Positions 1 to 64,000 of a DNA stretch of 64,000 bases are shown here, piece by piece. Both the position numbers and the translations under genes were made by a program. The notes under the pieces are model-generated. The model did no database searches and was not told where the DNA came from. It saw only the letters and a list, made by a program, of their open reading frames with translations. This stretch comes from Desulfurobacterium indicum (GTDB lineage: Bacteria > Aquificota > Aquificia > Desulfurobacteriales > Desulfurobacteriaceae), in contig NZ_MOEN01000004.1 of NCBI RefSeq assembly GCF_001968985.1, forward strand, positions 1 to 64,000. Reading direction: 5' to 3'. The first letter of the stretch is position 1; every line of letters begins with the position of its first letter.

Positions 1-48
1 GAGGCTAAGGAAGAACTTCAGGATATGTTCTCCAGGAGGTACTCCTAA
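1..48 (+). CDS. 3' end of an unidentified small gene
   Basis: An open frame enters from the left edge and stops with TAA at 46-48, leaving a 15-residue tail, EAKEELQDMFSRRYS. The tail resembles the end of a frameshifted small ORF at 43.1-43.27 kb (KTKKEIQEMFFSKCP), and the DNA is about 79% identical there. In both places an ATG starts at or right after the stop codon. The function is unknown; only the C-terminus is visible. Confidence 0.5.
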   Translation, partial: EAKEELQDMFSRRYS

Positions 49-72
49 TGGTTTACACAAAATTATTGACAC
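13..72 (+). repeat. Diverged repeat, copy 1 (partner at 43233-43293)
   Basis: About 60 bp aligns with 43233-43293 at roughly 79% identity with one gap. It spans the 3' end of the small upstream ORF, its stop codon and the first codons of a following ORF (MVYTKLLT here, MAYIKSLTLL at the other copy). Similarity stops near position 73, where sequence of the oppositely oriented FliK-like gene begins. I read it as a remnant of a small-gene plus YgjP-like cassette at a recombination junction. Confidence 0.55.
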
Positions 73-721
73 AACCCCTGCTAACCTCAATCTCTATTTT
101 AATTCCGTCTTCCTCTTTCTCAAAATAAACATCTACATCCGTATCTTTAATCCTTAAAGGAAACAGAACAATATCTCCGACCGGCAAGAAATAAAAAGCC
201 ATGATAGACAAAAGAAACTTCCGATAGTCTTCTTCCGAAAGTTTACCTTCTGAAGCGGCAATAAACTCTTTTGTCATTGAAATCAAAAGAGAAACTGTCT
301 GATATGAAAATAGAGAAGATAGAAATGACGAAAAAGCTTTATCATCAATTTTATTTGCATTCCAGATTTCCAGATAATGCTTTTCAAAATAAATGGATAA
401 AACCTTTCTAAACGATTCAGAATCAAGAAATGGAAGGAGAGACTTCAATATAAACTTCTGTGCCCACTCAGGATCGATCTCCACAAGTTTTAGTTCCAGC
501 TTTGGCGCAAGAGACTTTATTATAAATGTGAGAACCTGCCCCGGCTCAAATTCGTCATCAACATCAACCTCAGCAACAATAACTTTGTTTCCAACCAAAA
601 TTTTCGCCTTTCCGTCCTCCGTATAACCTAAAAACTTTAGTTTTAGCTTTTTGCCTTTCAACTCATTGGTAGAATCACCTTTCCTCTCTCCCTGAATAAC
701 AGAAGAGAGAAGTTTCTCCAT
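53..721 (-). pseudogene. FliK-like flagellar hook-length control protein, C-terminus truncated
   Basis: This leftward ORF (222 residues from ATG 721) has a beta-rich N-terminal part (around residues 22-80, with a GQVLTF segment) and a later segment (PVGDIVLFPLRI, then alternating strands) that resembles the start of the FliK C-terminal hook domain. It stops abruptly in that domain; its last residues are read from the repeat at 13-72, so a recombination or deletion probably removed the 3' end. ATG 721 has no Shine-Dalgarno sequence. The open frame extends 30 codons upstream to an ATA at 811-809 preceded by a G-rich SD-like stretch just after the cysM stop, and that extension reads like real protein (IEIRKIEGIIPAE). 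FliK assignment is tentative; flagellar genes flgN, flgK and flgL lie at 51-54 kb. Confidence 0.45.
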
Positions 722-820
722 ATCTCTATGTGAGAAATCCTGAAGCTTTGTTGGAAGATTCCTGCTTATTGCTTCAGCAGGAATAATTCCTTCTATTTTC
801 CTTATCTCTATGACAGCCCC

Positions 821-1732
821 CTATCCAAACAGTTCAGTTGAAAGATAACGCTCGCCGGTATCAGGAAAAACTGTAACAACAGGTGTTTTAAGCTTCCCAG
901 CTTTAAAAGCTTTCAAAACAGCAGCAACATTTGCACCGGAAGAGATACCGGCAAGTATTCCAAATTCCCCAGCAAGCCTCTCACAGTAATACTTTGCATC
1001 ATCAAAAGTTACAGTGATAGAAAAAGAAACAACGGACATATCAAGCGTTTTCGGAATAAAACCGGCACCTATTCCCTGGATTTTATGAAGTCCCGGATTC
1101 CCACCTGATATAACGGCAGATTCTTCAGGCTCAACTGCAACAATAACAGCATCAGGATTTGCCTCTTTAAACCTTCTGCCAACACCTGTTAACGTGCCAC
1201 CGGTCCCAACACCGGCTACAAAGGAACCGGGAATCTCTCCAAGCTGCTCCAATATCTCAACGGCAGTGCCTTCATAGTGAGCTTTTACATTTGCAGGATT
1301 TTCAAACTGACGGGCAGGAAAATAGAGATCTGGATTTTCAGATATTCTCCTTTCAACCTCTTTTATTGCTCCAGGAATTCCGAAAGAAGCAGGTGTTAAA
1401 ATAAGTTCAGCACCGTAAGCTTTCAGTATCTTTTTTCTCTCATCGCTCATGTTTTCTGGCATAACAATCGTACAGCCATAACCTTTTGCAGCACAGACAA
1501 GGGCAAGACCTATCCCGGTGTTCCCGCTCGTAGCTTCTATTACTCTCCTTCCCTTCTTTAAAAGCCCTTTTTTCTCCGCATCCTCAACGATAGAAAGTGC
1601 AACTCTGTCCTTTATACTGCCACCGGGATTAAACATTTCAAGCTTTGCGTAAAACGTCACGCCTTCAAGAGTAAGTTCAAAAAGAGGCGTATTTCCGATA
1701 AGTTCAAGGATACTTCTTGACAACATACTCAT
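821..1732 (-). CDS. cysM: Cysteine synthase (O-acetylserine sulfhydrylase, CysK/CysM family)
   Basis: A fold-type II PLP enzyme that makes cysteine from O-acetylserine (or O-phosphoserine) and sulfide in the cytosol. The 303-residue length is typical. Visible hallmarks are the PLP lysine in NPGGSIKDR (about residue 41), the substrate loop EATSGNTG (about 66-73), the phosphate-binding GTGGTLTG (about 176-183) and the late GISSGAN motif. The start ATG at 1732 lies inside the 3' end of the upstream methyltransferase-like gene (29-nt overlap) behind a GAGGG element, implying translational coupling. It is followed directly by the FliK-like gene. Whether it is CysK, CysM or an O-phosphoserine-dependent variant cannot be decided by eye. 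Confidence 0.92.
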   Translation of the reverse strand: MSMLSRSILELIGNTPLFELTLEGVTFYAKLEMFNPGGSIKDRVALSIVEDAEKKGLLKKGRRVIEATSGNTGIGLALVCAAKGYGCTIVMPENMSDERKKILKAYGAELILTPASFGIPGAIKEVERRISENPDLYFPARQFENPANVKAHYEGTAVEILEQLGEIPGSFVAGVGTGGTLTGVGRRFKEANPDAVIVAVEPEESAVISGGNPGLHKIQGIGAGFIPKTLDMSVVSFSITVTFDDAKYYCERLAGEFGILAGISSGANVAAVLKAFKAGKLKTPVVTVFPDTGERYLSTELFG

Positions 1733-2798
1733 TAATTAAACCCTCTATCTCTAAAATTTTTCTATTCTTTACGGTCTCTTCTTTTACTATTTTATCAAGA
1801 ATCTCATCTTTTACGACTGTAAATCCGTTTACATGCTTTGAAGCTTTACGGAAATGGAAATCTTTAAGGAAAAATTCTTCGGCGAGTTGATTATAAAAAG
1901 AGAGCAGCAAACATTTATGAACGCCGTTCACATCTTTAACTCTTTTTAGATTAGTAGCAATGTATTCTCTCGCAATTCTTAACTTCGCCTGTCTGGTAAG
2001 ATTTCGCCTTATAACCTCCTCAAGGGAATCCTCGCAAGTCAAAAAATCACACAAAAGCTTCGTAAGCTCATTGATTCTGTCTGAAACTGGAAGTATTAAA
2101 CCTCTATAAGCAATTTTTCTATGAACAGCCCCAGGGTAAATTTCAGCAGTAACACCTTTTAACCGCTCACCGTGATCAACAATCCCTCCGAAAACTAAAA
2201 CGGTATTTTCATCAACATCATCTCGCGTCAGAATCTCATCGGCATTCGGATCAAGAACGATAATACGCTTTTTTAAAGGTTTAGAACAAATCTTAAATGG
2301 AACATCCGGCGTAAAGAATTCTTTTAGAGAAGGTATACAGTAACCTTCCCTATCTATAAGATAAAAGTTCTCAGGCGTAAAGTAATCTTTAACAACACCG
2401 AACATAATCTCAAGCTGATTAAGAAGACTCCTCTTCTCCTTATCAATCAATGAAGGGAAAAATCGCATATCAACAGCAATATCAGGATAATAAAAATCAT
2501 CTTCATCTATAATATGAATACCCTCAAAATCGGAAGTTGACTTTACAATGACAGCATCAGCCTCAAGATTGCCGGATGAGAGAAGAAGGCTCACACCGTC
2601 AACATTATCAAAAATCCTGCCGGGAAGAATCTCACCAAATTCTTCCGTTCGGACAACCTTAAATCTGCCCGTAGCAATAAGGTAGGCAAGTCTGTTAAAA
2701 AGATCGCCTCTTCCCGGCTTCCTCAGATATTTAATATTCTCAATACCTGCCTGCTTTAAACGCTCCGCAAAAATCTCCTTTGCTCTCTTAAAAATCAT
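1704..2798 (-). CDS. Trm10-like (archaeal-type) SPOUT tRNA methyltransferase, tentative
   Basis: A 364-residue protein. Its central-to-late segment reads VLDPNADEIL, VFGGIVDHGERLKGVT and RKIAYRGLILPVSDRINEL, which matches my memory of the archaeal Trm10/COG2419 SPOUT methyltransferases that make m1G9 or m1A9 in tRNA (GG-IVD and RG..P.RIN motifs). The N-terminal 180 residues are not recognised. I place the start at ATG 2798 because it has a good AAGGAG site; the frame stays open to 2843 without a better start. It heads a leftward operon with cysM and the FliK-like gene. Trm10 is mainly archaeal and eukaryotic, so a bacterial copy would suggest old transfer in a hyperthermophile setting. Confidence 0.5.
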   Translation of the reverse strand: MIFKRAKEIFAERLKQAGIENIKYLRKPGRGDLFNRLAYLIATGRFKVVRTEEFGEILPGRIFDNVDGVSLLLSSGNLEADAVIVKSTSDFEGIHIIDEDDFYYPDIAVDMRFFPSLIDKEKRSLLNQLEIMFGVVKDYFTPENFYLIDREGYCIPSLKEFFTPDVPFKICSKPLKKRIIVLDPNADEILTRDDVDENTVLVFGGIVDHGERLKGVTAEIYPGAVHRKIAYRGLILPVSDRINELTKLLCDFLTCEDSLEEVIRRNLTRQAKLRIAREYIATNLKRVKDVNGVHKCLLLSFYNQLAEEFFLKDFHFRKASKHVNGFTVVKDEILDKIVKEETVKNRKILEIEGLINEYVVKKYP

Positions 2799-2889
2799 CT
2801 CTCTCCTTCTCAAATTTTTTGTTTTCCCTAAATTTAAAACCACTTCTCACAAATGCTAAAATGAGAAAAAAAATAGCGAGAGGTTGCAG

Positions 2890-4068
2890 GTGAAAGGAAT
2901 AGCTGATGTAAAAGGCTTTTTGTGCGGAACTGGAAAAGGCAATATAAAAGAAACCCTAAAATTATCAAATAAAAAAGATATCCTGGTGATAGTTTCCGAA
3001 AAACCGGCAACAGCAGCAGCGATCTTTACAACAAACGATGTTAAGGCTGCACCTGTTAAATTGTCTCAAAAGATAGTTAAAACCTACGAGAAGATCTGCG
3101 GAATTGTTGCAAACAGCGGAAACGCAAATGCCTGCACTGGCGAAAGGGGAATGAAAGACGCTAAAACAATGGCAAAAATCTGTCAGAAGCTCACGGGAAA
3201 AGCACCATTTCTAGTCGCATCAACAGGCGTGATAGGCGAATTCCTTCCAATGGACAGAATGAAAACAGGAATAGAAAAAGCGGTAGGAAACTTAGGAAAG
3301 GCAACATCAAAAGAGGCGGCAGAAGCGATAATGACAACCGATACCTTTCCGAAAACCGCTTACTTTGAAGGAAAAGGTTTCACCATCGGTGGAATAGCAA
3401 AAGGGGCGGGCATGATAGATCCTGCAATGGCAACGATGCTCTCGTTCATCACCACAGATGTAGAAATAGAGAAAAAATTGCTTGAAAAAGCGTTAAAAGA
3501 AGCAAACGAAGTAAGCTTTAACGCAATAACCGTTGATGGTGACATGAGTACTAACGATACCGTAATTGTCCTTGCAAACGGTGCATCAGAAAAAAGAATA
3601 ACTGAAGAAAACTATAAAGAATTTTTAGATGGCCTGACAAATATAATGAAATCCCTTGCCTATCAAATTGTAAAAGATGGAGAAGGTGCAACAAAAGTGG
3701 CGAGGATTAAAGTCATCGGTGCAAGAACAAAAAAAGAAGCAAGGAAAGTAGCAAGGAAAATTGCCCTTTCACCATTGGTAAAAACAGCCATCTTTGGCTG
3801 CGACCCGAACTGGGGAAGAATCATAGCAGCAGCCGGCAGCGCAGGCGTGAAATTAGTTGAAGAGAGAATCGAACTTAAAATCGGAGACTACCTGCTTTTC
3901 AAAGGAACAAAAGCAGATTACGACGAAAGTAAAGTTCACAAATATATGAAAGAAAACGAAGAAATTGTTATAGAAGTGGATCTTAACCTTGGCAGTGCAT
4001 CTTTTGAATACTTAACCTGCGATTTTACCTATGAATATGTGAAAATAAACGCCGAATACAGGACTTAA
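2890..4068 (+). CDS. argJ: Glutamate N-acetyltransferase / amino-acid acetyltransferase (ArgJ)
   Basis: ArgJ moves the acetyl group from N-acetylornithine to glutamate, giving a cyclic arginine pathway. The self-cleaving, catalytic threonine lies in [14 protein letters not shown] (Thr about residue 182), and the C-terminal part carries [10 protein letters not shown], also diagnostic. Size (392 residues) is normal. I choose GTG 2890 because GAGAGG sits 6 nt upstream; a TTG at 2884 would add two residues. coaX follows after one base, so the two are co-transcribed. Confidence 0.95.
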
Positions 4069-4069
4069 A

Positions 4070-4744
4070 ATGGTTGTCCTAATAGACGCAGGTAATACTT
4101 TTGTTAAAGCTGTTATATGGGACGGGAAAGCTTTTGAAAATCTCATCAGAATTCCAACAAAAGAGGCGGAACAATCTTTCCCTTTAAAAGGAAAAAAGGC
4201 AATCATTTCAAGCGTTGTTCCGTCCTTGAAAAGAACGTTTGAAGAAGCCTTTGAAAGCGTAACTTTCATAAATGTCTCAATTCCTTTACCTGTAAGGATA
4301 GACTACAAAAACCCGGAAAGGTTGGGCGCTGATAGAATAGCTCTTGCCTGTGGAGTTTTAGACTATGGAGACAGCGGCATAGTTGTGTCGGCAGGAACAA
4401 CAGTGGTTGTTGACATAGTTATTGAAAAAACCTTTATCGGCGGGATCATCCTGCCGGGAGTAAAAGCAATCCATAGGGCACTAAACTTAGTTACAGAACA
4501 ACTTCCAGAAGTAGAGGATAAATTTACCGATACATTTCCTGGGAAATCAACAGCAGAATGTATAAAAGCGGGAACAACACTCGCCATGAAAGGAGCAATT
4601 AAAGAGATAACCCAAAAATATCCCGAACTTCCCGTTATTTTTACTGGTGGATACGGAAACAAACTAAGGGAAAGTATGGGGAAAGGAATTTATGATCCAT
4701 TCCTTATTTTTAAAGGCTTGGTAAAAATTTCAGAAGAAAAATAA
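4070..4744 (+). CDS. coaX: Type III pantothenate kinase (CoaX)
   Basis: CoaX phosphorylates pantothenate in the first step of CoA synthesis. It belongs to the ASKHA fold: the phosphate-1 loop DAGNT is at residues 6-10, the family motif GADRIALACG is near residue 85, and SAGTTVVVDIV near 107 is the phosphate-2 region. At 224 residues it is slightly short but complete. The gene starts one base after argJ and ends at a strong bidirectional terminator. panB, another CoA-pathway gene, lies separately at 15.7 kb. Confidence 0.9.
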   Translation: MVVLIDAGNTFVKAVIWDGKAFENLIRIPTKEAEQSFPLKGKKAIISSVVPSLKRTFEEAFESVTFINVSIPLPVRIDYKNPERLGADRIALACGVLDYGDSGIVVSAGTTVVVDIVIEKTFIGGIILPGVKAIHRALNLVTEQLPEVEDKFTDTFPGKSTAECIKAGTTLAMKGAIKEITQKYPELPVIFTGGYGNKLRESMGKGIYDPFLIFKGLVKISEEK

Positions 4745-4773
4745 GAAAGGGGGCTTCCACCCCCTTTCTTATC
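4741..4773. terminator. Bidirectional terminator between coaX and groEL
   Basis: A perfect inverted repeat, ATAAGAAAGGGGG and its complement, around a 6-7 nt loop sits between the convergent coaX (+) and groEL (-) ends. The stem starts in the coaX stop region. A/T-rich arms on both sides allow it to work in both directions. Confidence 0.85.
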
Positions 4774-4789
4774 GTTATCAAAACTACCA

Positions 4790-6433
4790 TTAATATTCAG
4801 GCATTGGAGGTACGTTTTTCTCTTCTTTCTCAGGGATTTCAGTAATTGTAGCCTCCGTTGTGAGGAGAAGACCAGCAACTGAAGCAGCATTCTGGAGAGC
4901 AACTCTCTCAACCTTAGTTGGATCGATTACACCCGTCGCTACAAGGTCTTCAAATTCGCCTTTTCTTGCGTTGAATCCGTAGTTTACACCTTTTTCATTA
5001 ATTAGCTCTTTAACCTTCTCAACAACAACCTGTCCAGCATAACCTGCGTTTTCAGCAATCTGTCTTAATGGTGCTTCAACAGCTTTCTTAACTATCTCAA
5101 CGCCATGCTTTCTGTCAATTTCATTAGCTTCATCAAGCTCTTTTATGAGCTCATCAAGCTTCCTTGCAGCAGCAAGAAGTGCTGTTCCACCACCAGGAAC
5201 TATACCCTCTTCTACTGCAGCCCTTGTTGCGTGAAGTGCGTCTTCAACCCTTGCCTTCTTCTCTTTAAGTTCAGCTTCAGTAGCAGCTCCTACCTTGATA
5301 ATGGCTACACCTCCTGCAAGTTTGGCAAGCCTTTCCTGAAGCTTCTCTTTGTCATATTCGGAAGTAGCCTTTTCAAGCTCAGCTTTAATCTGCTTAATTC
5401 TTGCTTCAATTTCTTCTGGCTTACCTTTACCACCGATGATTGTTGTATGCTCTTTGTCAACAACAACTTTGTCAGCCTGACCAAGCATATCAAGTGTAAC
5501 GTTTTCAAGCTTGATGCCAAGATCTTCAAGTATAGCCTGTCCACCTGTAAGGATAGCAATATCCTGAAGCATAGCTTTTCTTCTTTCACCAAAACCAGGT
5601 GCTTTAACAGCACATACGCTTAATGTTCCACGGAGCTTGTTAACAACGAGCGTTGCCAGAGCTTCACCTTCTACATCTTCAGCGATGATGAGAAGTGGCC
5701 TTCCTTCTCTTGCAACAGCTTCAAGAACTGGAAGAAGTTCTCTTATGTTTGAAATCTTCTTACCGTAGATGAGAATGTAAGGATTCTCAAGAACAGCTTC
5801 CATCTTGTCAGGATCTGTTACGAAGTATGGAGAGAGGTAACCTCTATCAAACTGCATACCCTCAACAACTTTAAGTTCTGTCTTGAGACCTTTAGCCTCT
5901 TCAACAGTGATAACGCCTTCCTTACCTACTTTGTCCATAGCTTCAGCGATGAGTTCGCCAATCTCTTTATCGTAGTTTGCAGAAATTGTTGCAACCTGGG
6001 CAATCTGTTCTTTTGTTTCAACAGGTTTTGATATCGCTTTAAGCTCTTCTACAACCTTTTCAACAGCAGCGTCAACACCTCTTTTAAGTTCAATAGCGTT
6101 ATCGCCAGCCGTTACAAACTTAAGACCATCGTTAAAGATAGCCTGAGCAAGGACAGTAGCTGTTGTTGTTCCGTCACCAGCCTTATCGGCTGTCTTTTGA
6201 GCAACCTCTTTAACAAGCTGAGCTCCGATATTTTCAATTGGATCTGCAAGTTCAATCTCTTTTGCAACAGTAACACCATCTTTTGTAACAAGCGGTGAAC
6301 CAAACTTCCTTTCAATAACAACATTTCTACCACCGGGACCCATTGTTGCCTTTACAGCGTTGGCAAGCTTATCAACACCTATCTTAACTTTTTGTCTTGC
6401 TTCATCAGCAAATCTAATATCCTTTCCTGCCAT
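4790..6433 (-). CDS. groEL: Chaperonin GroEL (Cpn60)
   Basis: The 60-kDa chaperonin subunit that folds proteins with GroES in the cytosol. Recognisable are the N-terminal [18 protein letters not shown], the ATP-binding DGTTTATVL (about residues 86-95), the apical-domain segment and GGGTALL near residue 410. The C-terminus ends NVPPMPEY rather than the usual Gly-Gly-Met repeats. ATG 6433 gives the canonical N-terminus; an in-frame GTG at 6442 sits too close to the AAGGAGG site. It forms an operon with groES under a CIRCE operator. Confidence 0.98.
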
Positions 6434-6459
6434 GATTCTCACCTCCTCCTTGAATTTTT

Positions 6460-6747
6460 TTACTCAACAATGGCAAGAATGTCTTCCTCTCTGATGATGA
6501 GATATTTCTCACCATCAAGCTCAACTTCATTTCCTGCATACTTGCTGTAAAGAACCTTATCACCTTCCTTCACTTTTAAAGGCCTTACCTCACCGTTGTC
6601 AAGAAGTTTACCTTCACCAACGGCAACAACCTCTCCAATTTGAGACTCTTCCTTAGCGGTATCTGGAAGGATAATTCCACCAGCGGTCTTCTGCTCCATC
6701 TCAACTTTCTTTACAACCACCCTATCATAGAGAGGCTTTAACTTCAT
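6460..6747 (-). CDS. groES: Co-chaperonin GroES (Cpn10)
   Basis: The 95-residue lid of the GroEL chamber. The family pattern is clear: [11 protein letters not shown] at the start, the mobile loop around [22 protein letters not shown], and [10 protein letters not shown] followed by a C-terminal [14 protein letters not shown]. It is the first gene of the heat-shock operon, 26 bases ahead of groEL, with a CIRCE site between promoter and start. Confidence 0.98.
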
Positions 6748-6774
6748 CGTCTCACCCTCCTTTTTCTGTGATTT

Positions 6775-6801
6775 TTAGCACTCACTTAAAATGAGTGCTA
6801 A
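6775..6801. promoter_or_regulatory. CIRCE operator (HrcA-binding) of groES-groEL
   Basis: TTAGCACTC, nine bases, then GAGTGCTAA: an exact match to the CIRCE consensus recognised by the heat-shock repressor HrcA. It lies between the groES start (6747) and the candidate promoter, so HrcA would block initiation or early transcription. hrcA itself is not in the window. Confidence 0.95.
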
Positions 6802-6813
6802 TCGACTCACTAT

Positions 6814-6843
6814 ATAATTTAGAGAAAGGGTATAAAGTGTCAA
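6814..6843 (-). promoter_or_regulatory. Candidate sigma-70-type promoter of groES-groEL
   Basis: On the minus strand a perfect -35 box TTGACA (6843-6838) is followed after about 18 bases by AATTAT (6819-6814), just upstream of CIRCE. The position fits an HrcA-repressed housekeeping promoter. The exact -10 hexamer is uncertain because the stretch is all A/T. Confidence 0.6.
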
Positions 6844-6904
6844 GGGGGAAATGTTAGAATTTTGAAATCTTGAAAAACAAATCGAGTGAGAAATCTAGGA
6901 ATTC

Positions 6905-7279
6905 TTACTCAGATATGTAGCACTTCACTTTTCCTATAAGATCACCACGAGAATGGATTATTTCACATTTAACATTAACTTGATCAACATAAAACTGACA
7001 AACCCTTGTTGCAATATATACTTTGCTATCGTTAGTATCAAGAACAACCAAACATTTATCTTCAGAACCTGGAACTGTACACTCTTTTGATATTGTGCCA
7101 TTATCTGCACATTCAGCACACAGACTTTGAATACAGTTAAGTAGATTCTGCTGAACCTTTGCAACAACAGACTTATTTCTAAATTTCATATAAGAAGGAA
7201 CAGCTATGACTGTAAGAACAGAAATAATCACAATTACAATTAAAAGTTCAACAAGAGAAAACCCTCCCTTACTCCACAT
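6905..7279 (-). CDS. Type IV prepilin-like protein (minor pilin or pseudopilin)
   Basis: A 124-residue secreted subunit with the type III signal: a short basic leader, cleavage at G before FSLVELLIVIVIISVLTVIAVPSYM, and the conserved Glu at position 5 of the mature chain. The globular part carries several cysteines (CIQSLCAEC, C in the EDKC segment, VCQF, KCEII, VKCY), suggesting disulfides. ATG 7279 has AAAGGG upstream; a GTG at 7288 is an alternative. It lies downstream of pilA on the same strand but behind a strong terminator, so it is probably separately or weakly expressed. It could be a diverged pilA duplicate. Confidence 0.8.
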   Translation of the reverse strand: MWSKGGFSLVELLIVIVIISVLTVIAVPSYMKFRNKSVVAKVQQNLLNCIQSLCAECADNGTISKECTVPGSEDKCLVVLDTNDSKVYIATRVCQFYVDQVNVKCEIIHSRGDLIGKVKCYISE

Positions 7280-7361
7280 AGCATCCACCCTTTACATAAA
7301 ATCAGCAATCATTAGTTCAGCATTATATATTATACACGATTAAATAAGAATAAATAAAAAA

Positions 7362-7383
7362 GCGGGCGGGTTATCCCGCCCGC
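7362..7383 (-). terminator. Rho-independent terminator of pilA
   Basis: GCGGGCGGG, a TTAT loop and CCCGCCCGC form a 9-bp all-GC stem. Read on the minus strand it is followed by six T residues. It lies just after the pilA stop codon. Confidence 0.92.
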
Positions 7384-7404
7384 TAACCACACTATGAAGT
7401 TAAA

Positions 7405-7755
7405 TTATTGTGGAGTACATGTAATTGTATTCGTCGTTGTATCAGCTGTACAAGAAACAGCATGTCCTTTCACAGTAAAGGTTGTAGGATCTATACTAGA
7501 AAGATTACCGCTGCTATCAAGAGTTATAGTTGCATTAGTGTTATTATCATCTTTTACAGGGCAAGTATAAGTAGTAGTTCCGTTGTCAGCAAACTGAGCC
7601 ATTGCAGCAGTTAAACAGGATGAAAGAGTTGCTTGAACATTTGCAGCAGCAGCCTTTCTCACATAATTTGTGTACTGCGGAATAGCGACAGCTGCAAGGA
7701 TTGCGATAATAGCTACAACGATAAGTAGCTCGATAAGTGTAAACGCTTTTCTCAT
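7405..7755 (-). CDS. pilA: Major type IV pilin (PilA)
   Basis: A 116-residue prepilin with a very short leader (MRKA), then [28 protein letters not shown], the classic hydrophobic N-terminal helix with Glu5. The peptidase PilD would cut before Phe5 of the precursor. The head domain is small and rich in Thr, Asn and Asp, with four cysteines (SSCLTA, YTCPV, VSCTA, ITCTP) likely paired. An AAGGAGG site precedes ATG 7755. It has its own terminator and an upstream sigma-54-like promoter with distal palindromes, consistent with a strongly expressed, regulated structural protein. Confidence 0.92.
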
Positions 7756-7815
7756 GGTTTACCTCCTTTCTATAAAAGTTTTTTGTAGGCTTTTTAAAAC
7801 CTCACTAATTATTTT

Positions 7816-7833
7816 TAGCATTAAGCGTGCCAA
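7816..7833 (-). promoter_or_regulatory. Sigma-54 (-24/-12) type promoter of pilA
   Basis: On the minus strand the sequence reads TTGGCACGCTTAATGCTA, matching the RpoN consensus TGGCACG-N4-TTGC at all but one core base with correct spacing. The predicted start is near 7806, about 50 bases ahead of the pilA start codon. RpoN control of pilA is well established in several Gram-negative bacteria. Confidence 0.75.
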
Positions 7834-7932
7834 CTTCACGGTTTCAGCTGTAAAAATAAATATAAACCATGAATACCATGAATCATCTCTGTTTCACATT
7901 CCTATTCTCTATCAGATACTTTTTTAAACAAT

Positions 7933-7949
7933 GTGACAAAAATTGTCAC
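7933..7949. promoter_or_regulatory. 17-bp palindrome, copy 1 (candidate enhancer site)
   Basis: GTGACAAAAATTGTCAC is a 7-bp inverted repeat around three bases. Its centre is about 135 bp upstream of the predicted pilA start. It contains TGTC/GACA half-sites like those reported for the activator PilR. It could instead act on the divergent heptose kinase gene starting at 8037. Confidence 0.65.
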
Positions 7950-7973
7950 TCATTAAGTTAAATTAAGATTCGT

Positions 7974-7990
7974 GTGACAAAAATTGTCAC
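7974..7990. promoter_or_regulatory. 17-bp palindrome, copy 2 (candidate enhancer site)
   Basis: This copy is identical to the palindrome at 7933-7949 and lies 41 bp from it centre to centre, close to four helical turns, so bound dimers would face the same side of the DNA. It is centred about 176 bp upstream of the predicted pilA start. Confidence 0.65.
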
Positions 7991-8036
7991 TATTAGAAAT
8001 GCTATCATTTGTTAACTCAACTTCAGGAGAAAAGCG

Positions 8037-8999
8037 GTGAAAGGCATAACTGAAAAATTTAAAGGAAAAAAAATACTTGTTATCGGCGATCTAATAGTAG
8101 ATGAGTATATCTTTGGCAAGGTTGAAAGGATCTCACCGGAAGCACCGGTTCCGATTGTTGAAGCAAAAAATACAACGGCAAAGCCAGGAGGTGCAGCAAA
8201 CGTTGCGGTAAATTTAAAAACCCTCGGAGCAGACCCTTTTATCCTTGGAGTTGTCGGAAAAGATGAAAAAGGTAACCTGCTTAAAAAGATACTAAATGAA
8301 AAAGGTATCAACACATCCCTTCTAATAGAAGATGAAACAAGGCCAACAACCGTGAAAACACGAATAATAGCCGGTTCTCAACAACTTTTAAGAGTTGACT
8401 GGGAATCAAGAAAATACCTCGATAAAAAAATTTTATTAAAAATAATAGAAGAGTTTCAAGAAGATTTCAGAAATTTTGACGGAATAATTATTTCAGACTA
8501 CGGAAAGGGAGTTATTACAAAAGAGCTTTTAAAAGCCGCAGCAGAAGTAAAAAAAAGCGGTAAAATTGTAACCCTTGACCCGAAAGAGAGAAACTTTCAT
8601 TTTTATCACGACATAACCGCCATGACACCGAACATGAAAGAAACATACCAGGCTACCGGTATATATCCTAAAACGGAAGAAGAAGCTGAAATTGCAGGAA
8701 AGAAACTGATTGAAAAGTTCAAACTCGACTTTGCACTGATAACAAGAAGTGAGAAAGGTATGAGTCTAGTAAAAAAAGATAAAAGTTACCACATACCGGC
8801 AAAAGCAAAACAGGTTTATGACGTTACAGGAGCCGGCGACACAGTTATAGCAGTCCTTACTCTATCTTTAGTTGCCGGAGAAGCACCTGAAAAAGCTGCC
8901 GAGATTGCAAACATAGCAGGCGGAATTGTTGTAGGAAAACTCGGAACGGCAGCAGTTAAACCTGAAGAAATTGCAAAAGCAATAGAGGAAGGGGCATAA
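8037..8999 (+). CDS. rfaE1: D-glycero-beta-D-manno-heptose-7-phosphate kinase (RfaE1/HldA type)
   Basis: A 320-residue PfkB-family sugar kinase that phosphorylates heptose-7-phosphate at C1 for the ADP-heptose of the LPS core. Motifs: VIGDLIVDEYIFG (residues 15-27), the substrate-binding PGGAANVAVNL (about 57-67) and the anion hole DVTGAGDT (about 262-269). The adenylyltransferase domain of bifunctional HldE is absent, so this is the stand-alone kinase form. GTG 8037 is preceded by AGGAGA. It ends at a terminator shared with the convergent peroxiredoxin gene. Confidence 0.88.
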   Translation: MKGITEKFKGKKILVIGDLIVDEYIFGKVERISPEAPVPIVEAKNTTAKPGGAANVAVNLKTLGADPFILGVVGKDEKGNLLKKILNEKGINTSLLIEDETRPTTVKTRIIAGSQQLLRVDWESRKYLDKKILLKIIEEFQEDFRNFDGIIISDYGKGVITKELLKAAAEVKKSGKIVTLDPKERNFHFYHDITAMTPNMKETYQATGIYPKTEEEAEIAGKKLIEKFKLDFALITRSEKGMSLVKKDKSYHIPAKAKQVYDVTGAGDTVIAVLTLSLVAGEAPEKAAEIANIAGGIVVGKLGTAAVKPEEIAKAIEEGA

Positions 9000-9010
9000 A
9001 GCCCCCCTCT
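8984..9010. terminator. Terminator between heptose kinase and peroxiredoxin
   Basis: AGAGGAAGGGGC, a five-base loop, then GCCCCCCTCT forms a G/C stem overlapping the end of the rightward kinase gene and ahead of the end of the leftward peroxiredoxin gene. It could serve both. Confidence 0.7.
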
Positions 9011-9013
9011 TTA

Positions 9014-9673
9014 CTAAAGTTTCTTGAAGCAAAGCCACCAGTCAAAGCACTCAATTTCTCCTTTTGAAGCAGATTCAAGCCTCCGTTTAACAGTTTCAAC
9101 ATCCGTAGCAGGTGGAATAATCACTTTATCACCGATAAGCTCGTTTTCAGGCCAGTTAGCAGGAAGTGCAACACCATTCTTATCAGACACCTGCAGTCCT
9201 TTTACTGCTCTTAAAATCTCATCAATATTCCTACCAAGTTCCTGAGGATAGTAAAGAATCAATCTTATAACTCCTTCAGGATCAACTACAAAAACTGCTC
9301 TAACCGTATTCGTTCCCTTGCCCGGATGGATAAGTCCCAAGGCGTCGGCAACTGCACCGGTATCGGCAATTATCGGAAACTCAATTTCAACTCCGAGCTT
9401 ATCTTTTATCCACTCTTCCCATTTAATATGTGAAAAGACCTGGTCAACACTTAGCCCTATAAGCTCACAGTTTAGCTTGCGGAACTTATCATACCTTTTT
9501 TGAAATGCCACAAACTCCGTAGTGCAAACAGGCGTAAAATCGGCCGGATGGCTAAAAAGAACAAACCACTTCCCTTTAAACGCTTCCGGTAATTTCATTT
9601 TACCGTGTGTTGTTTGAACTTCCAATTCCGGAAATCTGTCACCTAAAAGAGGGAATCCTTTTTTCTCTTCCAT
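9014..9673 (-). CDS. Peroxiredoxin, Prx6 / archaeal AhpC type
   Basis: A 219-residue thiol peroxidase that reduces H2O2 and organic peroxides. The peroxidatic cysteine lies in [12 protein letters not shown] (about residue 45), with the catalytic Thr/Pro nearby and the distal Arg region further on. The long C-terminal arm typical of archaeal and Prx6 enzymes ends ECFDWWLCF, supplying candidate resolving cysteines. ATG 9673 has a good AAGGAGG site; the frame extends upstream without one. With katG and rubredoxin at 43-46 kb it suggests real exposure to oxidants despite an anaerobic lifestyle. Confidence 0.93.
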
Positions 9674-9799
9674 GAAAACCTCCTTATGCGAATTATTTTC
9701 ATTTGCATTTATAAATATAAAACACATCTTCTTTAATTGCAACCATCTCTCTTTTTTTCCGCTTAACCATTTAGAAATTACAATATTTCTTTAGATTTC

Positions 9800-9828
9800 T
9801 TGACAGATATATGTTAAGAATATAAATT
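9800..9828 (+). promoter_or_regulatory. Candidate promoter of the RAMP/prefoldin-like operon
   Basis: TTGACA (9800-9805) is followed by an A/T-rich -10 region (TATAAA at 9821-9826, or TAAATT with 17-bp spacing). It lies about 40 bp ahead of the first gene at 9867. There is no other gene on this strand in the 190-bp gap. Confidence 0.5.
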
Positions 9829-9866
9829 TAGTAGTGTAGAAAAAATGCTATAAGGAGGAAAACAGA

Positions 9867-10559
9867 ATGACGATAACCGAACTGCGGGAGATACAGGCTT
9901 TAAATACACTGGTATTTGAAACACTTGGACAACCGGAAAAGGAAAGGGAGTTTAAATTCAAGAGCCTTAAAAGATGGGGCCTGGATCTCATTGCAGGAAA
10001 AAAAGATGGTAAAGCAACCTTTTTCGTCTCTGAATACGGAAAGAGAAAAGCAGGAGATATTTATGATGAAGAAGGCATCCAATATGAAGTAACAGAAATA
10101 CTCTATGAAATACCAAAAAACAAAAAACTTTTCGCTCATATAGAAATGGAAAACGGAAGAGCATATCTTGTGGGAGAACTGAGAGAAAATGACAAAAATA
10201 TAGAAATCCTGAGATTACCAGCTGCATCAATGCTTCTTGCCTACTTCAAAAAACACCGCTTACACCATTTAATAGAAGCATTGAGAAATGTAGGAACAGC
10301 AACGGAGCTTGTAAAACAAAGGGGGCAGGAAGGTAAACCTTATTCATTTGAACAATTACCAAATGTAGCAAGAAGATTTTTAAGAGAAGCTAAAAAGGTG
10401 GAAAAAGAGGCAGGTTTTGGAAGGGTAGCACTTGCCTACTTTGGAGAGAATAAGGATGGTGATCCAAGGTTCAGAGTATCCTGGTTGTTGCCGACAATAG
10501 CCCTTTTTGAAATAGACATAGCAGAAAAAGCAGATAAAATTCTTGCCGCTTTCAAATAA
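9867..10559 (+). CDS. Protein of unknown function, first gene of RAMP/prefoldin-like operon
   Basis: A 230-residue soluble protein that I do not recognise. It has no signal peptide or membrane segment. The first half (residues 20-120) is predicted beta-rich, with alternating charged/hydrophobic segments ([21 protein letters not shown]-type strands). The middle (125-175) is helical and basic ([33 protein letters not shown]). The end has strand-like segments ending [24 protein letters not shown] precedes ATG 9867 and the RAMP-like gene follows after 12 bases, so the two are very likely functionally linked. Confidence 0.75.
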
Positions 10560-10571
10560 TCGGGAGGGATT

Positions 10572-11291
10572 ATGGAATTGCTAACCTGGACGCCTGTAGC
10601 TTTTTATAAAAAGCTATTTCCAAGGAATAAAGAAGGAAAAACTTTCATACCTGCAAACGTATTTAAAGAAGCATTTACAAGCGCAGTTATCTACTACTAC
10701 ATAAAAAAGGACAGAGAGATAGAACACCGTGTTAAAAATTATCTTCTTAAAAAAGGGCTGAAACCGGAAGAGATAATTGACAGGATAAAAGAGATAATTT
10801 TTGAAAAATATGGTGTACTTCAAGAAATAGAGCTTCCGGAAAAGATATTTATTGATGAAAAAGACCTTTACGAAACGCGAGCAGTCATATTTGACCTTAA
10901 AAATTGGGAAGACGTGGCAGAATTTGAGATAGAAGTCTTTAAAGGGAAAGTAGAAGTTCCAATTAAAACGCCTCACCTTGAAAAGCTCAAAGCTGCATGC
11001 CATTCATACTGCGAAGCCCTGGCAAACATGGAAAAGAAAATGCTGAAAGACCATCCTCTGGCAGAGAGCTTTTACCTGCCGTTGACCGATTCGATCAAAA
11101 AATGGGAAATTCCGTTAAGAATGGGAATGTGGACAGACTTAAGATTTAAAGGGCACCTTTTCTTTTTCTGGAGAGTAAAGGAAGTCAGAGAAAAACTTTT
11201 TGAAGAACTTAAAACAGACATAAGACCTACAAAAATAATCTATCTGCCGAAAGAGAACGCAACGGCAGGTTGGTGTGAGCTTTCAATCTAA
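10572..11291 (+). CDS. Orphan RAMP-superfamily (Csm5-like) protein
   Basis: A 239-residue protein. Its N-terminal part (LTWTPVAFYKK, then FIPANVFKEAFTSAVIYYYI at about residues 25-46) resembles the 'IPGSS-KGA-R-A' first segment of Csm5-type RAMPs. A Gly-containing stretch RMGMWTDLRFKGH follows near 180. The C-terminus, RPTKIIYLPKENATAGWCEL, resembles the Csm5 ending 'PKT....G.plGWvkl'. RAMPs normally bind crRNA in type III CRISPR effectors, but no cas10, other cas gene or repeat array is visible here. The gene sits between an unknown protein and a prefoldin-like gene. The family call is from motif memory and is tentative; an unrelated ferredoxin-fold RNA binder is possible. Confidence 0.45.
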   Translation: MELLTWTPVAFYKKLFPRNKEGKTFIPANVFKEAFTSAVIYYYIKKDREIEHRVKNYLLKKGLKPEEIIDRIKEIIFEKYGVLQEIELPEKIFIDEKDLYETRAVIFDLKNWEDVAEFEIEVFKGKVEVPIKTPHLEKLKAACHSYCEALANMEKKMLKDHPLAESFYLPLTDSIKKWEIPLRMGMWTDLRFKGHLFFFWRVKEVREKLFEELKTDIRPTKIIYLPKENATAGWCELSI

Positions 11292-11318
11292 ACAATAACA
11301 ATAAAAGGGAGGTGGAAC

Positions 11319-11792
11319 ATGCTGAAGAAACTGCTCAAAAAGGACGACAAGAAAATGGCAGAACTCAACAGGCAGCTGAGAAGCTACATCGCACAGATCG
11401 AAGCCCTGAGGGTGGAAATAGCAAACATCGACGATCTCATATCCGAATACAGGGCTACAATTACCACCCTCAAAAATCTCAAAGATTTAGGTGATGGCAA
11501 AGAAGTCCTTCTTCCGGTAGGCAGAATCGCTCAGGTTGCTGCAAAGCTCGAAAAAGTGGAAAAAGTCGTTATCAGCATAGGAAGCGGAATCTCTGTCGAA
11601 CTGCCGTTTGAAGAAGCAGTTTCCCAAATAGAAAAAGAAATTGCAGCACTTATCGTTCTAAGAGAAGCCCTCGAAAAAGCAATGGTTGATCTCTACGCTA
11701 AGGTAGAAGAAACAACCGAAAAAATCAGAGAACACGGACAATTTGAAGCTTCTGAAGAGGCAAAAGATGAGGAAGAAAAAGAAGAAAAATAA
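11319..11792 (+). CDS. Prefoldin alpha-subunit-like protein
   Basis: A 157-residue protein with the prefoldin alpha layout: an N-terminal coiled coil (about residues 10-50, QLRSYIAQIEALRVEIANIDDLI), a central beta-hairpin region with VLLPVGRIAQVAAKLE and VVISIGSGISVELPFEEA (about 65-105), then a second coiled coil (about 108-145). The 'lPvG....a......v.v.iG.Gi.vE....eA' pattern matches archaeal PfdA/GimC. The last 15 residues are very acidic. A GGGAGG site precedes ATG 11319. Prefoldin is normally archaeal or eukaryotic. Here it could act as a chaperone or scaffold for the operon's RAMP-like protein; no beta subunit is seen. Confidence 0.65.
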   Translation: MLKKLLKKDDKKMAELNRQLRSYIAQIEALRVEIANIDDLISEYRATITTLKNLKDLGDGKEVLLPVGRIAQVAAKLEKVEKVVISIGSGISVELPFEEAVSQIEKEIAALIVLREALEKAMVDLYAKVEETTEKIREHGQFEASEEAKDEEEKEEK

Positions 11793-11925
11793 AGAAATCA
11801 TAGAACTGCTAAAAAAGCTTCCCGCCGGAAGAAAAATATACTACAAGGCGGGAAGTATAATGGTGGAAGTTTCTAAAGAAGAAGCGATAAAACTCCTTGA
11901 AAAGGAAAAAGAGGGGGAGGATTAA
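11767..11925 (+). CDS. Small basic protein of unknown function
   Basis: A 52-residue ORF that starts inside the 3' end of the prefoldin-like gene (26-nt overlap, GAAGAGG upstream). It begins with a run of lysines (MRKKKKKNKE), then a helix, the segment LPAGRKIYYKAGSIMVEVS and a final helix EEAIKLLEKE. I do not recognise it. Overlap and strand show it belongs to the RAMP/prefoldin-like operon. A start at 11743 would add eight residues. Confidence 0.6.
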   Translation: MRKKKKKNKEIIELLKKLPAGRKIYYKAGSIMVEVSKEEAIKLLEKEKEGED

Positions 11926-11943
11926 TCTCCCCCTCTTTTTTAA
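11911..11943 (+). terminator. Terminator of the RAMP/prefoldin-like operon
   Basis: GAGGGGGAG, a short loop, CTCCCCCTC and then TTTTTT: a strong intrinsic terminator immediately after the small basic gene, closing the four-gene unit. Confidence 0.92.
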
Positions 11944-11949
11944 TTATAC

Positions 11950-12269
11950 TTAGAAATGAACAATTTTATCTGCCCATTTAACTATCTCGTAGAGATCTTC
12001 CATTGTCGAAAGGGGACAGGCACCGTTATCAACATACTTTTCAACAACAATGCACGTTCCACAGGTATAGATCTGGCCACCTTTGTCTAAAAACCTCTCC
12101 ATTCTATCTTTTAAATTGACTTCCTCGGCATCGATTATTCTAGTATCAAAACATTCACCAAGAAAAAAATCTTCACTTCATTACCATCATCCACGGCAAT
12201 ATTTGCAAATTTCATAGCACTACGAATACGTCTAATTTTATCAGTTCCAATAATAACAGCAAGCTTCAT
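11950..12269 (-). pseudogene. DsrE-family-like small protein with a one-base frameshift
   Basis: From ATG 12269 (GAGGGGG upstream) the protein reads MKLAVIIGTDKIRRIRSAMKF and continues to EVKIFF, then hits a stop. Allowing one extra base at an A7 run (12163-12169 on the + strand) restores a 106-residue protein: LGECFDTRIIDAEE, then a helix, GGQIYTCGTCIVV and a C-terminal ADKIVHF. This is the layout of DsrE/DsrF-like sulfur-relay proteins, with cysteines in the usual loop (CGTC). A real mutation, a sequencing error in the homopolymer, or programmed slippage are all possible. DsrE proteins handle sulfane sulfur, fitting a sulfur-respiring organism. Confidence 0.7.
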
Positions 12270-12304
12270 ATGCTATTTCCCCCTCTAAAAGGTTAAAAGT
12301 TATT

Positions 12305-12327
12305 ATTACTTAAAATCAATAAGTAAT
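12305..12327. promoter_or_regulatory. Inverted repeat upstream of the DsrE-like gene
   Basis: ATTACTTA, seven bases, TAAGTAAT: a perfect 8-bp inverted repeat 36 bp upstream of the DsrE-like start in an otherwise featureless A/T-rich gap (12270-12463). It may be an operator. Nothing else was recognised in the gap. Confidence 0.35.
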
Positions 12328-12463
12328 TTCAGTATATCTCTCATTATATGACTAAAATTTGAACTCCACAACCATTTTAAAGAGGTAAAGTGATTAAAAT
12401 TTTTATTTAGTTTTACTCAGATAAAGAAAAATAATTTTAAGGAATTTAAAGAAATGAAATAAC

Positions 12464-13453
12464 CTATTCTGCTCTGTTAGAAGGCATCGTTGTTTCAACA
12501 TGAACGGGTTTATTTTGTTCAGGTTTCAAAATCTGTATTCTTTGATTTAGCCAATCTGTAACAATAACATCACCTCTGTTATCAACGGCAACATCGGTAG
12601 GATAGTTAAACCAACCGGGAGACCAACCTCTTCCTCCAAATTCAAAAAGAAAGTTTCCGTTCATATCATAAGCAAGCACCGCCTGCCTCATTGGATCACA
12701 GACATATATACGTCTGTTTTCTTCATCAATAGTAACAGCAGAAGGCTGACTTAACTGACCAAAGTTTGCACCGTGAGTTCCAAACTTAAATAGAAACGTT
12801 CCATCCTTATCAAAAACGTAAACCTGACCAAAATCAAGCGCAACAAGATAAACACGTCCAAGAGAATCAACACCTACATTGGAGACAATAGAACCAACTT
12901 TTATATCTTCCACTTTCATTTCAGGATACAAGAATCGTGTAAACTTTCCATTCTCATCAAAACAGACAACAAAATCCTTTCCCGCTCCTGTTACGTATAT
13001 TTCTCCAGTTACGGGATTGACTGCAACATGAGTCGGAACAAAATCATTATCACCTTTAAATCCTTTCACCGGAATAACTTTTTTAAGAATAAGAGCTGAA
13101 GAAAGAACATAAATTTTCTGCTCATTAGAAGAGATTAGATAAAAGTTACCTTTAGAATCGACAAAAATATCGACAGGATCTTTTACTCCATAGCCTTTGC
13201 CTACTGCTAGAAAAGGAAAGTAATCCGGTGTATAAAATATCACTTTGGATTTACCAGGTTCAACAACATAAAGTTGTCTTGACTTCTTATCATAAAAAAT
13301 AGAACCGGGATAGGCCAAGGCCTTCCCGGTCTCATCTATGTTGATAATACCAAGCACCCTTGTGGAAACGACTTTTTGCCCCTTAGCTTTCAAAGGAAAA
13401 CCGCAGAGCAATCCGGTTAAAAAAATAGCTATTAACCTTTTGTTGTATGACAT
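12464..13453 (-). CDS. Secreted NHL-repeat beta-propeller protein
   Basis: About 329 residues with an N-terminal signal peptide (KRLIAIFLTGLLCGFPLKA) and some six repeats of the NHL type, such as YPGSIFYDKKSRQLYVVE, QPSAVTIDEENRRIYVCD and YPTDVAVDNRGDVIVTDWLNQRIQIL. The fold should be a periplasmic or surface beta-propeller used for binding. It overlaps the 3' end of the OmcS-like cytochrome gene in another frame (22 nt from ATG 13453; ATG 13462 and GTG 13468 are alternatives), so the two are translationally coupled. A role in assembling or anchoring the cytochrome is inferred from this coupling only. Confidence 0.85.
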   Translation of the reverse strand: MSYNKRLIAIFLTGLLCGFPLKAKGQKVVSTRVLGIINIDETGKALAYPGSIFYDKKSRQLYVVEPGKSKVIFYTPDYFPFLAVGKGYGVKDPVDIFVDSKGNFYLISSNEQKIYVLSSALILKKVIPVKGFKGDNDFVPTHVAVNPVTGEIYVTGAGKDFVVCFDENGKFTRFLYPEMKVEDIKVGSIVSNVGVDSLGRVYLVALDFGQVYVFDKDGTFLFKFGTHGANFGQLSQPSAVTIDEENRRIYVCDPMRQAVLAYDMNGNFLFEFGGRGWSPGWFNYPTDVAVDNRGDVIVTDWLNQRIQILKPEQNKPVHVETTMPSNRAE

Positions 13454-14769
13454 ACCATACATCCACACTCATTCATGAGAGTTGCATTTGTAGAAGCACT
13501 ATCAGCGGTACATGTTGAGTAGTCCCATCTGAGAAGATCGTAGTATGGTGAACCGTGAGCCCTGTGGCAGGACACACATGTAACTATGGCATCGTCACCT
13601 GTCCATGAAATGGTGTTATCTGTGAGAAGCGTGTAGTTATCCGTTGCAACAGGAGCAAACATACTGTAAGGAGCAGATGTTGGATTACCACCGTTGTAAT
13701 ATTTGTATTCAACATCAGTATGTCCATCTACACCTATCGTAGCAGGTCCTGCATTTGAAAGATCAAAATCAGTCGGGTGTCTGAGCCATGGCGTCCCTAT
13801 AGGTGAATCTATTGCAGTAGGATCTCTTGAAACTTCAGCACCGCTGTGGAAAATACCGTGACACTCTGCACAAAGGTAAGAGATGGTATGAGGATTCGCA
13901 GTTGTAGGATCCTCAGAAGCTCTATTTACACCGTAATAAATATTATGTGAAACTCCGTTAGCATCTGCAACTGCTGCATATTCGTAATAGTTATGCTCAT
14001 ATCCCGCAATACCAGCAAGGAATCTGTAGCTGTTACCAATAGTTCCCGTACCGTTCACCCAACCATACATGTTGGAGTGGTGAGCTCCGTTTATACCTGC
14101 AAAGCTGTCAAGTGTTGATGCATTATGTCTTCCGTGACAGCCATAAACACCTGCACATGTAAGCTGATGAGTCCATGTAGCTTCACCGTTTGCTACCTTA
14201 GAGCCGAAAATTGCATCAGTAAAGTGAGTGGCGTTTGCATCCCAACCAGGCGGCGTTAAACCGATATTTGGATCTGGCGGCATACCAAGATCAGCAACGT
14301 TGTGTGAAAATCTTGAATCTTGAGTTCTCCCCCAATAGAAGCTTCCACCTGCAAGAGCCCTGTTCTGACCCCATGTAGCGGTTGAATAGTTACCAGTGGT
14401 ATATGCATCTCCAGTTGATGGATATTCCGGCTGTGTTGTTGAATCAACATAGGGCCAGAGATGATCGCCGTAATAGAGAGTTCCCGCTTTTGGTGCCTCA
14501 CCATAAGTGTGACAGTAACGACAGTCACCGCGAAGAAGGTTTCTAATAGGCGTTGTCGAATTTGAGAATGTCATCGGAACAACGTTAGTGGAACTTACAG
14601 TTCCGGTAGTGTAGCTGGCATTACTGTCCCACGGATAGACACCGTGCTGAGAGTTGTGCATTGTGTGACAGTTCACACATGGACCTACAACAGCACTGGC
14701 ATTTTGATATAAGATAAAGCCAGAAGATGCCAGCACTGCCAAAGTGCCCAGAAGCAGTTTCCTTCTCAT
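13432..14769 (-). CDS. OmcS-like hexaheme c-type cytochrome (putative extracellular nanowire subunit)
   Basis: A 445-residue exported protein with signal peptide (residues 1-26). Heme motifs: CVNCH 31-35, CRYCH 83-87, an unusual C-X5-CH (CAGVYGCH) 205-212, CAECH 300-304, CVSCH 398-402 and CMVCH 437-441. Their contexts parallel Geobacter OmcS as I recall it: CHTMHNS at heme 1, YRFLAG in the middle, LRHP after heme 4, CHRAH at heme 5 and a heme at the extreme C-terminus. OmcS polymerises into conductive filaments for extracellular electron transfer. Extra cysteines at 420 and 435 may form a disulfide. AGGAGG precedes ATG 14769. It could instead be a soluble multiheme cytochrome of the same family. 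An overlapping NHL gene follows. Confidence 0.8.
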   Translation of the reverse strand: MRRKLLLGTLAVLASSGFILYQNASAVVGPCVNCHTMHNSQHGVYPWDSNASYTTGTVSSTNVVPMTFSNSTTPIRNLLRGDCRYCHTYGEAPKAGTLYYGDHLWPYVDSTTQPEYPSTGDAYTTGNYSTATWGQNRALAGGSFYWGRTQDSRFSHNVADLGMPPDPNIGLTPPGWDANATHFTDAIFGSKVANGEATWTHQLTCAGVYGCHGRHNASTLDSFAGINGAHHSNMYGWVNGTGTIGNSYRFLAGIAGYEHNYYEYAAVADANGVSHNIYYGVNRASEDPTTANPHTISYLCAECHGIFHSGAEVSRDPTAIDSPIGTPWLRHPTDFDLSNAGPATIGVDGHTDVEYKYYNGGNPTSAPYSMFAPVATDNYTLLTDNTISWTGDDAIVTCVSCHRAHGSPYYDLLRWDYSTCTADSASTNATLMNECGCMVCHTTKG

Positions 14770-14983
14770 TTATCCACACCTCCTAAATTTCCCACCCAGT
14801 ATTAATCTATATTCAAGCGCATTTTAACAAAAAACATAAATAAAATCCACTAACGCTTATTAGCAAATTCTATAAATAAACCAAAAATTGACTTTCCAAT
14901 TATTCCTCAAAACTATCTATATTACTACTTATAGAATATATAGTCATGATAGAACAAAAAGCAAGAATACCTGACAAATTTTA

Positions 14984-15703
14984 TCATTTGCAGAACAAAA
15001 TACTTTTTAGTTTCCCTTTATCCATCTCATAAACATGATCACAAAGCGCATCCACTACTGCAGGATTGTGACTAATAAACAGATAGCTTATTGAAAATAT
15101 TTCCTGAAGTTCGAGAAAAAGATTTATTATCTGTGACTGAACTGAAACATCAAGAGCAGATGTTGGCTCGTCAGCAATAATTATTTCAGGCTTTAAAACT
15201 ATCGCTCTTGCTATGGCAACTCTCTGCCTTTGCCCCCCGGAAAGCTGATGTGGATAAAGTTCAAGAACAGAATCGGGCAAACCACACCTTCGAATAGATT
15301 CTAAAACTTTTTCTTTGATTACTTCTCTATTTAATTTAAAATTTATTTTTAAACCTTCAGAAACTATATCAATAACTTTCATACGCGGATTAAGGGAATT
15401 GTAAGGATTTTGAAATATTGCCTGAACGTTTAACCTGTAAACTCTATATTTTTTTTTCATCATATCGTATATAGAAATACCTTTGTAAAGCACATCGCCA
15501 CTATCCGGTTTTTCAAGATCAAGAAGAATTTTTGCAAGAGTGGTTTTCCCGCTACCGCTATCACCTAAAATTCCAACACTTTTTCCTTTCTCTATCTTTA
15601 AAGAAACACCTTTTAAAACCGATACTTCTTCAATTACCTTACCGAAAAAGCTTTTTCTGATGGGATAGGATTTATAAATATTTTTACATTCCAGAACAAC
15701 CAT
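14984..15703 (-). CDS. ABC transporter ATP-binding protein, OppF/DppF (or NikE) type
   Basis: A 239-residue nucleotide-binding subunit. Walker A GDSGSGKTT is near residue 47, the Q-loop in FQNPYNSLNPRM near 118, the signature LSGGQRQRVAIARA near 157, Walker B IIIADEPTSALD near 180 and the switch His in FISHN. The 'NP..SLNPRM' element is typical of peptide/nickel transporter ATPases. No permease or binding protein is nearby; it lies downstream of panB with a one-base overlap. It may serve a transporter encoded elsewhere. It ends without the usual C-terminal oligopeptide/dipeptide extension. Confidence 0.85.
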   Translation of the reverse strand: MVVLECKNIYKSYPIRKSFFGKVIEEVSVLKGVSLKIEKGKSVGILGDSGSGKTTLAKILLDLEKPDSGDVLYKGISIYDMMKKKYRVYRLNVQAIFQNPYNSLNPRMKVIDIVSEGLKINFKLNREVIKEKVLESIRRCGLPDSVLELYPHQLSGGQRQRVAIARAIVLKPEIIIADEPTSALDVSVQSQIINLFLELQEIFSISYLFISHNPAVVDALCDHVYEMDKGKLKSILFCK

Positions 15704-16497
15704 CAGTAAGAGTACTCCTCATCTGGAAATACACCTCTTTTAACTTCTGACACATAAGTTTCAACAGCATTTCTAATCTCTTTTCCGATTTCAGCGTATC
15801 GCTTGACAAACTTAGGCTTAAATTTATCAAACATTCCTATCATGTCATGGAAAACCAGAACCTGCCCATCACACTCTTTTCCAGCGCCAATACCAATGGT
15901 CGGAATGGAAACCATTTCTGTTATCTCTTTTGCAAGATCTGAAGGAATTTTTTCAAGAACAATCGCAAAAGCTCCTGCTTTTTCAACAGCTTTAGCGTCT
16001 TCTATTAACTTTTCTCTCTCTTCTCCCTTCCCTCTTAACACGTAACCACCATAAACGTTAACGCTCTGAGGCTGAAGTCCTATATGACCACAAACGGGAA
16101 TTCCTGCATTAACAAGTGCCCTGATTGTCTCTTCTTGCTCCACTCCACCTTCTATCTTAACCGCATCACATCCAGTCTCTTTTAAAGCCCTTCCAGCATT
16201 CAAAATAGCATCTCTCTTACCAGTTTGATAGGAAAGAAAAGGCATGTCAAAAATTATCATTGCCCTTTTTCTTGCCCTGACAACAGCTTTTGTATGGTGA
16301 ATCATCTCTTCCATGGTTACTGGAATCGTTGAATCATAGCCAAGCATCACCATACCAAGAGAATCACCTACAAGGATAACATCAACACCTGCACTATCAA
16401 GTATTAAAGCAGAAGTGTAATCATAAGCGGTAAGCATAGTAATCTTTTCACCGTTCCTTTTCATTTCAAGCAATGTTTTTGTCGTAACTTTTTTCAT
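15703..16497 (-). CDS. panB: 3-methyl-2-oxobutanoate hydroxymethyltransferase (PanB)
   Basis: PanB adds a hydroxymethyl group from methylene-THF to alpha-ketoisovalerate to form ketopantoate for pantothenate and CoA. The 264-residue chain has ITMLTAYDYTSA near the start, VGDSLGMVMLGYDST (metal ligands, about 43-57), the catalytic-site region VKIEGG near 112, GHIGLQPQSV near 134 and GIGAGKECDGQ near 195. The upstream strand holds the aclBA terminator, so panB has its own promoter. The ABC ATPase gene overlaps its stop codon. Confidence 0.95.
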   Translation of the reverse strand: MKKVTTKTLLEMKRNGEKITMLTAYDYTSALILDSAGVDVILVGDSLGMVMLGYDSTIPVTMEEMIHHTKAVVRARKRAMIIFDMPFLSYQTGKRDAILNAGRALKETGCDAVKIEGGVEQEETIRALVNAGIPVCGHIGLQPQSVNVYGGYVLRGKGEEREKLIEDAKAVEKAGAFAIVLEKIPSDLAKEITEMVSIPTIGIGAGKECDGQVLVFHDMIGMFDKFKPKFVKRYAEIGKEIRNAVETYVSEVKRGVFPDEEYSY

Positions 16498-16539
16498 TAC
16501 TACCTCCAGTTCATGTTTAATCTATTCTACAAAATAAAA

Positions 16540-16563
16540 AAAGGGGGCTAAAAAGCCCCCTTT
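16540..16563 (-). terminator. Terminator of the aclB-aclA operon
   Basis: AAAGGGGGCT, a four-base loop and AGCCCCCTTT form a 10-bp stem. On the minus strand it is followed by a T-rich run. It lies between the aclA stop (16584) and the panB start. Confidence 0.92.
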
Positions 16564-16583
16564 CAAGTTAGCTAAAACAGTTG

Positions 16584-18434
16584 TTATAGACCTTCAGGTC
16601 TCTTAACATCATAGAGAACATCATCCATAGGATGCCTGTATAAAGGCATCGCAAGTCTCTTCTCGTCAAGAATGTGGCCTATAAATCCGATAGACCTCCC
16701 AAGAACAAAGAACGCGTTAAACGCACCTGCATTGATAAGCTCGTCAATTTCAGAATCCGAATATCCGAGATTTCTGAACATATCAACAAGAAGAACTCCT
16801 ATTGTTCCGTCAACATTAAGGATAAGGTTTTCTTTCTTGGCAGTCGTAACCTTTTCTACTTCAAGAGCATAATCTAAAAGCTCCGTTGATGGGAAGTTTT
16901 CCTTTGCAAAGTTTTTGAGAAGTTCAACCCTCTTGTCAGGGTTCTTTGTTGACTTAATTCTGTGTCCAATACCAGGGATAGGAATCTTCTCAACATTCTT
17001 CATGTAGTCAACAAACTCAAATGGATCCATGCCCTGCTCTTTTGCAAATTTAAAGTATTTAGCAGCTCCATCAATAGCACCACCAAACCTCGGTCCTATA
17101 GTAAGAATACCGGTTGCAAGAGCTGACATAAGATCTTTTCCTGCTCTTGCAGTAACTTTAGCGTTGTGAGCACCAGAAACACAAGGGCCATGGTCAGCTA
17201 CAACTTTAATAACCATATCTATAAACTTAGAAGCCCAGTCAGGGAACTTTCTTTTAAACCAGAGAAGACCAATAACATCGGCAATTGAGAAATCTCTTTC
17301 AATAACTTCTGAAATCGGAAGTCCGCAGTATGTTGCCTCTTCACCTCTATCGTCAGATATAGTGCAGATAAAGTTGGTAGGCTTTCTAACTTTCCCGGCT
17401 TTAACAAGTTTAGCGTAATCTTCAGGAAGTTCCGGAACTTCAGGCTCTTCAATCTCGCCAATTACGCCTTTTGCTCTAAGATCTTCGTAAACGCTTCTTA
17501 TAATGTCCGGAAACTCATCAAAAGAGTTAGGAACAAGCGCGCCTGCAGCCCTTAAAGCAGCATTCTTAGCGTCTGCTGTTTCTCTATCAGCACCGGCCTT
17601 TGCACCTGCATGACCAAACTGAACTTCTCCGGCAAAGTGCTTTGAAATTGTTCCAATACACCATGCAATAAGAGGTTTTGTAATAAGACCATCTTTTAGA
17701 GCTTCAACAACTCTATATTCAAGGTCTCCGCCAAGTTCCCCAAGCATAATCATGAATTTAACCTGAGGGTTTTTCTGGAATCTGAGAAGATGATCAAGGA
17801 AATCAGAACCAGGAAATCTATCACCACCGATAGCTATACCTTCAACAATACCATCAGCATTTCTGGCGATCACGTTAGAAAGCTCGTTAAACAAACCACC
17901 GGAACGGGTAACAAGGCCAACAGAACCGGGTCTATGAAGTTTTGACTTAACAATGTTTTCAATTGTTCCACCTGCGTTACCAATTCTAAAAGCTCCAGCG
18001 GCAATACCACCAACAGTAGCAGGACCGATAATCACTTTTCCTGCTTTTTTCGCTTTCAGAGCCATATCTCTTGCAAATCTTTCAGGAATACCTTCTGCCG
18101 TGATAGCTATTGTTTTGATTGTAGGGATATTGATAGCTTCAATTGTAACGTTATAAGCAGTTCTAAAAGATGCAAAGTTAACCAGAACATCAGCCTCAGG
18201 ATGCTTTTCTGCAGCTTCTGCCGTTGATTTATAAATAGGTATCATAATCTCTTTTGTGCCATGGAAAAACTTTTCAAACTTCCTGTTCTGAGTCGGAGCA
18301 ACAATCGCAACAATGCTTGGGCTTCTTCCAACAATAAAATCGTAATCGAGCATTCTTTGAATAGCATTTCTGTTCAAGTTCCAGAAAATAGCCTTCGTAT
18401 TTCTATCAAAAAGAATGTAATCGGGTCTTGCCAT
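16584..18434 (-). CDS. aclA: ATP-citrate lyase, large (citrate synthase-like) subunit
   Basis: A 616-residue subunit of two-component ATP-citrate lyase, which splits citrate to acetyl-CoA and oxaloacetate at the cost of ATP, the key step of the reductive TCA cycle. The N-terminal half is succinyl-CoA synthetase alpha-like, with the phosphohistidine loop FGHAGAKAG (His about 275). From about residue 360 a citrate synthase-like domain follows, with GPCVSGAHNAKVTARAG, GPRFGGAIDGA and PGIGHRIKS. ATG 18434 has AAGGAGGG upstream; the frame extends to a GTG that overlaps aclB. Chlorobium naming is used (large subunit AclA, small AclB). Confidence 0.95.
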   Translation of the reverse strand: MARPDYILFDRNTKAIFWNLNRNAIQRMLDYDFIVGRSPSIVAIVAPTQNRKFEKFFHGTKEIMIPIYKSTAEAAEKHPEADVLVNFASFRTAYNVTIEAINIPTIKTIAITAEGIPERFARDMALKAKKAGKVIIGPATVGGIAAGAFRIGNAGGTIENIVKSKLHRPGSVGLVTRSGGLFNELSNVIARNADGIVEGIAIGGDRFPGSDFLDHLLRFQKNPQVKFMIMLGELGGDLEYRVVEALKDGLITKPLIAWCIGTISKHFAGEVQFGHAGAKAGADRETADAKNAALRAAGALVPNSFDEFPDIIRSVYEDLRAKGVIGEIEEPEVPELPEDYAKLVKAGKVRKPTNFICTISDDRGEEATYCGLPISEVIERDFSIADVIGLLWFKRKFPDWASKFIDMVIKVVADHGPCVSGAHNAKVTARAGKDLMSALATGILTIGPRFGGAIDGAAKYFKFAKEQGMDPFEFVDYMKNVEKIPIPGIGHRIKSTKNPDKRVELLKNFAKENFPSTELLDYALEVEKVTTAKKENLILNVDGTIGVLLVDMFRNLGYSDSEIDELINAGAFNAFFVLGRSIGFIGHILDEKRLAMPLYRHPMDDVLYDVKRPEGL

Positions 18435-18447
18435 TCTCAATCCCTCC

Positions 18448-19743
18448 TTATTTATTGTCACTTAAAGCTTTGCTGACTATTGCTGTGATGTGAGTTTCGG
18501 GTCCGTAAACTTCTATCGGAAGACCAAGACTCTCAGCAGCTTCCTTTATCTGCTTAAGTCCAAGTTCATAGTTTGGACCACCACGTCTAACATAAATTTT
18601 AACACCTATTTCCTTGAGCTTGTCTGCATACTCTTTCATAGCATCGATAATTCCAGCAAACGTTTTGGCAACGTCTGTAAAGTTAGCGATAGCACCACCT
18701 ATGATGAGGATCTTAGGTCTTCCCTGAGGATCTTTGCTTCTTGTCATAAGATCAAAAACAGTTTTAACATATTCTCTTGTTTCTGCCCTTGAAGGGTTAC
18801 CTGAATACTCACCGTAGTTGGCAAGTTCATCAACATAGCCAAGGTCTGCAATCGTGTCGGCGTAAACAACAGAAGCACCACCACCCGCAACTAGTGTCCA
18901 GATTCTACCTTCAGGGTTGAGAATTGTCAGTTTAAGAGAAGCACCTGACTTTTCGTCCATATCTTTAATATATTTTTCTTCAGGTGTAAGCTCTCTACCG
19001 AATCCGCTCGGAAATTCTATTTCTCCCCACTTTCTTCCAACCACAAACTGAGCCGTATCATCAAGCCTTGCAACAAAATCAAGAGGATAAACCTGATTTC
19101 CTGTCATAGCAAGAGGGTTGATTTCAAGGTAGGTAAAGTGAAGGTCTTTAAAGAAGTTGTAGAGTTTTTGAACAAAGTTTGCATATTTATCTTTGTCCTT
19201 TATCTCGGCAGGAACATTTTCCCTTATAAGTTTTTTAATCTCTTCATCAGCTGCAAGTGCAGGAATGAAAACTTCCTTAACCTTATCCCAGTTTTCTTCA
19301 ACATCAATACCACCAAAAGCAGACATAAAAATCTTGTCCCCTTCCCTCTCCATTGTCATCGCAATGTAATACTCCTCATCGTGAGGAACAAAAGGTTCAA
19401 CGATAAAGTGTGTCAGGTAACCTGTCTGCCCTTTAATCGTAACAGGCTCAGACATCTTTTCCTTTATCCACTTTTTAACATCTTCCCACTTAACATCACC
19501 AGGCTTTTCTATCTTGTAAAGAACAAGACCGAGCTTTCCTCTCTTACCAAAAAGCATATCAGGCTTTGCAACGAGAGGCATGTGAAGAAGCCACGGATGA
19601 CGTTCAGGAAGTTTATCAAGGTCTGTCTCCGGCGTTATAAGAACAGATTTGAAATCGTATTTAAAATCACCGTCAAAATATTCAGACCAGTGGTTGAAAA
19701 GCATTTTTTTGGCATCGTACTCTCTGATTGCTCTCTGTGCCAT
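18448..19743 (-). CDS. aclB: ATP-citrate lyase, small (ATP-grasp) subunit
   Basis: A 431-residue subunit related to succinyl-CoA synthetase beta, which binds ATP and takes part in the phosphoryl transfer to AclA. It starts AQRAIREYDAKKMLF, has the ATP-grasp segment PLVAKPDMLFGKRGKLGLV near residue 57, FTYLEINPLA (metal-binding) near 203, and the C-terminal RLD-like power-helix domain with GGGASVVYADTIADLG and IGGAIANFTDVA. AAGGAGG precedes ATG 19743. aclA follows after 13 bases; the icd gene upstream is closed by its own terminator. Confidence 0.95.
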   Translation of the reverse strand: MAQRAIREYDAKKMLFNHWSEYFDGDFKYDFKSVLITPETDLDKLPERHPWLLHMPLVAKPDMLFGKRGKLGLVLYKIEKPGDVKWEDVKKWIKEKMSEPVTIKGQTGYLTHFIVEPFVPHDEEYYIAMTMEREGDKIFMSAFGGIDVEENWDKVKEVFIPALAADEEIKKLIRENVPAEIKDKDKYANFVQKLYNFFKDLHFTYLEINPLAMTGNQVYPLDFVARLDDTAQFVVGRKWGEIEFPSGFGRELTPEEKYIKDMDEKSGASLKLTILNPEGRIWTLVAGGGASVVYADTIADLGYVDELANYGEYSGNPSRAETREYVKTVFDLMTRSKDPQGRPKILIIGGAIANFTDVAKTFAGIIDAMKEYADKLKEIGVKIYVRRGGPNYELGLKQIKEAAESLGLPIEVYGPETHITAIVSKALSDNK

Positions 19744-19779
19744 CTATTTCCTCCTTAGCAGGTTGAAATTTTTAAAAAA

Positions 19780-19799
19780 GCACGGCTTTAAAGCCGTGC
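19780..19799 (-). terminator. Terminator of icd
   Basis: GCACGGCTTTAAAGCCGTGC is a perfect 20-base inverted repeat. On the minus strand it is followed by TTTTTT. It sits between the icd stop (19809) and the aclB start. Confidence 0.93.
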
Positions 19800-19808
19800 C
19801 AGAAAACA

Positions 19809-22019
19809 TTAAATAGAGTCAATAATGTCATTAAAGGTTTTACTTGGCCTCATAGCCGCTTCTGCTTTTTCATCGTCAGGAAGATAGTAACCGCCGATAT
19901 CCTTTGGTGAACCTTCTGTTGCCCTTATTTCTTCAAGAATCTTCTCCTCGTTTTCTTTAAGAGCTTTAGCTATCGGGGCAAATTTCTCAGCAAGCTCCTT
20001 ATCTTCCGTCTGATTTGCAAGAGCTTCAGCCCAATAAAGTGCAAGGTAGAAGTGGCTTCCTCTTGTATCAAGCTCACCAACCTTTCTCTTAGGCGTTCTG
20101 TCATTTTCAAGATACTTACCTACAGCTTCAGAAAGTGTTTCGGCAAGAATCTTAATCTTTTCATTACCAGCTTGTTTGTAAGCAAGCTTAAGAGACTCAA
20201 CAAATGCAAGGTATTCACCAAGAGAATCCCATCTTAAGTGCCCTTCCTTAACAAACTGCTGAACGTGCTTGGGCGCCGAACCGCCTGCACCTGTTTCAAA
20301 CACGCCGCCACCGTTAATAAGTGGCACTATTGAAAGACTTCTTGCGCTTGTTCCAACTTCAATAATCGGGAACAGGTCTGTAAGGTAGTCTCTGAGAACG
20401 TTTCCTGTAACGGCAATTGTATTAAGTCCCTGTCTAAATCTCTTGAGCGTGTATTTCATAGCTTCTGGCGGAGCCATTATATGCCATTCTATATCTGTAA
20501 GGTCGTACTTTTTAAGTTCTTCATTTACCTTTCTGATAAGCTCTCTGTCGTGAGCTCTGTAAGCGTCAAGCCAGAATACAATAGGCTCTCCACTCTCTCT
20601 GGCTCTATTTACGGCAAGTTTAACCCAATCTTCAATGGCTATCTTCTTTGTAACGCAGCTTCTGTAAATGTCGCCTGCGTTAACTTCATGATCAAGAAGG
20701 ACGTTTCCGTCCTCATCAACAACTCTCATAATACCGTCAGCCGGAGGGAAGAATGTTTTGTCGTGACTACCGTATTCTTCAGCCTTCATTGCCATAAGAC
20801 CCACGTTTGCAACGCTTCCGATGGTCCTGGGATCAAATTGACCGTTAAGCTTAATGTCGTCAACAATTTCCCTGTACATTGTTGCGTAGCTTCTATCCGG
20901 AACTGTAATAACACAGTCATCTACTTCACCTGAAGGACCCCAACCCTGAATACCATTTTTGATAACAGCAGGAATAGAGGCATCGATAATAACGTCGTTA
21001 GGTCTATGGAGGTTTGTTATTCCCTTATCAGAATCAACCATGTAAAGCCTTGGCTGTTTAGCGTAAATCTCTTCTATTTTCTTCTTAATAGCTTCCTGCT
21101 TTTCTTCCGGAAGTTTGGAAAGTTTCTTCTCAAGGTCAACAAGTCCGTTGTTAGGGTTGAAACCTATCTCTTCAAGTTCTTTACCGAACTCTTCAAAAAG
21201 CTCCTTAAAGTAAACCCTAATTGCATCACCAAACATCACAGGGTCAGAAATTTTCATCATTGTGGCTTTCACGTGAAGTGAGAAGAGAATATCGTTATAT
21301 TTAGCATCTTCAAGCACTTCTGAGTAAAACTCTCTAAGCTTTTCTCTATTCATGTAAGTAGCATCAACAACATCACCTTCACCAAGCTCTATTTCTTTCA
21401 TAACGGTAACGTTGCCGTTTTTATCAACAAATTCGTATCTTATTTTTGTATCTTTTTTAAGCGTAACTGATTTCTCATTTTCGTAGAAGTCTCCACCCTT
21501 CATGTGAGCAACATAACTTTTTGAATTTTCAGGAACAGGCTTCATCCAGTTACGCTTCTCAGCCACTTTTCTCGCATAATCCTTAACAGGCTTTGCAATC
21601 CTTCTGTCTGAGTTACCCTGTCTGAGGACTGGATTAACAACACTACCAAGACACTTTGCATAAACCTCTCTTACTTTTTTCTCTTCTTCTGTTTTCGGAT
21701 CTTCGGGGAAGTCCGGAATATCATAACCCTTTGCTTGGAGCTCTTTTATGGCATCAACAAGCTGTGGAATTGAAGCTGAAATATTTGGAAGCTTCATGAT
21801 ATTAGCTTCCGGTTTCCATACAAGCTCACCAAGATAAGCAAGATCATCGGGTGCTTTCCCCCATGCAGCGAGAACCCTTCCGCCGAGAGAAATATCTCTC
21901 AGCTCAATCTTTACACCGGCATCTTTTGTAAAAGCCCTGACAATTGGAAGCAGGGAATAAGTTGCAAGTGCCGGCGCCTCGTCAACTTTTGTCCAGACAA
22001 TGGTAGCCTTTTTAGCCAT
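19809..22019 (-). CDS. icd: Isocitrate dehydrogenase, monomeric NADP type
   Basis: The 736-residue single-chain enzyme that interconverts isocitrate and 2-oxoglutarate with NADP(H); in a reductive TCA cycle it would run as a carboxylase. Family segments are plain: KATIVWTKVDEAPALATYSLLPI at the start, KLPNISASIPQL near 95, RQGNSDRR near 138, MYREIVDDIKLNGQFDPRTIGSVANVGLMA near 375 and FETGAGGSAPKHVQQ near 590. It is unrelated in sequence to the dimeric enzyme used by many bacteria. It lies directly upstream of aclBA but ends at a terminator, so the rTCA genes are clustered without forming one operon. Confidence 0.95.
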   Translation of the reverse strand: MAKKATIVWTKVDEAPALATYSLLPIVRAFTKDAGVKIELRDISLGGRVLAAWGKAPDDLAYLGELVWKPEANIMKLPNISASIPQLVDAIKELQAKGYDIPDFPEDPKTEEEKKVREVYAKCLGSVVNPVLRQGNSDRRIAKPVKDYARKVAEKRNWMKPVPENSKSYVAHMKGGDFYENEKSVTLKKDTKIRYEFVDKNGNVTVMKEIELGEGDVVDATYMNREKLREFYSEVLEDAKYNDILFSLHVKATMMKISDPVMFGDAIRVYFKELFEEFGKELEEIGFNPNNGLVDLEKKLSKLPEEKQEAIKKKIEEIYAKQPRLYMVDSDKGITNLHRPNDVIIDASIPAVIKNGIQGWGPSGEVDDCVITVPDRSYATMYREIVDDIKLNGQFDPRTIGSVANVGLMAMKAEEYGSHDKTFFPPADGIMRVVDEDGNVLLDHEVNAGDIYRSCVTKKIAIEDWVKLAVNRARESGEPIVFWLDAYRAHDRELIRKVNEELKKYDLTDIEWHIMAPPEAMKYTLKRFRQGLNTIAVTGNVLRDYLTDLFPIIEVGTSARSLSIVPLINGGGVFETGAGGSAPKHVQQFVKEGHLRWDSLGEYLAFVESLKLAYKQAGNEKIKILAETLSEAVGKYLENDRTPKRKVGELDTRGSHFYLALYWAEALANQTEDKELAEKFAPIAKALKENEEKILEEIRATEGSPKDIGGYYLPDDEKAEAAMRPSKTFNDIIDSI

Positions 22020-22191
22020 AGTCTCCTTCCTCCTAAAGAATTTTATTCTATTACTGAAAGTTTCATTGCATTCCCATCGTATAAAGGCCTAAATTAAAGC
22101 TTGAGAAATTATATGATTTTTACAAAATTTTTACAAGTTTTTAACAGAAACAACTAAAGCTTTGGCATACAAAGGATAAATGGAGGGTGGA

Positions 22192-22509
22192 ATGTCCGTT
22201 TTAGTTGAATTCGCCATGTTCCCGACAGATAAAGGCGAAAGTGTAAGCAAATATGTAAGCAGGATTATAAAAATGATTGACAAATCAGGAGTAGACTACA
22301 AACTAACTCCTATGGGTACCGTGTTTGAAACAGATACAATAGAAGAAGCCCTGGAGATAATTAAAAAAGCTTATGAAGAACTTGAGCCTGACTGCAACAG
22401 AGTCTATTCAACTGTTAAGTTTGACATCAGAAAGGGAAGAAAAAACAGAATGAAACAGAAACTAGAATCTGTCGAAAAGAGAATAGGAAAGGAGATTAAG
22501 AAAATTTAA
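22192..22509 (+). CDS. MTH1187/YkoF-type thiamine-binding family protein (UPF0045)
   Basis: A 105-residue single-domain protein of the MTH1187 family (small ferredoxin-like fold). Typical segments are VLVEFAMFPTDKGESVSKYVSRIIKMID at the start, YKLTPMGTVFE near 42 and a helical C-terminus with RKGRKNRMKQKLESVEKRIG. Some members bind thiamine or its thiazole moiety. The start follows TGGAGGG. It is transcribed alone, convergent with the nfn operon. The in-cell role is not known. Confidence 0.85.
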   Translation: MSVLVEFAMFPTDKGESVSKYVSRIIKMIDKSGVDYKLTPMGTVFETDTIEEALEIIKKAYEELEPDCNRVYSTVKFDIRKGRKNRMKQKLESVEKRIGKEIKKI

Positions 22510-22532
22510 AAAGCGGGGATGACCCCGCTTTT
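22509..22532. terminator. Bidirectional terminator, UPF0045 gene / nfn operon
   Basis: AAAAGCGGGG, ATGA loop, CCCCGCTTTT, with T-rich tails on both sides, between two convergent stop codons (22509 and 22534). Confidence 0.92.
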
Positions 22533-22533
22533 A

Positions 22534-23931
<1,398 letters not shown>

Positions 23932-24777
23932 TTACTCCCTTCCGCAACCGCAGTGTTTTTTCTGAAATTCTTTTAAAGCTTCACCTTCTAATGACTTAAA
24001 CATGCGAAGTCTGTTCATAAGCTCATCAAAATCAACCCGATGAGCATCAAACTCAGGACCGTCAACACACGCAAACTTAATTTCTCCGCCAACTGTAACA
24101 CGGCAAGCCCCGCACATACCAGTGCCATCAACCATTATAGGGTTAAGAGAAGCTACCGTAGGTATGTTGTATTTCTTCGTTAACCCGGCAACCGCTTTCA
24201 TCATTGGCACAGGGCCAGCGGTTATAACCATATCTATTTTTTCACCTTCATCTATTAATTTCTGAATTCCATCAGTAACAAGTCCTTTCATTCCATAAGA
24301 GCCATCATTGGTCGTAACAATTACTCTGTCAGAAATGGCTTTCATCTTATCTTCCCAGAAGATGAGGTCCTTGCTTCTAAAGCCCATAACTGTCGTAATT
24401 CTGTTTCCAGCCTCTTTTACACCCTGAGCTATATGATGAATAGGTGCAAGACCCAATCCTCCACCAACGCAAACAACATGTCCCCATTTTTCAATATGAG
24501 TTGGCTTTCCAAGAGGACCTACAACATCAGGAATGACGTGTCCTTCCTCAAAACAGGACAGATGAAAAGTTGTCTTACCTACTCTTTGAACCATAAGAGT
24601 AATCGTTCCTTCTTCAGGATCTTTTTCTGCAATTGTCAAAGGAATTCTCTCCCCTTTCCTGGAAATCCTTACAATGACAAACTGACCCGGTTTTGCCTTC
24701 CTGGCTATGTCCGGTGCTTCAATAACAAACTCGTCAACATTCTCAGCAAGCTCCTGTTTCCTGACTATTTTGTACAT
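23932..24777 (-). CDS. nfnA: NfnA/SudB: ferredoxin-NADP+ reductase subunit
   Basis: A 281-residue partner of the GltD-like subunit. It has an FAD-binding barrel with RKGERIPLTIAEKD (about 45-58), the NAD(P) domain start VCVGGGLGLAPIHHIA (about 104), and a [2Fe-2S] cysteine cluster near GTGMCGACRVTVGGEIKFACVDGPEFD (about 218-244), as in dihydroorotate dehydrogenase electron-transfer subunits. The C-terminal KKHCGCGRE adds more cysteines. It is the first gene of the two-gene operon. Confidence 0.9.
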   Translation of the reverse strand: MYKIVRKQELAENVDEFVIEAPDIARKAKPGQFVIVRISRKGERIPLTIAEKDPEEGTITLMVQRVGKTTFHLSCFEEGHVIPDVVGPLGKPTHIEKWGHVVCVGGGLGLAPIHHIAQGVKEAGNRITTVMGFRSKDLIFWEDKMKAISDRVIVTTNDGSYGMKGLVTDGIQKLIDEGEKIDMVITAGPVPMMKAVAGLTKKYNIPTVASLNPIMVDGTGMCGACRVTVGGEIKFACVDGPEFDAHRVDFDELMNRLRMFKSLEGEALKEFQKKHCGCGRE

Positions 24778-24843
24778 GTCCTCACCTCATTCCCTTAATT
24801 TTGTCTTAAAATTTTACAAAATTTTTACATCTTTCACCAAGCC

Positions 24844-26001
24844 TCATTTTAAATTAAAAAAGGAAAGAAGCCTGTTAAAATCATCCGAGGGATAAGATTC
24901 TACTATTTCACCAAGAATAGTTATCGCAAGCATAGCTTCGGCAACGACGGCTGCAGCAGGAACGGCACATATATCGGAACGTTCTATGGAAGCCTCATAG
25001 GGCTCAAGTGTCTTAAGATCAACACTCCTCAAAGGCTTGTAAAGTGTTGGGATAGGTTTCATCGCACATCTGACAACAACCGGCTCTCCGTTTGCCATTC
25101 CACCTTCTAATCCTCCTGCTCTGTTCGTTTCCCTGTAAAATCCTTTCTCCTTGGAATAAAATATCTCATCATGAACTCTGGAACCGGGCAATAAAGCACC
25201 TTTAAATCCGTAGCCTATCTCTACCCCTTTTATTGCCTGAATGCTCATCATTGCTCTTGCTATCTTTCCGTCAAGCCTTCTATCCCACTGAACGTATGTT
25301 CCGAGGCCAACAGGAACATTAACGGCAAAAACCTCAAAAATACCGCCAAGACTTTCTCCTTTTTCCCTCATATCATCTATGTAGTTTTTAAAAGTTTCTT
25401 CAAGAAGTTCATTTTTAACGGGAAGTCTTAATTCAGAACTTTCGGAATTTTCAAAACGCTCTTTGAGAGAGAGTTTTTCATAAAGTCTCACATCAACCTG
25501 TTTCTCTCCAATAGCAACAACATAACTTCCGATAAAAATTCCAAGATGTCTCAAGAGATCTTTACAAAGAGCACCGGCAGCTACTCTACCTGCCGTTTCT
25601 CTTGCACTTGAGCGTTCAAGAACATTTCGCACATCATCAAAACCATACTTAACAAAGCCTGTCAAATCTGCATGTCCGGGGCGAGGCTTTAAAACCTTCT
25701 TTTCTTCCGAAAGCTTCCCCGGTTCCGGTTTCATTATATCCATCCAGTTTTTATAATCCCTGTTCCAGACTGCCATTAAAATAGGGGAACCGAGAGTTTT
25801 ACCAAGTCTTACACCTGATAAAAATTCAACCTTATCTTTTTCTATTTTCATTCTGCCGCCACGACCGTAACCACCTTGTCTTCTGGCAAGTTCACTATTT
25901 ACAAAATCAAAATCAACAGGAAAATTCGCCGGAAAACCTTCTAAAAAAGCAAAAATACCTTTCCCATGAGACTCACCTGCCGTAAAAAACCTTAAAGCCA
26001 C
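24844..26001 (-). CDS. aroC: Chorismate synthase (AroC)
   Basis: The last shikimate-pathway enzyme, converting EPSP to chorismate with reduced FMN. Motifs: FFTAGESHGKGIFAFLEGFP at residues 5-24, RRQGGYGRGGRMKIEKD (about 40-56), RPGHADLTGFVKYG (about 107), the DVRNVLERSSARETAGRVAAGA signature (about 126) and the C-terminal SDICAVPAAAVVAEAM. The length of 385 is normal. Its product feeds trpD (47 kb) and mqnA (38 kb), both in this window. Confidence 0.97.
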   Translation of the reverse strand: MALRFFTAGESHGKGIFAFLEGFPANFPVDFDFVNSELARRQGGYGRGGRMKIEKDKVEFLSGVRLGKTLGSPILMAVWNRDYKNWMDIMKPEPGKLSEEKKVLKPRPGHADLTGFVKYGFDDVRNVLERSSARETAGRVAAGALCKDLLRHLGIFIGSYVVAIGEKQVDVRLYEKLSLKERFENSESSELRLPVKNELLEETFKNYIDDMREKGESLGGIFEVFAVNVPVGLGTYVQWDRRLDGKIARAMMSIQAIKGVEIGYGFKGALLPGSRVHDEIFYSKEKGFYRETNRAGGLEGGMANGEPVVVRCAMKPIPTLYKPLRSVDLKTLEPYEASIERSDICAVPAAAVVAEAMLAITILGEIVESYPSDDFNRLLSFFNLK

Positions 26002-26053
26002 GCTACCTCCCGATAAAAAACTTTTTTCAAAATGGAATTATGTCAAATATAAC

Positions 26054-26082
26054 TTGAATTCTAAACCTTCATATCCTATCAT
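26054..26082 (+). promoter_or_regulatory. Candidate promoter of tRNA-Gly
   Basis: TTGAAT (26054-26059), a 17-base spacer and TATCAT (26077-26082), ending about 20 bases before the mature tRNA 5' end. It could also drive the TonB-like operon downstream. Confidence 0.55.
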
Positions 26083-26102
26083 TTCTAATTAAAGGTCCCA
26101 TT

Positions 26103-26178
26103 GCGGGCGTAGCTCAGCTGGCAGAGCATCAGCTTCCCAAGCTGAGGGTCGCGGGTTCAAATCCCGTCGCCCGCTCCA
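26103..26178 (+). tRNA. tRNA-Gly (anticodon CCC), CCA encoded
   Basis: A full cloverleaf folds: acceptor GCGGGCG/CGCCCGC, D-arm GCTC...GAGC, anticodon stem TCAGC/GCTGA with loop TTCCCAA (anticodon CCC), T-arm GCGGG-TTCAAAT-CCCGT, discriminator T and encoded CCA. The GC-rich stems fit a thermophile. The TonB-like gene begins 25 bases downstream on the same strand. Confidence 0.95.
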
Positions 26179-26203
26179 TAAACCATACCAGGCGGAAACC
26201 AAA

Positions 26204-26977
26204 TTGGAAAAGGAAACAATCTTAAAAGATAAATATGCAAAGCTTGATGTCTTAGCCTTAACTATCTCTATTTTTATACATATTTTTGCCCTTAGCATAC
26301 TCCACATAAAAAACAGTATTTTGAAAACAAAGGAATTTGAAGTTATAGACTTCAACGCTTTCAGCCTGGATACCGAAGTTGACTCTAACTTGATCGCACT
26401 TAAAAGCAATCCCGGAAAATCAACGTCCCTCTCCAGTGCAGATATGAGGGTGGAGATACCCTCAGGAATGATTGTTAAAAACAACAGTAGGGGAAGTTCT
26501 GGAAAAACAATTATTCCCAAAGCTGTCAAATCGGGGGGAGAAAAAGCATTACTAACTATAAAAACAGGAAGGAAAAACTCTCCGACATCAAAAAGGACAA
26601 ACAGCCACTCCCTTGGAAATGTAGGATACACACTATCAATTTCAGATAGTACGAGTGGAAGCGGAAAAGGCTCCTTCTCCGACCTGAAAGTAAAAGGCTC
26701 TCCAATAGCACCTTACGCACTGAAAATTAAAAAAATCATAATGAACAATTGGAAAAATCCATATGCAGGAACAAACAAAGATTTGACAGTAGAAGTGTCT
26801 TTCACAATAAATAAAGAAGGAAAAATGACTTCTTTCAATATTGAAAGACTATCAAAAGACAGCCTGTTTAACGACGCGGCAATAAACGCCATATACAGTT
26901 CAGCCCCTTTCCCTCCAATACCAAAAAATATACCCATCGACAGTCTCACCTTAAAAGTAAGGTTTGAGGTAAAATAA
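26204..26977 (+). CDS. TonB/TolA-like energy-transducing protein
   Basis: A 257-residue protein with a short cytoplasmic start, one membrane anchor (LDVLALTISIFIHIFALSIL, about residues 14-33), a low-complexity Ser/Lys/Gly periplasmic linker and a C-terminal TonB-type domain (IIMNNWKNPY, LTVEVSFTINKEGKMTSFNIE, NDAAINAIYSSAPFPPIP). Such proteins pass proton-motive energy from ExbB/ExbD or TolQ/TolR to outer-membrane partners; none are in the window. The start is TTG 26204 with only a weak GGCGG ahead. No ATG is available in frame near the N-terminus, and the anchor supports this start. Confidence 0.8.
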   Translation: MEKETILKDKYAKLDVLALTISIFIHIFALSILHIKNSILKTKEFEVIDFNAFSLDTEVDSNLIALKSNPGKSTSLSSADMRVEIPSGMIVKNNSRGSSGKTIIPKAVKSGGEKALLTIKTGRKNSPTSKRTNSHSLGNVGYTLSISDSTSGSGKGSFSDLKVKGSPIAPYALKIKKIIMNNWKNPYAGTNKDLTVEVSFTINKEGKMTSFNIERLSKDSLFNDAAINAIYSSAPFPPIPKNIPIDSLTLKVRFEVK

Positions 26978-26978
26978 A

Positions 26979-27611
26979 GTGAAGGAAACTTTTCTCACTC
27001 TTCTTTTGAATGGCTACTTCAAAACATTGAAAACAGAAATTCAACTTAACAAAGGAGCTATATTCCCTTCTCCTCAAAACCCGGGAATATATATGTTCTG
27101 GCACGGTAGAATGTTAATTCTCCCTTTTGCCTTTAAAGACAAAGGAAGTCTTGTAAAAGTTCTTATAAGCAGGCACAGAGATGGGGAGAAAATAGCACGG
27201 ATAATACACAAGCTTGGATTTGGAACAGTAAGAGGTTCGACAGGGATCAGAAAGGGGGGAGACAAAGCTTTCAGAGAGTTAATCAAAGCTCTGCAAAATG
27301 GATACAGTATAGCAATAACACCAGACGGACCAAGAGGTCCAAAAGAGAAGTTAAAGCCGGGAGTGGCAAAACTGGCGATGTTATCGGGAATTCCAGTTTT
27401 CCCTGTTACTTTCTCCACAAACAGGGGCAAAAAACTCGATTCATGGGACAGTTTTTTAGTGCCATACCCCTTCTCAAAATGCAAAATCATAATAGACAAA
27501 CCGCTTATCCCAAAAGAAAATGAAGATTTAAAAAGTTTCTCTAATAGGTTAGAATTAAGCTTAAAGAATCTTACACAACAGATTGACGGAGAGATGGGAT
27601 GGAAAACTTAA
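26979..27611 (+). CDS. DUF374 lysophospholipid acyltransferase-family protein
   Basis: A 210-residue member of the PlsC-like DUF374 family, probably an inner-leaflet lipid acyltransferase. Seen: MFWHGRML (about residue 38, with the H of the catalytic HX4D-like site), VLISRHRDGEKIARI, GFGTVRGSTGIRKGG (about 83) and the family-defining ITPDGPRGPKEKLKPGVAKLA (about 108-128). GTG 26979 starts one base after the TonB-like stop, and the next gene overlaps its end by 13 nt, so it is part of a tight operon. The substrate (lipid A or phospholipid) is unknown. Confidence 0.82.
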   Translation: MKETFLTLLLNGYFKTLKTEIQLNKGAIFPSPQNPGIYMFWHGRMLILPFAFKDKGSLVKVLISRHRDGEKIARIIHKLGFGTVRGSTGIRKGGDKAFRELIKALQNGYSIAITPDGPRGPKEKLKPGVAKLAMLSGIPVFPVTFSTNRGKKLDSWDSFLVPYPFSKCKIIIDKPLIPKENEDLKSFSNRLELSLKNLTQQIDGEMGWKT

Positions 27612-28366
27612 TAGCTGTAATGAGTGACTACGGACTTAAAGATACATACGTCGGAACTTTAAAAGCAACTCTTTATATGAACAATCCAGAAGCGCGCGTA
27701 GTTGACATTACTCATTATATAAGACCTTTTGATCTGGTAGACGCTGCAATCAAATTAAAATGGTCATACAAATATTTTCCATCAGGCACCGTTTTTTTAA
27801 TAGCCGTTGATCCTGACCCATCAGCGGAGCTTTTGATAATATCAACGGAAAAATACTACATAGTAACACCTAACAATGGTATCCCGAGCTTGATGCTGGA
27901 AGAAGAACCTGCCGATTCTGTGTATGTAATTACGGCAGATCACTATTTCATAGAAGGAAAGGGGAATTTCAGAGGAAGAAACCAGCTTGCTCCGATAGCC
28001 GCTCAACTTGCGAAATTTCAATCTCCGTTTTATCTTGGAGACAGCAAAGATCTATCAATAATTAAAAGATTCAGAATTCCTTCTCCTAAAGAAATCGCTC
28101 CAGGAAAATTCGAATGTATAGTCATAGATGTTGATGGATTCGGTAATCTCATATTAAACATGGAAAGCACAGGACAACTACCATCAAAAGTAACGATAAA
28201 CGGCGTTGAGATAACAAACGCGTCAGAAAATTTTGAAAACTATCAGAAAGGCGAATTTTTTGTATCGATAAACCCAGAAGGACACTATCAGATAATATCC
28301 TACATGGCATCTGCCGCAAGATTGCTAAAAGCAACCAGAGGAACAAAAGTAACAGTGGAGTTTTAA
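27599..28366 (+). CDS. S-adenosyl-L-methionine hydrolase (SAM hydroxide adenosyltransferase, DUF62)
   Basis: A 255-residue member of the fluorinase/SalL/DUF62 family, which cleaves SAM to adenosine and methionine with hydroxide. Seen: the N-terminal AVMSDYGLKDTYVGTLKATLY (substrate Asp), VVDITHYIRPFDLVDAA near residue 36, VFLIAVDPDP near 65, the conserved TPNNGIPSLML near 93 and FRGRNQLAPIAAQLA near 122. It sits between a lipid acyltransferase gene and mnmG in a compact operon. Its physiological role, perhaps SAM homeostasis, is unclear. Confidence 0.85.
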   Translation: MENLIAVMSDYGLKDTYVGTLKATLYMNNPEARVVDITHYIRPFDLVDAAIKLKWSYKYFPSGTVFLIAVDPDPSAELLIISTEKYYIVTPNNGIPSLMLEEEPADSVYVITADHYFIEGKGNFRGRNQLAPIAAQLAKFQSPFYLGDSKDLSIIKRFRIPSPKEIAPGKFECIVIDVDGFGNLILNMESTGQLPSKVTINGVEITNASENFENYQKGEFFVSINPEGHYQIISYMASAARLLKATRGTKVTVEF

Positions 28367-30274
28367 ATGTGGGACAGTGTTTACGATGTAATAGTTGTAG
28401 GTGCAGGCCATGCAGGATGTGAAGCAGCACTTGCTGCGGCAAGAATGGGCTGCAAAACGGCATTGTTCACCATAAATGTTGACAAAATAGCCGAAATGTC
28501 CTGTAACCCGTCAATTGGCGGCGTGGCAAAAGGAACGGTGGTAAGAGAAATTGATGCCTTAGGTGGCGAAATGGCGAAAAATATTGACGCCACAGGTATT
28601 CAGTTTCGGATTCTCAACAAGAAAAAAGGACCTGCCGTCAGAGCTCCGAGGGCACAGGCAGACAAGGAAGCTTACCGTAAAAGAATGAGAATAGTTATAG
28701 AAAATACTGAAAACCTTGACATAATACAGCAAATAGTTGACGATATAATCGTTGAAAACCAAAAAGTAAAAGGTGTTTTAACACACATAGGAGCAAGATA
28801 CGCAGCAAAGGCGGTGGTAGTTACAGCTGGAACGTTCTTAAAAGGAAAAATAATCATCGGATTTGAAGAATTTGAAGGCGGCAGAATGTGGGAACCGGCT
28901 GCCAACAAACTCTCCGATTTCTACATAAAGCACGGATTCCGTGTTGCAAGACTTAAAACTGGAACACCGACAAGGTTAGACGGTAGAACACTTGATTTCT
29001 CAAAAATGGAAGAGCAGCCGGGAGACGAGCCGCCACCGTTTTTTTCCTACTGGACAGAGCCAAGGGAAATCAAGCAGATACCCTGCTATATAACATATAC
29101 AACACCTGAAACCCACGAAATCATAAGGAAAAACCTTCACCGTTCCCCCATGTACGGCGAAAAAAAATTAATAACAGGAACAGGCGTTAGATACTGTCCC
29201 TCAATAGAGGATAAAATTGTAAAGTTCCCCGACAGACAGAGACACCACGTTTTTGTCGAACCTGAGGGAAGAGACACCATAGAGTTTTATCCGAATGGAA
29301 CATCAACAAGCCTCCCTTATGATGTTCAGGAAGCGATAATACACTCCATTCCAGGGCTTGAAAATGCAAAAATAATAAGACCCGCCTACGGTATAGAGTA
29401 TGATTTCATAGACCCGACACATCTATATCCGACACTTGAAACTAAAATAATCAAAGGACTTTTCAACGCAGGGCAGGTCAACGGAACAACAGGTTATGAA
29501 GAGGCAGCAGGACAGGGCATTGTTGCTGGCATCAATGCGGCGTTGCTTGCAAAGGGAAGCGACGAAAAGTTTATTTTAGAAAGAGACGAAGCCTACATCG
29601 GCGTTATGATAGATGACCTTGTAAACAAAGGTGTAAGAGAACCCTACAGACTTTTTACCTCAAGGGCAGAATACAGGCTGCTCTTAAGATACGACAACGC
29701 AGATTTAAGACTGGCAAAATACGGTTATAAATTTGGTTTGATAACGGAAAAACAGTATGAGAAAGTAAAGAAAAAGTATGAAACAGTCAAAATCTTTATA
29801 GAAAAACTGAGAGAACTAAAAGTTAAACCGGAAAAAATAAACCTGATACTGGAAAAAGAAGGAACAACACCTATAAAAGAAACAACAAGCTGCTACGACC
29901 TATTAAAAAGACCGGAAGTCAAACTTTCATCACTTTTAAAAGTTGTCAAGCTTCCAGAAGTTGAAAGCATAGATAAAAAAACACTCAAAGAAGCACTGGA
30001 AGAAACTGAAATAGAGATAAAATACGAAGGTTACATAAAAAGACAGCTTGAGGATATTAAAAAATTCAGAAAGTTAGAAAACATAAAAATACCGGAAGAT
30101 TTTGACTATGACTCCGTTCCCATATCAACAGAGGAAAAGCAGAAACTTAAAGAAGCAAAACCCCTCACTCTAGGACAGGCATCAAGACTTGAAGGTATAA
30201 GACCTGCATCCATATCCATTCTTTCTGTTTACATAAACAGATGGAAGTCCCGTAAAGAGGAAAAAAGTGATTAA
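28367..30274 (+). CDS. mnmG: tRNA uridine-34 carboxymethylaminomethyl synthase subunit MnmG (GidA)
   Basis: The FAD protein that with MnmE builds the cmnm5 group on wobble uridine. The 635-residue chain opens with the dinucleotide fold VVGAGHAGCEAALAAARMG (about 8-26), followed by SCNPSIGGVAKGTVVREIDALGGEM, TGTFLKG near 150, RLKTGTPTRL near 200, and AGQVNGTTGYEEAAGQG near 367, all typical. ATG 28367 directly follows the SAM hydrolase stop, and rsmG overlaps its 3' end by 8 nt, the common gidA-gidB pairing. Confidence 0.97.
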   Translation: MWDSVYDVIVVGAGHAGCEAALAAARMGCKTALFTINVDKIAEMSCNPSIGGVAKGTVVREIDALGGEMAKNIDATGIQFRILNKKKGPAVRAPRAQADKEAYRKRMRIVIENTENLDIIQQIVDDIIVENQKVKGVLTHIGARYAAKAVVVTAGTFLKGKIIIGFEEFEGGRMWEPAANKLSDFYIKHGFRVARLKTGTPTRLDGRTLDFSKMEEQPGDEPPPFFSYWTEPREIKQIPCYITYTTPETHEIIRKNLHRSPMYGEKKLITGTGVRYCPSIEDKIVKFPDRQRHHVFVEPEGRDTIEFYPNGTSTSLPYDVQEAIIHSIPGLENAKIIRPAYGIEYDFIDPTHLYPTLETKIIKGLFNAGQVNGTTGYEEAAGQGIVAGINAALLAKGSDEKFILERDEAYIGVMIDDLVNKGVREPYRLFTSRAEYRLLLRYDNADLRLAKYGYKFGLITEKQYEKVKKKYETVKIFIEKLRELKVKPEKINLILEKEGTTPIKETTSCYDLLKRPEVKLSSLLKVVKLPEVESIDKKTLKEALEETEIEIKYEGYIKRQLEDIKKFRKLENIKIPEDFDYDSVPISTEEKQKLKEAKPLTLGQASRLEGIRPASISILSVYINRWKSRKEEKSD

Positions 30275-30896
30275 GGACCTCTGCACCCTTAACAGCATAA
30301 GCCTGCTAGATGAAGCTTTTGAAAAGCTTGAAATTTACAAATCCCTCTTAAAAAAATGGGGGAAAAGGATAAACATAACATCCATACTAAAAGACGAAGA
30401 GATTGAGAAAAAGCATTTTTTTGATTCATTGACAGGAATCAAGGCTTTTGAAAAAGCTGGAATTAACTTGAAAGGTAAGCACATAGCTGACATAGGCTCC
30501 GGAGGCGGTTTTCCGGGAATGGTACTTGCCGTCGCACTTCCGGAAACAAATTTCACCCTCGTAGAACCAAGACACAAAAGATGCATTTTTCTGGAACAGG
30601 TGAAAAGAACTCTGAAACTTAACAACGTCTCAATAGAATGTAGAAGAATCGAAGAGGTGAAAGAGAAAGACTTTGATATTCTAACAATGAGAGCTGTAGA
30701 AGATCCGAAAAGTGCAGTAAAGATAACAAAGCCTTTTCTTAAAAATGGAGCAACATTATGTATTTATCGTGGAAAAGAGCCGTTTACAGATGAAATTCCC
30801 GGTTTTACAATTGAAATGATAAATCTTGACCTTAAAGGAGTAAACTTTAAACGACACTTTCTCTTTATAAGAAAGGAGGTAAACGTTGGAACCTGA
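30267..30896 (+). CDS. rsmG: 16S rRNA m7G527 methyltransferase RsmG (GidB)
   Basis: A 209-residue SAM methyltransferase for G527 of 16S rRNA. Diagnostic segments: NITSILKDEEIEKKHFFDSL (residues 34-53), the SAM loop IADIGSGGGFPGMVLAVALPE (about 72-92), LVEPRHKRCIFLEQV near 97 and TMRAVEDP near 136. GTG 30267 overlaps mnmG, and the end overlaps the small GNAT gene by 11 nt. Confidence 0.95.
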   Translation: MIKDLCTLNSISLLDEAFEKLEIYKSLLKKWGKRINITSILKDEEIEKKHFFDSLTGIKAFEKAGINLKGKHIADIGSGGGFPGMVLAVALPETNFTLVEPRHKRCIFLEQVKRTLKLNNVSIECRRIEEVKEKDFDILTMRAVEDPKSAVKITKPFLKNGATLCIYRGKEPFTDEIPGFTIEMINLDLKGVNFKRHFLFIRKEVNVGT

Positions 30897-31149
30897 AATC
30901 ATCGGAGAAAGAATTGTCCTTAAACTCGAAAACGAAGAAGCGTTTGTTAAATTTAAAATCGAACAGAACATAATAATGGTAACCACAACCTACGTCCCCG
31001 AATCACAAAGAGGAAAAGGTATTGCAGGAAAGCTGAACGCAAAATTGGTAGAAATGGCTAAAGAAAAAGGAATGAAAATATATCCTCTGTGTGAATATAC
31101 AAGAAAATACCTTGAACGCAAACAATTCCATGATTTAATACATGAATAA
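30886..31149 (+). CDS. Small YjdJ-type GNAT N-acetyltransferase
   Basis: An 87-residue protein with the minimal GNAT fold of the YjdJ/GCN5-like family. VTTTYVPESQRGKGIAGKLNAKLVEMAKEKG carries the acetyl-CoA pyrophosphate loop (R-G-K-G-I-A), and the end has the typical IYPLCEYTRKYLERKQFHDLI motif with a conserved cysteine. The start is TTG 30886 behind a perfect AAGGAGG. It is the last gene of the mnmG operon. The acetyl acceptor is unknown. Confidence 0.85.
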   Translation: MEPEIIGERIVLKLENEEAFVKFKIEQNIIMVTTTYVPESQRGKGIAGKLNAKLVEMAKEKGMKIYPLCEYTRKYLERKQFHDLIHE

Positions 31150-31171
31150 CGCAAACAATAATCATTTGCAC

Positions 31172-31200
31172 TTGACTATTTAGAAGAAATGTATTACTTT
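31172..31200 (+). promoter_or_regulatory. Candidate promoter of the efflux operon
   Basis: TTGACT (31172-31177), 17 bases, TACTTT (31195-31200), about 40 bp ahead of the TolC-like start. It is the best sigma-70-type match in this gap. Confidence 0.5.
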
Positions 31201-31241
31201 GATACACAACTGAACGAAGATTCAGAGGATAAGGTGAAAAG

Positions 31242-32483
31242 ATGAGAAAAATTATTGCACTGCTACTTCTTTTAACAGCAAACGGTTACAGCATGACCAT
31301 CACAGAACTGCAAGAAACTCTGAAAAATAACAACCTGGAAATCAAACAGTCCTTTAAAAATCTTGAATCTGTGAAATTTCAAAAAAAGGCAGATATTAGA
31401 AAGTTCTTCCCCATTTTAAACTTTCAAGCATCAGCTTCAAGGTTTTACCCATACACAACCACAATGGGGGAATCCTGGGAAAACGATTTTACTGCCGGCA
31501 TAACTGCAACTGCAAATATCTGGAACTTTCAGACAAAAACAAAGGTAAACATTGACTCTGTTCAGATAAAAAGCCAGCAGTTAAACATAGATAAAACGTT
31601 TGAAGACATCTATCTACAAGGTATATCCTTCCTTATTCAACTGAAAGGAGCAGAAAAAACAATAGCACTAAGAAAAAAAGAACTAGAAAATGCAAAGAAA
31701 ATATATAAAGTCGCGAAATCAAAATACGACCAGGGATTAGTTCTGATAACAGATGTTCTAAAAGCAAGAGCTAACATTGAAAAGACAAAGAGCAACCTGA
31801 TCGCATCAGAAGGTGAAAAGGAGAAAATAGAAACAGCACTGCAAAATCTTTTAAACACGGACAAACCTGTAACAGCAGATGTGAAACTTTCTAACAACTT
31901 TACTATTCCATCTGCCAAAGAACTCGTAAAGGAAGCCCTGAAAAAACGAAAAGAGTTGGCAATCCAGAAATTAAAAATCAAAACCGCTGAACTAAACATT
32001 CAATCGGTAAAAGATACCAATAAACCATCAATAACGGCTTCTGCTTCATACTTCCGCGAAAGCTCTGACCTATCATTTAAAAATGAGAACTACAACCTCC
32101 AGCTAAGTCTGAACTGGAAAATTTTCGACTCATTTCAAACAAAATATGAAGCACTATCTGCAGAGAAAGAAAAAGAAATAGCTGAAATTGAACTAAAAAG
32201 GCTTGAAAATCAGATAAAAAAAGAAGTTCTAGACAGTTATACAGACTTCCAAATATCAAAGGCAAACCTTGAAAACGCAAAAAGTTACCTTGAATTTGCC
32301 AGAAAAACATTCGAAAGAACACTCAATGAATATGAACTTGGCGTTTCCGATCTTGTCTCCCTTCTATCGGCATATAACGAATATGTAAATGCAGAAGAAA
32401 ACTATACAAACAACCTTGTCAACCTTAACATCGCATACTATAAACTACTAAAAAGCGCTGGAATGCTTGGAGGAACAAAGTGA
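31242..32483 (+). CDS. TolC-family outer-membrane efflux channel
   Basis: A 413-residue protein with a signal peptide (MRKIIALLLLLTANGYS) and two repeats of the TolC/OEP domain. They consist of long amphipathic helices (residues 120-200 and 320-410) with Ala/Lys/Glu heptads, KVAKSKYDQGLVLITDVLKARANIEK and FERTLNEYELGVSDLVSLLSAYNEYV being matching repeat positions. It forms the outer-membrane duct of a tripartite pump with the adaptor, ATPase and permeases encoded next. The overlap with the adaptor gene is 4 nt. Confidence 0.9.
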   Translation: MRKIIALLLLLTANGYSMTITELQETLKNNNLEIKQSFKNLESVKFQKKADIRKFFPILNFQASASRFYPYTTTMGESWENDFTAGITATANIWNFQTKTKVNIDSVQIKSQQLNIDKTFEDIYLQGISFLIQLKGAEKTIALRKKELENAKKIYKVAKSKYDQGLVLITDVLKARANIEKTKSNLIASEGEKEKIETALQNLLNTDKPVTADVKLSNNFTIPSAKELVKEALKKRKELAIQKLKIKTAELNIQSVKDTNKPSITASASYFRESSDLSFKNENYNLQLSLNWKIFDSFQTKYEALSAEKEKEIAEIELKRLENQIKKEVLDSYTDFQISKANLENAKSYLEFARKTFERTLNEYELGVSDLVSLLSAYNEYVNAEENYTNNLVNLNIAYYKLLKSAGMLGGTK

Positions 32484-33721
32484 AAAAACTAATAGCCCTG
32501 ATAGGAATAATCATACTGATAGCAGCAGGAATGTTTTTTATCAAAAGAAGCAAAAGCAAAGAACTAATTCCTGTTAAAACGGTTAAAGTTAAAAGAGGCA
32601 CTGTAAAAAACGTCGTTGAAGCATCTGGAATGATGAAACCTCAGGTAGGTGCTAAAGTTAAAGTAGGGGCGAGAATTTCAGGAACTGTTATAAAAGAAAA
32701 CGTCAAAGTCGGAGATTTTGTTAAGAAAGGTGATCTCATAGCAGTAATAGACAACCGGGAATTAAGGGAAAACCTAAAGATAGCCGAAGCAAACCTTAAA
32801 GAAATTGAAAAAAACTATCCTAAAAAGATAAAAACTCAAGAGCTTGCCGTAAAAAGTGCACAGGCAAACCTAAAATCTGCAGAATTAAAGCTAAAGACAG
32901 AAAAAGCAAACTATGAACTTAAAAAGTGGGAATTTGAAAGACAGAAAAATCTCTTTAAAACGGGATATACGACAGAAAACGCATACAGACAGGCAAAAGC
33001 TGCCTTTGAAAATGCTCAAAACAGCCTGAAAGCCGCCGAAGAAGCTGTAAAACAGGCAAAGCTTGCCCTCGAAAAGGAAAGTGAAGCACTCTCACAGCTG
33101 AAAACAGAGTTTCAAGAAAAACTCAAGCAGGCAAAAGCCCAGTATGAACAGGCAAAAATAAGATTCTCTTATTCATATATTTATGCTCCTAAATCTGGTG
33201 TTATCTCTTACGTCTCCACACAAGAAGGGGAAACAGTAGTGGCAGGATTGAACGCACCGGAATTCGTAACAATCCTCGTGCCTGATAAACTTGAAAACTG
33301 GATATACGTAGATGAAACGGAGATAGGAAAGATAAAGAAGGGACAAAAAGTACAGTTTACCGTAGATACATACAGAAACAAAACATTTGAAGGGAAGGTT
33401 GTTGAAATATACCCTGAGCCGAAGGTTCTCAACAACGTTGTTTATTACATCGTCGTAGCAAGAGGCTTTAAAAAAGCGGCCCTCTTAAAACCTGATATGA
33501 CAACCCACAACGAAATTATTATAGGTATTAAGAAAAACGTGCTGGTTGTTCCAAACAATGCCGTTAAATGGAAAAAAGGGAAATATGTAGTCTATAAAGT
33601 CGTTAACGGAAAAGTGAAAGAAGTTCCTGTGAAGGTAGGCTGGTCTGACGATAAATACATGGAAATCGTTAAAGGCCTGAAAGAAGGCGACACAATAGCA
33701 CTCAAGGTAAAGGTGAAATAA
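32480..33721 (+). CDS. MacA/HlyD-type periplasmic adaptor (membrane fusion protein)
   Basis: A 413-residue adaptor with an N-terminal membrane anchor (LIALIGIIILIAAGMFFI), a lipoyl/barrel-sandwich half (ARISGTVIKENVKVGDFVKKGDLIAVID, about 68-95), a long coiled-coil hairpin (about residues 95-225) and the returning half with FSYSYIYAPKSGVISYVSTQEGETV. A beta-barrel and membrane-proximal domain follow. It bridges the MacB-like inner-membrane transporter and the TolC-like duct. The start is GTG 32480, overlapping the previous stop. Confidence 0.9.
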   Translation: MKKLIALIGIIILIAAGMFFIKRSKSKELIPVKTVKVKRGTVKNVVEASGMMKPQVGAKVKVGARISGTVIKENVKVGDFVKKGDLIAVIDNRELRENLKIAEANLKEIEKNYPKKIKTQELAVKSAQANLKSAELKLKTEKANYELKKWEFERQKNLFKTGYTTENAYRQAKAAFENAQNSLKAAEEAVKQAKLALEKESEALSQLKTEFQEKLKQAKAQYEQAKIRFSYSYIYAPKSGVISYVSTQEGETVVAGLNAPEFVTILVPDKLENWIYVDETEIGKIKKGQKVQFTVDTYRNKTFEGKVVEIYPEPKVLNNVVYYIVVARGFKKAALLKPDMTTHNEIIIGIKKNVLVVPNNAVKWKKGKYVVYKVVNGKVKEVPVKVGWSDDKYMEIVKGLKEGDTIALKVKVK

Positions 33722-34411
33722 ATGGAACTCATTAAGCTTGAAAATATAACAAAAACTTTTTATCAGGGAGACATAGAAACAAAAGTCCTGAAAGGGATAA
33801 ACCTTACAATTAATGAGGGAGATTTTGTCGCCATAATGGGGCCTTCCGGTTCTGGTAAATCAACTTTAATGTATATCATTGGATTTCTTGACAAACCTAC
33901 CAGCGGAAAATACTATTTCCGTGGAGAAGATGTATCATCATTTGACGACGACAAAATATCAAGGCTAAGAGGAAGACATATAGGATTTGTTTTTCAATCC
34001 TTCTATCTCGTTCCTTATTTAAACGTGAAAGATAACGTACTCCTCCCCACCATATATCTGAAAGGCAATGAAAGAAAAGAGGTTTTTAAAAATACAACTC
34101 CAGAAAAAAGAGCAGAGGAAATACTAACACGACTCGGACTAAAAGAGAGAATCTCCTTCAGACCGGATCAGCTCTCCGGAGGACAGAAACAGAGAGTTGC
34201 CATAGCAAGGGCTCTAATCAATTCACCATCCTTAATCATAGCCGACGAACCGACAGGAGCCCTTGACCAGGCTTCAGGAAAAGCCGTAATGGAAATATTC
34301 ACGGAGCTTAACAGAGAAGGAAAAACAATACTCATCGTTACCCACGACCCTGAAGTTGCCCGTTACGCCAAAAGAATCATAAGAATAAAAGATGGAGTGA
34401 TTGAAGAGTGA
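33722..34411 (+). CDS. MacB/LolD-type ABC transporter ATPase
   Basis: A 229-residue ATPase of the MacB/LolD/FtsE class. Walker A is GPSGSGKST (about 39-47), the Q-loop is in FVFQSFYLVPYLNVKDNV, the signature LSGGQKQRVAIARAL is near 148, Walker B is LIIADEPTGALD near 170 and the switch His is in IVTHDPE. In canonical MacB the ATPase is fused to the permease; here they are separate genes. It overlaps the first permease gene by 4 nt. Confidence 0.93.
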   Translation: MELIKLENITKTFYQGDIETKVLKGINLTINEGDFVAIMGPSGSGKSTLMYIIGFLDKPTSGKYYFRGEDVSSFDDDKISRLRGRHIGFVFQSFYLVPYLNVKDNVLLPTIYLKGNERKEVFKNTTPEKRAEEILTRLGLKERISFRPDQLSGGQKQRVAIARALINSPSLIIADEPTGALDQASGKAVMEIFTELNREGKTILIVTHDPEVARYAKRIIRIKDGVIEE

Positions 34412-35604
34412 ACGGGCTTTACTTTAAAGATCTATTTTCGTCTCTATATCATAATAAGGTTAGAACGGCTTTTGCACTGCTCGGTATTGTAATGGGAGTA
34501 GCTTCATTGGTTTTAATCGTTGCGGCAATACAGGGAAGCACCTTAAGAGCAAGAAAAATAATACAGAAACTCGGTCCTGATTCAATATTTATTGTATCGG
34601 GAAAAATGGGAGCAGGCCCAAGACACAGAACTATGACGCTTACCATACAGGATGTAAAAGATATATCAAGACTGGAAGGTATATTTGCACTAACTTACGG
34701 ACTGATTAAACCGGTAAGAATTTCTGCAGGAAAGTATGCCAAAACCACAACCAGCTTTGGAGTCGGCCCTAACTGGATAACCTCATGGGACTACCGTATG
34801 GACATAGGAAGGGACTTCACACCTAACGATTTTAAAAACTTTAGAAAGGTATGTATTGTCGGTTGGGACGTAGCAAACTTCCTGTTTCCAAACCAAAATC
34901 CCATAGGTAAAGTTATCATTGTTGAAAAAACTCCTTTCAGGATAATAGGTGTCTATAAAAGAAGAGGGAAAACTCCTCAAGGAAGAAACATGGATGACAG
35001 AATTTTCATACCTTATCCCATTTACAAAAAAGTCGTTTTTCCTCTCAAAGAAGACAACATATCTCTTATAAGGTTCCGCGTCCAGAATATGGACGAATAT
35101 GATCTGATACTTAAAGAGACGAAACAGATACTATCAAAACGGCACGACATAAAGGAAGAACTAACCATTATAACGCCGTCTCTTGTAAAGAAAGTGCTTT
35201 CCATGATAAGTGCCAGTCTATCCATGTTTTTAGGACTTGCATCCGTTACAGCTTTGGTTGTCGGCGGATTTGTTCTTTCCAGTATTTTTTACATCAACAT
35301 TTACGTAAGACAGTGGGAAATAGGATTGAGAAGGGCAATGGGAGCAACAAAAAGGGACATTCTCATAAGGATAATGGCAGAAAGCGTGGTAATAGCTATT
35401 ATTGGAGCAATAATAGGAACAGCAATAGGGCTTATCGGTGTTAAAATAGTTTTACCCCTGCTTTCCATTCCAGTTGTTTATCCTGTCGAAGCCTTTATCC
35501 TTGCAGTTTTATTTTCCGTTGCCGTCGGATTGATAGCGTCATACGCACCGGCAAAAAAAGCAGCTGAATTTGAACCGGTAGAATCTTTAAGGTCAAAGGT
35601 TTAA
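34408..35604 (+). CDS. MacB-like ABC permease 1 (MacB-PCD/FtsX domains)
   Basis: A 398-residue permease: one N-terminal helix (VRTAFALLGIVMGVASLVLIVAAIQ, about 15-39), a large periplasmic domain (about 40-270) and three C-terminal helices of the FtsX type, containing EIGLRRAMGATKRDIL near 308, the ATPase-coupling element. This mechanotransmission layout expels substrates taken from the periplasm. It probably forms a heterodimer with the second permease gene three bases downstream. Confidence 0.9.
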   Translation: MNGLYFKDLFSSLYHNKVRTAFALLGIVMGVASLVLIVAAIQGSTLRARKIIQKLGPDSIFIVSGKMGAGPRHRTMTLTIQDVKDISRLEGIFALTYGLIKPVRISAGKYAKTTTSFGVGPNWITSWDYRMDIGRDFTPNDFKNFRKVCIVGWDVANFLFPNQNPIGKVIIVEKTPFRIIGVYKRRGKTPQGRNMDDRIFIPYPIYKKVVFPLKEDNISLIRFRVQNMDEYDLILKETKQILSKRHDIKEELTIITPSLVKKVLSMISASLSMFLGLASVTALVVGGFVLSSIFYINIYVRQWEIGLRRAMGATKRDILIRIMAESVVIAIIGAIIGTAIGLIGVKIVLPLLSIPVVYPVEAFILAVLFSVAVGLIASYAPAKKAAEFEPVESLRSKV

Positions 35605-35607
35605 GCG

Positions 35608-36804
35608 ATGATAGAGATAGAGACGATACTTCACTACTTCGGAAGCAACAAAAAAAGAACAGTCCTGGCGGTTATAGGTGTTGCCATCGGTGTTTTTTCA
35701 CTGGTGCTGATGATGGGAATAACTGGTGCCATGAAAAACAAGGTAAACGAATATCTGGGAGACCTTGGAAGTCAGGTTTTTGTCGTTATTCCCGGAGAAG
35801 TTAAAAACCTCGGCGGAAGACTGCTCCAGGTTAAATTTTTCCCGACACTTACGTTAAAAGATGCTAAAGCCATAAAAGAAAGATGTGTCCTCGTAAAAGA
35901 AACTTCTCCTATAAAAGAAGTTTATCCACCTGTTCATGCAAACGGCAAGTTTTCAACACCGAAAGTTCTGGGAGTTGATGAGAACTATGCAGAAATAACA
36001 TCATCTTATCCTGCCGCTGGTAGATTTATAACAAAAGACGACGTGGAAGAATTTAGACAAGTTGCCGTTATCGGTGTTGAAGTGGCACAGGACCTTTTCG
36101 GTGAAAAGTATCCGGTCGGAAAAATACTCTACCTTTACAACGCTCCGTATAAAATTATCGGTGTTCTACCGCAAAAGGGAACTGATATCTCCGGCGAAAA
36201 CCTGGATAACAGAGTTCTTGTTCCAATCAGCTGTGCAGTTAGAAGGCTGGAAAATGTCGATTACATAGACAGTATTTATGTTCTTCCAGTATCCGAAAAG
36301 GTCGTAAACGAAGCAATGAAAGAAGTTGCTTCGCTGCTTAAAAAAAGACATAAGAAAAAAGATTTCTCGATCAGCCGTTACGAAGATCTTGTAAACACTC
36401 AGAAGGAAGCGATGGAAATATTCTCCGTTCTCAGCGTAACAGTAGCAACAATTGCCTTCAGCGTCGGAGCTCTCGGAATACTTGCAGTCATGACATTATC
36501 AGTCTATGAAAGGCTTGTTGAAATCGGTATCAGAAGAGCTTTCGGAGCAACAAAACTGGACATCTTTAAGCAGTTTCTCTTAGAAGCAACCATACTTTCA
36601 TTAAGCGGCTCAATTTCAGGTGCAGTGATAGCAACCGGACTTGTAAACATCATCGCCAAAATAGCAAAATGGCAACCTTACATTCCAATAAAGGGGATCT
36701 TCATATCAATAGCCCTGTCAATAATAGTAGGACTGATAGCAGGAGTTTATCCAGCAATGAGAGCTACATCCTTTGAGCCAAAGGAGATATTGAAAGATGC
36801 ATGA
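35608..36804 (+). CDS. MacB-like ABC permease 2 (MacB-PCD/FtsX domains)
   Basis: A second 398-residue permease with the same topology as its neighbour: helix RTVLAVIGVAIGVFSLVLMMGIT, a periplasmic domain, then the FtsX triplet with ERLVEIGIRRAFGATKLDIF near 310. The two are clearly paralogous but diverged, suggesting a heterodimeric pump. Its end overlaps the TtuB-like gene by 8 nt, so the efflux operon may read through into the tRNA-thiolation genes. Confidence 0.9.
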   Translation: MIEIETILHYFGSNKKRTVLAVIGVAIGVFSLVLMMGITGAMKNKVNEYLGDLGSQVFVVIPGEVKNLGGRLLQVKFFPTLTLKDAKAIKERCVLVKETSPIKEVYPPVHANGKFSTPKVLGVDENYAEITSSYPAAGRFITKDDVEEFRQVAVIGVEVAQDLFGEKYPVGKILYLYNAPYKIIGVLPQKGTDISGENLDNRVLVPISCAVRRLENVDYIDSIYVLPVSEKVVNEAMKEVASLLKKRHKKKDFSISRYEDLVNTQKEAMEIFSVLSVTVATIAFSVGALGILAVMTLSVYERLVEIGIRRAFGATKLDIFKQFLLEATILSLSGSISGAVIATGLVNIIAKIAKWQPYIPIKGIFISIALSIIVGLIAGVYPAMRATSFEPKEILKDA

Positions 36805-37003
36805 AATAGTCGTTGAAATAGCAGGAGAGGAGAAAAAAATCCCCATAAAGAAACGCTCAATAAGAGTTGATTCTATTCTGGAAAAACTTTCCATATATCC
36901 GGAAACCGCTGTTGTCGTAAAAGGAAAAGAACTTCTGTGCGATGACGATAGAATAAATGCAGGAGAAAAGGTTAAAATAATTGTAGCTACTTCCAAAGGT
37001 TAA
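36797..37003 (+). CDS. TtuB/ThiS/MoaD-like ubiquitin-fold sulfur carrier
   Basis: A 68-residue beta-grasp protein: HEIVVEIAGEEKKIPI, then SIRVDSILEKLSIYPETAVVVKGKELLCDDDRINAGEKVKIIVATSKG. The pattern 'L..L.i.pe.vvV..ge.l..dd.i..gd.v.ii.a.s.G' is that of TtuB/ThiS. It lies just ahead of ttuA, so it is the probable sulfur donor for tRNA 2-thioribothymidine. The C-terminus is Lys-Gly rather than the usual Gly-Gly needed for thiocarboxylation; a single terminal Gly may suffice. Confidence 0.78.
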   Translation: MHEIVVEIAGEEKKIPIKKRSIRVDSILEKLSIYPETAVVVKGKELLCDDDRINAGEKVKIIVATSKG

Positions 37004-37013
37004 GGCGGTTTTA

Positions 37014-37946
37014 ATGTTATGTAAAATCTGCAAAGCGAAAGGAAAAAGAGAGAAGGCAGTTATTTTCATACGACATCACAGATTAGCACTATGTAAAAAG
37101 CATTTTCTAGAATGGTTTCAAAAGCAAACACTTAAGACCATAAAACACTTCTCTATGTTCAAGAAAAATGAAAAAATAGGTGTCGCTGTTTCCGGCGGTA
37201 AAGACAGTTTATCCTTGTGGCAGCTATTAACAGAAGCTGGATTCGAAACTGTAGGCATTCACATATCCCTTGGAATAGATACAGAAGATTACTCAAAAAA
37301 GTCTCTTAACCTATGCCAAAAACTTGCAGAAAAAATAAACAAACCTCTCATTGTTTTTGATTTAAAGAAAGAATTTGAACATACCATAGAAGAGATAGCA
37401 AAACTTTCAGGAAGAAAAGATATCTGCTCCATATGCGGAACATTTAAAAGATATATCATGAATAAAGTGGCACTCAAAGAAAACCTATACGCAATAGCAA
37501 CAGGACATAACCTCGATGATGAGTCCGCCGTTCTTCTTTCAAACACGATAAGATGGGAAATCGGATATCTCGGCAGACAGTATCCTGTTTTACACGAAAG
37601 GGAAGGATTTGCAAGAAAAGTAAAACCATTCTGCTTTTTAACAGAAAAAGAAATAGTAAGTTATGCAATTTTAAAAGGAATAGACTTTATGGAAACCGGA
37701 TGTCCAAATGCAAAAATGGCAACATCTCCCGCATATAAGCAGGCTCTCGCATATCTTGAACATAAAATGCCAGGAACAAAACTGAGGTTTTACAAAGAGT
37801 TTTTGAAAAAAGCAAAACCGATATTTGAAAAAGAAACAAAAGAAGAATACGACCTCACACCTTGCAAAATATGCGGAATGCCAACAACCGCAGATATCTG
37901 CTCTGTTTGTAGAATTCTTGAAAAAATAAGAGGTGTAGATGCTTAA
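37014..37946 (+). CDS. ttuA: tRNA-5-methyluridine-54 2-sulfurtransferase (TtuA)
   Basis: A 310-residue TtuA/TtcA-family enzyme that makes 2-thio-ribothymidine at tRNA position 54, which stabilises tRNA at high temperature. An N-terminal zinc finger (CKICKAKG...CKKH) is followed by the ATP PP-loop VAVSGGKDSLS (about 57-67), catalytic cysteines CSICGTFKR (about 139-147) and C in METGCPNAKM near 229, and a C-terminal zinc finger CKICGMPTTADICSVC. The order carrier-ttuA supports TtuB-dependent sulfur delivery. mqnA overlaps its end by 8 nt. Confidence 0.9.
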   Translation: MLCKICKAKGKREKAVIFIRHHRLALCKKHFLEWFQKQTLKTIKHFSMFKKNEKIGVAVSGGKDSLSLWQLLTEAGFETVGIHISLGIDTEDYSKKSLNLCQKLAEKINKPLIVFDLKKEFEHTIEEIAKLSGRKDICSICGTFKRYIMNKVALKENLYAIATGHNLDDESAVLLSNTIRWEIGYLGRQYPVLHEREGFARKVKPFCFLTEKEIVSYAILKGIDFMETGCPNAKMATSPAYKQALAYLEHKMPGTKLRFYKEFLKKAKPIFEKETKEEYDLTPCKICGMPTTADICSVCRILEKIRGVDA

Positions 37947-38748
37947 AGTGGGGAAAATTGAGTATATAAATGTTCTTCCTGTATATTTTGGATTCATCGA
38001 CGGTGTCATTCCCTTCGAATACCAATTTAAAGAAGCAGTCCCATCTGCGTTAAACGAACTTTTAAGGGAAGGAAAAATAGACATAAGTCCCATATCTTCT
38101 TACGAATTCATAACAAACAGTGAAAAGTACTTCCTATTTCCCAATTTCTCTATATCTTCTTTTGGAGAGGTTAAAAGTGTTCTCTTCTTTTCAAAACTTC
38201 CGATTCATCAACTTCACAGGAAAGATGTATGGCTTACAAAAAGCTCAATGACATCAAGAGCTCTCATCGAATATCTCCTTAAAAACAGATATGGGGTAGA
38301 ACCCAACTACTACTATTACAGCATGAAAGAAGGTAATCTTCCAAAAAGTGCAACGGCAGTTCTCGCAATCGGTGATGATGCGTTTAAATTCTTAAAAGAC
38401 AAAAATTTCCGTTTTATATACGATCTCGGAGAAGAGTGGAAAAACATATACGATCTTCCTTTCGTTTTTGCAGTGTGGGCGGTAAGGCGCCAAACTGTTG
38501 AAAACCAGCCTTTATCCGTAAAAAAAATCTACAATAAATTTTTAGAATCTAAAAAATATGGGCTAAATCACTTAAAAAAAATAGCAGCAAGATACGCTCC
38601 CAGGGTCGGACTAACGGAAAAAGAGTGTATGGAATATTTTAAATGTCTAAATTACGATTTTACAAACCTTCATAAAAAAGCCATCAACAAGTTCGCACAG
38701 TTATTAGGTTTTGACATAAAGGTAGAAAAATTTCTACTTTCTATGTGA
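37939..38748 (+). CDS. mqnA: Chorismate dehydratase (MqnA), futalosine menaquinone pathway
   Basis: A 269-residue periplasmic-binding-fold enzyme that dehydrates chorismate to 3-enolpyruvylbenzoate, the first step of futalosine-dependent menaquinone synthesis. Seen: KVGKIEYINVLPVYFG at the start, the family motif ISPISSYEFITNSEKYFLFPNFSISSFGEVKSVLFFS (about 53-90), SMTSRALIEYLL near 108, ATAVLAIGDDAF near 143 and LPFVFAVWAVRR near 173. It indicates a menaquinone-based respiratory chain. Confidence 0.93.
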   Translation: MLKVGKIEYINVLPVYFGFIDGVIPFEYQFKEAVPSALNELLREGKIDISPISSYEFITNSEKYFLFPNFSISSFGEVKSVLFFSKLPIHQLHRKDVWLTKSSMTSRALIEYLLKNRYGVEPNYYYYSMKEGNLPKSATAVLAIGDDAFKFLKDKNFRFIYDLGEEWKNIYDLPFVFAVWAVRRQTVENQPLSVKKIYNKFLESKKYGLNHLKKIAARYAPRVGLTEKECMEYFKCLNYDFTNLHKKAINKFAQLLGFDIKVEKFLLSM

Positions 38749-38790
38749 AACTCCTATATTTTCCTTTAACAACTATCTACGGAGAAACAC

Positions 38791-39714
38791 ATGCACATAG
38801 ACTTTTTCAAGCTCTACCTTATGATTATCTCTTCAATTACATTTGGTTATCTGATAGCAGCCATAAGTGTAGAAACAGGTTTTATAAACTGGCTCGGTCT
38901 CAAAACGGTAAAATTTTCCAAACTTGGGATTCATCCTCTTTTATCACCAATACCTGTATTATATCTTGTAAGTCCAAGGGCAGCTCACCTCCACGCTTCC
39001 GAGTTATTAAAAAAAGGAAAAATAAAACCAAAAGATATCTATATTGCAGCAGCTGCATCAAACTTTCCAATGAGAATAACATTCCTCTATAGATACTACT
39101 TCCCTGTTTTAATTCCTTTAATAGGTTATCTTGCAGTTTATTACGGCCTTTTAAGACTTGCTTTTGACACAATTATCTTAATTGCAGTTCTTATAATAGG
39201 AAAAAGACTTTACAAAAACACAAAACATTCTGATGAAAAGATAGAAAAAGTTAATATTATATTCAATTTTCAAACTCTAAAAAAAGGAGTGATAAATGGC
39301 ATTAAAGAGAGCCTTAAGTTTATAGTAAAGTTCTCTCCTTTATTCATTTTTATAATTTATTTAATCAGTAAAGGAATAATGGCAAAAATGCTAACTGTAA
39401 TGTCTCCTGTGTTAAAGTGGATAGGACTTGATGACCTTGAAGCAACTTATGTTGCAACTGCTGCAATAAGTCCACCTGTAGCTTATGGACTTATTAAAAT
39501 AATGCTTGCAAAACACTATCCAACAACAAAAATCCTCGGCACAATGTTTTTAGGCAACGCTATTTTTACATTCTTAAGAGCATGGTGGGCTTATGTTCTC
39601 CCATACTATTACGGATTATACCCTTTAAACGTAACTTTTATGTTAATCTCCATACAAAGCTTTATGCCTGCAACGTATAATCTGCTAATGGGCATACTAC
39701 TTTCAAGGATTTAA
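38791..39714 (+). CDS. Gate/nucleoside-recognition-domain integral membrane protein
   Basis: A 307-residue polytopic membrane protein with about eight hydrophobic helices. The ends resemble the 'Gate' (nucleoside recognition) domain halves of SpmA/SpmB and YjiH-like proteins: a first unit around residues 10-100 (SPRAAHLHASELLKKGKIKPKDIYIAAAAS) and a second around 165-300 (VATAAISPPVAYGLIKIML). The function is unknown. GGAGAAA precedes ATG 38791. It closes the ttuA-mqnA run. Confidence 0.7.
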   Translation: MHIDFFKLYLMIISSITFGYLIAAISVETGFINWLGLKTVKFSKLGIHPLLSPIPVLYLVSPRAAHLHASELLKKGKIKPKDIYIAAAASNFPMRITFLYRYYFPVLIPLIGYLAVYYGLLRLAFDTIILIAVLIIGKRLYKNTKHSDEKIEKVNIIFNFQTLKKGVINGIKESLKFIVKFSPLFIFIIYLISKGIMAKMLTVMSPVLKWIGLDDLEATYVATAAISPPVAYGLIKIMLAKHYPTTKILGTMFLGNAIFTFLRAWWAYVLPYYYGLYPLNVTFMLISIQSFMPATYNLLMGILLSRI

Positions 39715-39770
39715 AATAAAAATCCATCAGAATTCAGCTCCAAATCAAATAACTTGTGAAATATAAAAAA

Positions 39771-42700
39771 CTAATTAACCTTATCTTTATCAATAAGAAA
39801 AATTCCTTTCATTTTTGATTCACCTTCTACCTGAATAAATCTACCGTTATCCCTAATGAACTCTAAAGCTTTACCAAAATAATTAGTATCCTTTAGCCTC
39901 TTACTGTTACCGACCATAATAAAAAGATGCTTTGCCCTGGAAATGGCAACATTAAGTAGGTTAGGTTTAGCATCTATAAAAGTTGTACTATCATTTTTCT
40001 GAACCACAGTTGACATTATAACTACCGGGGCTTCCTGTCCCTGAAATTTATGAACGGTTCCTATCTTTTTGGACTCCAACAACCCCTTTAACTCTTTCTG
40101 AAGTAACTTTTCTTGTTTTACAAACGGTGTTATTACTATTATTTTATCATTGGAATATCCTGTATTTATTAGTTCTTCTACCAAGCACTTTACCACTTTT
40201 GCCTCAATTAAGTTGGTATTTTTTTCTGTAGATTTCCCTTTGAGAACATCTACGAAAACCAAATGACTCCCGCCCACTTTGTTTAATCTTTCCAAATCCT
40301 TACCTTTAAGTGATGGAGTCGCTATCTCCAGCCGTTCGTAACCCGCTACAACCTTGAAGAGCTTAGCGATAGGTTCCTGGCATCTGCGGTGTGCATCTAG
40401 AAAACATGCTTCACCAAAGTCGTCGTAGTCACCGGTTTCGCAGCGGGCAGTTCGGTGATAGGTTGACGTTCTGGCCGGTGAATAGCGATTTATGAATTCT
40501 ATATTGTCGTTATAGAAGGTTTTATGAAAACGCTCAATCTCATCCTCGGGAACCGCAACCACGGGTTCCAATTGTAAAGGATCGCCTACCGAAATAACCT
40601 TTTCGGAAAAGTATACAGATGGATAACTCAAGTGTGGTAAAGCCATTGCCGCCTCGTCTACATAAAGAATGTGTATAGGTTTATAGAACTCCTTTTTAAG
40701 AAGGTCTTTAACTTTTTCGAATATATAGGGCGCAGAATGAAGGCTGGAAAAGTGCACGGGATAAACCAGAGAGAGATATCGGTAAAATTTTTCTATTCCC
40801 AAATCTTTTACTATTTCTCTACCTTTGCTTACGTCGTCTTTGTTGCCCATCAGTAATTTAAAAGCATCCAAGGCCTTTAGAATGTCTTCTTTTTGTCTTA
40901 ATGCTTCAAGGTATAAAAACCTAGAGGCTAAGACAAAGAGCTTTCTATTTGTTTCAACGGTTAGTAACTTCCAAAGTTTTAAAAAATCCAATTGACCATT
41001 AAATTGACCATTAATGAGTTCACTTGCATTTAACTGTAAGTTTAATCCCTTTTCTTTTAAAGTTTCCTCTATTTGGTCTTTCTTAATTGTCAGTTTTTCG
41101 GTAAGTTCTAACTTTTCCCGTCGTAAATCAACGATCTGTTCTATAACCGGCAAATTATTTAAATAGATATCATCTGGTTTTTCTTCTAAAAGACGTTTCG
41201 CCTCTAGATGTAGATTTTTCAACTTTTTAAGATTTTGAAGAGCCTTTTTGGCATCGAGTTCAAAATTTACACCTAAGACATTTAACACTTTTTGATTTTT
41301 AATCAAAAACTTTTCGATCTCTTTCTTTTCTCTTTTTAGGAAGAGATCCATAATTCTGTCAACTATATTACGTTTTTGCAAATATTGTTCCAATTCAATC
41401 ACACTTTTTATGAAATCTTTATTCATTAGTAAGGGTAAATTTTTAAAATCAAATCCAATTGAATTGAGATCCTCAAGCCACCTCCTTGTTTTCTCAATAT
41501 TTTCCTCCAAATCTTTTAAGTCCTCATTGACCAAATTGGAGAAAGCAGATGGGCGTTTTGATATTTCATTTAGCCTTGTTTCGACTTCGTCAAGGTGTTG
41601 CTCTAACTTCCGTATCTCTTCAATCTTTTCTATAAGAAACTTTAAAGTTTCCGCGGTTTTATCTAGTGAAGAATAGAGCTTTAACAACTCTCGTTTGGTA
41701 TTTTCGTACTCCTCACCGTTAAATTGATCTTTTTTTAATCGCTCTGCCAGGTTTTCAACCCTCTCCAATGATTTTTGTATGTTTTTCTTTTTTCCACCAA
41801 CGAAATAAAAACCGTATCCTTCCGCATAAAGTGGAATTTCCTTAAATTCTTTTGGTATTTCTTTCTTGCCATCCGTTTGTGTCAGTTCAAACTCCCTGGC
41901 GGCGTTTTCAACAGCTTTATTTGCCGTAGATGCTACCAATATAAGTGCGGAAAAATCTTTTTCATCTTTTACTATGCTTATGGCCCTTTCCACCAAGGTT
42001 GAGGCTATAATCGCCATCAGAACGGTGGTTTTTCCCGTTCCCGGAGGACCTTGAACCGCTATCAGATTTTCTCCCTCTGCCTTCTTCTGAAGTAAAAGAG
42101 CCTGACCCCTGCTCAGCTCAAATTTATGAAAGGTTCCAAACCAAGGAACGGAGCTCGGTTCGTTGTATTTGTCAAAACCTACGGTTTGCTCTCCGAAAAA
42201 ATATCTGTGTGCTGCTGAATTTTCCTTCGGTTGAGGGAAATCGCTAACCAAATCTTTTAATATCGTTTCCACCTTTTGCCCTTCGAAGTATTCGAAGTCT
42301 CTTGTTTTATCGGTGGTAATTACAAAATCAAAAGATGCTAGCTCATACGTACTTTTTTTAATTTTTCCTCCTAACCAATTTTTAAATTCTTTGTAAACTC
42401 CCTCAAAAGTATCAGCATCTGAAGTTCTCATTCCAGACAGAGAAAGAAAATCTTTTAACAAACTTAACAAAGGTTTTTTAGTTAATTCGTCAATTTCCTG
42501 TGGTTCAAAATTGAGAGCTCTGACCAAAACCGGTTTTGCAACAAAAAAATCGCTAAATGATTCTGTATCAATTTCTATTTTCTCTATCTCTTTATCAGCA
42601 TCTTTCTTAATTATAAATAGCGGTAAATAGGTCTCTTCACCATTTCTTTTTCTTTTCAGAACAGGAAAACCTAAATAAATCTGACTTCCTTCGTTTAAAG

Positions 42701-42902
42701 TTTTCTTAAGTTCATCTGGTATAAAAATTGTTAATTTATTGCCTTCAACTTTTATTCTATTATTACTTTCAATCCCTATTCCACTGCTTAAGGTTGCTCT
42801 TTTATAATCATCAAATCCTTCAGCTTTTATCTTTAAATTGTGTAACTTTTCCAATTCTAAATATTCCAACCATGATTTCAAAATCTCTTTATATTGCACC
42901 AC
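39771..42902 (-). CDS. Large SF1 (DNA2/NAM7-Upf1-like) helicase, possible defense gene
   Basis: A 1043-residue protein. Walker A is AVQGPPGTGKTTVLMAI near 283, Walker B ILYVDEAAMALPHL near 752 followed by VISVGDPLQLEPV (motif III), and SF1 motifs V/VI near 965-1015 (TVHKFQGQEAPVVIMS, LLNVAISRAKHLFIMVGN). About 450 residues with long coiled coils lie between motif I and II, an unusual insertion. The N-terminal 250 residues are unrecognised. The start is GTG 42902. It is isolated, oriented against its neighbours and beside gene debris, as for a mobile or defense gene. The role is unproven. Confidence 0.85.
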   Translation of the reverse strand: MVQYKEILKSWLEYLELEKLHNLKIKAEGFDDYKRATLSSGIGIESNNRIKVEGNKLTIFIPDELKKTLNEGSQIYLGFPVLKRKRNGEETYLPLFIIKKDADKEIEKIEIDTESFSDFFVAKPVLVRALNFEPQEIDELTKKPLLSLLKDFLSLSGMRTSDADTFEGVYKEFKNWLGGKIKKSTYELASFDFVITTDKTRDFEYFEGQKVETILKDLVSDFPQPKENSAAHRYFFGEQTVGFDKYNEPSSVPWFGTFHKFELSRGQALLLQKKAEGENLIAVQGPPGTGKTTVLMAIIASTLVERAISIVKDEKDFSALILVASTANKAVENAAREFELTQTDGKKEIPKEFKEIPLYAEGYGFYFVGGKKKNIQKSLERVENLAERLKKDQFNGEEYENTKRELLKLYSSLDKTAETLKFLIEKIEEIRKLEQHLDEVETRLNEISKRPSAFSNLVNEDLKDLEENIEKTRRWLEDLNSIGFDFKNLPLLMNKDFIKSVIELEQYLQKRNIVDRIMDLFLKREKKEIEKFLIKNQKVLNVLGVNFELDAKKALQNLKKLKNLHLEAKRLLEEKPDDIYLNNLPVIEQIVDLRREKLELTEKLTIKKDQIEETLKEKGLNLQLNASELINGQFNGQLDFLKLWKLLTVETNRKLFVLASRFLYLEALRQKEDILKALDAFKLLMGNKDDVSKGREIVKDLGIEKFYRYLSLVYPVHFSSLHSAPYIFEKVKDLLKKEFYKPIHILYVDEAAMALPHLSYPSVYFSEKVISVGDPLQLEPVVAVPEDEIERFHKTFYNDNIEFINRYSPARTSTYHRTARCETGDYDDFGEACFLDAHRRCQEPIAKLFKVVAGYERLEIATPSLKGKDLERLNKVGGSHLVFVDVLKGKSTEKNTNLIEAKVVKCLVEELINTGYSNDKIIVITPFVKQEKLLQKELKGLLESKKIGTVHKFQGQEAPVVIMSTVVQKNDSTTFIDAKPNLLNVAISRAKHLFIMVGNSKRLKDTNYFGKALEFIRDNGRFIQVEGESKMKGIFLIDKDKVN

Positions 42903-43114
42903 TTTTATCCTTAAATTTAGTTTTAAGCAAGAAGATTTTTATCTTTACATCATTTTTCCTACCTAATTTTTCCCCTACCTAGTTAATGTTTTCTTATTGT
43001 ACCAAAAATATTCTTCAGCAAATTTACAGGTAGTGTACGATATTTTGTATAAGCTGGAGGAATGAAGTAACCTATTGGGAACACTCCACAAATACCAACT
43101 CCGAAAGGAGAAAA
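42903..43114. other. A/T-rich spacer upstream of the helicase
   Basis: No ORF or RNA gene is apparent. It contains two copies of a CCTACCTA-type octamer separated by a T/C run (about 42958-42979), which could be an operator for the helicase, and a GGAGGAATG near 43060 that opens only a two-codon frame. Confidence 0.4.
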
Positions 43115-43268
43115 ATGGAACTGCAAAAGATTTTACTAAACCTTATTAAAGAGTATGGTAAAGTAAACCTTAGAGCCAATTATAATAGATGAAAGAGAAG
43201 TGTTCCTTAAAGAATATGGAAAGACAAAAAAAGAGATTCAGGAAATGTTCTTTAGTAAATGCCCCTAA
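43115..43268 (+). pseudogene. Frameshifted small ORF, relative of the gene ending at position 48
   Basis: A good AAAGGAG site precedes ATG 43115. The frame reads MELQKILLNLIKEYGKVNLR and stops at 43192. One frame over, EPIIIDEREVFLKEYG continues to a stop at 43268. Joined by a one-base shift these give about 50 residues whose tail matches the tail of the partial gene at 1-48. The function is not recognised. Confidence 0.5.
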
Positions 43269-43293
43269 ATGGCTTACATAAAATCATTAACAC
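43233..43293 (+). repeat. Diverged repeat, copy 2 (partner at 13-72)
   Basis: This 61-bp stretch is about 79% identical to 13-72 and covers the end of the frameshifted small ORF plus the first codons of the YgjP-like fragment. The copies are in the same orientation, 43 kb apart. Confidence 0.55.
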
Positions 43294-43514
43294 TTTTGAA
43301 AACACGATGGGGAACATGCAATCCAAAAGCAAAGCGAATATGGCTAAATTTAGAACTTATCAAAAAACCAACAGAATGCCTTGAATATGTAATACTACAC
43401 GAACTTGCCCACTTTATAGAAAGACACCACAACAAAAACTTCAAGGCAATCCTTGATAAATATATGCCTAACTGGAAAATTACCAAAGATAAACTAAATA
43501 AGCTTAATTTATAA
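43269..43514 (+). pseudogene. YgjP-like (DUF45) metallopeptidase, C-terminal fragment
   Basis: An 81-residue ORF holding only the catalytic third of YgjP/DUF45 zinc peptidases: TRWGTCNPKAKRIWLNLELI, then EYVILHELAHFIERHHNKNFKAILDKYMPNWK, with the HELAH zinc motif and downstream His. Full-length members have about 230 residues with a beta-rich N-terminus, which is absent here (an in-frame stop lies directly upstream). DUF45 genes often neighbour type I restriction genes. It could be a functional mini-protein, but truncation is more likely. Confidence 0.7.
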
Positions 43515-43536
43515 AAAGGGGAGGCTTCTCCCCTTT
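43515..43536. terminator. Terminator between the YgjP fragment and katG
   Basis: AAAGGGGAG, GCTT loop, CTCCCCTTT with a T-rich tail on the plus strand and A-rich start (T-rich on minus), between two convergent stop codons. Confidence 0.85.
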
Positions 43537-43540
43537 CTTT

Positions 43541-45733
43541 TTAAACCAGATCAAGCTCCATAACTTTTGTCCAAGTCTTAACAAAATCCTTTACAAATTT
43601 TTCCCTGTTATCATCTTGAGCATAAAACTCTGCCTGAGCTCTAAGTTCAGAATTTGAACCAAAAATTAAATCCACCCTTGTTCCAACATATAACTCATCA
43701 CCTGTTTTTCTATCGTACCCTCGAAAAATATCCCTTCCATTAATTTTATCAGGTTTCCACTCTATACCCATGTCAAGAAGATTAACAAAAAAGTCATTTG
43801 TTAATACACCCACTCTATCAGTAAAGACACCATAATTAGTTCCACCATAATTAGCACCAAGAACTCTTAAACCACCTATCAAAACAGTCATTTCAGGAAC
43901 TGTCAGCTTTAGCATAGAAGCCTTATCAACCAAAACATACTCTTCTACTTCTGCAAGATCACTACCTTCTTTTAGGTAATTTCTAAATCCATCAGCTTCA
44001 GGCTCCATAACAGTATACGCAATAGTATCAATCATCTCTTGAGTAGTATCATTTCTTCCAGGCCTAAAAGGAACTTTAATATTGTAACCTGCATCCTTAA
44101 TTGATTTCTCAAGAGCTGCAACACCACCAAGCACAATTAAATCTGCAAGAGAAACTTTCTTATTACCTTCTTGTGAAGAGTTAAATTCTTCTCTTATCCT
44201 CTTTAAAGTATCAATAACTTCTGGAACATATGTTGAGTGAATTTCCCAATCTATTAACGGCTTAAAAGCAATCCTTCCACCATTTATACCACCTCTTTTA
44301 TCTGAATCTCTATATGTAGAAGCTAAAGACCAAGCTGTATATATTAGTTCTGAAACAGTCAACCCACAGCTTAAAATCTCTTTTTTTAAGTTTTCAATAT
44401 CCTCTTCATCTATCAATTGATAGTCAATCGGAGGAACAGGATCCTGCCACACAAAATCTTCTTCAGGAATTTCTGGTCCAAGATATCTTGACTTTGGACC
44501 CAAGTCTCTATGTGTTAACTTAAACCATGCTTTCGCAAAAGCTTCCTCTAAAAGTTCAGGATTTTCAAGAAATCTTTTTGAAATTTTTGCAAACTCTGGA
44601 TCCATTTTTAAAGCTAAATCGGTAGTAAGCATTATAGGAGCATGCTTCTTTCCTTTTATATGTGCATCAGGAACCATATCTTCTTCATCAGGATTTATAG
44701 CAACCCACTGCCAAGCTCCTGCAGGACTCTTTTCTAAATTCCATTCATACTTGAAAAGGACTCTTAAAAAACTATTATCCCATTTAATAGGAGTAGGTGT
44801 CCATGCACCTTCAAGGCCACTTGTTATTGTGTCAGGTCCTTTTCCAGTCTTATAGCCATTCTTCCAACCTAATCCTTGTTCTTCAATAGGTGCTGCTTCA
44901 GGCTCTGGTCCAAGATACTTAGAAGGATCCGCAGCACCGTGACATTTTCCAAATGTATGCCCTCCTGCTATAAGAGCTACTGTTTCCTCATCGGTCATTC
45001 CCATTTTTCTAAAACTTTCTCTTATATCTTGTGCAGCAGCAAGAACATTTGGTTCTCCATCAGGCCCTTCAGGATTTACATAAATTAAACCCATCTGAAC
45101 TGCTGCAAGTGGCCCTTTTATCTTTCTATCCTCTGTTCTTCTCATATCTGCAAGCCACTCTGTTTCAGGCCCCCAATAGGTTCCAATATCCGCTTCCCAG
45201 TTATCTTCTCTTCCTGCACCAAAGCCTAAAGTTTTAAAACCCATATCTTCAAGAGCAACGTTTCCAGCAAGAATAAAAAGATCAGCCCATGAAATTTTAT
45301 TTCCGTATTTCTTTTTTATTGGCCACAGTAACCTTCTTGCTTTATCAAGATTAGCATTATCAGGCCAACTATTCTCAGGAGCAAGTCTTTGGTTACCTCC
45401 ACTTGCACCACCTTTTCCATCAATTAGTCTATAAGTTCCAGCACTATGCCATGCAAGACGTATAAAGAATGGACCGTAGTGACCATAATCAGCAGGCCAC
45501 CATTCCTGAGACTCTCTCATCAATTTTCTTAAATCTTCCTTAAGAGCAAAATAATCAAGTTTTGAGAATTCTTCTTTATAGCTAAAATTGGAATCATAAG
45601 GAACAAGATAAGGGTTATTTTTCTGCAAAATTTTAAGATTTAATCTATCCGGCCACCATTTTGCAATTATATTTCCACCCTCTTTCACAAAGTTAAAATC
45701 TTCTTTTGAAAACCTAAACGATTGTCTTCCCAT
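43541..45733 (-). CDS. katG: Catalase-peroxidase (KatG)
   Basis: A 730-residue bifunctional heme enzyme that destroys H2O2. The N-terminal domain holds the distal Arg-Trp-His in [11 protein letters not shown] (about residue 92), the Tyr of the Met-Tyr-Trp adduct in [16 protein letters not shown] (about 216) and the proximal heme His in [16 protein letters not shown] (about 257). The C-terminal half is the usual inactive duplicate. AGGAGG precedes ATG 45733. It follows the rubredoxin gene after 23 bases and would share its promoter. Codon choice looks richer in A/T than in neighbours such as acl or mnm, hinting at acquisition. Confidence 0.97.
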
Positions 45734-45756
45734 AAAAGCCTCCTCATAGCAAAATT

Positions 45757-45918
45757 TTAATCTTCTGGAACAAAAGCATTTTTAGGCGCCCCACAAACAG
45801 GACAAACCCAATTGTCAGGTAACTCTTCAAATGGAGTGTTAGAAGAAACACCATTAGATGGATCACCTTTTTCAGGGTTATAGACATACCCACAAACAGA
45901 ACAGATATACTTCTTCAT
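45757..45918 (-). CDS. Rubredoxin
   Basis: A 53-residue [Fe(SCys)4] electron carrier: [20 protein letters not shown], then [14 protein letters not shown], with the two CxxCG knuckles. AAGGAGG precedes ATG 45918. As the first gene of a unit with katG, it probably supplies electrons for peroxide or superoxide detoxification, as rubredoxins do in anaerobes. The gene was found directly in the gap between katG and the lipoprotein gene. Confidence 0.95.
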
Positions 45919-45933
45919 TTTCAGCCTCCTTTA

Positions 45934-45950
45934 TTGATAATGATTAACGT
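45934..45950. promoter_or_regulatory. Fur/PerR-like box at the rubredoxin-katG promoter
   Basis: GATAATGATTAAC (45936-45948) lies just downstream of the -10 box; read on the minus strand it gives GTTAATCATTATC. It fits the Fur/PerR half-site pattern (PerR consensus TTATAATNATTATAA). With katG and rubredoxin downstream, peroxide-sensing PerR is the more natural regulator, but this is inference. Confidence 0.5.
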
Positions 45951-45959
45951 TCTCAATTT

Positions 45960-45988
45960 AAAGTATAAAAAATTTCTAATTTTGTCAA
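45960..45988 (-). promoter_or_regulatory. Promoter of rubredoxin-katG
   Basis: TTGACA (45988-45983), 17-base spacer, TACTTT (45965-45960) on the minus strand, about 40 bp ahead of the rubredoxin start and directly upstream of the Fur/PerR-like box. Confidence 0.6.
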
Positions 45989-45993
45989 GCAAT

Positions 45994-46542
45994 TTATTTA
46001 GAACATTTAAAAGTAGAAAAGTAAAGTAACTTCATTCCTTCTAAAACCTTAAGTTTACATACACTCTCTTTCCTTTTACCTTCTATTAAAAATTCTCCTT
46101 TCTTTAATGTTATTTCCTTTTTCCCACTTTTTAATTCTTTGTATGTTTTAGAAAGTAAAGGCACTAAACTATCAGGAACTGTCTCATTTGTTGAAGATAT
46201 ACTCTCCTTAATTTCTCCTTTACAGACTTTATAGTTCATAACAGAAGCACCCTTTTTTCCCCACTCTGTTCTTATTACAGATACAAATTGGCAACCATCA
46301 GATGTTTCTCTATTAAATATTCCATACCTTGTTATATAACCTACTTCATCTGTTAAATCTTTCTTTTTCATAGCAACTATCAACGCTACAGCAGCATCAC
46401 CTCTTAAATCAAAAGGAGTGGACTTAATCTCAGTTTTAGACACTTTACTTACACCTAAACTGACACTCTTCACAGAAACAGTTCCACAGGAAGAAACAGC
46501 GATTAACAAAAAGAAATATAACAGTTTTCTTACATTTGACAT
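45994..46542 (-). CDS. Lipoprotein of unknown function
   Basis: A 182-residue exported protein. The signal peptide KLLYFFLLIAVSSC ends in a lipobox with Cys19, so it should be lipid-anchored. The mature part is beta-rich with cysteines in DGCQFV, KVCKG, VCKL and FKCSK. I recognise no family. It ends just beyond the rubredoxin promoter on the same strand and is divergent from the TOPRIM gene. Confidence 0.75.
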   Translation of the reverse strand: MSNVRKLLYFFLLIAVSSCGTVSVKSVSLGVSKVSKTEIKSTPFDLRGDAAVALIVAMKKKDLTDEVGYITRYGIFNRETSDGCQFVSVIRTEWGKKGASVMNYKVCKGEIKESISSTNETVPDSLVPLLSKTYKELKSGKKEITLKKGEFLIEGKRKESVCKLKVLEGMKLLYFSTFKCSK

Positions 46543-46603
46543 GGCATCTCTCCGAAGAATAAATTATTGTAATGATATCACTTCAAAACCGGAATGGTAG
46601 GAT

Positions 46604-46978
46604 ATGGAGAGAGAAAAGCAGAGAAAACTGAAATTATGGCTGATGGAGCTCAAAAACTTTATTAATCGAACAGAAAACACAATAATAGTAGTCGAAGGAA
46701 AAAGGGATAAAATAGCCCTTAAAAAATTCGGAATAGACAGAGTTTATCCGCTTAAAGGAAAGGGATTTCATGATTTTGCCCAGATACTCAGCGACGAAAT
46801 TAAACCTCAATCAATAATTCTAATAACAGATTTTGATCCGGAAGGAGAAATTATTTTTCAAAAATTACAGAAAATATTTTCCAGATATAATCTCCCTATC
46901 GACACATCTTTCAGGGAAGAACTTAGAAAAACAGGAATTAAGTTTGTTGAAGAAATTCCAAAAAGAATTTTCAAATAG
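46604..46978 (+). CDS. Small TOPRIM-domain protein
   Basis: A 124-residue stand-alone TOPRIM domain. The motifs are TIIVVEGKRDKIALKKFG (catalytic Glu, about 26-43) and ILITDFDPEGEII (DxD, about 72-84). Similar small proteins in archaea and some bacteria resemble RNase M5 or primase TOPRIM domains, but their function is not settled. ATG 46604 lies 60 bp from the divergent lipoprotein gene. It ends at a weak GGGGA/TCCCC hairpin (46978-46993) before the convergent trpD. Confidence 0.82.
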   Translation: MEREKQRKLKLWLMELKNFINRTENTIIVVEGKRDKIALKKFGIDRVYPLKGKGFHDFAQILSDEIKPQSIILITDFDPEGEIIFQKLQKIFSRYNLPIDTSFREELRKTGIKFVEEIPKRIFK

Positions 46979-46994
46979 GGGAAGAGCCTCCCCA

Positions 46995-48029
46995 CTAACC
47001 TACACTATTACCAAATTCAATAACCTTTCTCAAAACTTCAAAAGGTTTTCCACTGTCCAGCAAATCAACGGAAAGTTTAATTCCATCAGACGGAGTATCA
47101 ACCTTTCCGGCAACATAAAAACCAAATCCAGCATTAATTGCTACCATGTCTTTTCTGGCAGACCTATCTTCACCTTTTAAAATAGACTCTATCATATTTT
47201 TATTTTCTTCAAGGCTATCTGCAGCTGCTATATCTTCAATCTTTGCTCTCTCAAAACCAAAATCTTCCGGTGCAATTACATAACTTTTAATATCTCCGTT
47301 AGATAGTTCTGTTACTTTTGTCCTTTCACAAATCGTAATTTCATCCATACCGTCGTAACCGTGAACTATACAGGCCTTTTTTACTCCAAGCTTTGAAAGA
47401 ACACCTGCTATTTTTTCAGAAAGCTCCCCGTCAAAAATTCCCATAAGTTGCCTTTTTGCTCCTGCCGGATTGGTCAGAGGGCCTAAAATATTAAATACCG
47501 TTCTAACGCCAAGTTCTTTCCTCGGTTTTATAACGTTCGCCATAGCTGGATGAAAAACCGGAGCGAACATGAAACCAAAACCTGTTTCTTCTATACATCT
47601 ACCGACATCTTCAGGAGAAAGATCTATTCTAATACCTAAAGCCTCAAGTATATCGGCACTTCCACATTTACTTGAAACTGATCTGTTCCCGTGCTTTGCA
47701 ACAGGAACACCGCCGGCTGCAAGAACAAAAGCAACAGTCGTTGAAACATTAAAAGTTCCTTTCAGGTCTCCACCCGTTCCACATGTATCCACTATTTTCT
47801 CTTTAAGAGAGTCAGGAAGATTAACCTTTCTGCTCTTCTCTCGCATTGCGGAAGCTGCTCCTGCGATTTCTTCTGTAGTTTCCCCTTTCATCCTGAGAGC
47901 AACTAGGATTCCAGCTATCTGAGCAGGAGTAAATTCTCCATCCATAATCTTCCTGAAAAGTTCTCTGGTTTCATCATAAGAAAGATCTTCTCTTTCAATA
48001 ACTTTCTCCAGGACTTTTCTGTATTCCAT
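46995..48029 (-). CDS. trpD: Anthranilate phosphoribosyltransferase (TrpD)
   Basis: A 344-residue enzyme joining anthranilate to PRPP in tryptophan synthesis. Seen: the N-terminal helical bundle (MDGEFTPAQIAGILVALRMKGET, about 30-52), the PRPP loop DTCGTGGDLKGTFNVST (about 81-97), KHGNRSVSSKCGSADILEALG (about 112-132), RKELGVRTVFNILGPLTNPA (about 169-188) and VHGYDGMDE near 223. No other trp gene is adjacent. It lies 3 bases after the GIY-YIG protein gene. Confidence 0.96.
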   Translation of the reverse strand: MEYRKVLEKVIEREDLSYDETRELFRKIMDGEFTPAQIAGILVALRMKGETTEEIAGAASAMREKSRKVNLPDSLKEKIVDTCGTGGDLKGTFNVSTTVAFVLAAGGVPVAKHGNRSVSSKCGSADILEALGIRIDLSPEDVGRCIEETGFGFMFAPVFHPAMANVIKPRKELGVRTVFNILGPLTNPAGAKRQLMGIFDGELSEKIAGVLSKLGVKKACIVHGYDGMDEITICERTKVTELSNGDIKSYVIAPEDFGFERAKIEDIAAADSLEENKNMIESILKGEDRSARKDMVAINAGFGFYVAGKVDTPSDGIKLSVDLLDSGKPFEVLRKVIEFGNSVG

Positions 48030-48032
48030 AAC

Positions 48033-48467
48033 TCACCCCCCAAGGTTAAAAGAAAAAAACGGTAAATTGGAAATTATTTTATCAACTTCCGAAACAGAAT
48101 TAACAAGGAATAAATGAGATTTGCAGGAACAATCCGAACATCCAAAATCTGGAACACTTTCAAAAACTTTCTCGAATTTATCCGCGATATAGCATTCAAT
48201 TCGCTCTTCGGGAAAGCAATAAACAACGAGCGGTTTAAAAGAACGGAAAGTTGAGACATAATCAAGATGCCAGTGCTTTTTCTTTCGCTTCTTTAAATGT
48301 CTATTCAACCGGCTTTTCAACCCTCCTGCTCCAAAAGCAGAACCAACATAAGAGTAAATGCCCTCAGAGAGCATAAAACTCTTATTCCTGGTATGTATCA
48401 ACTTTCTTTTTTGCAGACTAAAAACGAGAATATAGGTTCCTTTACTTTCCGGAAAATTCACATTCAA
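48033..48467 (-). CDS. DUF123 / GIY-YIG-like nuclease-fold protein
   Basis: A 144-residue protein with the DUF123 pattern: KGTYILVFSLQ, then GIYSYVGSAFGAGGLKSRLNRHLKKRKKKHWHLDYVS (about 35-73), in which YVGSA, the Arg and HWH-DY form the GIY-YIG-like core. The C-terminal part has cysteines in DFGCSDCSCKSHLF. In some archaea this domain is fused to endonuclease III, suggesting DNA repair, but activity is unproven. It overlaps the FAD oxidoreductase gene by 4 nt. Confidence 0.85.
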   Translation of the reverse strand: MNVNFPESKGTYILVFSLQKRKLIHTRNKSFMLSEGIYSYVGSAFGAGGLKSRLNRHLKKRKKKHWHLDYVSTFRSFKPLVVYCFPEERIECYIADKFEKVFESVPDFGCSDCSCKSHLFLVNSVSEVDKIISNLPFFSFNLGG

Positions 48468-50020
48468 CAGTATTCCTCCAGAATGGAAAGGGCAACATTC
48501 ATACCATCAATTGCAGAACTTGTTATACCTCCTGCATAGCCTGCTCCTTCCCCTGCTGGATATAAATTTTCAAAAGTTAAGGACTTAAAATGCTCATCCC
48601 TCAATATCCTCAAAGGAGATGATGTTCTGGTTTCAACACCTATAACCGTAGCCTCTTCACTGACAAACCGTTTCAACCTCTTTTCCCAATAACCAAAAGC
48701 CTTCCGGAGGGATTTATAAATAAAACCTGGAAGAATACAATCAACTCGCGCTGACGCAATCTCAGGGATAAAACCGTGTTTAGGAAGTTTTTTAAAGGGT
48801 GTTTCCTTTTTCTTCAGAAAATCCATAAGATTTTGTGCCGGCATTGCATAATTACCTCCACCGGCAACGAAAGCAGTCTTTTCAAGCTTCCTTTGAAAGT
48901 CAATAGCCTTAAACGGATCATTACCAAAATCTTCTGGAAAAACCTGAACAACTATGGCACTGTTCGCCATAACACCTTCTCTGGCAAAGTTACTCATCCC
49001 ATTGGTAACAACCGTTTCCCTCTCCGATGAAGAACAGATAACTACCCCTCCCGGACACATACAGAACGAAAAAACACCCCTGTTTCCCGCTCTGGCAGTT
49101 AAGGAATACTCTGCCGGAGGAAGTGCGGGATTCTCATAATATTTCCCATACTGCATCCTATTAATTAATCTTTGAGGATGAATAATCCTCACACCGACTG
49201 CGAAAGGTTTTGCAGCCATTTTCACACCAGTATTTTTAAACATTGCAAAAGTATCTCTTGCACTGTTACCCACGGCAAAAACAACCACATCAAAAGATTC
49301 TTCATAGATTTCATTTTCGAGTAAATCCTTTACAACAAGAGAAGTAACCCTATTTCCGCTGGTTTTCATATCCACCACAAGAGAAGAAAACCGGAACTCA
49401 ATACCATTATTTTCCAGAAACTGCCTTATAGAAGGAATAACCTTTTTCAACCTATCAGTCCCTATATGAGGCCTTGAAACGTAAAGAACCTCTTTGGGAG
49501 CCCCATGTTCCACAAGAAGGCTATATACAAAATGTTTCTTTTTGTCCTTCACCCTGGTAGTCAATTTTCCATCAGAAAATGTTCCAGCTCCACCTTCTCC
49601 AAACTGAACGTTAGAATTTTCATCAAGAATTCTCTCTATCCAGAACCTTTGAACATCTTCTTCTCTTTCCTCAACTCTTTTCCCTCTTTCAAAAACAACA
49701 ACGTCAACACCACCGGCTGACAGCGTATATGCTGCAAAAAGACCTGCAGGACCGGAGCCAACAACAGCAACCTTCAACGACTTAGACACAGAAGGAATTT
49801 CTATATCAGGAACAGGTTTATGAACACGGCAACCTGAAGCAATTAACTTTTTTGCCGTTTCATCATCTACATCAAAAAGCAACCGATAGACAAATTCAGG
49901 TTTTTTTCTGGCATCAATAGACTTCTTTAATATGGCAAATTGCAAAGGATACTCTTTCTCTCTGAGCTTATCCTCTAATTTCTCATCTATTTTTACTCTT
50001 ACCTCGCCCTCTATCAGCAT
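48464..50020 (-). CDS. FAD-dependent oxidoreductase (COG2509 family)
   Basis: A 518-residue flavoprotein. After an N-terminal domain of about 85 residues comes the FAD fold [18 protein letters not shown] (about 93-110) followed by VVVFERGKRVEER. The middle holds the characteristic GEGGAGTFSDGKLTTR near 151, and the end is LYPAGEGAGYAGGITSSAIDGMNVA (about 485-509), the family's C-terminal FAD contact. These NAD-utilising dehydrogenase-like proteins are widespread but have no assigned substrate. It overlaps the RusA-like gene by 38 nt. Confidence 0.85.
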   Translation of the reverse strand: MLIEGEVRVKIDEKLEDKLREKEYPLQFAILKKSIDARKKPEFVYRLLFDVDDETAKKLIASGCRVHKPVPDIEIPSVSKSLKVAVVGSGPAGLFAAYTLSAGGVDVVVFERGKRVEEREEDVQRFWIERILDENSNVQFGEGGAGTFSDGKLTTRVKDKKKHFVYSLLVEHGAPKEVLYVSRPHIGTDRLKKVIPSIRQFLENNGIEFRFSSLVVDMKTSGNRVTSLVVKDLLENEIYEESFDVVVFAVGNSARDTFAMFKNTGVKMAAKPFAVGVRIIHPQRLINRMQYGKYYENPALPPAEYSLTARAGNRGVFSFCMCPGGVVICSSSERETVVTNGMSNFAREGVMANSAIVVQVFPEDFGNDPFKAIDFQRKLEKTAFVAGGGNYAMPAQNLMDFLKKKETPFKKLPKHGFIPEIASARVDCILPGFIYKSLRKAFGYWEKRLKRFVSEEATVIGVETRTSSPLRILRDEHFKSLTFENLYPAGEGAGYAGGITSSAIDGMNVALSILEEYC

Positions 50021-50519
50021 AAGGCACCTCTATTTTAAGCTCATCAAAAAATTTCAAAAGCCCATCTTCAAACACTTCTATCTCCCTCTCAAGCTGATGA
50101 ACTATTTCATCTTTAAGAAGCTCTATATCAATAATTACAATTTCGTCAAATCTTCTCAATCCCAAACGTTTCTCTACATTCTCTTTAACATATATAAGAG
50201 AATCTCTTTTAAGAATCTCTGCCTTCTCAAGAGCATCACCTATGAACTTTTCAGCATTATCAATGTCCCTCTGTTTTATACGTCCCGAAAGCAGAAAGGA
50301 AAAAGAGACTTTTACCGGCTTATCTATTGGGAAATGCTCCATACCAAATTTCTGCTTCTGAATATGAAACTGGAAAACAGCCTCTCTCTGAGACGAAAGC
50401 ACAGAAGGATTATTAATTATAAAAGGCTTCATCTCACCATAAACCCTTCTGTGAGAAATCTTCTTATAGTTTGCTTTACTGGGAATCTTACCGACAAAAT
50501 AAAAGCGAAATTTTTTCAT
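49983..50519 (-). CDS. RusA-like Holliday junction resolvase
   Basis: A 178-residue protein whose core matches RusA-family endonucleases: KIPSKANYKKI near the start, then RIKQRDIDNAEKFIGDALEKAEILKRDSLIYVKENVEK (about 80-117), with the acidic residues of the metal site (D-x-D-N, D-A-L, and a later Asp). The C-terminal 50 residues extend beyond the usual 120-residue RusA. RusA is often phage-derived, but no other phage genes are near; the gene is embedded in a leftward operon with the FAD protein. Confidence 0.75.
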   Translation of the reverse strand: MKKFRFYFVGKIPSKANYKKISHRRVYGEMKPFIINNPSVLSSQREAVFQFHIQKQKFGMEHFPIDKPVKVSFSFLLSGRIKQRDIDNAEKFIGDALEKAEILKRDSLIYVKENVEKRLGLRRFDEIVIIDIELLKDEIVHQLEREIEVFEDGLLKFFDELKIEVPYADRGRGKSKNR

Positions 50520-50596
50520 AATCCTCGCTTAATAAAACGAATGGTATAATTTATTCCTAAATTGTAACAAATATTATGACAGATAAAGGACGGGAA

Positions 50597-51640
50597 ATGC
50601 CTGCACAAGAACTCGAATACTTAAGAAAAAATGTAGCAAGAAAGTTCCTAAGAATACTGCTTCTTATAGTAAGCGTCGTCCTTTTCTCAACCATAGGAAT
50701 AATGATAATTGAAAAATGGTCTTTTTTCGACGCCCTATGGCACGTAATAATAACAATATCAACTGTAGGCTATGGAGAAATACATCCACTGACAGAAGCA
50801 GGCAGAATTTTTACAATGCTTATCATAATCATCGCATTTAGTGTTTACGCCTATGGAGCTTCAACCATTGCCTACATGATATTCGAAGGAGATCTAAAAA
50901 AATATTTTGCTATGAAGAGGTTGGAAAAGATGATTTCTCAAATGAAAAATCACACCATTGTTTGCGGACTTGGCAGAACAGGACTTGCAGCCGTCCAGGA
51001 GCTTCACAAAGAACACATTCCTTTTCTAGTAATAGAAAAAGACCACGAAAAAATAAACAAAATTCTTGAAACATTCCATAACATAAGATACATAGTAGGA
51101 GACGCCACAAACGACGAAATCTTAATGAAGGCTGGAATTAAATCCGCTGCCAACCTTATCATCACAACATCCAACGACTCCAACAACCTGTTTATAACCC
51201 TTTCTGCAAAAAACTTAAATCCAAGGGTAAAAGTAGTAGCAAGAGCATCGGAAGAAGCAAGTATTCCAAAACTTAAAATAGCAGGAGCAGACGAAGTCAT
51301 ATCTCCTAACACTATTGGCGGAATAAGGATGGCATCCATAGCCATAAGGCCTAATGTTGTAAGCTTCCTTGATATTGTAACCCGACACGGTGAAATAGAT
51401 TTAAGATTGGAAGAGGTGAAAATTCCGAACGATTCTCCCGTTCACGGTAAACTTTTAAAAGATGTTCAAATTCCGCAAAAAACCGGCGTAATCGTGATAG
51501 GTATAAAAAGGGAAGATGGCTCATTTATACTCAATCCGGTGTCCACCACAATGCTTCTAAAGGGTGATACAATAATTATCATTGGAACAACAGAGCAGTT
51601 CGAAAAACTTAAAAAATTAATAAGCGGGGAAGATTCATGA
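50597..51640 (+). CDS. Potassium channel with RCK (TrkA-N/TrkA-C) domains
   Basis: A 347-residue MthK-like channel: two helices (IILLIVSV-type segment about 20-40 and IFTMLIIIIAFSVYAYGAST about 72-92) flank the selectivity filter ISTVGYGE (about 59-66). The cytosolic TrkA-N domain (TIVCGLGRTGLAAVQELHKEHIPFLVIEKD, about 119-148) and a TrkA-C domain at the end would gate it by ligand. ATG 50597 has AAAGGA upstream; ATG 50576 has none. The stop codon overlaps the flgN start. Confidence 0.9.
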   Translation: MPAQELEYLRKNVARKFLRILLLIVSVVLFSTIGIMIIEKWSFFDALWHVIITISTVGYGEIHPLTEAGRIFTMLIIIIAFSVYAYGASTIAYMIFEGDLKKYFAMKRLEKMISQMKNHTIVCGLGRTGLAAVQELHKEHIPFLVIEKDHEKINKILETFHNIRYIVGDATNDEILMKAGIKSAANLIITTSNDSNNLFITLSAKNLNPRVKVVARASEEASIPKLKIAGADEVISPNTIGGIRMASIAIRPNVVSFLDIVTRHGEIDLRLEEVKIPNDSPVHGKLLKDVQIPQKTGVIVIGIKREDGSFILNPVSTTMLLKGDTIIIIGTTEQFEKLKKLISGEDS

Positions 51641-51990
51641 ATGTAAAGGAAGAACTTGATACCCTTGTTAAACTCCTTGAAGAGGAAAATATTTTGCTTA
51701 AAAAAGGGATAACTGAACCAAAAGCTGCAGACAGACTGCTACAAATAAGCAAAGAAAAAAGAAACATCCTTGCAGAACTGGCAAAATTGGAAGCGAAAGA
51801 CTTAAACCCTTTTAAAGAAACCATAGAAAAAATCGAGGAGCTTAACAAAAGAAACAGCTTACTCCTATTAAATAACATGGATATGCTGGAAGAGACAGTA
51901 AAGGCGTTAATCCCGGAAGAATATATTGAGGTGTATTCAAAAGACGGTAAACTGGCGCAAAACCGCTCCATATTCGGAAAAAAGGTATAA
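51637..51990 (+). CDS. flgN: FlgN-like flagellar export chaperone
   Basis: A 117-residue, almost wholly helical protein: ELDTLVKLLEEENILLKKG at the start, DRLLQISKEKRNILAELAKLE, then EELNKRNSLLLLNNMDMLEETVKAL. This is the FlgN pattern (substrate-specific chaperone of FlgK and FlgL). The position immediately ahead of flgK and flgL supports the call more than sequence does. It overlaps the channel gene by 4 nt. Confidence 0.8.
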   Translation: MNVKEELDTLVKLLEEENILLKKGITEPKAADRLLQISKEKRNILAELAKLEAKDLNPFKETIEKIEELNKRNSLLLLNNMDMLEETVKALIPEEYIEVYSKDGKLAQNRSIFGKKV

Positions 51991-52045
51991 AAAACAGACT
52001 GAAACAAACGATAATTAGAATTAGAAGTAAAGCCGGGAGGATGAG

Positions 52046-53404
52046 ATGTCACTTCTATATTCACTATCAATAGCCGGGCAGTCACTCCTGACATATCAAG
52101 ACGCTATTGACGTTACTAATAAAAATATTTCCAATGCATTTACCGATGGCTATTCAAGAGAAGAACCCGTAATTGCCGACCTTCCGGCAAGAAGTGGAGC
52201 TTACATTCAAGACATAAAAAGAATCTCCAACAAGATAATGTTTAGCAGATACATAAAAGCAAACCAGGAAACGGAAGGATTAAGCGACTATAAAAATATA
52301 CTTGATCAGGTAGAAGATGTATTCAACGATACGGCAGGTAGCGGTTTTGGTGCTGCATTAAACGATTTCTTTGCATCGTTAAATGACATTGCCGTCAATC
52401 CCGGCGACTTAACAGCAAGATATGCTGCCCTTTCTAAAGCAAAAGTATTAGTTGGAAGGATAAGGGATTCTTACTCTTATTTAACAGATATAAAAGAGAA
52501 AACTAACTTGGGTATAAAAGATACTGTAGATAATATCAACCGTCTAACAGAAAAACTGGCTGACATAAACAAAAATTTGAAATTTTTCTATAAGTCAAAC
52601 CCGGACAGATACAACGAATATCTGGACGAAAGAGATAGAACGCTAAAAGAATTAAGTTCTCTCGTAGACACAAAAGTTACATTCCACGAAGACGGCACCG
52701 TTGATGTTTCAACGGCAAAAGGATTTTCCCTCGTAATAGGCATAAATTCTCAATCCCTTTCATATTCTACTGATGGAAACAACAACCCTGTAATCAAGTG
52801 GAACAATACAGATATAACTGCCGAATTCCAGAATGGAAAACTTGGAGGTTACCTTAAAGGAATAGACTTTATAAACCAAACAATCGATAGGTTAAATATA
52901 TTCACAACTCAATTTGCAAATGCAATAAACACACAGCACAAAGCAGGATATGATCTAAACGGTAACCCGGGAACAGACTTTTTCACAAGCGATAACGGCT
53001 CTTCCACAATAGACGCATCAAATATCACATTAAATTTTGAAGATCCAAAACTGATAGCTGCTTCCCAAAACGCAACATATCCTGATTCTGACAATACAAA
53101 CATCAAAGCTATTATCGCACTCGAAGACACTCCTATCTCAGGCCTTAATAATCAAAGTTTCTCAGAATATTACTCAACAGAAATCATAACACCCATAGCA
53201 ACTGAAACCAACAAAACAGACAACCTTATAAAATCTTCGATAGAAATAAGAGATTCTTTAGACCAGCAGTTAAAAGAAATATCAGCTGTAAACACCGATG
53301 AAGAGTTTATAAACCTAACGAAGTTTCAGAGAGCATACCAGGCATCTGCAAAAGTTGTAAGCGTAACAGATGAACTTATCCAGACAATCCTCAACATGAT
53401 TTAG
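52046..53404 (+). CDS. flgK: Flagellar hook-associated protein 1 (FlgK)
   Basis: A 452-residue hook-filament junction protein exported through the flagellar type III system. The N-terminal helix SIAGQSLLTYQDAIDVTNKNISNAFTDGYSREEP has the rod/hook signature 'NIaN..t.GYsr'. The GFGAALNDFFASLNDIAVNP segment is near 90-110, and the C-terminal helix reads FINLTKFQRAYQASAKVVSVTDELIQTILNMI. The variable centre is short. GGGAGG precedes the ATG. Confidence 0.93.
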   Translation: MSLLYSLSIAGQSLLTYQDAIDVTNKNISNAFTDGYSREEPVIADLPARSGAYIQDIKRISNKIMFSRYIKANQETEGLSDYKNILDQVEDVFNDTAGSGFGAALNDFFASLNDIAVNPGDLTARYAALSKAKVLVGRIRDSYSYLTDIKEKTNLGIKDTVDNINRLTEKLADINKNLKFFYKSNPDRYNEYLDERDRTLKELSSLVDTKVTFHEDGTVDVSTAKGFSLVIGINSQSLSYSTDGNNNPVIKWNNTDITAEFQNGKLGGYLKGIDFINQTIDRLNIFTTQFANAINTQHKAGYDLNGNPGTDFFTSDNGSSTIDASNITLNFEDPKLIAASQNATYPDSDNTNIKAIIALEDTPISGLNNQSFSEYYSTEIITPIATETNKTDNLIKSSIEIRDSLDQQLKEISAVNTDEEFINLTKFQRAYQASAKVVSVTDELIQTILNMI

Positions 53405-53415
53405 TGAGGTAAAAG

Positions 53416-54360
53416 ATGAGAATACCCGATATAGCATACTTTGACATTTTTAAAAAATACGACAGTATAAGGCAAGAAGAGCTGGAAAGATATAACCTTG
53501 AAGCAGCTTCTGGCAAAAAGCTTCTAAAACCATCAGACGACCCTGTAAACTTTGTAAGAGCTTTAAGGTATAAAAAACTGAACAAAAACATAGAAACATA
53601 CCTCAGAAACAGTGACCTTGTCTTAACAGACCTTGATACAGCAGAATCCACCATGGGAACAATAGTAAACACTGGCGAATCTTTAAGAGCAAAAATTGTT
53701 CAGATCCTAAACACAGGTGTGATAAACGACAATGAAGCTAAAGCATTAAAAGATTACTTTCTGAAAATAAAAGACTACATTATTAATCAGGCAAACATCT
53801 CCGTAGGCGGAGATTTTCTTTTTGGAGGGATAAAATCAAAAACGGCTCCTTTCGCACCTGACGGAACATACCAGGGAGAAACCGAAGAAACAACCGCTCC
53901 CGTGTCAAAAGGTGTCGAACTTAACACTACATTCAACGGAGCAGAATACATGGGAGTAAATTACGCTTCAGGTAAGATACTTCTGGTTGATGTAATAGAC
54001 ACAATTGTAAATGCAATAGACAACGGTAATCTTGATCAACTTAACGACATGACTATAAGCGTTGATCTTGACAACACTGGAACACCCAGGCAGATGAAAA
54101 TCCTCGATGCTTTTGATGCAGGTTTGTCAAAAATAATGGAGCACCGCTCCCAAATAGGAAGTCAAATAGCAACATTAACCGATTTAAAAACACAAAACGA
54201 ATCCTTAAAACTTAAATTCACAAATCTTGTATCGGAAATGGAAGATGCTGACTATTCAGAAACGATAATGAACCTTCAAAAAAGCCAAACTGCATACCAG
54301 GCACTTCTGGCTGCAATATCAAACACAAAAGACTTAAGCCTGTTAAACTTCCTCAAATAA
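53416..54360 (+). CDS. flgL: Flagellar hook-associated protein 3 (FlgL)
   Basis: A 314-residue flagellin-like junction protein. It begins RIPDIAYFDIFKKYDSIRQEELERYNLEAASGKKLLKPSDDPVNF, the FlgL/flagellin N-terminal pattern (SG.k...psDDP), and ends with MEDADYSETIMNLQKSQTAYQALLAAISNTKDLSLLNFLK, the matching C-terminal coiled coil. It follows flgK after 11 bases and closes the operon at a strong terminator. Confidence 0.92.
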   Translation: MRIPDIAYFDIFKKYDSIRQEELERYNLEAASGKKLLKPSDDPVNFVRALRYKKLNKNIETYLRNSDLVLTDLDTAESTMGTIVNTGESLRAKIVQILNTGVINDNEAKALKDYFLKIKDYIINQANISVGGDFLFGGIKSKTAPFAPDGTYQGETEETTAPVSKGVELNTTFNGAEYMGVNYASGKILLVDVIDTIVNAIDNGNLDQLNDMTISVDLDNTGTPRQMKILDAFDAGLSKIMEHRSQIGSQIATLTDLKTQNESLKLKFTNLVSEMEDADYSETIMNLQKSQTAYQALLAAISNTKDLSLLNFLK

Positions 54361-54364
54361 CTTC

Positions 54365-54383
54365 AGAGGGGCAATGCCCCTCT
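54365..54383 (+). terminator. Terminator of the flgN-flgK-flgL operon
   Basis: AGAGGGGC, AAT, GCCCCTCT and then TTCTTTTTCTC: a strong hairpin with T-rich tail right after the flgL stop. Confidence 0.93.
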
Positions 54384-54478
54384 TTCTTTTTCTCTTCTTT
54401 ATGAGAAAATAAATTTTGTAGCGAAAATCCGGTGCAGGTTTATATTTTTAACTGCCATTAATCTTCAGGAGATAAGGA

Positions 54479-55408
54479 ATGAAAACTGCCTTGAAGTTTA
54501 AATATTTAGATACCGAGAAAACAGGACTTGCCATTGCACCTGATGATTTTGACGCAAATTACAACGAAAGAGCTGTTGTAGAAACGGACAGAGGTGTTGA
54601 AATAGTAAAAGTTTTAGGAGTATATAGAATCAACGAAGAAACTTTCGAAAGCTTCGGATTCAAAGAAGAAAACACGTTTAAAGTTCTCAGAAAACCCACA
54701 AACGAAGATTTAGACAAATTCAGAGAAAACGAAAAATTCTGCCGGGAAGCAATACCTATCTGTAAGGAAAAGATAAAGAAACATGAGCTACCGATGAAAC
54801 TTGTTAAAGCATACACAACATTAAACAAAGAAAGACTGGTATTTTATTTCACATCCGAAACCCGCGTTGATTTCAGACAGCTCGTCAGGGACCTTGCATC
54901 TCATTTCAGATTGCGAATAGAACTCAGACAAATAGGTGTCAGAGACGAAGTAAAAATGATAGGTTCTATGGGAATGTGCGGGAAAGAATGTTGTTGCAAA
55001 GAATACCTTGAATGTTTTGACTCTATATCTCTATCAATGGCAAGAATCCAGGGATTACCACCAAACCCGGCAAAACTTTCAGGTGTCTGTGGAAGGCTCA
55101 TGTGTTGTTTAAAGTATGAAGAGCCTATATACCGTATAAGAGAATACCTTCCTCAGATAGGAGAAACCATAACTATTAACGGAACAACCGGGAGAGTCGT
55201 TGACGTCAACATACCAACTGAAACCGTTACACTTGAAGTTGACTCAGGAGTAAAAAAACAGATAGACATAAGAACGTTTATCCCCGATGAAGAATGGGAA
55301 AGATACACCGAGGAAGTAAAAAAATTCGTAGACGACAAATTCAAATGTTTTACAAAGGCGAGCACAGACCATGAAACTGAAGAAGAAATACCAGAGCAGG
55401 TTGAATAA
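54479..55408 (+). CDS. ricT: PSP1-domain protein, RicT/YaaT type
   Basis: A 309-residue protein of the PSP1/RicT family. After the beta-rich N-terminal part (VVETDRGVEIVKVLG near 40) comes the conserved cysteine block GSMGMCGKECCCKEYLECF (about 160-178) and LSGVCGRLMCCLKYEE (about 200-215), the Fe-S-associated region of RicT. In Bacillus RicT works with RicA and RicF on RNA maturation; in other bacteria the role is unknown. AGGAGA precedes the ATG. The radical SAM gene overlaps its end by 38 nt. Confidence 0.88.
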   Translation: MKTALKFKYLDTEKTGLAIAPDDFDANYNERAVVETDRGVEIVKVLGVYRINEETFESFGFKEENTFKVLRKPTNEDLDKFRENEKFCREAIPICKEKIKKHELPMKLVKAYTTLNKERLVFYFTSETRVDFRQLVRDLASHFRLRIELRQIGVRDEVKMIGSMGMCGKECCCKEYLECFDSISLSMARIQGLPPNPAKLSGVCGRLMCCLKYEEPIYRIREYLPQIGETITINGTTGRVVDVNIPTETVTLEVDSGVKKQIDIRTFIPDEEWERYTEEVKKFVDDKFKCFTKASTDHETEEEIPEQVE

Positions 55409-56171
55409 CCTTTTTGTATATGAAACAGAAGATGGCTTTCATATAGAATCTGTGTTTTACAGAGGAGATACACTCTGTATCTCCACACAGGTTGGATGTC
55501 CTATCGGATGCCATTTTTGTGCTTCAGGAAACAAAGGCTTTTTCAGAAACCTATCCGAAGAAGAGATAAAACAACAGTATCTGCTCTTAAAAGAGAAACT
55601 TCCTATCAAAGGAATTGCAATAGCAGGCATAGGAGAACCTTCTTTTAACGTTAATTCAGTTTTAAAAGCATTAATTTTTTTTAAAAACAAAAAGCTCAAA
55701 GTAACAATAACAACGACTGGCTATCCAGATAAAGAATTTCAAAAACTCCTATTATCGAAACACGACGGAATAACACTCTCTATCCACGGATTTTCAAAAT
55801 CAGTAAGGCAAAAACTGTTTAAACTAAATTTTCCATTTGAAAAAACACTTTCAACATTTGAAAATTACATAAAACAGCTATCAAAAACAAAACGAAAAAA
55901 GTATCAGCTGGGATATCTTTTACTTGACGGTGTTAATGATTCCAAAGAAGAGTTATCAAAACTTGCCGAACTGGCGAAAAAATACAGTTTAACCGTAATG
56001 CTAATGATGTATAACCCGGTGGAAACAAGCCCCTTTAAACCTGTATCACCGGAAAAGTATGAGGAAAACTTCAGATTCTTGAGAAAGCACGGGATAAGAG
56101 TAACTTTAAGCAACCGATTCAGAACAGACCCCCTCGGAGGATGTGGAACTTTAACCATAGCAAGGACCTAA
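55371..56171 (+). CDS. Short RlmN/Cfr-like radical SAM protein
   Basis: A 266-residue radical SAM protein. The [4Fe-4S] motif CPIGCHFCASGNKGFFRNLSEEEI (about residues 41-64), IAGIGEPSFNV (about 82, the GEP SAM-binding motif), ISIHG-like SLSIHGFSKSVRQKL and the C-terminal GGCGTLTIA, with the methyl-carrier cysteine, all match RlmN/Cfr methylases of C2 adenosine in rRNA and tRNA. It lacks the roughly 80-residue N-terminal domain of standard RlmN (about 350 residues). It may be a second, specialised paralogue. It overlaps ricT. Confidence 0.85.
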   Translation: MKLKKKYQSRLNNLFVYETEDGFHIESVFYRGDTLCISTQVGCPIGCHFCASGNKGFFRNLSEEEIKQQYLLLKEKLPIKGIAIAGIGEPSFNVNSVLKALIFFKNKKLKVTITTTGYPDKEFQKLLLSKHDGITLSIHGFSKSVRQKLFKLNFPFEKTLSTFENYIKQLSKTKRKKYQLGYLLLDGVNDSKEELSKLAELAKKYSLTVMLMMYNPVETSPFKPVSPEKYEENFRFLRKHGIRVTLSNRFRTDPLGGCGTLTIART

Positions 56172-56173
56172 AA

Positions 56174-56965
56174 ATGAACCGTTTTAGCTGCTACGTAGAT
56201 GTAGAAAGATTTTTAGGCGAACCCGTAAAAGAACTTGCCCAATTCCTGTGCTGTCTAAGGAGAGGGAAACGCTTTGAAACAATACTTCTGGTAGCACGAT
56301 TTTTAGAAAAAGTTAACAAGGTCGGAGACTTTTACAGTTTCAAGAACTCACCTAAAAAAAGTAAATTTTTAAAAGAATTACCGCTATCTGATGAAGACAA
56401 AGAGATATTGTGGAAATTAATAAGCAGATTTTTCCTTAAACACTGTGAAAACTCTTCAGGCGTAGAAATTCCTCAAAACGACCTTATCTCTCTCAGGAAA
56501 GGACGACTCTTTGAGGAAATAGTATACAGAATAGGACTCGCGAAAAGATGGAAGGTTGATCTCGTTTCAATGCACTGCCAGCCAATGTTAAACGGCAGAA
56601 AGGTAGAAATAAAATGCGGAGATAAAACCATTTCCGGAAAAAACCTAGATGTGGTTTTCTGGGGTAAAGATTACATTGAAGGTTACGAATGTAAATCAAA
56701 CGTAGCATTCTTTATACAACTTGGAATGGGGCACAGCGAAAGAGCAAGGAAGATAAGGGACAAAATAAGATATCTAAATCAACTTGCAAAATTCTTAAAA
56801 AGACATTTCCGGGAAGCTGAAATAACACTGGCAAGTTTTGCCCCCGATAGAAGCTACGAAAAATTCATTCCTGTAATAAAAAAGTGGATAGTAAAATGCG
56901 GAGAAGATGACAGAATTCATTTCAAAATAAAAACCATAGAGGAGATACTAAAAGAAGTAGAATAG
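56174..56965 (+). CDS. Putative PD-(D/E)XK nuclease-fold protein, otherwise unknown
   Basis: A 263-residue protein. The first 100 residues are helical and unrecognised. Then GRLFEEIVYRIGL (about 110-122, candidate motif-I Glu), KNLDVVFWGKDYIEGYECKSNV (Asp159, Glu172-x-Lys174) and a helical region with HSERARKIRDKIRYLNQLAKFLK give the order E, D, ExK of the restriction-endonuclease-like fold. ATG 56174 directly follows the radical SAM stop; the frame extends further upstream. Location after ricT and an RlmN-like gene suggests an RNA- or DNA-processing role. No family was recognised. Confidence 0.55.
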   Translation: MNRFSCYVDVERFLGEPVKELAQFLCCLRRGKRFETILLVARFLEKVNKVGDFYSFKNSPKKSKFLKELPLSDEDKEILWKLISRFFLKHCENSSGVEIPQNDLISLRKGRLFEEIVYRIGLAKRWKVDLVSMHCQPMLNGRKVEIKCGDKTISGKNLDVVFWGKDYIEGYECKSNVAFFIQLGMGHSERARKIRDKIRYLNQLAKFLKRHFREAEITLASFAPDRSYEKFIPVIKKWIVKCGEDDRIHFKIKTIEEILKEVE

Positions 56966-56994
56966 GGGGCAAAAGTCGCCCCACCAAAATACTG

Positions 56995-58356
56995 TTACTG
57001 AAGGTCAACTATTTCCACATTATCTATCTTAAACGGATCATCATAAGGTCTTCTCAAACAGATAAAGCCTGGTCTATTTAAAGCAGGGTCGTTATCCGTA
57101 ATATCAATCAGTTTTTTATCATCGACAAATGCTTCTATTCTGTTTCCTTTGACTTTGAAACTCACCGTATACCAGCCGTTAACGTTTCTCGGCTTAAATC
57201 GGTTCTCGGCAATTTTTACATTACTGTCACCTGCAAACTTGAAAATTCTGACCCAATCGGGACCGAAAACAGCCTCATAACCGGCAGACGGACTTTCTGA
57301 AGCTCTAAAAATAATTCCAAGATCTTTATAACCACCAATCTCCTTATTAAGCGTTATCTGAAAATCTTTATATATCCTTCTTGCCAAGCAAATTTTTCCT
57401 TTTAATTCCGCAACTTTTCCTATACGCCCATCCATTTGAACTGCCTGAACAACTTTAACATTCTTACCCTGCCAGGGACCAAACGGTGCCATCTGACCAA
57501 GACCATATTTTTCAAAATCCTCCGTAAAGACTTTTCCGATACTCATCGTTCCTGCGCTTCCCTGAGAAGCAGAAGTTTGCGTTACAGATACAGACTGGGC
57601 TGACGAAGGCTTTAAAGGTTGAACACTTTCTCCTCCCGAAGAATATCTGTAATAATCCTCAGGTATATTCTGAGCTATCGCCTTCACAGCATTATCTATC
57701 ATAACCATAATAGCCTTTTCCATAGGCGTATTTTTATACTCTTCAAGCCCAACTCCCAGAGGCACCTTTCCGAAAAGACCGCCACCAAGACCTCCTACAC
57801 TGAAACTTGAAGCCTTACCTTCAACCCTTGTTGAACTTAAAATCCTTCCGGTTCTTACATCAACAAGTTTAATTATGGCAGCGATGTATGCCTCCTTTGT
57901 TCCCACCTTAACTCCACCAAGGAATGGAACTTTAGGAAGCAATCCGCCAACTCCTATTCCAAAACCTCCAGCATTAGGTTCAAAAGCAACTATAGCCCCT
58001 GTAACGGCAATATCAGCTCTTTCAAGTGGTCCTCCAGCCGGTCCGACAGGTGCTCCAAAACTCCTTTCAGACTGAATAGCAGATATTTCATCTCCCCTTT
58101 CAAGGACTATAAATTTGCCACTCTGCATCAAAGCATCTTGAAGCATTTCTGAAATTCCGCTTCCTATACGTCCGTTACACTTTGCCGCTTTACACTTAAA
58201 GCTGAGAACAGCTATCCTCGCCTTTTTGCCTTTATAAGAGGCTATAGCATTAATATTCTGTGGTGTTGTTCTTACAGTAGTAGCTGTCCCTCCACACCCA
58301 GCAACAAAAACAGCTGAAAGTATAAAGACACTTAAAACAGCAATACTCCTCCTCAT
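56995..58356 (-). CDS. CsgG-like lipoprotein with a C-terminal LamG/DUF1080-like domain
   Basis: A 453-residue outer-membrane lipoprotein candidate: lipobox VAGC (Cys21), then a CsgG/FlgT-like domain (RIAVLSFKCKAAKCNGRIGSGISEMLQDALMQSGKFIVLERGD, about 46-90; ADIAVTGAIVAF; IIKLVDVRTGRILSSTRVEG; and a C-terminal helix). A Ser/Gln linker (about 245-275) follows, then a beta-sandwich of about 180 residues (WYTVSFKVKGNRIEAFVDDKKLIDI), as in concanavalin-like DUF1080 domains. CsgG forms export pores; the fused domain suggests glycan or surface binding. No curli genes are nearby. Confidence 0.75.
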   Translation of the reverse strand: MRRSIAVLSVFILSAVFVAGCGGTATTVRTTPQNINAIASYKGKKARIAVLSFKCKAAKCNGRIGSGISEMLQDALMQSGKFIVLERGDEISAIQSERSFGAPVGPAGGPLERADIAVTGAIVAFEPNAGGFGIGVGGLLPKVPFLGGVKVGTKEAYIAAIIKLVDVRTGRILSSTRVEGKASSFSVGGLGGGLFGKVPLGVGLEEYKNTPMEKAIMVMIDNAVKAIAQNIPEDYYRYSSGGESVQPLKPSSAQSVSVTQTSASQGSAGTMSIGKVFTEDFEKYGLGQMAPFGPWQGKNVKVVQAVQMDGRIGKVAELKGKICLARRIYKDFQITLNKEIGGYKDLGIIFRASESPSAGYEAVFGPDWVRIFKFAGDSNVKIAENRFKPRNVNGWYTVSFKVKGNRIEAFVDDKKLIDITDNDPALNRPGFICLRRPYDDPFKIDNVEIVDLQ

Positions 58357-58430
58357 TCCAATACCCCCAAAATTATTTTCCCAATATTAATTTTAATATT
58401 AGAGTTTTATTTGAACAAGAGCTCTTAAAA

Positions 58431-59327
58431 TCAAGTTTTTCTACGCAAGGAAAGATATATCCAGCCTGAAAGTGCTGTAAAACCTGACATACAAAGAATA
58501 AGAGTATGGAAATAGACAGCATAAGGAAGTGCTTTTTTAGCACTCATTCCTATAAGAGAAAATCCCCCTACCATTCCTGCTTCAAACGTTCCAAATCCTC
58601 CTACGCTATGAATAGGTAGAATCGTTGTAAATTCTGCAAATGTCGAAACAAAAATAGTTTTGAAGAAACCAAGTCCCAAATGAGCAGCATTTAAAATAAA
58701 CATAAAAGCCGTAAATTTCAAAATCCATATACAAATTGAAAATAGAAACATCAGCAATAATTTATCCGCACGGAAAAGCACCGCCGATGCAACTATCAAT
58801 TTTTCAAAAAACGGTATCCTCTCTTTAAAAAAACAAAGAAACTTATAAATCACAAAAAGCAAGATTACTATAAGCAAAACAGCAAGTATGGGAAAAAATA
58901 TCAACCTCTTATCAGAAAAAGAGACATAAAACAAAGATAACAGAAAGAGAACAGATAAAGACACCAGATCAAATATCCTTGCACCGAACAAAATAACCGA
59001 AGAACGAGTTATTTCTATGCCGTAAAGCTTCTTCAATATAAGAGGGAATGAGGTTTCTCCGGAACGAAAAGGCATAATATTGTTAAAAAAAGTGTGAATC
59101 CCTATTACTGAAGCCATCTCTGAAAGAGGAATTTCATCGATATAAAGCTTGAGTCTTAAAGCTCTGAAAATGTAAACAAAAACATAAATAAACAGTGAAA
59201 AAGCAATATCTTTATAACTCAAATCCCTCAGCATATTGGAAATCTGAGAAAAAACATCATACCTATAAAGAACATACACAAAAAGTAAAAGGATTAAAAC
59301 GGAAATTAAGAAATTACTCTTCTTCAC
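58431..59327 (-). CDS. UPF0104/LPG-synthase-TM-like integral membrane protein (flippase-like)
   Basis: A 298-residue protein with about eight membrane helices and the family landmarks FRALRLKLYIDEIPLSEM near 54, FFNNIMPFRSGETSFPLIL near 85 and HSVGGFGTFEAGMVGGFSLIGM near 238 (P/G-rich loop). Members of this family (lysylphosphatidylglycerol synthetase TM region) are thought to flip or modify lipids. It overlaps the ArnC-like gene by 14 nt and so belongs to the lipid-glycosylation operon. Confidence 0.82.
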   Translation of the reverse strand: MKKSNFLISVLILLLFVYVLYRYDVFSQISNMLRDLSYKDIAFSLFIYVFVYIFRALRLKLYIDEIPLSEMASVIGIHTFFNNIMPFRSGETSFPLILKKLYGIEITRSSVILFGARIFDLVSLSVLFLLSLFYVSFSDKRLIFFPILAVLLIVILLFVIYKFLCFFKERIPFFEKLIVASAVLFRADKLLLMFLFSICIWILKFTAFMFILNAAHLGLGFFKTIFVSTFAEFTTILPIHSVGGFGTFEAGMVGGFSLIGMSAKKALPYAVYFHTLILCMSGFTALSGWIYLSLRRKT

Positions 59328-60279
59328 TATTAATAACTCTCCTTATAACGTAAGGTTTCTTATTTTGAGACTCAAAATAGATGCGCATCAATATCTCGCT
59401 GATAATACCTGTAGTTAACATCTGAAGCCCAGAGATTATGAACATAACCGATATAATAAGAAGCGGTCTGCCTCCTATAGAATGCCCCATAATCTTTATA
59501 CCCATAAGGTAAGAAAAAAAGACAAGACCAATAAATAAAAGCGTTAAACCTATACCACCAAAAAAATGAATCGGTTTCTGCATATACTTTTTAACAAACC
59601 AGACATAAAATAGGTCAACAATTACCTTAAAAGTCCTTGAAATACCATATTTTGATTTTCCATACTTTCTTGGATGATGCTTTACAGGTATCTCTATGAT
59701 TTTATCCGGAGAAGTAACAGTCGAAACAACTGCAGGTATAAACCTGTGCATCTCACCGTAAAGTCTTACCCGTTTTATAACAGAACTTCTATAAGCCTTT
59801 AAAGAACAGCCATAATCGTGAATTTTTATACCTGTTAACCTTCCTATCAACCAGTTTGCTATCTTTGAAGGCAGTTTTCTTGAAATGGCAGCATCCTTAC
59901 GATTTTTTCGCCATCCGCTTACAACATCATAACCTTCTTCTATCTTTTCAAGGAGCCTTGGTATGTCGTCAGGATCGTTCTGCAAATCTCCATCCATTGT
60001 AATAATCACATCACCGGTAGCCATATCCATACCTGCCATCATCGCAGGTGTCTGTCCAAAATTCCTGGCAAACTCAACAACTTTCACTCTCTTATCCTTT
60101 GCGGCAATTGCCTCAAGCTTCTCAATGGTTTTATCCGTGCTACCGTCATCAACAAAAATTATTTCATAATCAAGAGAAAGAAATTCAACAACCTTTTTTA
60201 TTCTCATGTAAAGCTCGTCAACATTATCTTCTTCATTGTAAAGTGGAACCACTATAGAAATTTTCTTAATATCCTTCAT
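59314..60279 (-). CDS. Polyprenyl-phosphate glycosyltransferase (ArnC/DPMS-like GT2)
   Basis: A 321-residue GT2 enzyme that would charge a polyprenyl phosphate with a sugar. Motifs: ISIVVPLYNEEDNVDELY (about 8-25), IIFVDDGSTDKTIE (about 40-53), ARNFGQTPAMMAGMDMATGDVIITMDGDLQNDP (about 72-104, with DGD metal motif) and the C-terminal pair of membrane helices (about 232-300). Its product is the likely donor for the neighbouring ArnT-like GT39 proteins. It overlaps both flanking genes by 14 nt. Confidence 0.92.
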   Translation of the reverse strand: MKDIKKISIVVPLYNEEDNVDELYMRIKKVVEFLSLDYEIIFVDDGSTDKTIEKLEAIAAKDKRVKVVEFARNFGQTPAMMAGMDMATGDVIITMDGDLQNDPDDIPRLLEKIEEGYDVVSGWRKNRKDAAISRKLPSKIANWLIGRLTGIKIHDYGCSLKAYRSSVIKRVRLYGEMHRFIPAVVSTVTSPDKIIEIPVKHHPRKYGKSKYGISRTFKVIVDLFYVWFVKKYMQKPIHFFGGIGLTLLFIGLVFFSYLMGIKIMGHSIGGRPLLIISVMFIISGLQMLTTGIISEILMRIYFESQNKKPYVIRRVINSEEE

Positions 60280-61825
60280 TTTTCTCTCCCGAAGTTATTA
60301 TTACCAGTTTATGCTTTGTCAAAAGTTCTTGTTTAGTATCAAGCACTCTATACGGAACCTTTAAATTTTTAAGCCTATTCTCTCTCGTAACGATTAAAAC
60401 ATCCCTCTTCTTCAATACTTCGGAGGCTTTTTTAAAATCTATTTGCGGAATTTTACCCTCACCGTAATAATAAACAATTTCAGGACTTGTATAGGCAAGC
60501 GAATAAACAGAAATTTTCGGATGCTGAAGTTTCATCTCTCTCAATTCCTTTCCTATAAAAGGCTTGGCTCTATAAGGTTCAAGCGCAGGTAAAGTAATCC
60601 ATTTAAACAGGATCATTGCAGATAAAAAACCAAAAACAAGCGGTTTGTAAGGTTCATTGCTCTTTAAAATAAAAAACACGGAAAAAGCGATAGGCAGAAC
60701 CATAACCGCGGCAACAAGAGGCAATCCTTTCAGAATAAGCGCAGCAGGAACGGCAAGAATAAGAATAAACAACAAGAACGCCGTCAAGTAATAGGGCAGC
60801 TTCTCTTTATAATTCCTAACATAATAAGTAGTTAAAACGGCAAACGCCGGAAAAGACGGAAGCAAATAGTGGGCAAGCTTTGTATGAGCTATTTGAAAGA
60901 ATCCACAAACCACGATAAACCAAACCGCCGAAAACATCAACAAATCGTCAACAAATATCTTCTTCCTGTCCTTCCAAAATCTATAAATTGCAAATAAAAA
61001 CACAACGGAAAAAGGAAGGAACATCCACGGATAATTGGCAAGATAATACCACCATTCAGTCGGATGACCTGGAATTTTTGATGTAAACCTTTCTATATTA
61101 TGGAAAATTATAAAATCCCTGAAGAAAAGATATCCATGCTTTTTCAAAATAGCCGCATACCAGGGAGCCACTATAACCGTAAAGAGGGTAAATCCCGAAA
61201 ACCACGGAATCTCTTTAAAAGTTTTTATCAAATCACGGCGCAGAACAAGATAAACAACAGCAACAAGCCCGGGAAGACCAAGTCCTACTGGTCCCTTAGT
61301 TAATGTTGCAAATCCCGCAGCTGCAAAAGCAGCAAGATAACATCTTTTTTTCTTCTCATGATAAGCGTTGTAAAAAGCCATCAAAGAAGCCGATATAAAA
61401 AAGGTTAAAACAATATCAGGCATCGCAGCGGAAGACATAACGATAAAGTCAAGCAGAGAAAGGAGTATGAGAGAAGACCAGAACGCGAATTCCTCATCTT
61501 TCCACTTCTTTATCCATAGATAAAGCATGAGCACCAGCGCCACACCGAAGAGAGAAACAAAAAGCCTACCACCAAATTCATTTACACCGAAAAGTTTGTA
61601 ACCTGCAACAATGAGCCAATAAACAAGGATTGGCTTATCAAAACGATACTCGTAATTATAGTAGGGAGTTATATAATCCTCGCTCTTTACCATTTCATGA
61701 GCAGCTTCAAGGTATTTGGGTTCATCTTTATCAAAAGCAGAGTAGAAACCGTTAGGCAGAACAAAAAGAGCAACTGACAGAAAAGCTAAAATCAAAAGTT
61801 TCTTATCTTTCAAAATTTTATTCAT
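60266..61825 (-). CDS. ArnT-like GT39 membrane glycosyltransferase
   Basis: A 519-residue membrane protein with about 11 helices. The first periplasmic loop has the GT39/ArnT signature FYSAFDKDEPKYLEAAHEMVKSEDYITPYYNYEYRFDKPILVYWLI (acidic DE.. catalytic site, about 28-75), and GFATLTKGPVGLGLPGL lies near 170. The enzyme takes a sugar from polyprenyl phosphate and attaches it to lipid A or another acceptor. ATG 61825 has GGAGAGG upstream; a GTG two codons earlier is less likely. First gene of the leftward ArnT-ArnC-flippase unit. Confidence 0.9.
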   Translation of the reverse strand: MNKILKDKKLLILAFLSVALFVLPNGFYSAFDKDEPKYLEAAHEMVKSEDYITPYYNYEYRFDKPILVYWLIVAGYKLFGVNEFGGRLFVSLFGVALVLMLYLWIKKWKDEEFAFWSSLILLSLLDFIVMSSAAMPDIVLTFFISASLMAFYNAYHEKKKRCYLAAFAAAGFATLTKGPVGLGLPGLVAVVYLVLRRDLIKTFKEIPWFSGFTLFTVIVAPWYAAILKKHGYLFFRDFIIFHNIERFTSKIPGHPTEWWYYLANYPWMFLPFSVVFLFAIYRFWKDRKKIFVDDLLMFSAVWFIVVCGFFQIAHTKLAHYLLPSFPAFAVLTTYYVRNYKEKLPYYLTAFLLFILILAVPAALILKGLPLVAAVMVLPIAFSVFFILKSNEPYKPLVFGFLSAMILFKWITLPALEPYRAKPFIGKELREMKLQHPKISVYSLAYTSPEIVYYYGEGKIPQIDFKKASEVLKKRDVLIVTRENRLKNLKVPYRVLDTKQELLTKHKLVIITSGEKNEGY

Positions 61826-61850
61826 GCACACCTCTCCGAAAACAAAAGGA

Positions 61851-61880
61851 CTGACGTAATTATAACCGAGATAGTATAAT
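61851..61880 (+). promoter_or_regulatory. Candidate promoter of the zinc-ribbon/GT39 operon
   Basis: CTGACG (61851-61856), 18 bases, then a perfect TATAAT (61875-61880), about 30 bp ahead of the zinc-ribbon gene. Confidence 0.6.
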
Positions 61881-61908
61881 TCACTGGGAAATATTATGGA
61901 GGTTTGAA

Positions 61909-62178
61909 TTGAAATTCAAGAAGCTCTTCAAATGTTCACACTGCGGAAATGCTGGAGAATTTGAATATATAGGTTCACGAAACATCAACAAAAATGGAGA
62001 AGTTAAGGAAATAGTAGGAAACAAAGAGCTCTGGGTCAGTTACTACCGATGCCCAAACTGTAACATTATAGACATAGAGATGCATCCTGCCGGCGAAAAG
62101 CCGGACATTCCAGAAGAATTCTTTAAAGAGGTGTTGATTAATGAAGAAGATAAAGAAAATACTACCACCGATAGATAA
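61909..62178 (+). CDS. Small zinc-ribbon protein of unknown function
   Basis: An 89-residue protein with two CxxC knuckles, FKCSHCGNAGEF (about 8-19) and YYRCPNCNIIDIEM (about 46-59), forming a zinc ribbon with an acidic tail. The start is TTG 61909 after TGGAGG. No family was recognised. It overlaps the following GT39 gene by 38 nt, indicating translational coupling. Confidence 0.75.
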   Translation: MKFKKLFKCSHCGNAGEFEYIGSRNINKNGEVKEIVGNKELWVSYYRCPNCNIIDIEMHPAGEKPDIPEEFFKEVLINEEDKENTTTDR

Positions 62179-63685
62179 AAAGACTTTAAATCTCTTCTTG
62201 ATAATGCTGTTTTTAGCCGGAACGGTAAATATATGGTTGCTAACACTTCATCACGAAGAACCCAGAAGGGGTATTATCGCCCTCGAAATGTTATTCAGAC
62301 ACAACCTAATACAACCTACTGTTTTAATGGTTCCATATTTCAGGAAACCTCCACTGCACAACTGGATAACTATTCTATTTGCAGGTTTTAATACACACTG
62401 GATAAATGAATTTACTCTGAGATTTCCCTCTCTTGTAGCAACAGGATTAACCGCTTTTTTCTTATATAGCTTTGTCAAAAGAAAGCTCGATGAAAAAGTA
62501 GCCGTTCTATCATCAATAATTTTCATGACTACATGGACAGTTTTAATAGGATATTCAACAAAATGTGAACCAGACATGCTATTTACACTCTTTACCTTTC
62601 TGTCAATAAGCACCTGGTATTACTTTTTCGACACGAATAAAAAATTGATTGCCTGGACTCTGGGGTATCTATTTGCATCTTTTAGCCTTCTGACAAAAGG
62701 ACTACCTGGAATTCTCTTTTTCGTTCTCTCCTATGTCACCATTCTGTTTTCAAGAAATAAACTCAAAGAAATCCTTACAGCTCAACACCTGATAGGAATA
62801 ATTGCAGGACTTGCACCTTTTTTTCTGTGGGTCATAGCAGTATCACCAGAAAAGGCGATATTAACTTTATGGCACGAAGCCGTAAGAAGAACTGCCGTTG
62901 ATAATCCGTTAACAAAAACTCTAAAAGGTATTTTATTGTTTACTCCAAGATTCACTCTGGCCCTCTTCCCGTGGTCACTATTTGCCATATATGAAGTTTT
63001 AAAGGATAGAAAAAAACTAAACTTTCTCCGAAATTCGTTTCTGAAAGAGATTACAGCCCTGATTGTTGTAAATTTAGTGGTTTATCTATTATCTCCGGGC
63101 ACAAGAATGAGATACATAATCCCACTTATTCCTTTTATATCTATACTAATGGCAGAAATCTTAAAAGATAAAAAAATCAATCCACAAAGGAGTATATCTA
63201 ACATTCAATTCTTAATGGATATTCTGCTGTTCATGGGCATTATAGGAACGATATGGGCAACCTTACACACGGAAATTGCTCTTAACGCAACAATATTTTT
63301 CCTGATCGTTGCCTATTTCATCTACTTTTACGCAATGAAAAGAATAGATATAACCAGCTTCGTTCTCATAGCAGGATGTGCTCTATTCATGATAAGGGGA
63401 TTTTACAGCGCCTATTTCATCTCTATTGCCCAATTTAAATATCCTAAATACAGAAAAGCAGCATGGGAAATAGCAAAAATAACAAATGGAAAGGAACTTT
63501 CAACTTTAATTCCTGAATTAAAAATAGGATTTTACAGCGAAAAGTTTAGACAACAACCACTCCCTTTAAAGAAAAAGACAGAGCTTAAAAAAGGAGAATT
63601 TTTTATTACCGAAAAGCCTTTATACAAGAAACTAAAAACGTTTAAATTAGGCAACAAGGTTTTCTACTTATGCGAAAAAGAATAA
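62141..63685 (+). CDS. Second ArnT-like GT39 membrane glycosyltransferase
   Basis: A 514-residue relative of the divergent GT39 protein. It has an N-terminal helix, the periplasmic signature LLTLHHEEPRRGIIALEMLFRHNLIQPTVLMVPYFRKPPLHNW (about 34-75, with the acidic EE pair), then multiple helices with FSLLTKGLPGILFFVLSY near 180, and a C-terminal soluble part. Two GT39 enzymes around one ArnC-like enzyme suggest sequential or alternative sugar additions to an envelope acceptor. GAGGTG precedes ATG 62141. Confidence 0.88.
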   Translation: MKKIKKILPPIDKKTLNLFLIMLFLAGTVNIWLLTLHHEEPRRGIIALEMLFRHNLIQPTVLMVPYFRKPPLHNWITILFAGFNTHWINEFTLRFPSLVATGLTAFFLYSFVKRKLDEKVAVLSSIIFMTTWTVLIGYSTKCEPDMLFTLFTFLSISTWYYFFDTNKKLIAWTLGYLFASFSLLTKGLPGILFFVLSYVTILFSRNKLKEILTAQHLIGIIAGLAPFFLWVIAVSPEKAILTLWHEAVRRTAVDNPLTKTLKGILLFTPRFTLALFPWSLFAIYEVLKDRKKLNFLRNSFLKEITALIVVNLVVYLLSPGTRMRYIIPLIPFISILMAEILKDKKINPQRSISNIQFLMDILLFMGIIGTIWATLHTEIALNATIFFLIVAYFIYFYAMKRIDITSFVLIAGCALFMIRGFYSAYFISIAQFKYPKYRKAAWEIAKITNGKELSTLIPELKIGFYSEKFRQQPLPLKKKTELKKGEFFITEKPLYKKLKTFKLGNKVFYLCEKE

Positions 63686-63723
63686 ATTAAGAAAACTACA
63701 AATATTGAAAAGAGGTGCGAACA

Positions 63724-64000
63724 TTGAAAACCGCCACCTTGAGAATATTGAGATTTAATCCAGAAAAGGACAAGGAACCCTATTTCGAAGACTTTAACAT
63801 CCCTACAAGTAAAGGAATGACAATTTTAGAAAGCCTAACATACATAAAGGAAAACTTAGACTCATCACTTACATTTCGAGCATTCTGCAGAAGCGGAATT
63901 TGTGGTTCCTGCGCTGTAAACATCAATGGGAAACCGTATCTTGCATGTAAAACACCAGTAGAAAAAATCATAGAGGAGTTTGCCTCTTCACTCATAATTA
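63724..64000 (+). CDS. Succinate dehydrogenase/fumarate reductase iron-sulfur subunit, 5' part
   Basis: The frame runs off the right edge after 92 codons. It reads as an SdhB/FrdB N-terminus: TLRILRFNPEKDKEPYFEDFNIP, MTILESLTYIKENLDSSLTFR and the [2Fe-2S] cysteine cluster CRSGICGSCAVNINGKPYLAC (about 60-80). The start is TTG 63724 with GAGGTG upstream. In the reductive TCA cycle this subunit would pass electrons from menaquinol to fumarate. Partial at the edge. Confidence 0.9.
   Translation, partial: MKTATLRILRFNPEKDKEPYFEDFNIPTSKGMTILESLTYIKENLDSSLTFRAFCRSGICGSCAVNINGKPYLACKTPVEKIIEEFASSLII

Follow-up and report, generated by a model that had tools for sequence, protein, structure and literature searches.

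The window, by which we mean the whole 64,000-nucleotide stretch of Desulfurobacterium indicum DNA analysed here, carries four consecutive genes on the same strand (Table 1). They are separated by gaps of 12 and 27 bases and end in a 26-base overlap between genes 3 and 4, given the ATG start at 11767 for the latter, a compact layout that agrees with the original prediction. That prediction had also credited the operon with its own promoter and a strong terminator. The terminator part stands: a 16-pair terminator-like hairpin and a T run lie at the operon end, and terminator-like sites number 7 in the scanned region, where shuffles lead one to expect 2.1. As the operon promoter, the upstream site is no more than plausible, because promoter-like sites are no commoner in the scanned region than in shuffles (6 versus 4.9 expected, no excess over chance). 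Conservation of gene order in relatives had been named beforehand as a point on which the proposal could fail; 18 of the 21 other loci found in the first search for relatives keep the four genes in identical order, or 19 of 22 when the window is counted, and the operon is therefore not a chance arrangement.

Table 1. Genes and sequence features of the four-gene operon (positions are those of the window).
Feature	Position	Strand	Basis or remark
Promoter-like site TTGACA-N17-TAAATT	9800..9828	+	upstream of operon; 10/12 consensus positions
Gene 1, UPF0128/TIGR00703 family protein, 230 aa	9867..10559	+	PF03673 E 8e-100; TIGR00703 E 5.3e-100
Gene 2, solo Csm5-type RAMP protein without Csm5 capping domain, 239 aa	10572..11291	+	AlphaFold, VIA, hhalign
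Gene 2 residues 15-46, Csm5-like FPRD..GK.F.P....EA segment and helix alpha1	10614..10709	+	matches Csm5 segment with G.PYIPGSSLKGA
Gene 2 residues 181-188, PLRxGxWT, counterpart of Csm5 RLGKH...G loop	11112..11135	+	R183-G185 aligned with Csm5 RLG (hhalign)
Gene 3, prefoldin alpha-family subunit, alpha2/gamma type, 157 aa	11319..11792	+	TIGR00293, 6vy1_A
Gene 4, shortened prefoldin beta, 52 aa, hairpin and flanking helix stretches	11767..11925	+	PF01920
Intrinsic-terminator-like hairpin at operon end	11905..11941	+	16 pairs, then T run

Genes 1 and 4 had been taken for two unknown proteins, and both assignments need correction. Gene 1 is a full-length member of the UPF0128/TIGR00703/PF03673 family, with 333 bits against cut-offs of 21 (PF03673) and 155.4 (TIGR00703) and no difference from the family that we noted; M. 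jannaschii also has a member, as a control search showed. The AlphaFold model of gene 1 has a pLDDT of 92.0, and its comparison with solved folds gave no clear match (best Foldseek E 1.2e-3, best VIA Z 5.6). The idea that UPF0128 might be a second RAMP was rejected. Its C-terminal half is only weakly like ferredoxin-like designs (this same VIA Z of 5.6, from a list that barely covers residues 1-118), and hhalign gives 0.2% against gene 2 and 0.1% against Csm5, that is, no detectable likeness. Our literature searches on UPF0128, TIGR00703 and PF03673 found no mention of the family, strings resembling aq756 or MJ1463 looked unrelated, and the DUF505 occurrence examined proved to be DUF5059.

Gene 4 encodes a shortened prefoldin beta that matches positions 25-73 of the 106-position PF01920 profile (E 6.9e-8, 32.9 bits, cut-off 27.6), with 3aei_A ('Prefoldin beta subunit 2', E 0.0073) as its best PDB match. 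At 22.8 bits against TIGR02338, whose cut-off is 73, it is not a full beta subunit with coiled-coil tentacles. The reading of gene 3 as a prefoldin alpha proved correct, since it scores 93 bits against TIGR00293 (cut-off 53.9), and its type can be specified as alpha2/gamma from the PDB chain 6vy1_A ('Prefoldin subunit alpha 2'), which scores 121.5 bits versus 42.5 for the next chain. We take 6vy1 to be the M. jannaschii filament, and 3aei is presumably an archaeal structure. The known systems closest to gene 3 (6vy1) and gene 4 (3aei) are the gamma-prefoldin and the alpha2-beta2 prefoldin of hyperthermophilic archaea, whereas the host here is bacterial and the beta protein is cut to the size given in Table 1. 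Closeness to 6vy1 suggests that the gene 3 product may likewise self-assemble into filaments. The M. jannaschii gamma-prefoldin is reported, in the excerpt of PMC11117396 that we consulted, to bind neither alpha nor beta. Literature searches on prefoldin in Aquificota returned nothing relevant, and the consulted excerpt of PMC7203096 contained no occurrence.

Structure and profile comparisons identify gene 2 as a RAMP protein of Csm5 type that stands outside CRISPR, as the original prediction had suspected. The presence of a RAMP fold in this protein was the other point named beforehand on which the proposal could fail, and here too it held. Its AlphaFold model (pLDDT 94.3, pTM 0.91) aligns with Csm5 6mur_F over 224 of 239 residues in VIA (Z 16.6, rmsd 2.9), while the next RAMP outside Csm5 is an effector chain of type IV-A3 at Z 8.0. 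The best 30 VIA rows (Z 16.6 to 10.2) and, among the entries listed, the best 16 Foldseek matches (best E 5.4e-7) are all Csm-complex chains taken as Csm5. The gene 2 profile is likewise specific, with an hhalign probability of 97.7% against Csm5 (E 2.1e-12, 170 columns) versus 6.1% against Csm3 and 1.0% against Csm4. Identity to Csm5 is 12-19%; the protein has nothing above the Pfam or NCBIfam cut-offs and no match to the Csm5 model TIGR01899 at E up to 10, and in a PDB sequence search at the same limit 6 of the 14 reported sequences are Csm5 (best E 0.037). Where TIGR01899 does match the RAMP genes of relatives (G004, G014, G060, G129 and G130), all matches are below cut-off, and the sub-threshold matches are N-terminal. 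All six weak gene 2-profile matches in relatives that were examined sit in genes above the TIGR01899 cut-off, the neighbours of which read as Csm3 and Csm4; those in G116:C13 and G102:C306 and short ones in G103:C43 and G129:C4 were left out.

Gene 2 has in common with Csm5, a Cas7 group RAMP of type III-A, the whole RAMP core, a G.P.LPG..K.A-like segment, the RxG motif and the GW end. F16, K45 and K46 are identical in 40/40 rows of the gene 2 family alignment, as are R183, G185, W187 and T188; W187 would replace the Csm5 His, which is our own reading beyond the alignment end. E121 (E in 38 and D in 2 of the 40 rows) aligns with a conserved Csm5 Glu in hhalign and may correspond to E191 of S. 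epidermidis Csm5, a residue needed for crRNA maturation according to the excerpt of PMC10289348 consulted. At K32, which takes the position of the Lys in the PG..IKGA motif of Csm5, only 19 of the 40 rows have K or R. Unlike Csm5, the protein lies outside a csm operon and is far shorter, its 239 residues comparing with 364-396 in six Csm5. In the model, strand 2-5 is followed so closely by helix 28-46 that a capping domain would not fit between beta1 and alpha1, the HIGxG glycine loop motif is absent from all 40 rows, and the thumb is predicted to be a short hairpin only. In Csm5 the capping domain touches target RNA and Csm2; we therefore do not expect gene 2, which has neither this domain nor the HIGxG loop, to cap a Csm3/Csm2 filament. 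Its product in the window is near neutral in charge (42 K+R, 40 D+E), whereas K+R exceeds D+E by 9 to 32 in the six Csm5; charge is not uniform in the family, three other members of which have 43/43, 50/39 and 32/37. Many residues are invariant in the family, several of them without an obvious Csm5 counterpart.

Co-occurrence across Aquificota had been suggested as a check, and UPF0128, RAMP and prefoldin were found together in 44 of 136 genomes assigned to this phylum from their record titles, with any of the three in 51 (before counting, G126, which has a real Csm5 at L072, was dropped from RAMP, and G119, below cut-off, from prefoldin). Fisher tests give p 2.5e-27 to 1.2e-32 with relatedness ignored. 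Most genomes of genera g9, g10, g24 and g27 have either all three genes or none of them, a pattern that speaks for repeated concordant change. UPF0128 lies directly upstream of RAMP, within 60 bases, in 39 of the 44 three-gene genomes. Prefoldin and RAMP occur together in 46 of the 136 genomes, with 3 exceptions, and five genomes of genus g30 hold prefoldin and the UPF0128-RAMP pair at non-adjacent positions. The same pair recurs in the order of G153 (Nautiliaceae order, 199 genomes), where UPF0128 is present in 20/20 RAMP genomes and, by the listed coordinates, directly upstream of RAMP in all of them; 6 of the 20 had already been found in an earlier search, and G187 and G267, with partial matches in 822-824 aa frames (E 1.7e-4), were not counted. 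The protein distances of the two partners correlate (r 0.75 for 29 adjacent pairs, 0.50 for 30 including the non-adjacent L041; neither value was reached by any of 2000 permutations), as co-inheritance predicts.

Exceptions to the pairing are RAMP without UPF0128 in G023, G115, G129, G130 and the WOR-3 genome G151 (G129 and G130 are without prefoldin as well), and UPF0128 without RAMP in G012, G063, G108, G180, G196 and G302. Some of these are incomplete assemblies; G108 and G130 are 95-96% complete. The locus and genome sets share some assemblies and are not independent, and many are metagenome bins whose taxon titles may mislead. Altogether, the UPF0128-RAMP partnership is well supported, and this pair is the core that recurs outside the phylum, in several bacterial groups. 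No prefoldin was found in the 16 searched genomes with titles outside Aquificota (3 WOR-3, 7 Nautiliaceae, 1 Nitratiruptor, 2 Bacteroidetes, 1 Chlorobiota, 1 Deferribacteres and 1 Thermodesulfatator), and prefoldin looks like an Aquificota addition to the core. A membrane-protein pair, c4/c5, was also considered as core and set aside as an associate only (c4 in 14/44 and c5 in 13/44 loci). In the window's own genome this membrane-protein pair is unlinked (G000:C7), and there are 6 RAMP-free genomes that have c4. RNase Y was observed close to the UPF0128-RAMP pair in L045 and, in G142, close to the prefoldin genes.

We propose, at somewhat better than even odds (about 0.55), that gene 2 is a chromosomal, non-CRISPR derivative of Csm5 that works with UPF0128, probably on RNA, and that prefoldin joined the pair in Aquificota. 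The fold suggests that gene 2 may bind RNA. UPF0128 and the RAMP protein would form one complex, in which the RAMP core would hold an RNA in the way that Csm5 grips the 3' part of crRNA; a 3' end or a short duplex is the likeliest target. The core could then present this RNA to UPF0128 or to housekeeping nucleases of the sort that Csm5 recruits; Csm5 binds RNase R and both binds and stimulates PNPase, as stated in the excerpt of PMC9762709 consulted. At high temperature prefoldin would hold the UPF0128-RAMP complex together, and the gene 4 product, a beta protein poor in tentacles, may cap or nucleate gamma-type prefoldin assemblies. In nature the complex would serve the metabolism or quality control of RNA rather than immunity. 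We count against the RNA part of this proposal that several RNA-contacting parts of Csm5, namely the capping domain, the HIGxG loop and the thumb, are missing or reduced in gene 2, that position K32 varies and that the window's protein is nearly neutral. The exceptions to the pairing, the failure to find prefoldin in the genomes titled outside Aquificota, and the comparisons in which UPF0128 resembled neither gene 2 nor Csm5 and matched no solved fold clearly also weigh against the wider proposal.

Those same reductions, together with the near-neutral charge of the window's protein, its position beside UPF0128 and the invariant residues that Csm5 does not explain, would also fit a purely structural partner of UPF0128 that has lost RNA binding, its polar cluster (K45-K46-D47, R183-G185-W187-T188, K203, R206, D216) binding UPF0128 or a small ligand. 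We consider this rather unlikely, as the RAMP core is kept over the whole protein, and among its retained features are helix alpha1, the RxG motif and an acid aligned with the conserved Glu of Csm5. It is improbable that the operon serves protein folding under heat stress, with prefoldin as the working part and UPF0128 and RAMP merely co-regulated. The near-constant company of prefoldin and RAMP would suit such a role, as would the 26-fold rise in M. jannaschii gamma-prefoldin transcription after lethal heat shock given in the excerpt of PMC11117396; however, the UPF0128-RAMP pair persists without prefoldin in other groups, and the five g30 genomes keep prefoldin and the pair although these are not adjacent.

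The original prediction had further raised a detached type III accessory set and a defence module, and both roles are unlikely. Csm5 homology, and the Csm5 and Cas10 that the window's genome holds on another contig (G000:C18), would allow gene 2 to act in trans for the Csm complex of its own cell. The predicted absence of cas10 beside gene 2 held, the Cas10 matches listed for this genome all lying outside the window and the Csm5 model finding no match within it. We rejected the accessory role, which is highly improbable, on the lack of correlation of RAMP with either Csm5 (20/48 RAMP genomes versus 29/88 others, p 0.35) or Cas10 (23/48 versus 33/88, p 0.28), noting that Cas10 of other subtypes can fall below the model cut-off. 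Neither protein is above cut-off in 21 of the 44 three-gene genomes; some of these have Cas10-like matches below it, so that other type III subtypes are possible there, and five are without any Cas10 match, including the 100% complete G039, which is also without a Csm5 match. The capping domain that meets Csm2 is gone, the gene 2 family is not found in csm/cas10 loci, its neighbours being UPF0128, prefoldin or unrelated genes, and a Pfam scan of 18 neighbour proteins from relatives' loci found no cas families. A defence module with UPF0128 as effector would have its precedent in HRAMP, the haloarchaeal orphan RAMP systems thought to be defence systems, which resemble this locus in using RAMP proteins exapted outside CRISPR arrays (excerpt of PMC8730458). 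From the same excerpt, HRAMP joins Cas5- and Cas7-like proteins with nucleases, whereas in the present locus a single Csm5-type protein accompanies UPF0128, and searches with Pfam, NCBIfam and PADLOC found no nuclease family in any of the four genes. Up to E 10, PADLOC matched neither gene 1 nor gene 2, and its matches to genes 3 and 4 were weak (best E 0.0048). Of 97 candidate stretches on viral contigs none encodes a gene 2 relative, and the search of plasmids found no relative of gene 1 or gene 2. The recurrence of the same operon and the correlated distances look like vertical inheritance, and we hold defence to be very improbable.

The re-use of CRISPR parts by exaptation is a recognised trend (PMC8730458, PMC12669027; excerpts). 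Our search for orphan Csm5 in the literature did not find the gene 2 family, and the consulted excerpts on CRISPR exaptation describe no lone chromosomal Csm5-type subunit with one fixed non-Cas partner. For the uncharacterised UPF0128 family, the proposed Csm5 derivative is a strong candidate partner that makes its role testable. The operon also adds a clear bacterial example of a prefoldin of archaeal type, one that is inherited together with a particular pair of proteins. In eukaryotes, prefoldin-like factors assemble RNPs. Tentatively, and at less than even odds, we suggest that UPF0128 and the Csm5 core may make up a new complex that handles RNA in hydrothermal-vent bacteria, and possibly in UPF0128-bearing archaea as well. 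In it, a guide-binding protein would be re-used to grasp the 3' ends of cellular RNA, and a borrowed archaeal prefoldin would act as the dedicated assembly factor in Aquificota. The locus thus suggests that, in a heat-loving bacterium, a CRISPR component has given rise to a cellular function so far unstudied.

The four co-directional genes lie 12 and 27 bases apart and then overlap by 26 bases, with a promoter-like site before them and a strong terminator-like hairpin after them, as the original prediction had correctly read from the sequence. According to Pfam and NCBIfam models, gene 1 encodes a full-length UPF0128/TIGR00703 protein. Gene 3 encodes a prefoldin alpha protein that exceeds the curated cut-off and has 'Prefoldin subunit alpha 2' (6vy1, 121.5 bits; next chain 42.5) as its closest solved relative. 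Pfam identifies gene 4 as a fragment of prefoldin beta, 52 residues long and spanning the hairpin region; its nearest solved protein is 'Prefoldin beta subunit 2' (E 0.0073), and its counterpart has 98-99 residues at loci L054, L065 and L097 of relatives. Rfam at the gathering threshold and tRNA scans gave a sole match in the window, a tRNA-Gly at 26 kb. Also named by eye were a GroES gene, a tandem pair of pilin-like genes and one for a multihaem cytochrome-like protein that carries several CxxCH motifs. The DsrE-like gene reads in two frames with a break near a run of T, its second part being a sub-threshold DsrE match; a frameshift, a pseudogene or a sequencing error may each account for this.

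No Pfam or NCBIfam model matches gene 2 above its curated cut-off, and PADLOC gave no match to it. The best PDB match of a profile of 18 relatives is Csm5 (E 0.037), and 6 of the 14 sequences found at E up to 10 are Csm5. The structure predicted from the family's 40-row alignment (pLDDT 94.3) matches the Csm5 chain 6mur_F over its whole length (Z 16.6, 224 residues, rmsd 2.9), the best non-Csm5 chain being a type IV-A3 protein (Z 8.0). Over the 136 genomes of the phylum set (Aquificota judging by their titles), the profile finds full-length members together with weak, mostly N-terminal matches. Six of the weak matches were opened, and all six sit in genes above the cut-off of the Csm5 model TIGR01899, beside genes reading as Csm3 and Csm4. 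The profile of these six Csm5 genes found 12 solved chains, all Csm5; compared with it, the gene 2 profile gave 97.7%, against 6.1% for the neighbouring Csm3 and 1.0% for the neighbouring Csm4. Judged by predicted fold and profile comparison, gene 2 is a Csm5-type RAMP protein, which bears out the earlier RAMP call.

Five regions of Csm5 contact RNA, as described in an excerpt of PMC10289348: the beta1-loop with two glycines, the capping domain, the thumb, helix alpha1 and the beta3'-loop. Comparison shows that gene 2, while homologous to Csm5, lacks the capping domain, strand beta1 leading to helix alpha1 with no such insert between them; it also lacks the HIGxG loop, and its hairpin 99-123 leaves little space for the thumb. 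Among 30 checked positions, 18 are identical in all 40 family members, including K45, K46, D47, R183, W187, T188, W200, K203, R206 and D216, and E121, which is E or D in 40/40, aligns with the conserved Glu of Csm5. The six Csm5 compared are basic, whereas the window's protein is near neutral; the net charge of three other members lies between -5 and +11. Because of the RNA-contact parts lost and kept, and of this charge, RNA binding by gene 2 can be called only plausible.

In the phylum set UPF0128 occurs in 47 of the 136 genomes, the RAMP protein in 48 (one true Csm5 left out) and prefoldin in 47 (one sub-threshold match left out); 44 carry all three and 51 any of the three. Of the 44 genomes with both UPF0128 and RAMP, 39 have UPF0128 upstream of RAMP by no more than 60 bases; of the 46 with RAMP and prefoldin, 33 have RAMP upstream of prefoldin by no more than 250 bases. 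Loci L054, L065 and L097 are arranged as prefoldin-c4-c5-UPF0128-RAMP-prefoldin beta-DUF505, c4 and c5 being two membrane-like neighbour proteins. In genus g30, all three genes are present and non-adjacent in five genomes, and RAMP is found without UPF0128 or prefoldin in G129 and G130 (the latter 95% complete). In G108 (96% complete), which has no RAMP, UPF0128 and prefoldin share a contig and lie roughly 300 bases from each other. G063 carries, beside c4 and c5, the remains of a UPF0128 gene containing two stops, and genome searches there matched neither RAMP nor prefoldin. The UPF0128-RAMP partnership is strong, not absolute. As side observations, four g30 genomes (G131, G132, G134, G135) have two UPF0128 genes each, one divergent and neither adjoining the RAMP gene. 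G103 has a full pair on contig C13 and, just before its prefoldin gene, a 25-residue RAMP C-terminal match; the operon there seems to have been split or copied, leaving a remnant of RAMP.

The pairing extends beyond the phylum. Among 199 genomes from the order of one Nautiliaceae genome (two partial RAMP matches left out), RAMP occurs in 20 and UPF0128 in 23, and all 20 RAMP genomes have both; six of these 20 were already among the loci from named genomes. UPF0128 lies directly upstream of RAMP in 35 of those 44 named-genome loci, and three kilobases away in L041. In 23 genomes picked from the 44 mainly for genes missing nearby or a title outside Aquificota, UPF0128 was present in 21 and prefoldin in 6; the WOR-3 genome G151 has RAMP without UPF0128. 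Comparison shows co-inheritance of RAMP with UPF0128 and, in Aquificota, also with prefoldin.

Other neighbours recur. Protein c4 has one N-terminal membrane-like segment and c5 is, by eye, a membrane protein; they co-occur in 41 of the 136 genomes and often adjoin the module, and in one WOR-3 genome c5 is the neighbour of UPF0128. A DUF505-family protein (one member scanned) adjoins prefoldin genes in L054, L065, L097 and the f2 genome of L095. At 12 of the 44 loci a YfdX-family protein with a signal-like N-terminus (one member scanned) comes after the operon or after the RAMP gene. In Nautiliaceae loci L053, L056 and L059 the pair adjoins QueE- and QueD-like genes (named by eye), and in L056 two Nitro_FeMo-Co domain proteins come after it.

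Features and their locations (window, or genome:contig or locus of a relative)
Feature	Location	Strand
Four-gene operon	window 9867-11925	+
Gene 1, UPF0128	window 10559 (end), 9867 (start)	+
Gene 2, RAMP	window 10572-11291	+
Gene 3, prefoldin alpha	window 11319-11792	+
Gene 4, prefoldin beta	window 11767-11925	+
GroES	window 6460-6747	minus
Pilin-like genes	window 6905-7288; 7405-7755	minus
DsrE-like gene	window 11950-12269	minus
Cytochrome-like gene	window 13432-14769	minus
UPF0128 remnant	G063:C43:8941-9132	
RAMP C-terminal match	G103:C43:138840-139354 (region)	
c4/c5 examples	L025 9400-10469; L092 5794-6318; G000:C7:5311-6338	
DUF505-family protein	L097 3157-5127; L054 9015-10976; L095 1761-3695	
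YfdX-family protein	L031 5282-6199	
RNase Y / 5-formyltetrahydrofolate cyclo-ligase	L045 3407-5630; L093 1688-3966	

Of the 136 genomes, 49 have Csm5 and 56 have Cas10 above the cut-off, and RAMP presence correlates with neither (p 0.35 and p 0.28). Both fall short of their cut-offs in 21 of the 44 module genomes. Weaker matches to the Cas10 model occur in 16 of these 21, and therefore other type III subtypes may exist there; some of the weaker matches probably reflect no more than the HD domains of RNase Y. The remaining five (G039, G064, G104, G113 and G120) have no Cas10 match whatever, and G039 is 100% complete. Viral contigs yielded no relative of gene 2, and plasmids none of gene 1 or gene 2. 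A chromosomal, non-CRISPR module is the best reading.

RAMP exaptation is already known, for example in HRAMP (excerpt of PMC8730458); the open-licence literature that was searched yielded no account of the gene 2 family, its UPF0128 partnership or the prefoldin link. In L045 the surroundings of the pair include genes for RNase Y and 5-formyltetrahydrofolate cyclo-ligase, and homologues of these genes occur close to the prefoldin genes in G142, a weak lead toward an RNA role in the service of exonucleases. Csm5 itself serves PNPase and RNase R, according to an excerpt of PMC9762709. We infer that UPF0128 and RAMP may form a complex holding RNA, perhaps 3' ends, which by analogy with Csm5 would possibly serve exonucleases; the simplest role for prefoldin would be to aid assembly or stability at high temperature.

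Follow-up and report, generated by a model that had tools for sequence, protein, structure and literature searches.

Geobacter strings the six-heme cytochrome OmcS into filaments that carry electricity, and the structure of these filaments comes from one mesophilic Geobacter. The ligand that joins one subunit to the next is, as we take it, His16, the second histidine of CHTMH, which presumably ligates heme 5 of the following subunit. Structural work describes 12 histidine ligands in OmcS, 11 of them provided by the subunit itself and one, on heme 505, supplied by the neighbour (PMC6584659), and inter-subunit histidine coordination is common to OmcE and OmcS (PMC9473688). The physiological role of the OmcS filaments themselves is disputed (PMC11077965). 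An Oet-type conduit is marked by the porin OetI with the cytochromes OetA and OetB. In Desulfobacterota, Murali et al. (2023) described oet conduits with OmcX, OmcS-like and Apc2a cytochromes, and nanowires have been proposed for the OmcS-like proteins of that phylum (PMC10553843).

The locus investigated here lies in the window, a 64,000-nt stretch of DNA from Desulfurobacterium indicum, and adds a member of the OmcS family from Aquificota, a phylum new to a kind of protein that is itself already known. Our main reading, to which we assign a probability of roughly 0.58, is that the locus is a two-gene unit in which a secreted hexaheme cytochrome of the OmcS family and a probably co-translated NHL protein act together, the cytochrome subunits chaining into a filament or a surface heme chain. 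Both open reading frames and their overlap, as described in the earlier note, were confirmed (Table 1), and the portrayal of the organism as an autotrophic thermophile agrees with its genus and with ATP-citrate-lyase-like genes next door, the latter read by eye. The cytochrome frame is not a chance one, because it is under strong purifying selection (dN/dS 0.05-0.08 against orthologues) and belongs to a cross-phylum family of which more than 80 sequences were recovered; the AGGAGG before its ATG is, moreover, a strong ribosome-binding site. Pfam and NCBIfam assign it generic CXXCH domains only. Its export is predicted from a signal read by eye, and an AF2 model places a helix of high pLDDT at residues 2-21, within the predicted signal peptide. 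On the main reading, the cytochrome is a secreted OmcS-family protein that probably chains hemes at the cell surface. Two extra cysteines (C420 and C435) occur near heme 6, at window positions 13465-13512, and could form a disulfide.

Table 1. Features of the cytochrome/NHL locus, in window coordinates
Feature	Position	Strand	Evidence or conservation
OmcS-like hexaheme c-type cytochrome, 445 aa	13432..14769	(-)	ORF; family profile to OmcS 3e-30; Foldseek
AGGAGG ribosome-binding site, cytochrome gene	14779..14784	(-)	read directly
Sec-type signal peptide, residues 1-26 (NASA|VVGP), without lipobox	14692..14769	(-)	by eye
Heme 1 motif CVNCH (C31-H35)	14665..14679	(-)	invariant, 83 members
His38 of CHTMH, aligned with OmcS His16	14656..14658	(-)	82/83 members
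Heme 2 motif CRYCH (C83-H87)	14509..14523	(-)	invariant, 83 members
Heme 3 motif CX5CH, CAGVYGCH (C205, C211, H212)	14134..14157	(-)	C, C, H invariant, 83 members
Heme 4 motif CAECH (C300-H304)	13858..13872	(-)	invariant, 83 members
Heme 5 motif CVSCH (C398-H402), then H405 (CHRAH)	13564..13578	(-)	invariant, 83 members
Heme 6 motif CMVCH (C437-H441), four residues from C-terminus	13447..13461	(-)	82/83 members
NHL beta-propeller protein with signal peptide, 329 aa from ATG 13453	12464..13453	(-)	PF01436 E 5e-14
Cytochrome/NHL gene overlap, 22 nt from likely ATG 13453	13432..13453	(-)	4/4 genomes

The kinship to OmcS was investigated with two profiles searched against the PDB, A1, built from 82 relatives, and A2, a second and narrower one. 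Profile A1 matched OmcS (6ef8) at 3.2e-30, with NrfA the next family at 6e-4, and A2 matched OmcS at 4e-26; only the profiles reach OmcS, as a single-sequence phmmer search of the PDB matched nothing. This observation is strengthened by decoys, namely 300 shuffles of OmcS that kept CXXCH ±4 residues and every histidine, which scored 46 ± 8 bits (maximum 71; n = 300) against 107 bits for OmcS itself. With its CXXCH motifs masked, OmcS still scored 29 bits (E 5e-6), and with CXXCH ±4 residues and all histidines masked it fell to 7 bits; as this remainder alone is not significant, the signal comes from the motifs and the chain together. Foldseek, run with the AF2 model (mean pLDDT 69, pTM 0.74) against 350,542 PDB chains, returned OmcS as the sole match (E 4.7e-4, probability 0.97) at a TM-score of only 0.32-0.35. 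Kinship to OmcS beyond the heme motifs, on which the earlier note had made its proposal depend, is therefore supported by the profiles and decoys, with OmcS also the one Foldseek match. On sequence grounds, the cytochrome is a real but distant OmcS homologue along most of its length; its divergent heme-3 site marks it as a relative and not OmcS itself. Kinship to OmcE was rejected (0.34 with profile A1; 0.011 over 32 positions with A2), and OmcZ was not matched in the PDB searches with either profile.

The six heme motifs of the 445-residue cytochrome comprise five CXXCH and, in third position, CX5CH. The CHTMHNS, LRHP and CHRAH contexts and the C-terminal heme on which the comparison with OmcS was originally based are all present, with the exception that heme 3 is CX5CH where OmcS has CXXCH. 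Across the family, this site is exactly CX5CH in 64/83 relatives, and the other 19/83 carry two motifs there. These 19 members are thus seven-heme variants (examples are L044:6001-7098, L005:7181-8281 and L050:4209-5348), which may show how the number of hemes shifts within this family.

Five further histidines of the cytochrome, H38, H156, H308, H331 and H405, align with H16, H110, H247, H257 and H335 of OmcS and are conserved in 82-83 of the 83 members. The inter-subunit ligand, whose predicted absence would have spoken against a filament, accordingly has its equivalent in H38. The family also has an invariant H230-H231 pair and a near-invariant H275 at positions where the aligned OmcS residues are not histidine, which brings the near-invariant extra histidines, candidate distal ligands, to eight for six hemes. 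With eight candidates, the numbers alone do not require a ligand from a neighbouring subunit and would allow internal ligation, and this bears on a different reading, a monomeric or short-oligomer electron carrier of the OmcS family, at the surface or in the periplasm, that never forms filaments and has the NHL protein as its binding partner. We consider that reading unlikely, if far from negligible: the conserved histidines would suffice for full internal ligation, but the equivalent of OmcS His16 is retained in 82/83 members, and CHTMH at the extreme N-terminus together with heme 6 at the extreme C-terminus keeps the end geometry of OmcS.

The same surplus of histidines bears on the suggestion that the cytochrome serves as a terminal reductase, with oxides of sulfur or nitrogen as possible substrates, and not as a conduit. 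The genus Desulfurobacterium respires sulfur and nitrogen compounds, which would suit such an enzyme, and weak profile similarity to segments of NrfA was observed (E 6e-4). The NrfA match, however, covers a C-terminal stretch only and falls far below the OmcS score, the cytochrome has no CXXCK site, and the surplus of conserved histidines suggests that all hemes are bis-His, making a reductase highly improbable.

The downstream gene encodes a genuine NHL propeller (PF01436, 51.9 bits against a cut-off of 20, E 5e-14) that is under purifying selection (dN/dS 0.09-0.17). Its listed frame, 12464-13468 (-), 334 aa, starts at GTG 13468, a start that would lengthen the overlap with the cytochrome gene to 37 nt; the overlap is identical in each of the four genomes in the genus with this gene pair, and the NHL protein is probably co-translated with the cytochrome. 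That the neighbour is incidental, with no functional link to the cytochrome, could be argued from the family as a whole, in which a propeller gene is directly adjacent in only 29/67 loci (23 upstream, 6 downstream). We regard an incidental neighbour as improbable given the 22-nt overlap conserved in 4/4 genomes and the identical distributions of cytochrome and NHL, the locus-1 NHL orthologue occurring in the same 4/24 genomes of the order as the cytochrome and in none other. Furthermore, Pfam NHL marks three proteins in the 1.6-Mb D. indicum genome, and 3/3 adjoin multiheme cytochrome genes: the NHL protein of the window, that of a second locus, and one encoded immediately upstream of a gene for a 24-heme cytochrome. 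The survey of co-occurrence that had been proposed thus found a recurrent neighbour, and the description of the NHL protein as a dedicated partner holds within the genus, where co-distribution is perfect and the overlap conserved, and does not extend to the family. The link between NHL and cytochrome is recurrent, tight in this genus and not obligatory family-wide.

Beyond these pairs, a multiheme run at L074:2264-8792 (C7:44263-50791 of the same genome) encodes a diheme protein, a six-heme protein with a C-terminal transmembrane segment, a 307-aa membrane protein, a triheme protein, the NHL protein and the 842-aa 24-heme cytochrome. An NHL protein of about 270 aa occurs in most sister genera and may be the counterpart of the one beside the 24-heme gene. 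We had presumed that an NHL gene also lies beside omcS in Geobacter. Such a neighbour was not supported, GSU2505 being called hypothetical (PMC10599522).

Among 136 Aquificota genomes, the OmcS-like family was found in four, all of one genus with two loci each (4/24 within the order Desulfurobacteriales). The relatives come mostly from Desulfobulbales, Desulfuromonadales and Nitrospirota, and the family is a common one in both Desulfobacterota and Nitrospirota. The simplest account of this distribution would be that one genus acquired it from beyond Aquificota, the donors resembling Desulfobacterota or Nitrospirota. The tree sets locus 1 and locus 2 apart, and a single clade was not rejected (AU test, p 0.28), so that duplication and two acquisitions are both possible for the two loci.

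Locus 2 is intact in two sister genomes (L090 and L093), where three small envelope proteins are followed by a PPIC-type isomerase (PF13145), a six-heme protein, NHL, the OmcS-like protein, an octaheme protein and a weak-propeller protein, this last with a very weak propeller match. Clusters in Desulfobulbales display the same order, with isomerase, 26-heme, 16-heme, NHL, OmcS-like and octaheme proteins. The OmcS-like and octaheme proteins of locus 2 are about 42-47% identical to these counterparts, and its six-heme protein aligns with the C-terminal portion of the 16-heme one. Similarity of the octaheme protein to MtrC/MtrF is weak (1.6e-5) and does not reach the curated cut-off. In the D. 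indicum genome, the assembly splits locus 2 between contigs 21 and 49, and the second OmcS-like/NHL locus corresponds to L073:17934-19136 (C21) plus L098:1-1854; its octaheme gene is divided across the ends of these contigs, and the end of contig 11 (L099) carries the start of another octaheme copy. The model of the paralogue was poor (pLDDT 56). Two other octaheme proteins, L097:4097-6202 and L073:6454-7974, probably serve nitrogen respiration; one has as its neighbour a four-heme gene whose product carries an N-terminal membrane helix, and the other has weak similarity to the hydrazine dehydrogenase family.

An OmcS relative with a propeller partner suggests that the organism may exchange electrons with outside solids or cells. 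In the main reading of a two-gene filament or heme-chain unit, the hemes of the exported cytochrome would stack in the order of their motifs along the chain, and His38 of each subunit would ligate heme 5 of the next, in the manner that we presume for OmcS. Joined head-to-tail, the subunits would form a filament or a heme chain at the surface, along which electrons could move between the cell and an external acceptor or donor such as elemental sulfur, a metal oxide or a partner cell. Export, assembly or docking of the chain would be the most likely task of the NHL protein, and the locus-2 cluster of isomerase, six-heme, NHL, OmcS-like and octaheme proteins would contribute further components of this electron route. 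Filament formation as such appears plausible from this analysis, with the chances for and against close to even.

As regards the outer membrane, neither the MtrB/PioB porin (PF11854) nor any sequence matching the 762-aa candidate outer-membrane protein of L047 was found in the D. indicum genome, both negatives being obtained without a good positive control. A non-filamentous carrier would fit a genome in which searches with PF11854 and this candidate recognised no outer-membrane porin conduit, as well as the literature, where our search found no demonstrated filaments of OmcS homologues outside Geobacter; a report of extracellular electron transfer in the genus Desulfurobacterium was likewise not found there. 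The most ambitious form of the preferred reading would be a first cytochrome nanowire of Aquificota: a filament of the OmcS family that contains a CX5CH heme, has a co-translated NHL protein to assemble or dock it, and was acquired by one genus of autotrophic vent thermophiles to exchange electrons with solids or partner cells. It is offered as a tentative proposal that we hold to be somewhat doubtful in its entirety.

A thermophilic homologue in an autotrophic genus of Aquificota would extend the OmcS type of protein to a new phylum and a new way of life, and would offer a heat-stable protein for structural work. It would also make two questions testable, namely whether a CX5CH heme fits into the OmcS stack and what role an NHL propeller plays beside multiheme cytochromes.

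Compared with the oet clusters, the relatives found here belong to multiheme clusters in Desulfobulbales and Desulfuromonadales, both of which that work names (PMC10553843), and, as far as descriptions can be compared, they are probably of the same kind as the oet cytochromes; the differences are the phylum, Aquificota, and a window locus that consists of cytochrome and NHL only. The OmcE (7tfs) and OmcZ nanowires share the general kind, extracellular multiheme polymers, but are tetraheme and octaheme respectively. The closest comparison is with OmcS of Geobacter sulfurreducens (PDB 6ef8, 6nef), which shares the six hemes, the CHTMHNS, LRHP and CHRAH contexts, a heme at each end of the chain and homology over about 310 profile positions. 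It differs in that identity is about 26% over aligned positions and that, in the Desulfurobacterium cytochrome, the linker between hemes 5 and 6 is about 30 residues shorter, heme 3 is bound by CX5CH and an NHL gene overlaps the cytochrome gene.
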